Assembly: GCA_020850535.1 (NCBI GenBank) | Contig: JADZEM010000113.1 | Location: forward strand, 1-38,211 | Origin: Chloroflexota bacterium | GTDB lineage: Bacteria > Chloroflexota > UBA6077 > JACCZL01 | Length of the DNA stretch: 38,211 nt | Direction of reading: 5' to 3' | Part shown: piece by piece, positions 1 through 38,211 of the stretch | Numbering within the stretch: the first letter of the stretch is position 1 | Layout of the letters: each line of letters begins with the position of its first letter | Position numbers and translations under genes: made by a program | The notes under the pieces: model-generated | Database searches by the model: none | Seen by the model: only the letters and a program-made list of their open reading frames with translations | Told to the model about the DNA's origin: nothing

Positions 1-275
1 CGACCGCTCGTCTAGTCGCGCTTCGGGAACACGGACGAACATGCAATCACCCTGATGCTGCTACCAGTGCAATCGTATGTTGATGTCGTCGTGCCGCCGC
101 GTCGGGGCTTGAAAGCCCCGCCTACCATCCTGCAGTCGCTGCGCGACGCTCCAGGCTCGCCAGCCCCAGCCGTTCCCGGCGGCCGTCGCGCAGCGACGGC
201 GTGACTGTAGGCGGGGACTTCAGTCCCCGACCGCTCGTCTAGTCGCGCTTCGGGAACACGGACGAACATGCAATC
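1..275. repeat. 48-base direct repeat flanking a REP doublet
   Basis: Bases 1-48 and 228-275 are identical; one mismatch and five more matching bases follow. The second copy begins at the right edge of the REP doublet at 101-231. The window therefore probably starts just after another REP end, and the region looks like a tandem duplication with a period of about 227 bases. Bases 49-100 between the copies hold no gene that I can support. An open frame on the minus strand across 12-308 follows the palindromes and has no protein-like character. Confidence 0.8.
101..231. repeat. REP doublet (BIME-like palindromic element), copy 1
   Basis: Two outward-facing REP-like units bound this 131-base element. 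The right unit (207-231) reads GTAG followed by a GC-rich hairpin with stem GGGGACT/AGTCCCC. The left unit (101-125) is its inverted counterpart, with stem GGGGCTT/AAGCCCC followed by GCCTAC. A GTAG head before a short hairpin is the hallmark of REP sequences mobilised by RAYT (TnpA-REP) transposases. Inside are 13-base perfect inverted arms at 135-147 and 185-197, so the whole element can fold into one long hairpin. A second copy in opposite orientation sits at the other end of the window. No RAYT gene is present in the window. Confidence 0.8.
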
Positions 276-291
276 GCCCTGCTCACCTCGG

Positions 292-326
292 CGGGGGGTG
301 AGGGGCAACCCCGGGCGGGGGGTGAG
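292..326 (+). other. G-rich tract with quadruplex potential at the end of the glycan operon
   Basis: Four runs of G (293-298, 302-305, 313-315 and 317-322) lie within 30 bases just past the stop codon of the last glycosyltransferase gene (339). A small GGGG/CCCC hairpin is embedded in the tract. The plus strand could form a G-quadruplex, and the minus-strand transcript would be C-rich here. No U-run follows, so it is not a classical terminator. The 14-base core CGGGGGGTGAGGGG recurs on the minus strand at 31463-31476. Confidence 0.5.
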
Positions 327-338
327 CGGCGACCAGCG

Positions 339-1523
339 TCACAGCGCGTCCCGGCCCAGCAGCTCGTCGTAGAGGGCTTCCATGCGTTCGACCATCGTGT
401 CGAGCCGCAGCTCCTGCTCGACGCGCGCCCGCCCAGCCCGACCGTACGCCGCCGCCAGCTCAGGATCGCGGAGCAGGCGCGTGATCGCCTCGGCCAGGGC
501 CACAGGGTCGCCGGGCGGCACCAGCAGCCCGGTCACGCCGTCCACCACGATCTCAGGGATCGGGCCGACCGCCGAGGCGACGACCGGCCGGCCCGCCGCC
601 ATCGCCTCCACCAGCACCAGCCCAAAGCCCTCCCACAACGAGGGCAGCACGAACACATCCAGATCCGCCATGACATTCGCGATGTCCGAGCGGAACCCCT
701 CGAACGTGACCAGGTGATCGACGCCGCGCTCGCACGCCGCCTGCCGAAGCTCGGCGACGGTGCTCAGCTCTTCGTGGCCGACCAGCCGCGCATGCACGCC
801 CGGGACGGCCGCCGCAATCTGCGGCAGCGCGTCGAACAGCACCCGGTGACCCTTCTGCGGGGCTAACCTCGCCACCACGCCGATGGTCGGGCGATCGCTC
901 TCACCGGGCGGGTCGCCGCCAGCGCGGCGCGACGGCGGCGGGGCGTCGGGACGGTACGGGCTCGGGTCGATGCCGTAGTAGATGCGGACGATCTTCTCGG
1001 GCGGCAGGCCGCCGTCCGTGCGAAGGTAGTCGGCCACGGCGTCCGAGATCGCCACGATCCGGTCCAGGCCACAGGCCGAGGCCCGCAGCAGCGGGCTGTA
1101 GCGCGGATGGACGTAGTAGTCGTCCATGTTGTGGACGGACCGGACCACCCTCGGCGCGAGGCCGGCCAGCTTCGACCAGCACACGGCGGCCAATTCGGTC
1201 CGGAACGAGTGGGCGTGCACGATGTCGAACTGGCCCCGCCGCAGCAGCCGGCCCAGCCGCCAGATCGCGGCCGGGTCCGTGCGCCGCGTCGCCTTGAGAT
1301 CGATCACCCGCACCCCGGCCGCGCGGAACATCGGCAGCATCGGGGTGGCCGCGTCGGGCTCGGCCTCGAAGCAGGCCAGCCACGGCTCGAAGCGCCGACG
1401 GTCGAGTCGCGAGAGCAGGGCCAGCACGTGCTGCTCGCAGCCGCCGATGGTCCCGCCCGACAGGATATGCAGCACCCGCGCGGGCCGGTCAGCCACCGGC
1501 CCGCCGGACAGACCAGCTGTCAC
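339..1523 (-). CDS. GT4-family glycosyltransferase (last gene of the glycan operon)
   Basis: This is a 394-residue GT-B fold retaining glycosyltransferase, expected in the cytoplasm or at the inner membrane, adding a sugar from a nucleotide-sugar donor. The N-terminal acceptor domain opens with RVLHILSGGTIGGCEQHV. The donor domain has the GVVARLAPQKG strand and the EX7E motif in EGFGLVLVEAMAAG. The start is GTG at 1523, which forms a GTGA overlap with the stop codon of the upstream deacetylase gene, so translation is probably coupled. It is the promoter-distal gene of an eleven-gene operon. The donor and acceptor sugars cannot be read from sequence. Confidence 0.93.
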   Translation of the reverse strand: MTAGLSGGPVADRPARVLHILSGGTIGGCEQHVLALLSRLDRRRFEPWLACFEAEPDAATPMLPMFRAAGVRVIDLKATRRTDPAAIWRLGRLLRRGQFDIVHAHSFRTELAAVCWSKLAGLAPRVVRSVHNMDDYYVHPRYSPLLRASACGLDRIVAISDAVADYLRTDGGLPPEKIVRIYYGIDPSPYRPDAPPPSRRAGGDPPGESDRPTIGVVARLAPQKGHRVLFDALPQIAAAVPGVHARLVGHEELSTVAELRQAACERGVDHLVTFEGFRSDIANVMADLDVFVLPSLWEGFGLVLVEAMAAGRPVVASAVGPIPEIVVDGVTGLLVPPGDPVALAEAITRLLRDPELAAAYGRAGRARVEQELRLDTMVERMEALYDELLGRDAL

Positions 1524-2455
1524 GCGTGCGCCATGACCAGCGAGCCATCTGCAAGCTGCCGGCTGGCAAGCTCGCGATAGGAGATCAGCTCCACCTTCAG
1601 CTCGTTCAGGAGGGCGCGCAGATCGTCGTCGGCCAGCACGCGGACCTCTTCCTCGCGCCAGCGGGCCGCCACCTGTCCGCCGTCGAGCATCTCCTCCAGG
1701 CGGCTGTCGCTGAACCCGGGATGCACCATCAGCTCGGTGGTGCCGGGCTGCAGCTCGCGGAGGTCACGCGCGAGGCCGCCGGTCAGGTCGTTCGGGTAGC
1801 GGCGCAGGCAGCTGAAGGTCGAGAGGAAGTGGTCCGTCGTCATCACCTGGTGGCGCTTGAGGAACGCCCGGTAGCGGTGCGCCAGCGCCGACATGACGTG
1901 GTTCTTCCAGAACGCCTCGCTGCGGATGTACTTCGTGTAGGCGCTGCCGTCCGAGAACATCTCCCGATCCATCCGCTCCTGCTGAAGGCGGATCGGCAGA
2001 CGATAGTGCCGCGCGACCGGCCCCACGACCTTGAAGAAGAGATCGGGGTACATGTAGACGCTCTCGTGGCTGTCCAGGTGACTCGGCTCGATGCCGGCCG
2101 CGATCACCTTGTCCACCTGCGCCCGAAACTCCTCGTAGACCTGGATCATGCTGATCTGGCCCATGATCAGCCGCTGGAGGAACGGCCGGCGGCGGAAGAA
2201 GTAGCCGTTCTCGTCCACCAGGGTGTGCACGCGGTCCTGCGGGAGGATCGGCATGCCGTGGGTCAGGTTGAGATGCACGCCAACGGCGAGGCCCGGGTAC
2301 TTCCGCGAGAGCGAAACGGCGTGGTCGAACGCCCAGAAGTTCGCGACCATCGTAGTGGAGGTCACGATGCCGTGGGCATGGACCTCGATGATGCCCTCGT
2401 TGATGCCCTCGGTCAGGCCGAGCTCGTCGGCGTTTACGATCAGCGATCGTTGCAT
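1520..2455 (-). CDS. ChbG/YdjC-family carbohydrate deacetylase
   Basis: The 311-residue protein begins QRSLIVNADELGLTEGIN and has GVHLNLTHG near residue 80 and HLDSHESVYMYPDL near residue 140. These are the metal-site blocks of the YdjC/ChbG family, which removes acetyl groups from N-acetylated sugars. The family usually reads NADDFG at the first block. Here the second Asp is Glu, which may alter metal binding. I chose the ATG at 2455 because it sits one base after the stop of the upstream aminotransferase gene and starts right at the conserved block. A longer frame to 2494 would add 13 unconserved residues and overlap that gene. It probably deacetylates an amino sugar of the glycan made by this operon. 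Confidence 0.88.
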   Translation of the reverse strand: MQRSLIVNADELGLTEGINEGIIEVHAHGIVTSTTMVANFWAFDHAVSLSRKYPGLAVGVHLNLTHGMPILPQDRVHTLVDENGYFFRRRPFLQRLIMGQISMIQVYEEFRAQVDKVIAAGIEPSHLDSHESVYMYPDLFFKVVGPVARHYRLPIRLQQERMDREMFSDGSAYTKYIRSEAFWKNHVMSALAHRYRAFLKRHQVMTTDHFLSTFSCLRRYPNDLTGGLARDLRELQPGTTELMVHPGFSDSRLEEMLDGGQVAARWREEEVRVLADDDLRALLNELKVELISYRELASRQLADGSLVMAHA

Positions 2456-2456
2456 G

Positions 2457-3545
2457 TCACGTCCGTTTGCCGAGCGACTGGAGCAGCCGCGCAAGCCACT
2501 CGACGCCCTCGTTGGTCAGACCCTGGTGTACCGGCAGCACGAGTATCCGATCTCGGAGCCAGGCCGCCTCGGGAAAGTGTGCGGTATCGACAGCCGGCGG
2601 CAAGTGTTCCCAGTATGTTCGCACGTTGACGCCCCGCCCGAGCAGGATGTCACGCCAATGGTCGCGGTCTTCGGCCGCCAGCGGCAAGCCCAGCGGACAG
2701 ACGCCCTCTGGAAGCTCGGTGAACACGGGGGTCGCCCAGGCGAGATTGTGGCACGCCGCCAGCAGCCGCGCGAAATGGCGTCGCCGCCGGCCGACCACGA
2801 AGGCGGGACGGGCAGCCTGGAGCAGCCGCCACGCCGCCTCCGAGCCAGCCTGCTCGTCGACCGGGCCGGCGCTGACCTGCTGATGCATGCTGGCGCGGAG
2901 CGACTGTCGCCGAAGCAGCCGGGTGCGCGGCGACCAGCCGAGAAGCTGCTCGACGCTGCCGAGCGCCCGGTAGGCGAGCCTGAACGCGACGCGCCGGGCG
3001 GCCGGACCCGTGGCTGGCGCCGTCGCCATGAGATCGGGTCGATTGACCCGCAGCAGGCCGCCGTCCGGCAGCGGCAAGGACTTCCACGGGCTGAAGATGG
3101 CAAGGTCGCCCCAGGAGCCGAGGTCGCGGTCCCCCAGCCGACTGTAGAGCGCGTGGGCGCAGTCCTCGACCAGGGCCAGCCCACGACGGTCGCAGAGGTC
3201 GCGGAGCGCCTGGACCGGCCCGGGAAACCCCAGATAGTGGATGATGACCACCGCTCGGGTCCGCTCGGTGAGGGCGGCTTCGACAGCGTCAGGGTCCACC
3301 TCGAGGCCGCGCCCGACCGGGTAGAACGTGGGCCGTGCCCCAACCGCCTCGACCGGGGTGATCACCGACTCGCAGAGGTACGCTGGCAGCAGCACCTCAT
3401 CGCCCGGCCCGACGCCGAGCGCCCGCAGACCGGCCAGCAGCGCGGCCCGGCCGCTGGCGTAGAACTGCTCCGGCAGCGGGGCGGACCGCAGCAGTCCGGG
3501 CAGGTCGGCGACAGTGAGCGGCGGATCGGGCGGCAGATAGGTCAC
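2457..3545 (-). CDS. DegT/DnrJ/EryC1-type PLP-dependent sugar aminotransferase
   Basis: This 362-residue fold-type I PLP enzyme has the cofactor-binding EDCAHA segment (Asp128, His131) and a candidate Schiff-base lysine, Lys155, in FSPWKSLPLPDGG. Members usually transaminate a keto group on a nucleotide sugar to give an amino sugar, and this fits a glycan operon that also encodes a deacetylase and an acyltransferase. The glycine-rich loop after the lysine (PDGG) is shorter than the usual GEGG type, so substrate and exact reaction remain open. The stop at 2457 lies one base before the next start. The gap to the upstream acyltransferase gene is 10 bases. Confidence 0.88.
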   Translation of the reverse strand: MTYLPPDPPLTVADLPGLLRSAPLPEQFYASGRAALLAGLRALGVGPGDEVLLPAYLCESVITPVEAVGARPTFYPVGRGLEVDPDAVEAALTERTRAVVIIHYLGFPGPVQALRDLCDRRGLALVEDCAHALYSRLGDRDLGSWGDLAIFSPWKSLPLPDGGLLRVNRPDLMATAPATGPAARRVAFRLAYRALGSVEQLLGWSPRTRLLRRQSLRASMHQQVSAGPVDEQAGSEAAWRLLQAARPAFVVGRRRRHFARLLAACHNLAWATPVFTELPEGVCPLGLPLAAEDRDHWRDILLGRGVNVRTYWEHLPPAVDTAHFPEAAWLRDRILVLPVHQGLTNEGVEWLARLLQSLGKRT

Positions 3546-3555
3546 GGGACGCCCA

Positions 3556-4713
3556 TCATCGGCCGATCAACTGCTTCGCGCGGCCGAGCCAGTGCCGACG
3601 CGCCCGCTGGAGCAGCGGCGACGACCGCGCCCGGCGGCGGGCCTTCTGCGCCCCGACCAGCGCCGCGAACGCCGCCTGCCCGCGCAGCGTCGGCGCGCCG
3701 ATCACGAGATTGAGGGTCTGGCGCTCGCCGGTGGCCCAGCGCGCCTTGTACGGCTCGTCGCCCAGCATGAAGTCGAAGCGCTTCAGGCCGCGCGCGTACG
3801 CTCCCTCCACCAGATTCGCCAGGAGCAGGCTGCTCGGCGCGAGCGACGCAAGCTCTGGCTCCCAGGCCGGGATGTAGTAGTAGAACGTGTCGCCGTCCAC
3901 GAACCCGAGGCTGCCGCCGACCGCCCGGCCGCCGACCTCCAGCAGGGTCAGGTCGAGAAGGTCGCGGGCGGCGTACTGGGCGCAGACCTCGGCGTAGAAG
4001 CGGCGCGCGGCGGACGACGACGAGAAGATCGTGGCGGTGTGCTGGCCGCGCCAGCGCCTGGCGTGGAGTTCGGCCAGGATCGTGAGCGCGCTCGGCACGT
4101 CTTCAGGGTCCGAGACGCGGCGGAAGCAGACCTCACCCCGCTCGCCGAGGCGTCGCAGCCGCGAGCGCAGGTTGTAGCGGAAGCGCCCCGGCCGCGAGCT
4201 GAGGTACTGATCGTACGTTCCATCCAGGGCGATCTCGGGCCGGGCGTAGCCGGGCATCGCGGCGCCCCGCATGCCGCGCCGCTCGGCCACCGCCATCAAC
4301 AGGTCGGCGGTGGCCGACTCGGCCGGCAAGCCACGCAGGTCGAGCACATCCCAGGCGCCGCCGCGCTCGATCAAGGCATCGGCCAGCGCCTCGACGGCGG
4401 CCTGGGCACGGTCTGACGCAGGCGGCAGCAGCAGGTCGGTGTAGTCAGAGACGCCCAGCCCGAGCGGCCGGAGTGCCGAGAAGCCGCCGACCCAGCTTCG
4501 CTCGATGGGGGCCAGCGCCACCGTCTCGTCGCCGTCGGCCACCGCGAACAGGAGCGGCTGGCCGGTCCCCAGGTGCCGATGCCAGCCCTGGAGCCATTCG
4601 GGGGTCAGGAACAGCGTCTCGGTGGGAGCAGCCTGCCGGAGCCGCTCCCAGGTGGCCGAGGCTTCAGGCGTCGTGGGCCACTGCGCGCGGAACACGTGCA
4701 ATGGCCCGCTCAT
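3556..4713 (-). CDS. BioF2/FemAB-like GNAT acyltransferase
   Basis: This is a 385-residue protein of the acetyltransferase-6 (CelD/BioF2-like) type. The second half carries the family features: RFRYNLRSRLRRL, then HARRW, a GRAVGGSLGFVDGDTFYYYI strand pair and LKRFDFMLGDEPYKARW. Such proteins are common in exopolysaccharide operons, where they are thought to acylate sugars or transfer aminoacyl groups. The ATG at 4713 overlaps the upstream glycosyltransferase stop as ATGA. An open frame continues to 4845, but those 44 residues are arginine-rich and lie inside the upstream gene. Next to a DegT aminotransferase it is a natural candidate to N-acylate the amino sugar. Confidence 0.87.
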   Translation of the reverse strand: MSGPLHVFRAQWPTTPEASATWERLRQAAPTETLFLTPEWLQGWHRHLGTGQPLLFAVADGDETVALAPIERSWVGGFSALRPLGLGVSDYTDLLLPPASDRAQAAVEALADALIERGGAWDVLDLRGLPAESATADLLMAVAERRGMRGAAMPGYARPEIALDGTYDQYLSSRPGRFRYNLRSRLRRLGERGEVCFRRVSDPEDVPSALTILAELHARRWRGQHTATIFSSSSAARRFYAEVCAQYAARDLLDLTLLEVGGRAVGGSLGFVDGDTFYYYIPAWEPELASLAPSSLLLANLVEGAYARGLKRFDFMLGDEPYKARWATGERQTLNLVIGAPTLRGQAAFAALVGAQKARRRARSSPLLQRARRHWLGRAKQLIGR

Positions 4714-5981
4714 GACGGCTCGCTCATCGAAGACTCGCCTCGGTAGATCGCCTCGTAGCGGGCCGCCATCTGCTCGACGGTGTAGTGCTCGCGGACCCGC
4801 GCGCGGCCACCCGCGCCCAGGCGCGAGCGCAGCGCATCGTCGCACAGCAGGCGCAGCGCGGCGTCGGCCACCCGCTCGATGTCGAACGGGTTGACCAGCA
4901 GGCCGGTCTCGCCGTCGAGGATCGCCTCCGGGGTGCCGCCAAGCCTTGTCGCCACGACGGGCACTCCCAGCGCCATCGATTCGAGGTTCACAGTCGGGAA
5001 CGGGTCGAGATACGTCGAGAGGTTCAGGAACGCCGACGACGCCGCCAGGACATCATGGTACGCCGCACGGTCGAGAAAGCCGGGGAAGCTGACCCGGTCT
5101 CGCAGGCCGAGGCCAGCCGCCCGTTCCTCCAGGGTGTCGCGGTACCAGCCCTGGCCGCCGAGGATGACGAGCCGGGCGGTCGGGTGCTGGGCCGCCACCC
5201 GCGCGAAGGCATCCACCGCCTGATTCTGGCCCTTGAAGAAGTGCAGCCGGCCGCCCGTCACCAGCAGCGGCTCGCCGCCCCAGCCGTGGCGTGCGCGGGC
5301 ACGCGTGCCGTCTGCGCCGGTGACGGCTGGATCGTGCAGCGGCAGGCCGTTCGGCACGACCCCGTGGACGGTGACGCCGTTCTGGCGCAGCGCTTCGGCA
5401 AGCTCGCCACTCACCGAGACGCCAACGTCTACGTAGCGGTGCAGCCACGTCCGAATCAGCGGCGCGCGCGGCGGAAAGGTCCAGAAGTGGACCTTGCAGC
5501 TTCGGCAGGCGCGCGGATTGGCGCGGTAGTCCGGGTGCTTGGGGAGGGGGGCATTCGGATCGAGCCAGCACTTGTACTTGCTGTAGCAGAACGGCTGCGC
5601 GTCCTGGTACGTGTGGACGACCCGCGCGCCGGCACGATGCGCCAGCCGCAGCGCATCGTAGGACAGGTGGCTGTGGACGTTCCAGGCGTGAATGACGTCC
5701 GGCCGAAGCTCCGCCAGGAACCGACCGACTCGCCTGCTCAGCGTCGGGTTCATGAACGACATCACCGGCCGCAGCCGGGGATGGTACTGCGAGTGCAACT
5801 GGTGGACGGTCAACACCTCGCTCTGCTGGACGGCGTCCGCGCCACGGGTGGTGGTCAGGACGGTCACGTCCCAGCGATCCCCGATGGCCCGCGCCAGGTG
5901 ATCCACCACGATCTCGCCGCCGCCGCTCATATCGAAGGCGTCGGCCATGAAGAGCAGACGGGGCCGCGCGCCCAGGCTCAT
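4710..5981 (-). CDS. GT4-family glycosyltransferase with Cys-rich insert
   Basis: The protein is 423 residues and starts MSLGARPRLLFMADAFDMSGGGEIVV. The acceptor domain contains a four-cysteine segment after HTYQDAQPF (CYSKYKC, then CRSC) that recurs in a subset of GT4 enzymes. The donor domain has VTGGRLHFFKGQNQ and ends with the variant STYLDPFPTVNLESMALG around the second Glu of the EX7E motif. The start at 5981 overlaps the flippase stop as ATGA. The open frame runs on to 7340, but that part is out of frame with the flippase gene and is an artefact. The GNAT gene follows with another ATGA overlap. Confidence 0.92.
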   Translation of the reverse strand: MSLGARPRLLFMADAFDMSGGGEIVVDHLARAIGDRWDVTVLTTTRGADAVQQSEVLTVHQLHSQYHPRLRPVMSFMNPTLSRRVGRFLAELRPDVIHAWNVHSHLSYDALRLAHRAGARVVHTYQDAQPFCYSKYKCWLDPNAPLPKHPDYRANPRACRSCKVHFWTFPPRAPLIRTWLHRYVDVGVSVSGELAEALRQNGVTVHGVVPNGLPLHDPAVTGADGTRARARHGWGGEPLLVTGGRLHFFKGQNQAVDAFARVAAQHPTARLVILGGQGWYRDTLEERAAGLGLRDRVSFPGFLDRAAYHDVLAASSAFLNLSTYLDPFPTVNLESMALGVPVVATRLGGTPEAILDGETGLLVNPFDIERVADAALRLLCDDALRSRLGAGGRARVREHYTVEQMAARYEAIYRGESSMSEPS

Positions 5982-7312
5982 GCGGCCACCGCCGCGCGCG
6001 GGATGATCCGCAGGCACTGGGCGTAGCTGACCAGCCGCGAGGCCAGGATCATGCCGGCGTAGGCCAGCGCCGCCCCGTGCGGTCCCGAAGACTGTGCCAG
6101 GAGGTAGGTCGCGGGGATACCGAGCATCAGGATCACGATGCTGGTGCGGATCGGGAGGTCGGTGCGGTCGTAGGTGCGAAAGATCGGGCCGGCCGCGATG
6201 CCCAGCCCGAGGGTGGCCGCGTCCAGCAGGAGCGGCAGCGTCAGCAGCGGGGCCTCGGCGTAGCCCTGGCCGTAGAGCAAGGGGATCAGCACCCACGAGA
6301 TGGCCGCGAACGGCAGCGCCAGCGCCGCCGAGGCCGCCCACCCGAGCAGCGTCAGGCGCAGGAACGCCGGCCGCACGCGCTCCGGCTGCGAGGCGCGCAG
6401 GCGTGGGATATCGACCATCAGCAGGCGCGAGATCGGCGTCAGCAGCACGGACGGAATCACCATGTAGCTCAAGGCTACCCGAAGCTGCCCAACCTGCTCG
6501 TCGGCCACAAACTGCGCGAGCAGGAGGATCGGGAGAAGGTTGTACAGCGAGACGAGGTTCTTGTCGAAGGCGATGGAGAGGCCGAAGCGCGTGTTCGGCC
6601 AGATCGGGAGGCCCGGGCGGACCGTGCCAGCCAGCAGCTCGCCGACAGTCGGGAAGAGCGGATCGTGGGCGACCAGCCGCTGGTAGAGGACGTACCCGAT
6701 CCCGACCGCCAGCAGGCTGGCGACGACCTGCCCCGTGAAGACTCCGACGATCCCGAAGCCGGCCAGCGCGAAGCTGACGGGCAGGATGGCCGTGGCAAGG
6801 CTGCTGACGTTCTCGAGCATCACCAACTGGCCCATCCGCCGCGACGCCTGCAGCGCGATGACAGTCCAGCCAGGGATGACGGCCCAGAACCCCTGCACGA
6901 GGTAGAGCTGCAACGGCACGGTCAGGTCGGTGTCGCCGAAGAAGAGGATGCCGAGCCACGGCGCGAGCAACAGGGCGGGCGGCAGCACGACCACCGAGGT
7001 TGCCACGCTCATGAAGACGTAGAAGACCAGGGCGTCGCGGCACTTGCGCCGATCCCCGACGCTGTGGCCCTCGGCAAGCTGCGTCGTGGCGGCGTAGTCC
7101 TGCCCGAGCCGCCGCAGCAGCCCGATGGTCGTCCCGGCCGACATGACCAGGGTGTACGCGCCGTAGGCGGCCGGCCCGAGCGTCCGCGCCAGCAGCACCG
7201 AGGCCGCGAACGAGATCGCGCTGAGGCCGAGCGACCCGACCAGCAGCTTCAGGAGCGGTCGGACGAACCCGCCGCCGCCGAGCGCGGCGATGAAGGCGTT
7301 CAGGCGCTGCAT
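5978..7312 (-). CDS. polysaccharide flippase (Wzx/MOP-type membrane protein)
   Basis: The 444-residue protein is almost entirely hydrophobic segments, by eye 12-14 helices. It opens with an amphipathic stretch followed by LLKLLVGSLGLSAISFAASVLLARTLGPAAYGAYTLV, written here only as its hallmark LGPAAYG, which is typical of O-antigen/polysaccharide flippases. These move undecaprenyl-linked oligosaccharides across the inner membrane. In this operon it would export the unit built by the neighbouring glycosyltransferases. It is the first gene after the 85-base gap with the 45-base palindrome. No strong Shine-Dalgarno sequence is visible before the ATG at 7312. No Wzy polymerase or priming transferase is found in the window. 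Confidence 0.88.
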   Translation of the reverse strand: MQRLNAFIAALGGGGFVRPLLKLLVGSLGLSAISFAASVLLARTLGPAAYGAYTLVMSAGTTIGLLRRLGQDYAATTQLAEGHSVGDRRKCRDALVFYVFMSVATSVVVLPPALLLAPWLGILFFGDTDLTVPLQLYLVQGFWAVIPGWTVIALQASRRMGQLVMLENVSSLATAILPVSFALAGFGIVGVFTGQVVASLLAVGIGYVLYQRLVAHDPLFPTVGELLAGTVRPGLPIWPNTRFGLSIAFDKNLVSLYNLLPILLLAQFVADEQVGQLRVALSYMVIPSVLLTPISRLLMVDIPRLRASQPERVRPAFLRLTLLGWAASAALALPFAAISWVLIPLLYGQGYAEAPLLTLPLLLDAATLGLGIAAGPIFRTYDRTDLPIRTSIVILMLGIPATYLLAQSSGPHGAALAYAGMILASRLVSYAQCLRIIPRAAVAA

Positions 7313-7330
7313 GTGAGGCCCACGGAGCAG

Positions 7331-7375
7331 CGCCCCCCACCCCCCGCCCCGCCGCGGGGCGGGGGGTGGGGGGCG
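7331..7375. repeat. 45-base perfect palindrome in the glycan operon
   Basis: Arms of 21 bases (7331-7351 and 7355-7375) are perfect reverse complements around a three-base loop. They consist almost wholly of C-runs on one arm and G-runs on the other. It occupies the only sizeable gap in the operon, between the GT4 gene ending at 7398 and the flippase start at 7312. Transcribed, it gives a very stable hairpin without a U-run. It may pause polymerase, protect mRNA ends or lower expression of the downstream half. The G-arm could also form a quadruplex. Confidence 0.85.
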
Positions 7376-7397
7376 TGACTCAGGTGAAGGGCGCTCC

Positions 7398-8519
7398 TCA
7401 TGGCCGGCTCAACGCCCGCTCGTAGATCGCCAGGTACTCGCCGACGACGTGGCTCCAGTCGCGGCCGTTCGAGCGTCGGCGGCCGCGCTCGCCCATCGCA
7501 TGGGCAGCGGCAGGATCGTCCAGCAGCCGCAGGATGGCCCTGGCCAACGCGTCAGGATCGCGTTGTGGGACCAGCAGTCCGTTGTCACCGTCGTCGATGG
7601 CGTCCTCTGCGCCGCAGTCGAGCGTCCCGACGACCGGCTTCCCGTAGGCGTTCGCCTCGATGTAGGCCAGACCGAATCCCTCGAACGCCGCCCCGCTGTT
7701 CTCGGACGGCAGCACGAAGGCGTCGGCTCGACGGTAGAGCGCATCCAGGTACGCCTCGTCGATGCGGCCGGTGATGGTGGCGTTTCGTTCGAGGCCGAGC
7801 CGTTCGATGGTCTGGCGCAGCCCCGACACGTACTTTCGATCCCGGTCATCCCCGACGAGGTAGTAGTGCACGTTGGGGTAGCGCTCGCGGACCCGAGGGA
7901 TCGCCTCGAGGACCGTGTGATACCCCTTGCGCGGCTTCAGCGCCCCCGACCCCATCAGGACCGGGTCGCCTGCGATCTTGCCCGGGTACTGCTGCGCTGG
8001 CGGGCGGATCGGCTCGAAGCCGTTCGTCACCACGTCGAGGTTGTCCAGCGGCAGCACCTCGTGGACCCGCCGCTTCGTGTAGCCGCTGACGCAGACCACC
8101 GAGGCGGCCCGCTTCAGCGTCCGCGCGAACAGCGTCCGCGTCACGGCGTTCATGCGGAACGGCGAGACGCCGTAGGTTCCGTGGACGGTGATCAGGTACG
8201 GCCAGGGGAACAGGCCCGACGCCGCCAGCGCGAACGGCTCCACGAAGAAGTGCACCAGGTCGTGGCCGGGCGCATGGCGAAAGACCTGGGCGAGGTTCCA
8301 GGCGAACGGCAGCGGCCGGTCGAGCGCCCCGAGTGGCGTGCTGAGGCAGGGGATCACCGCCGCGTCGAGCGGCGGGGCCTTGGTGTCGCGGGTGGTCAGG
8401 ATGGTCAAGCGGTGGCCCTGTTCCAGCAGCCCACGCACCAGCCCCAGGCTGTACCGTCCCCAGCCAGAATCGGGCTGAAGCTCCCAGGTCACCACCAGGA
8501 CACGCAGCGGTCGGCTCAT
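7398..8519 (-). CDS. GT4-family glycosyltransferase
   Basis: This is a 373-residue GT-B enzyme. The N-terminal domain begins RPLRVLVVTWELQPDSGWGRYSLGL. The donor domain has GSGALKPRKGYHTVLEAI and the EX7E motif in EGFGLAYIEANAYGKPVVG. The start at 8519 overlaps the stop of the upstream glycosyltransferase as ATGA. It precedes the palindrome gap and so ends the promoter-proximal half of the operon. It probably acts at the cytoplasmic face of the membrane; its sugar specificity is unknown. Confidence 0.92.
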   Translation of the reverse strand: MSRPLRVLVVTWELQPDSGWGRYSLGLVRGLLEQGHRLTILTTRDTKAPPLDAAVIPCLSTPLGALDRPLPFAWNLAQVFRHAPGHDLVHFFVEPFALAASGLFPWPYLITVHGTYGVSPFRMNAVTRTLFARTLKRAASVVCVSGYTKRRVHEVLPLDNLDVVTNGFEPIRPPAQQYPGKIAGDPVLMGSGALKPRKGYHTVLEAIPRVRERYPNVHYYLVGDDRDRKYVSGLRQTIERLGLERNATITGRIDEAYLDALYRRADAFVLPSENSGAAFEGFGLAYIEANAYGKPVVGTLDCGAEDAIDDGDNGLLVPQRDPDALARAILRLLDDPAAAHAMGERGRRRSNGRDWSHVVGEYLAIYERALSRP

Positions 8520-9799
8520 CGAGGAGGGACGCTCCAGCCGGGGAGACGGGCCGGCTCGGCCAGGAAGTCGAGCAAGGCCTCGGCGCGGGCGTCCCAGGAG
8601 TACCCCAACACGTCAGCCTGCGCCTGCCGCCCGAGCCGCGCCGCCAGGTCAGGCTCGGCGATCAGGAGTTTGACCGCCGCCGCGAACGCCTCGGGATCGC
8701 CGGGCGTCGCCAGCAGGGCGTTCTCACCGTGGCGCAGCACCTCGCGCAGGGATGGCAGGTCGGACGCGACAATCGGGACGCCGGCCGCCATGTAGTCGAA
8801 CAGCTTCAGGGGAGAGGTGAACAGCCGCGCGACCGGCTCGTCTGGCAGCGGCAGCAGGGCGACGGTCGCTTCGGACAAGACCTCGGGCACGCGGTCGTAG
8901 GGGACGTGGCCGCGCAGGTTGACCCGCTCGCGGACGCCAAGCTCGTCGGCGCGGGCGGCCAGCAACGCGATGTCTGGATCCTCACGGGTCCAGTTGGTCT
9001 GCCCGCCAACAATCGCGACCTCGGCATCCGGGACGCGCGCCGCGACCTCCACCACAAGGTCAGCGCCCTTCCACGGGTAGAGCTGCCCGACGTAGTAGAT
9101 GCTCGGTCGGGACGGACGGCCCTCGCCGGCCACGTGTGAAGCGCCCGCGGAGCGGGAGGGGGGCGTCGCTGCCCGGACCGTCGTGCCGTCGGCCACGGTG
9201 CGGACGCGCTCCGGCGGCATCCCGTACTCGTCCTGCAGGATCTGCCGCGCGCACTCGGTGATGGTGATGATGCGGTCAGCCCGCCCGAAGACAGCATCCT
9301 CAAGGGCGCGCAACCGCGCCGCCTCGCTGAGTGGCAGGTTGGCGCGGCCAGCCCCGTGCGCCACCTCGTAGCTCGGCAGCCCGTGGACCTCAAACGCCAG
9401 TTTCGCGCCGATGGCCTGCGCCGGGCCGGCCGCCAGCCGGGCCGTCCGCAAGTCTCGCGCGAAGATCACGTCTGGCCGTCGCCGCGCGATCTCGCACGGC
9501 AACGCGGCAGCAAGCCCGGCCAGGTAGCTCGCCTGCCAGACCCGCGTAAACTGGGCCAGCACCCAACGCGGGGCGTCTGGCGGGATCCGGAGGATCGGCA
9601 CGCGCAGCAGGCGCAGACCGGGGTGCGGCTGCAGCCCGTACTGCGCGAGGGCGTGGGCCGACCCGCCCTCGCCGCGCCGTCCGCCCACCAGCGTGATCTC
9701 TGCTCCAGCCCGCGCCAGCGCATGGCAGGTGTGAACGATCTGGATGGCGCGGGCCTTGGTCTGCGGCAGATCGGTGCTGCCGAGATAGAGGATGCGCAT
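8516..9799 (-). CDS. GT4-family glycosyltransferase, tandem paralogue A
   Basis: This 427-residue protein starts MRILYLGSTDLPQTKARAIQ. It resembles the next gene upstream throughout: the N-terminal block ARxIQxxHTxHALARAG, the central VGQLYPWKG and the C-terminal TSPLKLFDYMAAGVPIVASDL. The usual EX7E motif is replaced by the SPLKLFDYMAAG form, in which the first Glu is absent and the second is Asp, a recognisable GT4 subgroup. The start overlaps the upstream stop by one base (TGATG). The two genes look like a tandem duplication followed by divergence, perhaps adding successive residues to the same glycan. Confidence 0.9.
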   Translation of the reverse strand: MRILYLGSTDLPQTKARAIQIVHTCHALARAGAEITLVGGRRGEGGSAHALAQYGLQPHPGLRLLRVPILRIPPDAPRWVLAQFTRVWQASYLAGLAAALPCEIARRRPDVIFARDLRTARLAAGPAQAIGAKLAFEVHGLPSYEVAHGAGRANLPLSEAARLRALEDAVFGRADRIITITECARQILQDEYGMPPERVRTVADGTTVRAATPPSRSAGASHVAGEGRPSRPSIYYVGQLYPWKGADLVVEVAARVPDAEVAIVGGQTNWTREDPDIALLAARADELGVRERVNLRGHVPYDRVPEVLSEATVALLPLPDEPVARLFTSPLKLFDYMAAGVPIVASDLPSLREVLRHGENALLATPGDPEAFAAAVKLLIAEPDLAARLGRQAQADVLGYSWDARAEALLDFLAEPARLPGWSVPPR

Positions 9800-11079
9800 C
9801 AGATCGCCTCACCGTGCGGCGGCGCAACCAGTGGGTCGTCGGTCAGCCGCCCGAGCGCCTGGATGATCCGCGCCGCGCGGGCGTCCCAGGTGAACGCCTG
9901 CACCTGCTCGTAGGCCGTCCGCCGGAGCCGGTCGGCCAGGCCTGGATTCGCCAGCAGCCGACGCACCGCCGCGGCCAGCGCCGGCGGATCCTCGGGCGGC
10001 GCCAGCAGGGCGTTGTCGCCGTCTGTCAGCACCTCGCCGACGCTCTGGAGATCGGACGCCACGATGGGCGTCCCGGCCGCCATGTAGTCGAACAGCTTCA
10101 GCGGCGAGGTGAAGTAACGGGCCATCAGGTTGTCGGGCAGCGGCAGGATGGCCGCTCCGGCCCCGGCGATCCGCCGGCGCACCTCGGCGTGCGGCACGAA
10201 GCCGGCGAACGTGACCCGGTCGGCCACGCCAACCTGCGCGGCCTTCGCCTGGGCAACGTGCAGGTCAGGATCGCCGGGCCCGCGCCCGCCGTAGACCGTG
10301 AGCCGCGCGCCGGGCAGCTCGGTCATGGCGTCCAGCAGCGTGTCGACGCCCTTCCAACGGTACAACTGGCCGGCGTACACGATCTCGCGCGTGTCGGATG
10401 GACGCGGCGGCAGCGGACCGCTCGGTGGGGTGGTGGCGTCGGGAACGACGGCGATACGGGCCGTCGGCAGGCGATAGCTGTACTCGACGATGTCGGCGCA
10501 GGCCTGGGTCAGCGGCAACAGCAGGTCCGCCTCGGCGAAGACGCTCGCCTCCAGCGCCCGCGTGCGCTCCGAGACGCCCTTCAGCTCGGCCGGGTCGAGG
10601 CTCCGATTCTCGCGGGGGGCCGTCGAGAAGATCTCGTGAACCTCGTAGACCACCGGCCGGCCGTGCAGCGGCTTCGTCCGCAGGAAGATCCAGGCGAGGC
10701 GCGGATCGCGGGTGACGATGGCGGTCGGGCGCTGCTTGAGCCGCAGCACGTCGGCCACGCAGGCCAATGCATACGACCAGTTCGTGACGGCCAGCCGCTT
10801 GTGAATCTCGATCCAGGACAGGCGGTCGATGCGCGCCACCGGCACCGACACGATCCGCAGGCGCGGATGCGGCGTCAGACCGTAGCCGGCCAGCGCGTCG
10901 GCCACCGTTCCGGCGGGCCGCTCGGGCTTCTGGGCCAGCAGTCGCACGCCCCAGCCAGCCCGCGCCAGCGCGTGGGCCGTGTGCAGCGTCTGAATGCCCC
11001 GGGCCTGGGGCGTCGGGAAGTCGAAGCCGCCAACGTAGACCAGCCGGCCGGCCGGTTCACCAGGGCTGCCGCCGGTCAT
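9799..11079 (-). CDS. GT4-family glycosyltransferase, tandem paralogue B
   Basis: The 426-residue protein begins MTGGSPGEPAGRLVYVGGFDF at the ATG at 11079, which overlaps the previous stop as ATGA. An open frame to 11328 adds only an out-of-place arginine-rich leader inside the upstream gene. It shares with paralogue A the ARGIQTLHTAHALARAG block, YAGQLYRWKG and TSPLKLFDYMAAGTPIVASDL, and likewise lacks the canonical EX7E pair. In the middle, ATRD-like ATAIVTRDPRLAW and VYEVHEIF segments match the corresponding positions of paralogue A. Confidence 0.9.
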   Translation of the reverse strand: MTGGSPGEPAGRLVYVGGFDFPTPQARGIQTLHTAHALARAGWGVRLLAQKPERPAGTVADALAGYGLTPHPRLRIVSVPVARIDRLSWIEIHKRLAVTNWSYALACVADVLRLKQRPTAIVTRDPRLAWIFLRTKPLHGRPVVYEVHEIFSTAPRENRSLDPAELKGVSERTRALEASVFAEADLLLPLTQACADIVEYSYRLPTARIAVVPDATTPPSGPLPPRPSDTREIVYAGQLYRWKGVDTLLDAMTELPGARLTVYGGRGPGDPDLHVAQAKAAQVGVADRVTFAGFVPHAEVRRRIAGAGAAILPLPDNLMARYFTSPLKLFDYMAAGTPIVASDLQSVGEVLTDGDNALLAPPEDPPALAAAVRRLLANPGLADRLRRTAYEQVQAFTWDARAARIIQALGRLTDDPLVAPPHGEAI

Positions 11080-12182
11080 GCCACCCGCCCCCGCTCGATC
11101 ATCCCGACGACGGCGTCGGCCCAGTGCTCCACGCTGTGCTCGTGCCCGATCCGCTCGCGCAGGATCAGGGCGGCCTCGCGGCGTTCGGCGAGGCTGCGTC
11201 CGAGCCACGAGGCCAGCCGCGTGCTCAGGCCGGCGGCGTCGTCGCGGCCACCGAAGCTGAGATCGGCCCAGGCTGCCCCGAACAGCTCGCGGAAGGCCGG
11301 GTTGCAGACCAGCGGCGGCAGGCCGCACGCCGCCGCCTCCAGCACGACCTTGTCCATGCTGCCGGTGGCGCTCGCCGTCGCGAAGAGGGTGGCGCGCTGA
11401 TAGGTTGGCACGATCTGAGCGTACGGCAGGCCGTCCACGAACTGCACGCGATCCGCCAGCCCCAGCAGCCGCGCGCGGTCGCGCAGGCTATCCAGGTAGG
11501 CCGCCTCGGACGCCGAATGGACGCCGCCGACCAGCTCGACGGCCAGATCGGCGTGCGGGGCCAGCAGCGGGTGGGCCACGGCCTCCAGCACCGTCTCGTA
11601 GCTCTTGATCGGCGAGAAGCGGCCCACCGAGAGCAGGCGTTCGGCGGCAGGAGGCGCGGCAGCGGGGCGGAACCGCGCGAGGTCGATCCCCTGGCCGGTG
11701 ATCGTGACCTTCGGGCTGGCGATCCTGAACCCCTCCGGCGTGGAGGTTCCGACGCCACGCACCAGCGCATGCGCCAGGCGCAGTATCGGGCTGACGTGCC
11801 CGTGCGCGTACCAGAGGTAGGTGGGGATGCCGGACAGGCGGGCAATCGGCGCGGCGGCCGCCGCGAAGACCGGCCCCATGTGTGCCAGCACGGCGTCGAT
11901 CTCGTGCCGGGCCGCCAGCCGCGCCACGATCCGCTGGAGCCGCAACAGCCAGCCAACCCGCTCGGAAAGCGTTCCGGCCGCGGCGTTCTCGGCGGCCTTG
12001 CCGAGCGTCGCGAAACGGACGTTGGCCGGCAGGTCGGGCTGCCCGGGCCAGAGCGCCACCACGTACAGACGCTCCACCCGCTGCGCCAGCGCCGCCGCCC
12101 AGCCGTTGACGTGCCCGAACAGGTTGTCGGTCGGATCGACCTTCGGCGTGATCAGCAGCAGCCTCACCGGCCGGCCCTCCAC
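11076..12182 (-). CDS. GT4-like glycosyltransferase with DKVVLEA motif
   Basis: The protein is 368 residues and begins VRLLLITPKVDPTDNLFGHVNGW. The donor domain has LLSVGRFSPIKSYETVLEAV and, in place of EGFGLxxxEA, the block TGSMDKVVLEAAACGLPPLV. The Glu eight residues before the conserved Glu is therefore Gly. The SMDKVVLEA form is a known-looking GT4 subgroup rather than decay, because the rest is intact. It overlaps the upstream glycosyltransferase by 19 bases (start 12182 versus stop 12164), the longest overlap in the operon, and is coupled to the next gene by ATGA. Confidence 0.87.
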   Translation of the reverse strand: MEGRPVRLLLITPKVDPTDNLFGHVNGWAAALAQRVERLYVVALWPGQPDLPANVRFATLGKAAENAAAGTLSERVGWLLRLQRIVARLAARHEIDAVLAHMGPVFAAAAAPIARLSGIPTYLWYAHGHVSPILRLAHALVRGVGTSTPEGFRIASPKVTITGQGIDLARFRPAAAPPAAERLLSVGRFSPIKSYETVLEAVAHPLLAPHADLAVELVGGVHSASEAAYLDSLRDRARLLGLADRVQFVDGLPYAQIVPTYQRATLFATASATGSMDKVVLEAAACGLPPLVCNPAFRELFGAAWADLSFGGRDDAAGLSTRLASWLGRSLAERREAALILRERIGHEHSVEHWADAVVGMIERGRVA

Positions 12183-13387
12183 GCCACCTCGGCGTCAGGA
12201 TCGCGGTCGAGCGCCTCCAGGAACACGCCGAGCGTCCGATCGACCATCCGCGAGACGGTGCGCTCGGCCGCTCCGGCCAGGGCGTTCCGTCGAATGGTCT
12301 GCGCGGTCGCCCCATCGGAGAGCAGCTCGCACAAGGCTGATGTCGTGGCCGCCACGTCGCCGTACGGCACGGCGAGCCCATCGTGCTGGTCGGTCACCAG
12401 GGCGCGGTTCCCGCCCACATCAGACACCAGCACGGGCAGTCCGGCCGCCATCGCTTCGAGCAGGACGTGCGACAGCCCCTCGTAGCCGGAGAGCAGCGCA
12501 AGCGCGTCGGCGGCGGCCATCCAGCGGCCGACCTCAGCGTGCGGCAGCTCACCCAGCAGCCGCACGGTCCCGGGCGGCAATGCCGAGGCCAGCCCTTCCA
12601 GACGAGCGCGGTCTGGCCCGTCCCCGACGACCACCAGCCGCGCCCGTCGCCCGAGGTCGCCGCCGAGCTGTCCGAGCGCCGCCATGACGGTGTCGACGCC
12701 CTTCCAGACGGTCAGGCGGGCCACCACCAGCACCACCCGCTCGTCCGGCCCGACGTCGAGCCCAGCCCTGATGGTCGCACGGTCCCCGGCGAGGCCGGCG
12801 GTGGGGTTGTCCACGGCGTTCTGCACGACCCTGACACGCGCGGGGTCCGCGCCCCAGCCTTCGACGTACCACTTGACGAAGCTGCTCGGCACGATGACCC
12901 GGTCGGCGGCCCTGACGTAGCCGGCCTGCATGCGGCGCAACGCCTCGACCTTCGGGCCGTAGCGGGCTGCCTGGAAGCGGTCGAACGGCTCATCCGGAGA
13001 CACCAGGCCGTGCCGCACGGCGTACTCCCAGGCGAAATCGCCCACGATCTTCATCACGAGCGGCTTGCCGAGCGCCAGGTTGGCGACGGCCGCCGGCAGG
13101 CCGTAGTCGTTGACGAAGAGCAGGTCGGCGCGGCGGCCATGCCGCCAGACCTCGCGGGCGAACAGCGCGAGCTTCGCCGCCGTCGGCAGGCCGCGCGGCA
13201 CACGGTACACCGGGTACGGGTAGCGGCGCGGGGGATCGGCCGGCTCGTCGCCATAGGTGACGACGGTCAGGCGGTGCCCGCGCGCCATCAACTCACGCCC
13301 GAGTCGCAGGAGGTAGGTCGGTGGGCCGCCGCTCTCCGGGTGGAACGTCCCGGACGCGATCAGCACATGCAGGGGACGGGTGATCAG
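12164..13387 (-). CDS. GT4-family glycosyltransferase (first gene of the glycan operon)
   Basis: The conserved part begins HVLIASGTFHPESGGPPTYLLRLGREL, and the donor domain has VVLVVARLTVWKGVD and the EX7E motif EGLSHVLLEAMAAG. The start is uncertain. An ATG at 13498 would add 37 proline-rich, unconserved residues and would lie upstream of the only -10-like TATACT (13442-13447). A CTG at 13387 has GGGAG six bases upstream, and a GTG at 13366 begins directly at the conserved strand without an evident ribosome site. I list 13387 as the best compromise. It is promoter-proximal in the eleven-gene operon and divergent from the ABC exporter genes. Confidence 0.88.
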   Translation of the reverse strand: MITRPLHVLIASGTFHPESGGPPTYLLRLGRELMARGHRLTVVTYGDEPADPPRRYPYPVYRVPRGLPTAAKLALFAREVWRHGRRADLLFVNDYGLPAAVANLALGKPLVMKIVGDFAWEYAVRHGLVSPDEPFDRFQAARYGPKVEALRRMQAGYVRAADRVIVPSSFVKWYVEGWGADPARVRVVQNAVDNPTAGLAGDRATIRAGLDVGPDERVVLVVARLTVWKGVDTVMAALGQLGGDLGRRARLVVVGDGPDRARLEGLASALPPGTVRLLGELPHAEVGRWMAAADALALLSGYEGLSHVLLEAMAAGLPVLVSDVGGNRALVTDQHDGLAVPYGDVAATTSALCELLSDGATAQTIRRNALAGAAERTVSRMVDRTLGVFLEALDRDPDAEVAWRAGR

Positions 13388-13441
13388 ACTACGCTCCCAG
13401 GTGGGCGGCGGGTGAGGGGCCGGCGTCGTCGCCGTCTCAGG

Positions 13442-13447
13442 AGTATA
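13442..13447 (-). promoter_or_regulatory. possible -10 box for the glycan operon
   Basis: TATACT on the minus strand lies about 55 bases upstream of the likely first start codon. No convincing -35 is seen at 16-18 bases. A transcript beginning near 13435 would favour the internal starts (13387 or 13366) over the ATG at 13498. Confidence 0.35.
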
Positions 13448-13468
13448 GGGGAGCGCGAGCCGGCCGGC

Positions 13469-13499
13469 GTGGCAGCGGCGCGGTTGGCCCCAGTACAAC
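13469..13499 (+). promoter_or_regulatory. possible leaderless-type promoter for the ABC exporter
   Basis: TACAAC (13494-13499) ends seven bases before the ATG at 13507, so transcription would begin at or next to the start codon. The best -35 match is GTGGCA at 19 bases spacing, which is weak. The -10-to-ATG distance is identical to that at 21321 and 33430. Confidence 0.35.
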
Positions 13500-13506
13500 C
13501 GTTCGC

Positions 13507-14424
13507 ATGCCCGACGATGCGGAGATCCAGCTCAAGACCGTCGATCTGACCAAGCGGTTTGGCGACGTGACGGCGCTCAGCGGTCTGAACCTTGCCGTCC
13601 GCAGAGGCGAGGTCGTGGGGCTATTGGGGCCGAACGGCGCGGGCAAGACCACGACGGTCAACCTGATCCTGGGGCTGATCTCGCCGAGCGCCGGGCGCGT
13701 CGAGCTGTTTGGGGAAGACCTGGCTGTCGCGCGCTCGCGGGTGCTGCGCCGGATCAATTTCGCGTCGGCCTACGCCGGCCTGCCACGCGACCTCACCGTC
13801 GTCGAGAACCTGCGCGTCTTCGGGCATCTGTACGAGGTGCCGGACGCCGGCGCGCGCATCGACCGGCTGCTGGACCGGCTCGACCTTCGCCAGCTTGCCT
13901 CGCGCAAGGTCTGGCACCTGTCGGCCGGCCAGCGCACCCGCGTCGTCCTGGCGAAGGCCCTCTTGCCGGACCCTGACATCCTGCTGCTGGACGAGCCGAC
14001 CGCCAGCCTCGATCCGGAGACGGCGGACCGCGTCCGCGCCGACCTTGCCGAGTACGCCGCCGGCGGGCGCACCCTGCTCTGGACGAGCCACAACCTCGCG
14101 GAGGTCGAGCGGCACTGCTCGCGGGTGGTGTTCATCAACCAGGGGCGGGCCGTGCTCGACGGCGAGCCACGCGAGCTGGCCCGCCAGGCAGGCAGGGTGC
14201 TGGTGCGGGTTCGGCCGCGCAGTCCGCTGCCGGACGCACTCGCCGCCGGCTTCACCGCCGAAGCCACGGAAGGGTGGCTCCGCGCCGAGGCCGACGACGA
14301 GGCGCACGCCGCTGCACTGGTGGCCGGCGCCCAGAACGCGGTCGGGCTGGACGGACTGGAGCTGCGCCACCCGACGCTCGAAGACCTGTTCCTGATCCTG
14401 GCCCGTGGCCGCTGGGCGGAGTGA
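13507..14424 (+). CDS. ABC transporter ATP-binding protein
   Basis: The 305-residue protein has Walker A GPNGAGKTT (41-49), signature LSAGQRTR near 138, Walker B ILLLDEPT near 158 and the switch histidine in TSHNLAE. It matches ATPases of ABC-2 (DrrA/NodI-like) exporters, working as a dimer under the membrane. The C-terminal 80 residues form the usual accessory domain. The permease gene starts four bases after its stop. Divergent placement beside the glycan operon suggests export of a surface polymer or lipid, but it lacks features specific to Wzt-type polysaccharide exporters, so drug or lipid export is equally possible. Confidence 0.93.
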   Translation: MPDDAEIQLKTVDLTKRFGDVTALSGLNLAVRRGEVVGLLGPNGAGKTTTVNLILGLISPSAGRVELFGEDLAVARSRVLRRINFASAYAGLPRDLTVVENLRVFGHLYEVPDAGARIDRLLDRLDLRQLASRKVWHLSAGQRTRVVLAKALLPDPDILLLDEPTASLDPETADRVRADLAEYAAGGRTLLWTSHNLAEVERHCSRVVFINQGRAVLDGEPRELARQAGRVLVRVRPRSPLPDALAAGFTAEATEGWLRAEADDEAHAAALVAGAQNAVGLDGLELRHPTLEDLFLILARGRWAE

Positions 14425-14428
14425 CCCC

Positions 14429-15223
14429 ATGCCTGAGATTCGCCTGCGCCGGGTGCTGGGCATCGCGCTGCGCCAGTGGCTGACGCTGCGCCACTCGATG
14501 CCGCGCCTCTTCGAGGTCTTCTACTGGCCGATCCTGGAGGTGGTGCTGTGGGGGCTGGTGACCCAGTACCTGCTGACCCAGTCGGGGGCGGTCTTCGCGC
14601 CGAGCCTGCTGATCGGCGGGATGATCCTCTGGACGATGCTCCACCGGGCGCAGGAAGACCTGGCCATCGCCTTTCTCGAAGAAAGCTGGTCGCAGAACCT
14701 GCCCAACATCTTCGCCTCGCCGCTGCACCCGCTCGAGTACTTCCTGGCGTCGGCGCTCGTCGGCACGATCAAGGTGACGCTCGCGGCAACCGCCGTCTCG
14801 GTGCTGGCGTACCTCTTCTACGGGTTCGGGCTGTGGCAGATCGGCCCGACGCTGATCGGCGCGATGCCGGCGCTGGTGATGTTCGGCTGGTCGATGGGCC
14901 TGGTGACGGTCGGGCTGATCCTCCGCTTCGGGCGGCAGGTGGACGTGCTGGCCTGGAGCTTCGCGATCCTCTTCCAGCCGCTGGTGTGCGCCGTCTACCC
15001 GCTGAACGTCCTCCATCCCAGCCTGCAGATCGTGGCTGGCCTGCTGCCGCCGACCCACGTCTTCGAGGCGATCAGGGCGGCCTCGGCCGGCGCCCCGAAC
15101 CCGACCGAGCTGATCGTGGGGATGGTCGGCAGCGCTGTGGCGCTGACGCTGGCCCTGGTGTTCTACGTCGTGAGCCTGCGCTACGCCCGCACGATGGGCC
15201 GCCTCGCGAGCGCCGGCGAGTAG
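14429..15223 (+). CDS. ABC-2 type transporter permease
   Basis: This 264-residue membrane protein begins PEIRLRRVLGIALRQWLTLR and has six hydrophobic segments in the arrangement usual for ABC-2 permeases, including LPPTHVFEAIRAA before the last helix. It partners the ATPase encoded immediately upstream. I chose the ATG at 14429 because GGAG lies seven bases before it. An open frame starting at 14405 would overlap the ATPase gene with no conserved residues. It faces the convergent hybrid kinase gene, with 81 bases between their stops. Confidence 0.9.
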   Translation: MPEIRLRRVLGIALRQWLTLRHSMPRLFEVFYWPILEVVLWGLVTQYLLTQSGAVFAPSLLIGGMILWTMLHRAQEDLAIAFLEESWSQNLPNIFASPLHPLEYFLASALVGTIKVTLAATAVSVLAYLFYGFGLWQIGPTLIGAMPALVMFGWSMGLVTVGLILRFGRQVDVLAWSFAILFQPLVCAVYPLNVLHPSLQIVAGLLPPTHVFEAIRAASAGAPNPTELIVGMVGSAVALTLALVFYVVSLRYARTMGRLASAGE

Positions 15224-15230
15224 CATGCCT

Positions 15231-15244
15231 TCACGGCGCCGTGA
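15231..15244. repeat. 14-base perfect palindrome between convergent genes
   Basis: TCACGGCGCCGTGA reads the same on both strands. It lies just past the permease stop (15223) and before the kinase stop (15305). It shares TCACGG/CCGTGA half-sites with the 12-base palindrome at 36824-36835. No U-run follows, so a protein-binding site or a weak bidirectional terminator are both possible. Confidence 0.5.
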
Positions 15245-15304
15245 TCGGGACCGCGCGTCGGTGGCCCCGGAGCACGGGCGTAGTCATCCTGGCCGGCCGG
15301 CGGG

Positions 15305-18130
15305 TCAGGAAGCGCGAGACGACGGTTCCTCGGTGGATGCGGCCGCCGTCGTGAGCCAGGGCACCCGTTCCAGCGCCAACGCGAGGTCGGCGCGGCGGTA
15401 CGGCTTGGCCAGGATCGCGGCGATCCCACGTTCGCGCGCGGACTCGGGATCGATGGTCGCGCCCCAGCCGGTTGCCAGCACGATCGGCAGCCCTGGCCGC
15501 AGCGCGCGCACCCGCTCGGCCAGCTCCCAGCCGTTCATGGACGGCCCCATGCCCACGTCGGTGATGAGCAGGTCCACCGGTTCCTGTTGGAGCATCGCCA
15601 GGGCGTCGTCGCCGTTGAGCGCCTGAAGCGCCTCGTAGCCCTCGCGCCGCAGCATCATCGCCAGCATCCGCGCCAGTTGCGGTTCGTCGTCCACGACGAG
15701 ACAGCGACGAGGACGGGCCGGGGCGGCCTCCTCGGCGGACGCAGCCGCTGCGGCAGGCGCAGCCTCCGTGTCAGACGCGGCCTCCGTGTCAGACGCGGCC
15801 TCGGCCCCGCGAGCCTTCTCGCCGGTCTGCGCCCCTGCGCTGACCGACGCAGCCGCCAGGGGCGATGCGGGATCGGGCGGCCTGACGAGGCCCGCCGCCG
15901 GTGTCTGGAGCGGCGGCGCAGCCGGGAACGACAGCTCGAATCGGGCGCCGTGCCCTGGCTCCGACACCACCGAGATCTCGCCTCGGTGCGCGGCGACGAT
16001 GCCGAAGACGGTCGGGAGGCCCAGGCCAGTGCCACGGTCGCCCTTGGTGGTGAAGAACGGCTCGAAGATGCGCTCGCGCACCTCGTCGGACATGCCGACG
16101 CCGTCGTCGGCCACGGTCAGCATCGCCCGTCCATCCTTCTCAAAGACGCAGACGCCGATGGCGCCGCCCTGCGGGAGCGCATCGACGGCGTTCAGCACCA
16201 GATTGGTCATGACCTCGCGCAGCGGGCCGGCGCTGCCTTCGACCACCACATCGCCCTCGATCTCGACCGTCATCTCGATCGGGCGTCCTTCGGCCTGCGT
16301 GGCATCGCGCCAGCGCGGGGCGGTCAGGCGAATCACTTCGTGCACCACGCTGGTGAGATCGACGCGCACGGCCGGCTCGTCTTTCGGCGTCTGCACGAAG
16401 GTCAGCATGCGCCGAACCGTCTCGCCGCCATCCGAGGCGGCCCGCACCATCACGTCGAGCAGCTCGCGGACGCGGTCGGCTGGCAAGGGGGCATCGTCGA
16501 GCATGCGCTGGAGCAGCTCGCCGTAGCCGGCGATCAGCGCCAGCGATTGGTTGAGGTCGTGGGCCACCCCGCTGGACAACTGACCCAGCGCCCGCAGCTT
16601 CTCGCCCCGTGCCGAGCGCTCGGCCTGCTCGCGCTCGCCCGTCACGTCGGTGGAGAGCCCGCGTATCCGCGTGACCTCGCCCTGAGCGTTGGTGCGCGCG
16701 GAGGCCGCGACGCGCAGCCAGACGGTCCGGCCGTCCGCCGCGTGCGCACGCACCTCGCAGGGGATCGTCGGCCGGCCCTCGGCCACGGCCCGCATATACG
16801 CTTCGAGTCGCGCCAGATTCTCGGACGAGAAGCAGCGCAGCAGCGGTTCCTCAGAGTCGGTCCAGGTGGCCGCGGGATACCCGAGGATCGTTTCGGCCTG
16901 GTGGCTCACGTAGGTGAACCGCATGGACGGGTAGTCCGCCTCCCAGACGACGGCGTCCAATCCCTCCACCAGCTCGCGGTACTGGCGTTCGCGCTCCAGT
17001 CCCTGCTGGTACAGACGGGTGCTCTCGACGGCTGCCGACGCCATCTGCGCCAGTTGCACGAGAATCGCCTCGTCTTCGTCGGTGAAGGCGCCGTCCGTGC
17101 CGGGTTCGCCGTCTGGCGCACCGTCACGGTCCACGATCTGGATCAGGCCGAGATTCTCGCCCCCTCGCGAGACGAGCGGCGCAGCAAGCCAGCCACCTAC
17201 CTCGGGTGACCCGTCCTCGGGCACGGCCCCGGGCCAGGCGCGCAACTCGACGGCCGTCAGGCGAAGCGGGCGGTTTTCCTCGCGGACCTGCCTCCGCAGC
17301 TCGGCATCGGAGAGGGGCGGGCGGGCGGCTGCCCAGGCCGCAAACGCCTCGCTGGCCGTGACCACGTTCGTCGTCGCTGGATCGTCGTTCGCCGTCCGCA
17401 GCTCCGTCATCGCCACGTGCGCGCCGATGATGGTGCGAGCGGCCTCGCTGGCGATCCGCAGGATCTCGTCCGTGCCGCGGGCGAGGTTGATCGCCAGGGC
17501 CGTCTCAGCCAGCGACCGTGCGCGCGCAGCCGACCGCTGCTGCTGCTCGAAGGCGCGGCGGCGCTCGGTCACGTCCAGGGCCACGACCACCCGCGCGGGG
17601 CGGCCGTACAGTTCGAGGTCGTGTACCTGAACCTCGACCTCGATGATGCGGCCATCCTTCATGCGATGGTGCCAGAAGCCTGACAACTCGCGGACCTCGC
17701 GCGGCCGGCTGATCACCGCCAGCAGGGCCGGCACTTCCTCGGCCGGGTGCACGTCGGTGACCTTCATCGCCAGGAGCTCGTCGCGCGAGTAGCCGTACTT
17801 CGCGAGCGCCACGTCGTTGATTTCGAGAAAACGCAGCGTCTCGCGGTCGTAGGCCCAGACCGGCAGCGGATTGTTGGTAAAGAGTAGACGGAACCCGCCC
17901 TCCGTCTCGTTGTACGCCGTGTGGATCGCGAGCAGTTGCACATGCTGGCGGCGCAGCAGGCGATGGATCACCAGTCCCGTGACGAGGACAAACCCGACGC
18001 CCTTGAGCGCCGAAAGACTGGAGGCGACGCCAGGATCGGGGACGAACACGGTGACGAGGTAGTCGGACACCAGGATCCAGGTTATCCCGGGAACCAGGTA
18101 CCAGAAGGCGGCCAGTGCCAGCGGCCTCAT
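15305..18130 (-). CDS. membrane PAS-GAF-PAS hybrid histidine kinase with C-terminal receiver
   Basis: The protein is 941 residues from the ATG at 18130, which has AAGGA ten bases upstream; a longer frame to 18184 adds 18 residues. Domain order: two N-terminal membrane helices (about 5-55), PAS (about 75-190), GAF (about 205-375), PAS with PAC (about 385-505), HisKA with His524 in SSGVAHDLNQSL, ATPase with N-box NLVLNAVDAL, G1 DDGVGMS and G2 GDRGTGLGLP, an Ala/Glu-rich linker, and a receiver with Asp858 and Lys909. All catalytic residues are present. It probably autophosphorylates and passes phosphate to its own receiver. The linker DNA holds an 18-base tandem repeat (15762-15797). The sensed signal is unknown. 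Confidence 0.93.
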   Translation of the reverse strand: MRPLALAAFWYLVPGITWILVSDYLVTVFVPDPGVASSLSALKGVGFVLVTGLVIHRLLRRQHVQLLAIHTAYNETEGGFRLLFTNNPLPVWAYDRETLRFLEINDVALAKYGYSRDELLAMKVTDVHPAEEVPALLAVISRPREVRELSGFWHHRMKDGRIIEVEVQVHDLELYGRPARVVVALDVTERRRAFEQQQRSAARARSLAETALAINLARGTDEILRIASEAARTIIGAHVAMTELRTANDDPATTNVVTASEAFAAWAAARPPLSDAELRRQVREENRPLRLTAVELRAWPGAVPEDGSPEVGGWLAAPLVSRGGENLGLIQIVDRDGAPDGEPGTDGAFTDEDEAILVQLAQMASAAVESTRLYQQGLERERQYRELVEGLDAVVWEADYPSMRFTYVSHQAETILGYPAATWTDSEEPLLRCFSSENLARLEAYMRAVAEGRPTIPCEVRAHAADGRTVWLRVAASARTNAQGEVTRIRGLSTDVTGEREQAERSARGEKLRALGQLSSGVAHDLNQSLALIAGYGELLQRMLDDAPLPADRVRELLDVMVRAASDGGETVRRMLTFVQTPKDEPAVRVDLTSVVHEVIRLTAPRWRDATQAEGRPIEMTVEIEGDVVVEGSAGPLREVMTNLVLNAVDALPQGGAIGVCVFEKDGRAMLTVADDGVGMSDEVRERIFEPFFTTKGDRGTGLGLPTVFGIVAAHRGEISVVSEPGHGARFELSFPAAPPLQTPAAGLVRPPDPASPLAAASVSAGAQTGEKARGAEAASDTEAASDTEAAPAAAAASAEEAAPARPRRCLVVDDEPQLARMLAMMLRREGYEALQALNGDDALAMLQQEPVDLLITDVGMGPSMNGWELAERVRALRPGLPIVLATGWGATIDPESARERGIAAILAKPYRRADLALALERVPWLTTAAASTEEPSSRAS
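15762..15797. repeat. two perfect 18-base tandem units in the kinase linker
   Basis: The unit encodes EAASDT on the minus strand and occurs twice back to back in the Ala/Glu-rich linker between the ATPase and receiver domains. Being in frame, copy-number change would only alter linker length. Confidence 0.85.
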
Positions 18131-18260
18131 TCCCCGCACGTCCTTCCCGTCAACCCTCCACCGGCCCACCGAACGATCCACCACGGCTCGACAGGATCAG
18201 GTTCTGGCGGCCATCCTCCCCAGCCTGCCAGCATCTGACCCGTACCCCGGTGCATTTCGT

Positions 18261-18290
18261 GGGATAGAGCATCACGCCACGACCTGTCAA
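18261..18290 (-). promoter_or_regulatory. probable promoter of the PAS-GAF-PAS kinase gene
   Basis: A perfect -35 TTGACA (18285-18290) is followed after 18 bases by TATCCC (18261-18266), a weak -10. A second TTGACG lies 12 bases further upstream. The predicted leader is about 124 bases. The rest of 18131-18392 holds a TGCAGC/GCTGCA hairpin (18343-18361), without U-run, that may end the GT-C transcript, and nothing else that I can support. Confidence 0.45.
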
Positions 18291-18392
18291 CGTCTTCGTC
18301 AACACGTCGTGTGGGACAACGAACAGGCTCGCCATTCGGGGATGCAGCCGCCGAAGCTGCACCGGGCGACGGACATCCGGTCAGGCCGGGGC

Positions 18393-19721
18393 TCAGACGG
18401 TGGCGACGGCACGGCCGGAGACACGCGCCGTGCGCGGCTGCCGCCAGACCCACACGCTCCAGATTCCGAACAACACGACGTTCAGGCCGGCGTTGAGCAG
18501 TTGCAGCCGTCGCCAGGTGTCTGGCCCAAACAACGCCTGGCGCGTCTCCTCGAGTCCGTAGTCATGAAACGTCATGTTGAGGAACAGCGTCAGCGAGAGC
18601 ATCCCGAACATCGCCCAGGCGAGCCGCGAGCGCGGCGTCGCCATCACCAGCAACGGAAGGGCGAAAAACGCGTGATTCTCGTGGGCGCGCGTGGTGAACA
18701 TGAACCAGCCGAACGCCAGGTAGGCCGCCATCGCGGAGAGGCGGCCGTCGCGCCCCCAGACGTCGGTGCGCCACACCGCGAACGCCATCAACGCCAGGGA
18801 CAGCCCTGCCGCCGCCTGCCGGTAGGTGATCGGCCCGACCAGCGGCTCGGCGTCCAGCACGAAGTCTGGCTTCGCGTTGGTGACGATCCACCAGATGTTG
18901 TGCGCGTTGGCCGAGGCCACCGGCATCGTCTCGGCGATCAGCCGGGGCAGCACGAACAGCTCGCCGACGGTGCCGTAGACGATGTAGGGCAGGCAGACGG
19001 CCAGCGACACGAGGCCTGCCACCACGCCGCCCAGCACCGTCTGCGCCAGGCCGAACCGTCGAAAACTGATGTAGGCGAGGAACGGAAAGAGCGCCCAGGC
19101 CTGCGGCTTGGTGGCCGCCGCCAGCCCGACGAACAGGTAGCCGGCGAGCGGCCGGTCCTCCTCCCAGAGGTAGATGGCGACCAGCAGGAAGCCGGCGTGG
19201 ACGGCGTCCGGCTGGCCCCAGAACGCCGCGTCGAAGATGGCGGCGGGGTTGAGCGCGAAGGCGGCCGTCGCCAGCAAGGCCGGCGGCGCACCGAAGCGGC
19301 GGTAGAGCAGGCCGAAGATCGCCAGCGACGCCACGAGGTGCGGCACGACCGCCACCAGCTTGACCAGGACCGTCAGTGCGTGGCTGTTGAGCGCAGCCTC
19401 CATGTCAAAAGCCGGGTCGAAGCCGCGCCGGTAGATCCAGCCGGCGACACGGTAGCCGTACATGGTGACCGGGGGGTAGATCGCCGCCGTCTCGGGGTAG
19501 GTGCCGGAATAGGCCCCGGCCACCCCGTAGGTGGCGACCTGCTTTGCCCAGTACTTGTAGTGAACGACATCGGCGGCCGGGTTGCTGGGCAGGTTCAGCA
19601 CCACCCCGTTGATGGCGACGGCCACGGCGAGGATCGCCAGAGCCGCGAGCCAGGCCCGCACCGCGCCCGCCGAGCCGGTGAGGCCAGCGGCCGGGTCCGG
19701 CCGGGCCTCGCCGGCGGTCAC
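18393..19721 (-). CDS. GT-C type integral-membrane glycosyltransferase (DUF2029/GT87-like)
   Basis: The 442-residue protein has about ten hydrophobic segments. An early luminal-type loop carries Asp in NPAADVVHYKYWAK, with YPPVTMY following, and NPAAIFDAAFWGQPDAVHAG matches the GQxD block of polyprenyl-phosphate-sugar-dependent mannosyltransferases. Such enzymes transfer a sugar on the outer face of the membrane. The GTG start at 19721 overlaps the methyltransferase stop as GTGA. Upstream in the same operon is a GT2 enzyme that could make its lipid-linked donor, giving a coherent pathway. The sugar is not determined by sequence. Confidence 0.85.
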   Translation of the reverse strand: MTAGEARPDPAAGLTGSAGAVRAWLAALAILAVAVAINGVVLNLPSNPAADVVHYKYWAKQVATYGVAGAYSGTYPETAAIYPPVTMYGYRVAGWIYRRGFDPAFDMEAALNSHALTVLVKLVAVVPHLVASLAIFGLLYRRFGAPPALLATAAFALNPAAIFDAAFWGQPDAVHAGFLLVAIYLWEEDRPLAGYLFVGLAAATKPQAWALFPFLAYISFRRFGLAQTVLGGVVAGLVSLAVCLPYIVYGTVGELFVLPRLIAETMPVASANAHNIWWIVTNAKPDFVLDAEPLVGPITYRQAAAGLSLALMAFAVWRTDVWGRDGRLSAMAAYLAFGWFMFTTRAHENHAFFALPLLVMATPRSRLAWAMFGMLSLTLFLNMTFHDYGLEETRQALFGPDTWRRLQLLNAGLNVVLFGIWSVWVWRQPRTARVSGRAVATV

Positions 19722-20575
19722 GGCTTCTGGGCGACGACGACGTTGTGCGCGGCGAACAGGCTCAGCACGGGGTTGGCCTCAACCATCCGCTCGACGTGCC
19801 GCCAGACCGGCATCAGCGCGCCGGGCATGAAGTCCGGCACCAGCCCGGTCCGCGCGGCGCTGACGGGCTTCAGCCCGGACCGACGGACGGCCTCCAACAG
19901 CTCCCAGACGCTGACCAGCCGTTCGTCGCCGTGATCCTGCGGGACGCGCTTCATGAGGATCGGCCAGTACGGGTTGAGCGGATTGTGGTCCCAGATCAGG
20001 ACGTAGCCGCCAGACCGCACCACGCGGCCCATCTCGGCAATCGTGTCGGCCACGCGCTCGGGCGTCTCCAGGTGGTGCATCGTGGCGACGCTCAGCGAGA
20101 GGTCGAAGACGCCATCCTCAAACGGCAAGGCTGAAGAGTAGGCCGCGAACACCCCGCCGACGCCGTTCTCCAGCGCCTCGACGAGCATCCCGGTGGATGC
20201 ATCCACGCCGACCACGTCATAGCCAGCCCGCTGGATCCAGCCGGCCAGCGCGCCGGTGCCGCAGCCCACATCCAGGACAGACCCGCCGAACGGCAGGAGC
20301 TGCTGCACGACCGATGTCCGCTTCTTCAGGTAGTGCTCGGCGACGTGCGGCTTGAAGACCTGGTCGTAGTCATGGGCGACGTGATCGTAGAGGACCTGCT
20401 GGCGGCCGGTGATGGCATCGGCCTCGCGGGAGAGCAGCAGGACCGGCACACCGTCCTGGCTGGCGTAGGTCTGCGAGCACTCCGGACAGCGCAGGCCGTC
20501 GCCCTGGGGCTCCAGCACGACGTGGCAGCGGGGGCAGGCCGCCTTGATCTCATGGGGAAGAGTTGGGGCGGTCAC
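19718..20575 (-). CDS. class I SAM-dependent methyltransferase with N-terminal zinc ribbon
   Basis: The 285-residue protein begins with a Trm112-like ribbon, Cys14-x2-Cys17 and Cys30-x2-Cys33, followed by a Rossmann methyltransferase domain with SAM motif VLDVGCGTGALAGW and acidic VVGVDAS. I chose the GTG at 20575 because it overlaps the GT2 stop as GTGA and has GGAGGT five to six bases upstream. The ATG at 20611 would add 12 residues before that ribosome site. It sits between two lipid-linked sugar genes, so the substrate may be a sugar or the lipid carrier, but small-molecule or protein substrates cannot be excluded. Confidence 0.88.
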   Translation of the reverse strand: MTAPTLPHEIKAACPRCHVVLEPQGDGLRCPECSQTYASQDGVPVLLLSREADAITGRQQVLYDHVAHDYDQVFKPHVAEHYLKKRTSVVQQLLPFGGSVLDVGCGTGALAGWIQRAGYDVVGVDASTGMLVEALENGVGGVFAAYSSALPFEDGVFDLSLSVATMHHLETPERVADTIAEMGRVVRSGGYVLIWDHNPLNPYWPILMKRVPQDHGDERLVSVWELLEAVRRSGLKPVSAARTGLVPDFMPGALMPVWRHVERMVEANPVLSLFAAHNVVVAQKP

Positions 20576-21321
20576 GCCGTACCTCCAGCTCGCGCACGGC
20601 GCGGCTTCCACCCTAGCCAGCTTCGAATTCGATACCTGAGCACCAGCCCGATCATCGTCATGCCCAGGTAGAACGCCTTCTTGAAATCGCCCGTCACCGA
20701 CGACTCGCCGACGCGCGGCAGGTAGTTGACGGGGATCTGAATCATTTTCAGGCCGTGGAGCATCGTCAGCACCATCATTTCGGGGCCGAAGGAGCTGCCC
20801 CCGATGGTGAAGCTCGGCTCGATGACCCGCAGGGCGTCGCGGTTGATGAGGCGCATCGTGCAGCCGACATCGGTCAGGTTCGTGGAGTTGAACAGGAACT
20901 CGACCAGCTTGGCGACGGCCCAGTTCCCCCAGCGCAGGAACAGGCCCATATTCGCGCCGCGCCAGATGAACATGCGGGCCGTACGGGTGCCGTAGACCAC
21001 GTCGAAATCATCGGCGTAGGCGAGCAGCTTCAAGAAATCGCGGCCCAGGAACGTGCCGTCTGGCTCTGAGATGATGATCAGGTCACCCGTGGCCTCACGG
21101 AAGCCGCGTCGGATGGCGTTGCCATAGCCCTGGCGCGTCTCGAGAATCTCGCGCGCCGCGGTCTTCGCGACCTCCTCCGAGGTGCCGGGCGCGGCATTGT
21201 TGTTGATGACGAGGACTTCATCGGCAACGCCGAGTGCCAGGATGTCCTCAATGCTCTGGCGAATCGAATCTTTCTCGTTGTACGTCGGGAGGATGACGGA
21301 TACGGTCCGGCCATGCCACAT
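20572..21321 (-). CDS. GT2 glycosyltransferase, polyprenyl-phosphate sugar synthase-like
   Basis: This 249-residue enzyme begins VSVILPTYNEKDSIRQS and has DEVLVINNN and EPDGTF, which are the nucleotide-sugar and metal-binding blocks of DPM1/GtrB-like GT2 enzymes. It would charge a polyprenyl phosphate with a sugar on the cytoplasmic face. A hydrophobic C-terminal stretch (YLGMTMIGLVL) may anchor it. I chose the ATG at 21321: it starts at the conserved strand and lies exactly seven bases after a near-consensus -10. A frame to 21357 would begin inside that promoter. Methyltransferase and GT-C genes follow with GTGA overlaps. Confidence 0.9.
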   Translation of the reverse strand: MWHGRTVSVILPTYNEKDSIRQSIEDILALGVADEVLVINNNAAPGTSEEVAKTAAREILETRQGYGNAIRRGFREATGDLIIISEPDGTFLGRDFLKLLAYADDFDVVYGTRTARMFIWRGANMGLFLRWGNWAVAKLVEFLFNSTNLTDVGCTMRLINRDALRVIEPSFTIGGSSFGPEMMVLTMLHGLKMIQIPVNYLPRVGESSVTGDFKKAFYLGMTMIGLVLRYRIRSWLGWKPRRARAGGTA

Positions 21322-21328
21322 GGCGCGT

Positions 21329-21357
21329 ATTGTAGGGTCGACCCTCCGAGGCGTCAA
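21329..21357 (-). promoter_or_regulatory. near-consensus promoter giving a leaderless GT2 transcript
   Basis: TTGACG (21352-21357), a 17-base spacer and TACAAT (21329-21334) precede the ATG at 21321 by seven bases. Transcription should start at the A of ATG or one base before it, leaving no room for a ribosome-binding site. Confidence 0.7.
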
Positions 21358-21421
21358 CGCGAGCGGGCTGCCTCACGGCTCGCGCCGGGCCGCGGATCGG
21401 TCCGGAGCCGGCCGGCCGGTG

Positions 21422-21430
21422 TGGTATCGT
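21422..21430 (+). promoter_or_regulatory. possible extended -10 promoter for the receiver gene
   Basis: TGG followed by TATCGT forms an extended -10 whose transcript would begin near 21437. That leaves a short leader with GGGAGAGG before the ATG at 21454. No -35 is obvious. Confidence 0.4.
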
Positions 21431-21453
21431 TCCGCCTGGGAGAGGCCCAGAGG

Positions 21454-21993
21454 ATGCGCCAGAAGCCACATCGCAAAGGACATCACGCGCGCCCGCGAAC
21501 CGTCCGTCCGAAGACCGACGAGGCACAGTCCAGCCCCGAGAACGGCGCCGCGGCCACCGCGACGGCGACGCGCCGCAAGTGCGTGCTGGTGGTCGAGGAC
21601 AATGCGACGGTCGGCGGCCTGCTGGTCGCCCTGCTGCGCGAAGAGGGCTACCGAGCGCTGCGGGCCTGGGACGGCCGCGAGGCGATGAAGATGGCGCGGG
21701 ACCGTCGGCCGGATCTGGTGGTGCTGGATCTGAGCCTGCCGTACCGTGACGGCATCGAGGTGCTGCGCGAGCTGCGCGCCAACGTCGACACCGCTGAAGC
21801 GCCGATGGTGATCGTCTCGGGGAGCGCCACCCAGGTCTCACAGGACGACCGCGCACTGGTGTCCGACGCCATCACCCGCCCGTTCGACATCGACCGTCTG
21901 CTCAACGTCTTCCGGCGGCACCTGGGAGACCCCGAGGCCGACGTGCCCGAGCGGCCATACGGCGCGACGGACAACCACCTGAACAGCTGGTAG
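21454..21993 (+). CDS. stand-alone response-regulator receiver protein, Lys replaced by Arg
   Basis: The 179-residue protein has a basic, probably disordered N-terminal tail of about 40 residues, then one receiver domain: acidic pair Glu48-Asp49, phosphoacceptor Asp92 in VVLDLSLP, Ser122 in VIVSG, and TRPFD where nearly all receivers have T-K-P-F. The conserved lysine is thus Arg142. A short tail follows, with no output domain. The ATG at 21454 has GGGAGAGG upstream; a longer frame from 21313 would run through the divergent promoter region. It is divergent from the GT2 operon. It may act as a phosphate-relay or protein-binding receiver with altered switching. Confidence 0.88.
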   Translation: MRQKPHRKGHHARPRTVRPKTDEAQSSPENGAAATATATRRKCVLVVEDNATVGGLLVALLREEGYRALRAWDGREAMKMARDRRPDLVVLDLSLPYRDGIEVLRELRANVDTAEAPMVIVSGSATQVSQDDRALVSDAITRPFDIDRLLNVFRRHLGDPEADVPERPYGATDNHLNSW

Positions 21994-22113
21994 GCGTCCC
22001 TCCGCGGCTCCCGCGCGGCGAAACTCCATCCGTGAAAGGGTGACCAGCGGACCCGTGGCGACCGAGCATCTGTCTGACGTCGTGCCGCGGCTCCGGGCGA
22101 TCGACACTCCAGT

Positions 22114-24501
<2,388 letters not shown>

Positions 24502-24541
24502 CGGGCCGGGGGAGCACGCAGGGTGGCAGGTCCGGACATGG

Positions 24542-24573
24542 CGAGGGGGCGGTCCACACAGACCGCCCCCTCG
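24542..24573. terminator. bidirectional hairpin terminator
   Basis: A 13-base perfect stem (24542-24554 with 561-573) closes a six-base CACACA loop between the convergent uvrA-like gene (stop 24501) and the zinc-ribbon gene (stop 24595). The U-run is weak on both strands, as is common in very GC-rich genomes. Confidence 0.75.
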
Positions 24574-24594
24574 TCGTGATGACATCCTCGTGGG

Positions 24595-24777
24595 TTAGCG
24601 AACCCCGACCGGCTGACGCGCCGGCTCCCAGACGTGGGCGTGAGGACTGATCGCCCGCAGTTCTCCACGGTCGAACGCCCGCAGGCACTCGACACAGCAG
24701 AACCGCTTACGATCCCGCTCGATTCGGTGCTCATCAAGCACCGCGTCGCAGTGGTCGCACCGCAACAGAGCTATCAT
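24595..24777 (-). CDS. 60-residue zinc-ribbon/treble-clef protein
   Basis: This small protein starts MIALLRCDHCDAVLDEH and has C-D-H-C and, after about 20 residues, CCVEC followed by LRAFDRGE, a two-knuckle arrangement reminiscent of TRASH/YHS-type metal-binding domains. A strong ribosome site (GGAGGT six bases before the ATG at 24777) decides the start. The longer frame to 24849 has no such signal. A CACAAT (24824-24829) about 46 bases upstream may be its -10. It lies downstream of the fabF-accB-fabH genes on the same strand but probably has its own promoter. Its function is unknown. Confidence 0.75.
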   Translation of the reverse strand: MIALLRCDHCDAVLDEHRIERDRKRFCCVECLRAFDRGELRAISPHAHVWEPARQPVGVR

Positions 24778-24902
24778 CGGAAAACCTCCCTCTTTGGAGA
24801 ACCGATCCACACGGACCGGCTGAATTGTGGGCGACGCTGCCCACCTCATCCTCGCACGTTCTCATACGCCGAGGCAAGAGGTTTGTGTCGCATTTGTGCT
24901 TC

Positions 24903-25904
24903 TTAGTGCCACTCCCAGACGGCGGCTGCCCAGCTGAGGCCGGCCCCAAAAGCACACATGGCCACGATGTCGCCCGGTTGTATTCGCCCCTCTTCAAAGG
25001 CCTCACATAGTGCAACGGGAATTGAGGCCGCTGAGGTATTGCCATACCGGTCAACATTCGTAAAGACGCGCTCCGGTGGCAGGCCAAGCTTCTCTCGGGC
25101 GTTGTCGATGATGCGGATGTTGGCCTGATGCGGGATCACCAGGGCCAGGTCCGACGACGACAGGCCCGCCTTCTCGAGCGCTTCGAGCATCGAGCCAGGA
25201 ATGACCTTCGTGGCGAAGCGGAAAACGCTCTGCCCTTCCATTTTGAGGAAGTGCTCGCGCGCCTCTACCGACTCGTGCGTGGCGGGCTGGCGCGAGCCGC
25301 CGGCCGGCACGTTGAGCTGCGGCGCACCGCATCCGTCGGACCCGAGCACGAACGAGCGCAGACCGCCCGGCCGCTCGGTCGCCTGGAGCACCACTGCGCC
25401 CGCGCCGTCGCCAAAAAGCACACAGGTGGTCCGGTCGCGCCAGTCGATGATTCGCGACATGACGTCAGAACCGATGACCAGGACGTTCTTCATCGCGCCG
25501 GACTGGACGAACTGCGCGCCAGCCACCAGGCCGTAGCCGAACGCCGCGCAGCCGGCGCCGATGTCGAATGCGCCCGCGCGAGACGCGCCGAGCGCTTCTT
25601 GCACCAATGATGCGGTGGCCGGGAAGCCGGGATGATCGGGCGTGCCCGTCGAGACGATGATCAGGTCGAGCGCCGCCGCGTCGATGTCGGCGCGCTCCAG
25701 GGCGATCCGCGCCGCCGCGACGCCCATGCTGGCGGAGGTGTCCTCGGGAGCCGCGATCCGCCGCTGCGCGATGCCGGTCCGCTTGCGGATCCACTCGTCG
25801 GAGGTGTCCACCAGCCGCTCAAGCTCGTGATTGTCCATGATGCGGGCGGGCAGGAACTTGCCGACCCCGCCGATACGCACATACTGCCCGCGTGGAAGCG
25901 TCAT
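24903..25904 (-). CDS. fabH: 3-oxoacyl-ACP synthase III
   Basis: The 333-residue protein carries the KAS III catalytic triad: Cys119 in GAGCAAFGYGL, His259 in IPHQAN and Asn289 in YGNTSAAS. The N-terminal DTSDEWIRKRTGI block is typical. It condenses acetyl- or branched acyl-CoA with malonyl-ACP to start fatty acid synthesis in the cytoplasm. The start overlaps the accB stop as ATGA. It is the last gene of the fabF-accB-fabH set; which primer CoA it uses cannot be read here. Confidence 0.95.
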   Translation of the reverse strand: MTLPRGQYVRIGGVGKFLPARIMDNHELERLVDTSDEWIRKRTGIAQRRIAAPEDTSASMGVAAARIALERADIDAAALDLIIVSTGTPDHPGFPATASLVQEALGASRAGAFDIGAGCAAFGYGLVAGAQFVQSGAMKNVLVIGSDVMSRIIDWRDRTTCVLFGDGAGAVVLQATERPGGLRSFVLGSDGCGAPQLNVPAGGSRQPATHESVEAREHFLKMEGQSVFRFATKVIPGSMLEALEKAGLSSSDLALVIPHQANIRIIDNAREKLGLPPERVFTNVDRYGNTSAASIPVALCEAFEEGRIQPGDIVAMCAFGAGLSWAAAVWEWH

Positions 25905-26365
25905 GACGACGCCTGCTCGCCGCCGGGCGCGGCGGCATCCTCTACGATCATCAGCGCCTCTCCGGCATGCACCAGTTGGCCCGATTCGGCCACGATGGCG
26001 GCGATACGCCCGCCCCGCTCGGCCAGAACTTCGTTGAAGATTTTCATGGTTTCGATCAGCCCGACGACAGCCCCCGCTTCGACACGATCCCCGACCTCCA
26101 CGAAGGCCGGCGTGCCCGGAGCCGACGTGCGATAGAAGACGCCAGTCAGCGGCGCATTGAGCGGCGTCCCCGCAACCGGCGTACCCGGAGACGCCCCGGC
26201 CGACGAGACGGTCGCCCGGACCTCGGCGGCTGTCGCGGTGCGCCCGGGCCGCCGCACCAGCCGCATGCGGAACTTCTTCGCCGCGATCTCGACTTCCGTC
26301 GCGTCACTGACGCGGACATGCTCCCACGCGCGGCGGACCTCGTCAAGCCACTCAGCCGACGCCAC
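25901..26365 (-). CDS. accB: biotin carboxyl carrier protein of acetyl-CoA carboxylase
   Basis: The protein is 154 residues, with an N-terminal helix region, a Pro/Ala/Thr-rich linker (about 45-75) and a C-terminal biotinyl domain. The biotin lysine is Lys108 in IETMKIFNE; most BCCPs have EAMK, so Thr replaces Ala. APLTGVFYRTSAPG opens the domain as usual. It carries CO2 to make malonyl-CoA. It lies six bases after fabF and overlaps fabH, so malonyl-CoA supply and chain initiation/elongation are coupled. No accC is seen nearby. Confidence 0.93.
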   Translation of the reverse strand: MASAEWLDEVRRAWEHVRVSDATEVEIAAKKFRMRLVRRPGRTATAAEVRATVSSAGASPGTPVAGTPLNAPLTGVFYRTSAPGTPAFVEVGDRVEAGAVVGLIETMKIFNEVLAERGGRIAAIVAESGQLVHAGEALMIVEDAAAPGGEQASS

Positions 26366-26371
26366 GAGCGA

Positions 26372-27613
26372 TCAGCCCTGGTACTTCGTGAAGATCAGCG
26401 AGCTGTTGTGCCCGCCGAATCCGAACGAGTTGCTGAGGGCAGCCGCGATCTGCCGTTTGCGGGCGACGTTCGGGATGTAGTCAAGGTCGCAGGCCGGGTC
26501 CGGCTCGTCCAGGTTGATGGTCGGCGGGAGGATGCCGTCCTGGATCGCCTTGATGCAGGCGATGGCCTCGACCACCCCGGCCGCGCCGAGCAGATGGCCG
26601 GTCATCGACTTGGTGGAGGAGATGGCTACGTCGTAGGCGGCCGGCCCGAACACCGACTTGATGGCGCTGGTCTCGGAGCGGTCCCCCAGCGGCGTGGACG
26701 TCGCATGCGCGTTGATGTAGCCGATGTCCTTCGGCGTGAGGCCGGCCTTGCGGAGGGCCATCCGCATCGCGCGGGCGGCGCCCTCGCCGTCCTCGGCCGG
26801 GGCGCTCACGTGGTGGGCGTCGGCGCTCATGCCGTAGCCGATCAACTCGGCATGGATCGTCGCGCCGCGAGCCTTCGCGTGCTCCAGCTCCTCCAGCACG
26901 ACCATCCCGCCAGACTCCGACATGACGAAGCCGTCGCGGTCCTTGTCGAACGGGCGGCTGGCCTTCCGCGGCTCGTCGTTGCGGGTCGAGAGCGCACGCA
27001 TCGCGTGGAAGGCGGCGATGCCGATGGGCACGACGCCGGCATCCGCGCCGCCGGCGAGCATCACGTCGGCGTCGCCGCGCTTGATGACCTCGGCCGCTTC
27101 GCCGATGGCATTCCCGCTGGTGGCGCAGGCCGAGACAACGCTGAAGTTCGGACCCTTGAGGCCCAGCAGCATCGAGACGTGCCCCGGCAGCAGGTCGATC
27201 AGCATCTGCACGACCAGGAAGGGCGTCACGCGGTCGGGGGTCTTGGTGAAGAGGGTCTCGAACCCCTTGCCCAGCGAGTCGATGCCGCCGATGCCCGAGC
27301 CGGCGATGCAGCCCACCATCTCGGCGTTCTCGGGCGTGACCGTCATCCCGGAGTGCTCCCAGGCCTCGACGGCGGACACCAGCCCGAACTGTGCGAACCG
27401 GTCGATGCGGCGCGCCTCTTTCGGGTTCATGATCTTCGCGGTGGAGAACTCGGGGCACTCACCCCCGATCTTCACCTCGTGGGCGCTGGTGTCCCAGGCC
27501 TTGATGTAGCCAACGCCCGAGCGCCCCTCGATCATGCCCTGCCAGGTCGAGGGCATGTCCAAACCCAGGGGCGTGACGCAGCCCATCCCGGTCACGACGA
27601 TGCGCTTGCTCAC
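26372..27613 (-). CDS. fabF: 3-oxoacyl-ACP synthase II
   Basis: The 413-residue protein begins SKRIVVTGMGCVTPLG. The catalytic residues are Cys163 in VSACATSGN, His303 in HATSTPLGD and His340 in GHLLGAAG, and the C-terminal NSFGFGGHN is present. It elongates acyl-ACP with malonyl-ACP. I prefer the GTG at 27613, because GGAG lies nine bases upstream and the protein then starts in the family-typical way. The ATG at 27619, two codons earlier, has only three bases between it and GGAG. A longer frame to 27964 crosses the divergent promoter region and is not real. It is the first gene of the operon. Confidence 0.94.
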   Translation of the reverse strand: MSKRIVVTGMGCVTPLGLDMPSTWQGMIEGRSGVGYIKAWDTSAHEVKIGGECPEFSTAKIMNPKEARRIDRFAQFGLVSAVEAWEHSGMTVTPENAEMVGCIAGSGIGGIDSLGKGFETLFTKTPDRVTPFLVVQMLIDLLPGHVSMLLGLKGPNFSVVSACATSGNAIGEAAEVIKRGDADVMLAGGADAGVVPIGIAAFHAMRALSTRNDEPRKASRPFDKDRDGFVMSESGGMVVLEELEHAKARGATIHAELIGYGMSADAHHVSAPAEDGEGAARAMRMALRKAGLTPKDIGYINAHATSTPLGDRSETSAIKSVFGPAAYDVAISSTKSMTGHLLGAAGVVEAIACIKAIQDGILPPTINLDEPDPACDLDYIPNVARKRQIAAALSNSFGFGGHNSSLIFTKYQG

Positions 27614-27685
27614 AAGCATCTGCTCCAGCGGCAGCGGATCTCTCGACGCGGCCGGTCCGTGCTCCCCGAACACGGGGGTCAGCCC

Positions 27686-27694
27686 AGTATACCA
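27686..27694 (-). promoter_or_regulatory. extended -10 promoter of fabF
   Basis: TGG followed by TATACT gives a good extended -10 with no clear -35. The transcript would begin near 27679 and carry a CCCCG/CGGGG hairpin early in its leader of about 65 bases. Confidence 0.5.
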
Positions 27695-27768
27695 ACGAAC
27701 CGGGCCGCGCTCGCCGTTCCGGAGGAAACACCAACTGGGGGTGACGGCCTCATCGGCTGGGGTACAGC

Positions 27769-27797
27769 CTGACGGGCGCCACGGGCCGGGGTACACT
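27769..27797 (+). promoter_or_regulatory. probable promoter of the RraA-like gene
   Basis: CTGACG (27769-27774), a 17-base spacer and TACACT (27792-27797) lie about 50 bases upstream of the ATG at 27849, which has GGGAGG six bases before it. Confidence 0.55.
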
Positions 27798-27848
27798 GCC
27801 GCCACGGGCAACTCGGGGGGCGAGTCGCGAGGCGCTGGGAGGCCAACC

Positions 27849-28565
27849 ATGCTGATCGAGGGTTTGGAGCCGCTGCCGGCTGGCGTGCTGGAGAAGCTCG
27901 GGCAGGCGAGCACGGCATCGGTGACGAGTGAGCTGTTCAAGCTCGGCATCCGCCACAGCTTCATGACGGGTGTTGCGCCGCTCAGCCAGGGTCAGAAGAT
28001 GATCGGCGAGGCGGTCACGTTGCGCTATCTGCCATACCGTGAAGACCTCGTGCAGTGGGTCGGGAACCGCTCGCACCCGCAGCGCAAAACGATCAACGAG
28101 ATGGGACCGGGCGAGGTGCTGGTGATCGACGCGCGCGGCTCGCTGCGCGCGGGCACGCTGGGTGAGATCCTGATGGCCCGTATCAAGGCGGTCGGCGGGG
28201 CCGGCATGGTCACGGACGGGGCCGTCCGCGACGCCGAGGGCATCCGAGGCGTCGGCATTCCGGTCTTCGTGGGCGGGATCCACGCGTCGGCCAGCAACAC
28301 GGTCCACTACGTCGCCGACGCCAACCTGCCGATCCAGTGCGGCGGCGTCACCGTGATGCCGGGCGACATCATCCTGGGCGACAGCGACGGCGTGGTGGTG
28401 ATTCCCCGCGCGATGGCCGCCAAAATCGCGGACGAGTCGGTCCACCACGACGAGCTTGAGGTCTACCTGTACGAGCGCATCACCGGGGGCGATGAGCTGT
28501 TCGGCGTCTACCCGCCGAGCGAGGAGACGCTCCGCGACTACGAGGCGTGGAAGAAGCAGCGGTGA
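27849..28565 (+). CDS. RraA-family protein (possible 2-oxoacid aldolase/decarboxylase)
   Basis: The 238-residue protein shows the RraA-fold active-site pattern: GTLGE (102-106) followed by DGAVRD (123-128), in which Arg127 and Asp128 would bind substrate and metal. Members with these residues cleave 4-hydroxy-4-methyl-2-oxoglutarate or decarboxylate oxaloacetate; others only bind RNase E. With the active-site set intact and a PLP enzyme gene overlapping its stop as GTGA, a catabolic aldolase role is more likely. The ATG at 27849 is chosen for its GGGAGG site; a frame back to 27534 is not supported. The natural substrate is unknown. Confidence 0.88.
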   Translation: MLIEGLEPLPAGVLEKLGQASTASVTSELFKLGIRHSFMTGVAPLSQGQKMIGEAVTLRYLPYREDLVQWVGNRSHPQRKTINEMGPGEVLVIDARGSLRAGTLGEILMARIKAVGGAGMVTDGAVRDAEGIRGVGIPVFVGGIHASASNTVHYVADANLPIQCGGVTVMPGDIILGDSDGVVVIPRAMAAKIADESVHHDELEVYLYERITGGDELFGVYPPSEETLRDYEAWKKQR

Positions 28566-29773
28566 CCACCACGGACCAGGGCATCTACGAGCGGCTGGGC
28601 GCCCGCCGCATCATCAACGCGGCCGGGCCAGTGACCCGGCTGGGCGGCAAGCGGCTCGCGCCCGAGGTGGCGGCGGCGATGGCCGAGGCCGCGCAGTCTC
28701 ACGTGCAGATCGACGACCTGCAGGCCCGCGCCAGCGTCTTCCTGGCCGAGGCGACGGGGGCCGAGGCGGGGCTGATCACCTCCGGCGCGGAGGCCGGGCT
28801 GCTGCTCGGCACGGCGGCCTGCATCGCCGGGATGGACCCGCGCAAGATGGACGATCTGCCCCAGGTCCACGACGGGCGCAACGAGGTCGTGGTGCAGCGC
28901 GGCCACCGCAACGCCTACGACCACGCCCTGCGAGCGGCCGGAGCGCAGTTCGTGGAGGTCGGCTACCTGGGGTCGCCGGGGGCGGGCTGCCACTACGCCT
29001 GGCAGATCGAGGCGGCGATCACCGAGCGGACGGTCGCCATCGCCTGCCCGGTCATGAACACGCACGGGACGGTGCCGCTGCCGGAGGTCGCGGAGGTGGC
29101 GCATCGCCACGGGCTGCCGGTGATCGTGGATGCTGCCGCTGGCCTGCCGCCGCGCGCCAACCTGCGCCGCTTCCTGGCCGAGGGCGCGGACCTGGTGGCG
29201 TTCTCGGGCGGCAAGGCGATAGGCGGGCCGCAGGGATCGGGGTTGCTGGTCGGCCGGAAGGACTTGATCGAGTCGGCCCGGCTCCAGATGCTCGACATGG
29301 ATGTGTACCCGCGGATCTGGCGGGCTGGCCGCGAGCTGATGAAGTCGGGACGGTTGCCGGGACCGCCGCACCACGGCATCGGGCGCTCGTGCAAGGTCGG
29401 CAAGGAGCAGGCGGTCGGGCTGCTGGTGGCGCTGGAGCGCTACCTCGCGCACGACGAGGAGGCCGAGCTCGCGGCCCAGGCGGCGCGCGTTTACCGGCTG
29501 GCCGAGGCATTGGACGGGCAGAAGGGCGTCCGCTGCAACCTGACCCGGCCGGCGGGCGGCGTCCCGAGGGCCGAGGTCTGGATCGACCACGAATTGCTCG
29601 GGATGAGCGCCTACGACGTGATCGAGGCGTTGGAGACGGGCGACCCCGTCGTCTGCGTCTCGCAGGGGAACGCCCCGAGCGGCGGGCTGGTCATCAACCC
29701 GATGACGTTGGAGGATGGTGAAGAGCGGATCGTGGCGCAGCGCATCCTCGAGGTGGTCAGGGGCGGCAGCTAG
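28562..29773 (+). CDS. SelA/DgaE-like PLP-dependent lyase
   Basis: The 403-residue fold-type I PLP enzyme opens with YERLGARRIINAAGPVTRLGG, the hallmark of the SelA-like group that includes D-glucosaminate-6-phosphate ammonia-lyase. Asp190 in VIVDAAAG should hold the cofactor nitrogen and Lys218 in FSGGKAIGGPQ the Schiff base. The start is GTG at 28562, overlapping the RraA-like stop as GTGA; another GTG at 28547 would overlap more. It probably eliminates ammonia or water from an amino or sugar acid to give a 2-oxo acid, which the RraA-like partner could cleave. It is not a selenocysteine synthase candidate, as no other Sec genes appear. Confidence 0.87.
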   Translation: MTTTDQGIYERLGARRIINAAGPVTRLGGKRLAPEVAAAMAEAAQSHVQIDDLQARASVFLAEATGAEAGLITSGAEAGLLLGTAACIAGMDPRKMDDLPQVHDGRNEVVVQRGHRNAYDHALRAAGAQFVEVGYLGSPGAGCHYAWQIEAAITERTVAIACPVMNTHGTVPLPEVAEVAHRHGLPVIVDAAAGLPPRANLRRFLAEGADLVAFSGGKAIGGPQGSGLLVGRKDLIESARLQMLDMDVYPRIWRAGRELMKSGRLPGPPHHGIGRSCKVGKEQAVGLLVALERYLAHDEEAELAAQAARVYRLAEALDGQKGVRCNLTRPAGGVPRAEVWIDHELLGMSAYDVIEALETGDPVVCVSQGNAPSGGLVINPMTLEDGEERIVAQRILEVVRGGS

Positions 29774-29801
29774 CCTCTGGTCACTGGAACGGAGCGAGCG
29801 A

Positions 29802-31433
29802 GTGATCCACCTCCGGTCCCGCGGATGGCGGCGTGCGCTCCGTCTCGGCGTCGGGGCAGCGGTGTTGCTGCTGGCGGCCTGCGCCCAGGCGCCGGCTGTC
29901 GCGCCGCCGACCGCCACGCCCTCGCCACCGGCAGCGCCGACACCGTTCGCCGCACCGGCAGCGGCGACGAGCCTGCCGTCGCCGTCGACTTCGCTGTTGC
30001 CTTCGCCGTCCCCGTCGCCGAGCCCAGTCGCAGCGGGACAACCAGTCGTGCGGGTGGCTGGCGTTCCGCGCTTCGAGCCAGACCCGGCCTGTTCGTCCGA
30101 AAGTCAGCGCTGCGGTTTCGTAGTGGTGCCGGAGCGCCACGACCAGCCAGACGGCCGCACGATCAAGCTCGCCGTCCAGGTTACGGTCCGTGCGAACCGC
30201 GAGGCACCGCCCGATCCGGTGGTCTACCTTCAGGGCGGCCCGGGCAGCAAGCTGCAGCCACGCGCGCGGTCCAACATCGGATCGGTGACCGTACGACACG
30301 ACGTGATCCTGTACGAGCAGCGCGGCATCGGCAAGTCCGAGCCGGCCCTGGATTGCCCGGAGCGCGACGAGCAGCGCGTCGCCGATGCCGCGGCAGGCAC
30401 AGACGACGCCGTGCGCCAGGAGCGCGTTCGCGCGAGTTGGACCGCCTGTCGGGACCGGCTGCGGGGTCAGGGCATCGACCTCGCAGCCTACACGACCGCC
30501 GAGAGCGCCGCCGACCTGGACGACATCCGCGTGGCGTTGGGCTATGACCGGCTCAATCTGGTGGGCATCTCGTACGGTACGTATCTCGCGCAGGCGACGA
30601 TGCGCGCCTTTCCTGGCAGCGTTCGCAGTGTGATACTCGATTCCGTCGTGCCGCTCGACCGGCCAGCCATTGTGCCGATTCCCTCGGCGAACACGGACCA
30701 CGCGCTGGAGCGCACGTTTGCGCTGTGCGCCGCCAGCCCATCCTGTGACCTGGCCTATCCGAACCTGGCAGGCATCTTCGTGCGGACGGTGCAGAAGCTC
30801 GGACAGCAGCCGATGCCGGTGGCGCTCGGACCGGCGCAGGGCGGCGACATTCCGCTGACGCCGCGACTGTTCGCCACGATGGTATTCCGAGAGCTGTACG
30901 GCGGCCCGGGCGACGTGCCGCGCCTGATCGCTGCGGCAGACCGAGGCGACGCCCGGCCATTTGTCGAGCGCGTCCGGACGCTCCTCCTGTTCAACCGGAG
31001 CTTCAGCGAGGGCGCGGAGCTGTCCACCATCTGCCGGACGCTCGGCACCACCCCGAACGAGGAGCTGCAGTTTCGCGGCCCTGGCCCGCTGACGCCGCTG
31101 GCCGGTCCGCCAACGGACTGGCAGGGAGCATGCGCCTTGTGGCCGCACGTCCCGTTCGACGCGGCCTCCCGCGCGCTGGTGCGGAGCGACATCCCGACGC
31201 TGATCATCGCCGGCGAGCTTGACCCGGTCACCCCGCCGGCCAACGGTCAACGGGTCGCGGCCGGACTCAGCCGAGCGACCTACGTCGAAGTGCCAGCGGA
31301 AGGCCACACGCCCGGCGTGCGAACGTCCTGTGGCCGGGAGATCATCGCGGCGTTCTTGGATCAGCCGACCGTACCGCCCGACGTCGTATGCGTCAAGCGC
31401 ATGCAGGCCGGATTCAACGTCTCACCGCCCTGA
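29802..31433 (+). CDS. lipoprotein alpha/beta hydrolase (TAP/proline iminopeptidase-like)
   Basis: The 543-residue protein has a lipoprotein signal (twin basic start, hydrophobic core, lipobox LLAAC with Cys27), then a Pro/Ser/Thr/Ala-rich linker to about residue 75. The hydrolase has the oxyanion QGGPG (144-148), nucleophile Ser257 in GISYG, Asp473 in GELDPVTPP and His501 in EGHTPG, with a C-terminal TAP-like cap. It probably trims N-terminal residues from peptides outside the membrane. The GTG at 29802 with GGAG seven bases upstream gives the perfect signal peptide; the frame from 29715 lies within the preceding gene. Confidence 0.9.
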   Translation: MIHLRSRGWRRALRLGVGAAVLLLAACAQAPAVAPPTATPSPPAAPTPFAAPAAATSLPSPSTSLLPSPSPSPSPVAAGQPVVRVAGVPRFEPDPACSSESQRCGFVVVPERHDQPDGRTIKLAVQVTVRANREAPPDPVVYLQGGPGSKLQPRARSNIGSVTVRHDVILYEQRGIGKSEPALDCPERDEQRVADAAAGTDDAVRQERVRASWTACRDRLRGQGIDLAAYTTAESAADLDDIRVALGYDRLNLVGISYGTYLAQATMRAFPGSVRSVILDSVVPLDRPAIVPIPSANTDHALERTFALCAASPSCDLAYPNLAGIFVRTVQKLGQQPMPVALGPAQGGDIPLTPRLFATMVFRELYGGPGDVPRLIAAADRGDARPFVERVRTLLLFNRSFSEGAELSTICRTLGTTPNEELQFRGPGPLTPLAGPPTDWQGACALWPHVPFDAASRALVRSDIPTLIIAGELDPVTPPANGQRVAAGLSRATYVEVPAEGHTPGVRTSCGREIIAAFLDQPTVPPDVVCVKRMQAGFNVSPP

Positions 31434-31438
31434 TGACC

Positions 31439-31511
31439 TTTGACGAAGTACAGCGGTCATAGCCCCTCACCCCCCGACCTGACGCACGGACTCCGTGGGT
31501 ACTTCGTCAAA
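31439..31511. repeat. 73-base nested inverted repeat (MITE-like)
   Basis: Perfect 13-base terminal inverted repeats (TTTGACGAAGTAC at 31439-31451 and its complement at 31499-31511) bound a 47-base core. The core itself holds CACGGA-C-TCCGTG (31485-31497) and the G/C-run motif shared with 292-305. It starts a few bases after the hydrolase stop. No clear target-site duplication is seen. The remainder to 31685 holds no gene that I can support. Confidence 0.65.
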
Positions 31512-31658
31512 CACCACAAGGGTGGACAGGCCTGCGTCCGCCCCTCAAGCGCGGGAACCGTAGCTGAGCCGGCATCACGGCAGGCTCTGGACGCCCTCCG
31601 ACTGAGGGTCGAACTGGGGCGGCGATCTTCGCCGCGCTCCCAGCGGGCGAGCTAGCGC

Positions 31659-31691
31659 CGGCGGGTCGCTACCGACGGCGGGTCGCTACCG
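31659..31691. repeat. 17-base tandem duplication over the permease stop
   Basis: The 16-base unit CGGCGGGTCGCTACCG occurs at 31659-31674 and 31676-31691, separated by one A. The second copy includes the permease stop codon (31686-31688). Confidence 0.8.
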
Positions 31692-32474
31692 CCAGCGGGT
31701 GAGGATCGTCTCGCGGTCGAAGAGGCGGACGGCTGCCAGCAACAGCAGCACGTCTGCCAGCGCCGCGCCGGCCGTCAGCATCAGCGCGTGGCTCACGTCC
31801 AGCCGCACCACGCCGAAGACCTGGGCTGTCAGCAGACCGGAGATCGGCAGGATCACCACCGCGCCCAGCTGCTGCGCGGCGCGCGGATCGCTGGTGCGCG
31901 ACGACGCGATCACGGCCATCCCGACGGCCAGCAGCGCGAACAGCGGCGCGAGCAGCCCGAACGAAACCAGCCAGACCGGCGCCAGGGCAACCCGCACCAC
32001 GTCGGTGCTCACGGTCACGGCGCTGACCAGCATGAAGCCGACGTAGCTGATCCAGCTCACCGCCACCCCTGGGATCAGGGCAGCCAGCGCCTTCGCCCCA
32101 AGCAGCTCCCAGGTGTGAATCGGGGTGGCGAGCAGCGGCTCCAGGGTCCGTAACTGCTTCTCGCCGATGATGCTGTAGCTGGCGATGGTCAGCGGGATAA
32201 AGAGCGGCGCGAGCATGAACAGCACCAGCACCTGATCGACGATCAACGCCTGAAACGCCGTAGCCGACAGATCGTTGGGGCGGGGAACCGACCGCTCCAA
32301 CGCCTGCAGCTCCGAGCCGGTCAGGCCGGCCACGCCGGGCATCGAACCGACCCGCAGCGCCACGACCGACAGCACGATGTAGAGGATCGTCGGGATCACC
32401 AGGGTGGTCAGGATCAGGCGGCTGTGGCGCACGTCCTCCAGCTCTTTGAGGATGACCGTCAACAGTCGGTTCAT
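31686..32474 (-). CDS. ABC-2 type transporter permease
   Basis: The 262-residue membrane protein begins NRLLTVILKELEDVRHSR and has six hydrophobic segments, with the conserved IIGEKQLRTLEPLLATPI block after the second, typical of NatB-like ABC-2 permeases. The start overlaps the ATPase stop as ATGA, so the two form one exporter. The substrate is unknown; relatives move sodium, lipids or peptides. Its last codons lie in a small tandem duplication. Confidence 0.9.
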   Translation of the reverse strand: MNRLLTVILKELEDVRHSRLILTTLVIPTILYIVLSVVALRVGSMPGVAGLTGSELQALERSVPRPNDLSATAFQALIVDQVLVLFMLAPLFIPLTIASYSIIGEKQLRTLEPLLATPIHTWELLGAKALAALIPGVAVSWISYVGFMLVSAVTVSTDVVRVALAPVWLVSFGLLAPLFALLAVGMAVIASSRTSDPRAAQQLGAVVILPISGLLTAQVFGVVRLDVSHALMLTAGAALADVLLLLAAVRLFDRETILTRWR

Positions 32475-33430
32475 GCTGGCTGCACCTCGCGGTCGGCCTG
32501 GCTCTCGCCGACGATGGCGAGATACGCACGCTCCAGGGCCGAGTCGATCTCAGCCACCCGCTGCACGTCAGCGCCGGCCCCCACCAGTGTGCGGACCACC
32601 GGCGGGACGTCCCGCTCCAGCGAATCGACCTCGACCACCAGCAGATCGTCGGTCAGGTCGGCGGCGCGGACCATCGGCAACACCCGCACGACCTCCAGAA
32701 ACTGGCCGCCACCGCCAGTCATTCGGATGCCCACGCGGTGGCTCAGCACCTCGCGCTCAAGCTCGGCCGGCGTGCCGAAGCGGAGCACCCGCCCTCGGAA
32801 TACGGCGACCTTGTCGCAGAGGCGGCGGGCCTCGTCGAGGTTGTGCGTACACAGGAAGATGGCGCGCCCGGCCTCGCGCAGATCGCGGATGACGGCGCGC
32901 ACGTCGCGGGCCGACTCGGGATCGAGGCCGCTGGTCGGCTCGTCCAGGAAGACGGCGACCGGCTCGTGGACGACGGCCCGCGCGATAGCCAGCCGCTGCT
33001 TCATCCCTTTGGAAAAGCCCGAGACATGATCGTCGCGACGATCCCACAGCCCGAGCAGCTCCAGACAGGTCCGCACCCGTTCGCGGCGCTTCGGAGCAGG
33101 CAGACCGTGCAGCCGGGCGTGAAAGTCAAGGTTGGCAGCGGCCGTCATCCGCTCGTAGAGGCCGGGCGTCTCGGTCAGCAGCCCGATCCGCGAGCGGATG
33201 ACCTCCTGGCCGCTGGCAAGATCGACCCCGCTGATCCAGGCCTGCCCCTCGCTCGGCGCGATCATCCCCGCCAGCATTCGGACGGTCGTGGTCTTGCCGG
33301 CGCCATTCGGCCCCAGGAAGCCGAAAATCTCGCCTCGCCCCACGTCGAGGGTCAGATCGCGGACCGCCCAGCGGTCGCCGAAGCGCTTCCCGAGACCCTC
33401 GGCGCGGATGACGCAGCCGTCGTTCTGCAT
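32471..33430 (-). CDS. ABC transporter ATP-binding protein
   Basis: The 319-residue protein has Walker A GPNGAGKTT, signature FSKGMKQR, Walker B VFLDEPT and switch His in CTHNLDE. The C-terminal extension of about 90 residues fits NatA/DrrA-type ATPases. I chose the ATG at 33430 because the conserved VIRAEGLGKRFG follows directly and a -10-like CACAAT ends seven bases upstream. The frame to 33481 would begin inside the promoter. It is followed by its permease gene and preceded by a two-gene kinase set on the same strand, which might respond to the same stress. Confidence 0.93.
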   Translation of the reverse strand: MQNDGCVIRAEGLGKRFGDRWAVRDLTLDVGRGEIFGFLGPNGAGKTTTVRMLAGMIAPSEGQAWISGVDLASGQEVIRSRIGLLTETPGLYERMTAAANLDFHARLHGLPAPKRRERVRTCLELLGLWDRRDDHVSGFSKGMKQRLAIARAVVHEPVAVFLDEPTSGLDPESARDVRAVIRDLREAGRAIFLCTHNLDEARRLCDKVAVFRGRVLRFGTPAELEREVLSHRVGIRMTGGGGQFLEVVRVLPMVRAADLTDDLLVVEVDSLERDVPPVVRTLVGAGADVQRVAEIDSALERAYLAIVGESQADREVQPA

Positions 33431-33437
33431 GGCAGGT

Positions 33438-33467
33438 ATTGTGGGGCGGATCGAGAGCAGTCGCCAA
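33438..33467 (-). promoter_or_regulatory. leaderless-type promoter of the ABC ATPase gene
   Basis: TTGGCG (33462-33467), 18 bases, CACAAT (33438-33443), then seven bases to the ATG at 33430. Placement relative to the start codon equals that at 21321. Confidence 0.55.
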
Positions 33468-33529
33468 TCACCCCGGCGCACGCATCAGCCCGGATGACCG
33501 ACGCCGCCCCGTCAACGGACGCCGAGCCA

Positions 33530-34663
33530 CTAGACAGCCTCGGGTCTCGCGAGGCGCGGCACCACGAACGCGAACGTGCTGCCCGGGCCGGGCGTGTCCG
33601 CCAGCCAGATCGCGCCGCCCATCAGCTCCAGCGCCTGCCGGCAGAACGCCAGCCCCAACCCCGACCCGACCGGTCGCCGGCCGCCCGGCAGCGCCAACGG
33701 CGTGAACCGCTCGAACAGCTGGGCGCGGTGCTCGGGAGCCACGCCCGGCCCCTCGTCCTGGACCGACACGACGATGCCGTCCTGCCCCGCCGGCGGGGCC
33801 AGGTTGGCTTCGAGGTCGATCTGGACACGGCTGCCGGGCGGCGTGAACTTGACGGCGTTGGTGACGAGATTCAGCAGCACCCGGCCGAGCAGGTCGACAT
33901 CGGCCTGGACGTGTTCGACCGGCTCGCCGACCACTTCGAGGCGCACGTCGCGCTGGACCGCCTGCGCCGCCAGCCGGTCGACGATCTCATCGGCAACGGC
34001 CGCCAGCGAGACCGCCTGCGCGCGCGGTCGCAGCCGCCCCTCGGAGAGGCGATAGGAGTCGAGCAGGTTGGTGGTCAGCTCGATCAGCTCGGCGGCGTTC
34101 CGCTCGGCGATCCCCAGGAAACGGTGCGCATCGCGGGACGGCAGATCCTCAAGGTCCAGGCGGGCCATCTCGACGGCGCTCGACACCGCCGAGATCATGC
34201 CGCGAATGTCGTGGGCCAGCATGCTGACCAGATCCTGCCGATGGCGGTCGGCCGTTTGCAGCTCGGCGTTCGCGGCACGGAGCTGATCCTGCAGGGCCTT
34301 GGTGCGGAGGGCCGCCCGCACCCGTGCGAGCAGCTCCTCGGGCATGACCGGCTTCACGAGGTAGTCAACAGCACCCTCGTCCAGACCATGAATGCGATCC
34401 TGGAGATCGGCGCGCGCACTGAGGAAGATGACGGGCACATCGCGCGTCGGCTCGGCGGCGCGCAGCTCGCGGCAGACGGAGAACCCGTCCAGGTCGGGCA
34501 TCATCACGTCGAGAATGACGAGGTCCGGCGGGTTCGCGATCGCCGCGTCGAGGCCGCGCCGGCTTTCAGTCTGGGTGGTTACCTGATGGCCCTCGCGCTG
34601 CAGGTACTTCGTGACGATCCGGCCGTTCGCAACGTCGTCGTCGATCACGAGTGCACGCGCCAT
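33530..34663 (-). CDS. receiver-histidine kinase hybrid
   Basis: The 377-residue soluble protein has an N-terminal receiver (acidic DDD at 8-10, phosphoacceptor Asp52 in VILDVMMP, Lys104 in VKPV), a short coiled-coil linker (about 115-145), HisKA with His151 in SMLAHDIRGMI, and an ATPase domain with NLVTNAVKF, DEGPGVAP and GSGLGLAF. The usual Pro after the phospho-His helix turn (RTPL) is absent. The ATG at 34663 shares one base with the preceding stop and has GGGAG seven bases upstream. It probably receives phosphate from the upstream membrane kinase and relays it. Confidence 0.92.
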   Translation of the reverse strand: MARALVIDDDVANGRIVTKYLQREGHQVTTQTESRRGLDAAIANPPDLVILDVMMPDLDGFSVCRELRAAEPTRDVPVIFLSARADLQDRIHGLDEGAVDYLVKPVMPEELLARVRAALRTKALQDQLRAANAELQTADRHRQDLVSMLAHDIRGMISAVSSAVEMARLDLEDLPSRDAHRFLGIAERNAAELIELTTNLLDSYRLSEGRLRPRAQAVSLAAVADEIVDRLAAQAVQRDVRLEVVGEPVEHVQADVDLLGRVLLNLVTNAVKFTPPGSRVQIDLEANLAPPAGQDGIVVSVQDEGPGVAPEHRAQLFERFTPLALPGGRRPVGSGLGLAFCRQALELMGGAIWLADTPGPGSTFAFVVPRLARPEAV

Positions 34664-36669
34664 CAATACTCTCCCACGGCCACGTGCGACCGGCGTGGCT
34701 CGGTCACGTGCTCTCTGATGCGAGCAGCAAGGGCTGGCAGCGGCAGCGCGCCAGCCGTCAGCCAGCTGAGCGCCCCGAGGTACAGCCGGTGCTGCTGGCG
34801 CGGCGTCAGCGCGTCTGGCGTCACCACCACCAGCGGGCAGGCGCGGCGTCCCAGGGCGGCCAGCAGCTCCGCCAACAGCTCAGGCAGCCCGGGGCTGTCC
34901 GCGACGAGATCGAGCACGACCGCGCCAACCTGCTCGCCGCGCGCCACCGTCAGGGCCGCCTCGCCCCGCGCAACCTCGTAGGGGGTCAGGCCGCGCGCCT
35001 GGAGCAGCAGCGAAACCTGACGCCGCCAGAGCGGATCCGCGCCGACGACGAGTGCGAGGTCGTCAGCCGGGATGGCGCTCAAACGGTCCGGCAAGAGCCG
35101 CTCGAGCTCCGCGAAGGGCAAGACCGACAGATGCGGCGTCATCAGCACGTTGCCGAAGGCTTGATGCCCGAAGGCCCGATGCCCATCGGCGCTGAACCCG
35201 AAGAGGCCGATGCGAGCGTCCGATGTCGCGTCGGCGCTGGCAGTAGCCTGGAGCAGCCGCCATGCGCCCGCCTGCACGCCGCGGACGTCGGCCAGCACAC
35301 AACGGGGGGCCAGCATGCTCGTACGGTCCCGCATCCAGGCGTCTGGTGTGTGCCGCGCGGCCCGCACGCCCTGGTCAGCCAGCGCCGCCACCAGAGCGTC
35401 GGCCGCCGGATCGTCCGACACCAGCACCACGTGCTGGGAAGCGGCGAGCGGAGCACGGTCGGCTGGGACATCGGCGGCCAGGCGCGGCTGCGCGGGAGCG
35501 AGCGGCAGCGAGACCAGGAATCGCGAGCCGTGGCCGTCGTTGCTCTCGACCCACAGGTGACCGCCCATCAGCTCAACCAGCTGGCGACTGATGGCCAGTC
35601 CGAGTCCGGTGCCGTCGTGCGCTCGCGCCATGCCGCCGTCAACCTGCCGGAACGGCTCGAAGATGCGGGCACGCGCCTCCTCGGGGATGCCGATGCCCGT
35701 GTCCACGACGGCCAGCGTCACCGCGTCCGCCGAGGCCGACGCCTGCAGCTCCACCGAGCCCGTCGGCGTGAACTTCACGGCGTTCCCGACAAGGTTGACC
35801 AGCACCTGCCGCAGCCGTTCCTCGTCGGCCAGGACCGGCGGGAGCGACGGGCTGAGCGACGTCGTCAGCCGCAGCCCGCGGGCGTCCGCGAGCGGCTGGA
35901 GCAGCGCCGCCACTTCCTCGGCCACCGGCCAGGGGTGCACCGGCTCGCAGACCACCTCGACGGCCCCCGCCTCCAGCCGGGCGAAATCGAGCGTGCCGTT
36001 GACGATCTTGAGCAGGCTCCGACCGCCCTCGTAGATCTGCTGGACGTCGGCGCGCTGCTCGTCGTTGAGGTCGCCGTCCAGCTCGTCGAGCAGCAGCCGG
36101 CCGTGCCCGATGATCGCGTTGAGCGGCGTCCGCAGCTCGTGCGACATGGTGGCGAACAACTCGGCGCGCTCGCGGTCCCGCCGCTGCAGCCGACCGTTCA
36201 CCCGGGCCAGGTCCGCCGCGCGCTCGGCGGCCGACTGGCGCGCCTGCGATCCAGAACGTACCAGGATGTCGAGGCTTCGACCGATCCATCGGTCCGTCAG
36301 GGCGATCATCGCGAGGCCAGACAGCGTCAGCAGCAGCAGCAGCAAGGCGAAGGCCGGGCGATCCTCGTCCGGCAGGCTGACAGCCAGCAGCGCGAGGACG
36401 GCCACGACGACCGACACCAGGACGGCGATGCCGGCCTGGACCCGCGCAAGACGGCGGGCAACGTTCGCAGGCCGTTCGAGCGCAACATGCTCGACAGGCC
36501 CCAGCGCAGGACGGCGATTCGCGCCCCAGGCAGGCAATCCGAACGAGAAGGTGACCGGGAGGATGAGTCGCACGCTGCCTCTACCCCTGCGAGACCCGGC
36601 GAGCCGCTCGCGCTCATGCATCAGGATACCAGGGTCTCTCGCACGTTCCAACGATATTGTGTGCCACAC
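34663..36669 (-). CDS. membrane histidine kinase with two degenerate receiver-like domains
   Basis: The protein is 668 residues if the GTG at 36669 is used; ATG 36621 or GTG 36573 are alternatives, since no start has a clear ribosome site and the first 32 residues look unconserved. Two membrane helices (about 78-98 and 106-125) precede a coiled-coil linker, HisKA with His177 in MSHELRTPLNAIIG, and an ATPase domain (NLVGNAVKFT, DTGIGIP, GTGLGLAIS). Then come two receiver-like folds: one from about 413 with Asp-Asp and LADVRG but no lysine, and one from about 538 with VLDL but neither the full acidic pair nor the lysine. The next gene encodes a receiver-kinase, suggesting a relay. Confidence 0.88.
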   Translation of the reverse strand: MWHTISLERARDPGILMHERERLAGSRRGRGSVRLILPVTFSFGLPAWGANRRPALGPVEHVALERPANVARRLARVQAGIAVLVSVVVAVLALLAVSLPDEDRPAFALLLLLLTLSGLAMIALTDRWIGRSLDILVRSGSQARQSAAERAADLARVNGRLQRRDRERAELFATMSHELRTPLNAIIGHGRLLLDELDGDLNDEQRADVQQIYEGGRSLLKIVNGTLDFARLEAGAVEVVCEPVHPWPVAEEVAALLQPLADARGLRLTTSLSPSLPPVLADEERLRQVLVNLVGNAVKFTPTGSVELQASASADAVTLAVVDTGIGIPEEARARIFEPFRQVDGGMARAHDGTGLGLAISRQLVELMGGHLWVESNDGHGSRFLVSLPLAPAQPRLAADVPADRAPLAASQHVVLVSDDPAADALVAALADQGVRAARHTPDAWMRDRTSMLAPRCVLADVRGVQAGAWRLLQATASADATSDARIGLFGFSADGHRAFGHQAFGNVLMTPHLSVLPFAELERLLPDRLSAIPADDLALVVGADPLWRRQVSLLLQARGLTPYEVARGEAALTVARGEQVGAVVLDLVADSPGLPELLAELLAALGRRACPLVVVTPDALTPRQQHRLYLGALSWLTAGALPLPALAARIREHVTEPRRSHVAVGEY

Positions 36670-36823
36670 AGAGACGCCCCGCGTTGCGATCTTTCACAAG
36701 GCCTCGGCCGGCTGCTCGGGCTGAGAGGCCGCGTCGCCGTCCAGCGGAGGGGCCGAGGCGGAGGCCAGGGCGTGACGACAGGGTCGTGTTCTGTCGAGTC
36801 GATGCCGCATTCTGGCTGGTCGC

Positions 36824-36835
36824 TCACGGCCGTGA
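36824..36835. promoter_or_regulatory. 12-base palindrome upstream of the ParB-ASCH gene
   Basis: TCACGGCCGTGA is a perfect palindrome about 100 bases upstream of the GTG at 36936, in the 266-base divergent region between the kinase and ParB-ASCH genes. It shares half-sites with 15231-15244. A CGACAG/CTGTCG inverted repeat (36776-36796) lies nearby. TAGACT at 36892-36897 may be the ParB-ASCH -10, with no good -35. No canonical parS was seen. Confidence 0.35.
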
Positions 36836-36935
36836 CGATGCTGTGTCGATCTGGTGCGCCCGCCGTAACTTTCCCGCGTCATGGCGGCTGCTAGACTCGG
36901 GCCACCCCTAGCCAGGAGCAGGAGGACCGAGAGAC

Positions 36936-37922
36936 GTGCCGGACCTCGAGCTGAAGCGCATTCAGCCAAACAAACTGAACCCCCGCCTTCGCTTCTCGAA
37001 GAGCGGTCTGGACGATTTGGCCGCCAGCATCAAGCAGTACGGCATCCTCGAACCGATCATCGTGCGACCGGTGAACGGGCACTTCGAGGTGGTCGTTGGC
37101 GAACGACGGTATCGCGCAGCGCAGCAGGCCGGCCTCGACGAGGTGCCGGTCCTCGTTCGGGAGTACTCGGACGACGAAGTCATGGAGATCAACCTCGTCG
37201 AAAACGTGCAGCGCGAGGATCTCTCCGCTGTCGAGAAGGCGAAGCTCTGCCAGGAGCTCCGCGAGCGCTACCCGGGCAAGTACGTCGGGTGGGATGTGAT
37301 CGCCACGCGCATCGGCGTGGAGGTGGACACGGTCCGGGCCTGGGTTCGCACGCTGAACCTGCCGGAAGAGGTCCAGGAGAGGATCGCCCCGCGCGAGCAG
37401 AAGCGGGTGCCGGAAGGCAAGATCGACTACCGGACCGCGCTGGACATCGCCGAGAAGATCAAGGATCCCGAGCGGCAGGTTGAGGTTGCCACGCAGCTGG
37501 CCGAGGAGCGGGTGCCCCGCGAGGTCGCGCGGGAGGTGATCCGCCGGGCGGCCACCGAGACGCCGGTCCCGGTCCCGCAGATCGTGCAGGAGGCGGCGGC
37601 CAAGCCGCGCGCCTCGCTGGCGTTCACCCACCGGCACTACCAGTCGGTGGTGAGCGGCGAAAAGCAGCAGACGACCCGCCGGCGCGTCGATCCGAACATC
37701 GAGGCTGGCAGCATCGTGCGGGCCGACGTCATCCAGTTCGCCGACCTGGAGATCACCGAGGTGATCCGCAAGCGGCTGGGCGAGATGACGGAGGAGGATG
37801 CGCGCCAGGAGGGCGACTACACGCTGGAAGAGTTCCGCGAGCTGTGGCAGCGCAGCTACGGGGCCTGGAACCCCGAGGAGCTGGTGACGATCATCCGGTT
37901 TCAGCTGGCCCGGGTGCTGTAG
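36936..37922 (+). CDS. ParB-like protein fused to a C-terminal ASCH domain
   Basis: The 328-residue protein starts at GTG, with AGGAGG about ten bases upstream. The N-terminal ParB/Spo0J domain has NPRLRF, SIKQYGILEPIIVR, GERRYRAA (55-62) and ENVQREDLS (89-97), which are the CTP-binding boxes. A helix-turn-helix (about 116-140) and helical region follow to about 215. Instead of the ParB dimerisation tail, residues 225-328 resemble an ASCH (PUA-like) domain: LAFTHRHYQSVVSGEKQQTTRR, then a beta-rich core, RLGEMTEEDARQEG, YTLEEFRELW and a final VTIIRFQL strand. ASCH proteins bind or process modified RNA. No parA partner is adjacent. A DNA-binding clamp joined to a nucleic-acid-sensing module is inferred. 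Confidence 0.85.
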   Translation: MPDLELKRIQPNKLNPRLRFSKSGLDDLAASIKQYGILEPIIVRPVNGHFEVVVGERRYRAAQQAGLDEVPVLVREYSDDEVMEINLVENVQREDLSAVEKAKLCQELRERYPGKYVGWDVIATRIGVEVDTVRAWVRTLNLPEEVQERIAPREQKRVPEGKIDYRTALDIAEKIKDPERQVEVATQLAEERVPREVAREVIRRAATETPVPVPQIVQEAAAKPRASLAFTHRHYQSVVSGEKQQTTRRRVDPNIEAGSIVRADVIQFADLEITEVIRKRLGEMTEEDARQEGDYTLEEFRELWQRSYGAWNPEELVTIIRFQLARVL

Positions 37923-37971
37923 CGCAGCATCGTCCGAAGCCAGGGGCCGGGTACGGTCTCGTAGCGTTCAT

Positions 37972-38005
37972 GAAGGGGAACGGCAAGTTGACGCCGTTCC
38001 CCTTC
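37972..38005 (+). terminator. hairpin terminator of the ParB-ASCH gene
   Basis: A 13-base perfect stem (37972-37984 with 37993-38005) and eight-base loop lie 50 bases past the stop. There is no U-run, as with the other hairpins here. Confidence 0.7.
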
Positions 38006-38085
38006 GTCATCCCCGTCGCCGGCACGGTCACCACGCAGGGCAATCGCATAGTCGTTGGTGTACGCGAAGCATCGTGGAACGGGCG

Positions 38086-38211
38086 GTCGGGGACTGAAGT
38101 CCCCGCCTACAGTCACGCCGTCGCTGCGCGACGGACACCGGGAACAGCGTCGTCCGGTGAGACCGGGGCGTCGCGCAGCGACTGCAGGATCGTAGGCGGG
38201 GCTTTCAAGCC
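38086..38211. repeat. REP doublet, copy 2 (inverted, cut by the window end)
   Basis: The left unit (38086-38110) has stem GGGGACT/AGTCCCC then GCCTAC. The right unit starts GTAG at 38192 and is truncated at the window end. Read on the minus strand it matches copy 1 (101-231) closely in both stems, while the central loop differs. Extrapolated length is 131 bases, the same as copy 1. Bases 38006-38085 hold nothing else that I can support. Confidence 0.8.

Follow-up and report, generated by a model that had tools for sequence, protein, structure and literature searches.

What does a ParB-type protein do when its C-terminal dimerisation domain has been exchanged for an ASCH domain and no ParA is found on its contig? 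The question is raised by a gene close to the end of contig JADZEM010000113.1 of a Chloroflexota bacterium (assembly GCA_020850535.1), of which positions 1 to 38,211 were analysed (38,211 nt, hereafter the window). A first-pass annotation had described the product as a ParB-like CTP-switch domain fused to an ASCH domain. The best explanation, to which we assign a probability of roughly 0.45, is an orphan ParB-type protein that acts on DNA in a CTP-gated and site-loading manner and carries an ASCH binding module. The gene is composed as follows.

36936-37922 (+): ParB-HTH-ASCH fusion gene, 328 aa (ORF call, Pfam, seven full-length relatives)
36920-36925 (+): AGGAGG, likely ribosome-binding site, 10 nt before the GTG (read from the sequence)
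36945-37211 (+): ParB N-terminal CTPase-fold domain, residues 4-92 (Pfam ParB_N, Noc/ParB fold match, pocket residues kept)
37215-37550 (+): ParB helix-turn-helix DNA-binding region, approximately residues 94-205 (Pfam HTH_ParB 94-193, model helices)
37551-37613 (+): variable linker, approximately residues 206-226 (14-67% identity between orthologues)
37620-37907 (+): ASCH (PUA-like) domain, residues 229-324, in place of the ParB C-terminal dimerisation domain (Pfam ASCH, YqfB fold match)

The open reading frame starts with GTG and shows a GC3 of 0.89 vs a GC2 of 0.40, which fits a coding frame in a GC-rich genome. Its three Pfam matches all exceed the gathering cut-off, namely ParB_N at residues 4-92 (E=1.9e-30), HTH_ParB at residues 94-193 (E=5e-5, just above the cut-off) and ASCH at residues 229-324 (E=9.2e-10, or 1e-10 with the tail searched alone). 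NCBIfam supports the ParB assignment and, in the tail, matches its YqfB model with a score under the cut-off. The ParB boxes named in the first-pass annotation are indeed present (GERRYRAA at residues 55-62, ENVQREDL at residues 89-96) together with the helix-turn-helix, and the ASCH octapeptide G-x-K-x-x-[ETS]-x-R is represented by G241, K243, T246 and R248.

For structure prediction two separate alignments were used, since a single one mixing ParB and ASCH-only sequences misaligned the tails. The ASCH-only model, built from window residues 218-328 and relatives from archaea and viruses, reaches a pLDDT of 86.7. Its top match in the PDB is YqfB (9kyf, E 3.3e-7, TM 0.74/0.80), followed by ASCH proteins of Lactobacillus, Pyrococcus, Enterococcus and Zymomonas. 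The tail is thus predicted to fold as ASCH rather than as an ordinary ParB dimerisation domain, and the proposed replacement of the latter holds. The full-length model is good at residues 1-140, where it matches Noc and ParB structures, but poor where the ASCH domain begins, which is probably due to an alignment of only three full-length sequences.

A search for the same fusion across Chloroflexota returned seven further full-length proteins in two classes. Within the window's class it occurs in 5 of 29 genomes, the four relatives being 81, 77, 67 and 63% identical to the window protein. Three complete fusions with 48-55% identity were found in Dehalococcoidia (G683, G593, G599), to which a homologue cut by a contig end (L037) had led. 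The 400-genome sample of the phylum, which had not drawn or reached these three, holds no other fusion at the thresholds used. A tree that covered the five window-class fusions sets them and L037 clearly apart, on one branch of length 1.66, from the remaining Chloroflexota ParBs that were compared (support 100/100 from a rough bootstrap). No ParB part was seen in other Chloroflexota ASCH proteins, as judged from the frames that were read, some of them not cleanly recovered. On viral contigs ParB and ASCH relatives were found separately and no fusion was seen.

The open frame is intact in every member. The ratio dN/dS stays below 1 in every pair, with ~0.08-0.26 for the ParB part and 0.14-0.67 for the ASCH part, both rough values as dS is near saturation. 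Judged by these ratios, purifying selection acts on both parts, more weakly on ASCH, which also evolves faster. Chance can be dismissed because full-length homologues exist in both classes and dN is below dS in both parts; a real gene fusion is near certain.

The idea that the fusion is a new type of regulator does not stand, as the ParB-ASCH domain pair has already been reported (PMC12704722, here and below as far as the text of that survey was available). Like the ParB-CTPase-ASCH fusions described there, the window protein combines PF02195 and PF04266 in one chain. That survey covers ParB-CTPase folds joined to ASCH, DUF3850 or DUF488; the N-terminal fold and the PUA-like or DUF488 tail are the same as here, and all but the DUF3850 fusions are orphans without ParA. 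In contrast, its emphasis for ASCH is on archaea and for DUF3850 on prophages (with parA), whereas the present family is chromosomal in Chloroflexota, keeps the ParB helix-turn-helix and is paired in Dehalococcoidia with a protein, termed X below, which the available text does not mention as a partner.

Is the fusion nevertheless a divergent ParB of chromosome or plasmid partition? Its best family matches are partition proteins. However, no ParA-family ATPase was matched on any of the five fusion contigs from the window's class (G000:C113, G001:C72, G002:C73 with 575 kb, G008:C81 with 201 kb, G023:C505), in line with the earlier claim of a ParB without ParA; for the three Dehalococcoidia genes only the neighbours were read. 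ParA matches in the same genomes adjoin other ParBs instead, e.g. on C13 and C1 of the window's genome (G000). Near-canonical parS sites (≤2 mismatches) are likewise present in G000 on C13 and C1 only and not on C113, while parS-like matches with 3 mismatches on C81 and C123 are at control level. Hence neither parA beside the fusion nor nearby parS sites, as expected of ParABS, were found in the window's class. Moreover, the fusion shows no ParB C-terminal dimerisation domain, sits on its own branch of the tree and has no match over 80% of its length among 72,556 plasmid records. We consider a role in partition highly improbable.

To evaluate the N-terminal domain, the CTP-pocket residues of Caulobacter ParB (PMC8367383) were mapped onto the eight fusion proteins. 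The positions of S74, G79, E102, R103, R104, E135, N136 and R139 are identical in 8/8. In Caulobacter ParB, CTP binding or hydrolysis depends on these residues and on R60 (PMC8367383). G008 has His at the R60 position, which the other fusion proteins keep, and also at that of R17. At Q58 all eight carry Asn. In the Caulobacter protein R60A leads to weak or no CTP binding and Q58A to a loss of hydrolysis (PMC8367383). Given the Asn at Q58 and the His at R17 in G008, CTP hydrolysis and even the use of CTP may differ in the fusion proteins. According to the available text of PMC12704722, the NTP bound by a ParB-fold protein is not reliably predictable from sequence, and CTP binding has been measured for an archaeal DUF488-HTH ParB-fold protein.

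The conserved pocket is consistent with the proposed DNA-sliding clamp, which we infer from these residues. However, the C-terminal dimerisation domain which closes the ring is missing, the tail being ASCH. In terms of a ParB/Noc-type CTPase switch, the ParB_N fold with C and P motifs (apart from the Q58 and R60 positions described above) and HTH_ParB are present while the ring-closing domain is not. Noc and KorB, ParB-like CTP switches outside segregation which are among the closest PDB folds, resemble the fusion by a CTP fold with HTH and no ParA, and differ from it in the C-terminal domain. Entrapment of DNA without the usual C-terminal dimer would require either that ASCH dimerises or that the N-terminal gate acts alone.

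The ASCH domain was compared with E. coli YqfB, a stand-alone ac4C amidohydrolase and the closest solved ASCH fold. K21, T24, R26 and E74 of YqfB correspond to K243, T246, R248 and E292 of the window protein, which keeps all four, i.e. the complete Lys-Thr-Glu triad and the Arg. Hence an active N4-acylcytidine amidohydrolase like YqfB, attached to a DNA protein that binds CTP, was considered. Yet G001 has Arg and G002 Met at the K21 position, and G023 has Leu at that of T24, so that 3/8 fusion proteins lack the catalytic Lys or Thr, and K21A, T24A and R26A each inactivate YqfB (PMC6972931). In addition, all eight proteins have Arg or Lys at the D27 position and Asp at the H70 position. Invariant in the ASCH part are R248, E292 and G241. 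The analogy to YqfB therefore holds for the fold but not for catalysis: as catalytic residues are lost in three members, hydrolysis of ac4C is unlikely to be the common function, although it stays conceivable for the window protein with its four kept residues, and we regard the tethered enzyme as very unlikely.

For ASCH and EVE domains of other proteins, binding of RNA or modified bases has been predicted or shown, and candidate toxin-antitoxin operons include HTH-ASCH fusions (PMC7641849). The ASCH protein of Zymomonas, a monomer, has weak RNase activity on single strands (PMC5615036), and the ASCH domain of TRIP4 appears to add DNA affinity (PMC10076317).

No conserved DNA site for the fusion protein was found; a conserved palindrome upstream of the gene was considered and none is common to the orthologues. 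The window itself holds a perfect palindrome, TCACGGCCGTGA, at 36824-36835, 112 bp upstream of the gene and without a clear pattern. It is rare, with two copies in the window's genome and one in G001, there on the same contig as the fusion, which could be chance.

The gene neighbourhood gives a divided picture, with no neighbour common to the window-class genomes examined and protein X beside the fusion in 3/3 Dehalococcoidia. The window contig continues for 289 bp beyond the gene. On the opposite strand upstream (33530-36669, -) lie a protein with receiver and histidine-kinase parts and a larger histidine kinase, both read from the sequence. In two classes a run of methionine-salvage genes (mtnA, MTAP, SahH, MetK) holds or adjoins the fusion (L031:261-7629, L092:2-9539).

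It is possible, if rather unlikely, that the fusion regulates nucleotide metabolism, i.e. that CTP binding and a nucleoside-sensing ASCH domain repress or activate nearby salvage genes. In G001 the fusion is the first gene in a run with APRT, mtnA, MTAP, a PfkB-like kinase, SahH and MetK (most names read from sequence), in G683 the fusion and X lie between mtnA and MTAP, in G002 a cytidylate-kinase-like gene follows ~1.1 kb downstream, and in G008 a PRPP synthetase gene is near. However, the neighbours are different in each genome, with none of this kind adjacent in the window, G023, G593 and G599. The pair of fusion and X in G683 (L092) moreover looks like an insertion, with a GC3 of ~0.32 vs ~0.7 in the operon around it.

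In all three Dehalococcoidia genomes with a complete fusion (G593, G599, G683), X follows directly downstream in the same direction. This association is new here.

L093:9147-9983, L094:10719-11600 and L092:6668-7441: protein X, downstream of ParB-HTH-ASCH (PADLOC PDC-M19B)

X has a length of ~250 aa and no Pfam match; the two copies tested match PDC-M19B of PADLOC at 3.7e-63 and 2e-66. PDC-M19, a computational candidate defence system, consists of a DUF488 protein (M19A) and X (M19B); PDCs are unvalidated candidates (PMC12988326). X is present in 17 of 393 Dehalococcoidia genomes. In the 14 loci without the fusion the gene before it encodes DUF488 in at least eight by Pfam and in three more by sequence motif, and the DUF488 protein before X is matched by PDC-M19A. 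X is also found on 24 plasmid records, often next to DUF488 or HTH-DUF488 in those that were examined, and on plasmid pBEU9E1 of Saccharolobus shibatae the preceding gene is ParB_N-HTH_ParB-DUF488. As X mostly follows DUF488, and on pBEU9E1 ParB-HTH-DUF488, the ParB-HTH-ASCH protein takes the place of M19A. From this gene order the ASCH and DUF488 tails appear to be interchangeable, while the ParB-HTH part and X recur.

The resemblance to PDC-M19 is incomplete. The tail of the fusion is ASCH and not DUF488, the ParB-ASCH proteins do not match the PDC-M19A model, and X is absent from all 29 genomes searched in the window's class. For the fusion itself PADLOC gave no more than a weak match, through the ParB fold, to a methyltransferase model, with marginal matches in two relatives.

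Further small proteins were seen around X. One after X is similar in three genomes (L093:9911-10432, L114:2334-2807, L116:2219-2725) and has below cut-off matches, weakly to HEPN (Cthe_2314-like) for the first and weakly to DUF1360 for the second of these. Another, which starts with a CxxC zinc-ribbon-like part and ends with an HTH-like one, lies before DUF488 and X in several Dehalococcoidia genomes (L111:533-916, L112:533-916, L114:495-914, L118:2744-3124); the one copy tested has no PADLOC match.

The neighbour X, coming from a candidate anti-phage system, suggests a job unrelated to chromosome segregation. The earlier notion of a defence-like protein thereby gains some support from the relatives, but not from the window's class, where X is missing. 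A role of the fusion in defence is conceivable from these associations, yet we hold it for doubtful. The same applies to a more specific, speculative version, a modular anti-invader system in which a CTP-switched ParB-HTH clamp would load, carry an exchangeable DUF488 or ASCH tail and work with X; here ASCH would read modified bases or RNA, and the window's lineage would represent a one-gene form. Since X is missing from the window's class, the module reading may not apply to the window protein.

Alternatively, the fusion could be the decaying remnant of a mobile module that has persisted in some lineages after X was lost and has little function. The patchy distribution within its class and the phylum sample, the absence of X and the faster evolution of the ASCH part would fit. 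Against this, all frames are open, dN/dS is below 1 in each pair (rough, as stated) and three ASCH residues are invariant. Decay is quite unlikely.

We thus return to the orphan CTP-gated DNA protein with an ASCH binding module. Based on the kept pocket residues, the N-terminal domain would bind CTP, and the helix-turn-helix would load the protein at a DNA site, probably not canonical parS. The C-terminal ASCH domain would serve as a binding module for nucleic acid or modified bases and not as a hydrolase. The family would be one variant of a mobile gene module that pairs X with a protein of the type ParB-HTH-ASCH, ParB-HTH-DUF488, HTH-DUF488 or DUF488 and in some cases includes a third, HEPN-like gene. 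In the window's lineage, with X absent, the protein would act on its own; a regulator or surveillance protein bound to DNA and gated by CTP is its most likely role.

The study of CTP switches that take no part in chromosome segregation is young, and few of their functions are known. The present family is chromosomal and conserved, with the ring-closing domain swapped for a nucleic-acid-type module, and relatives have X as a genomic partner in common with the DUF488 proteins of a candidate defence system. The role of ParB-fold fusions thereby becomes directly testable with a small set of two or three genes.
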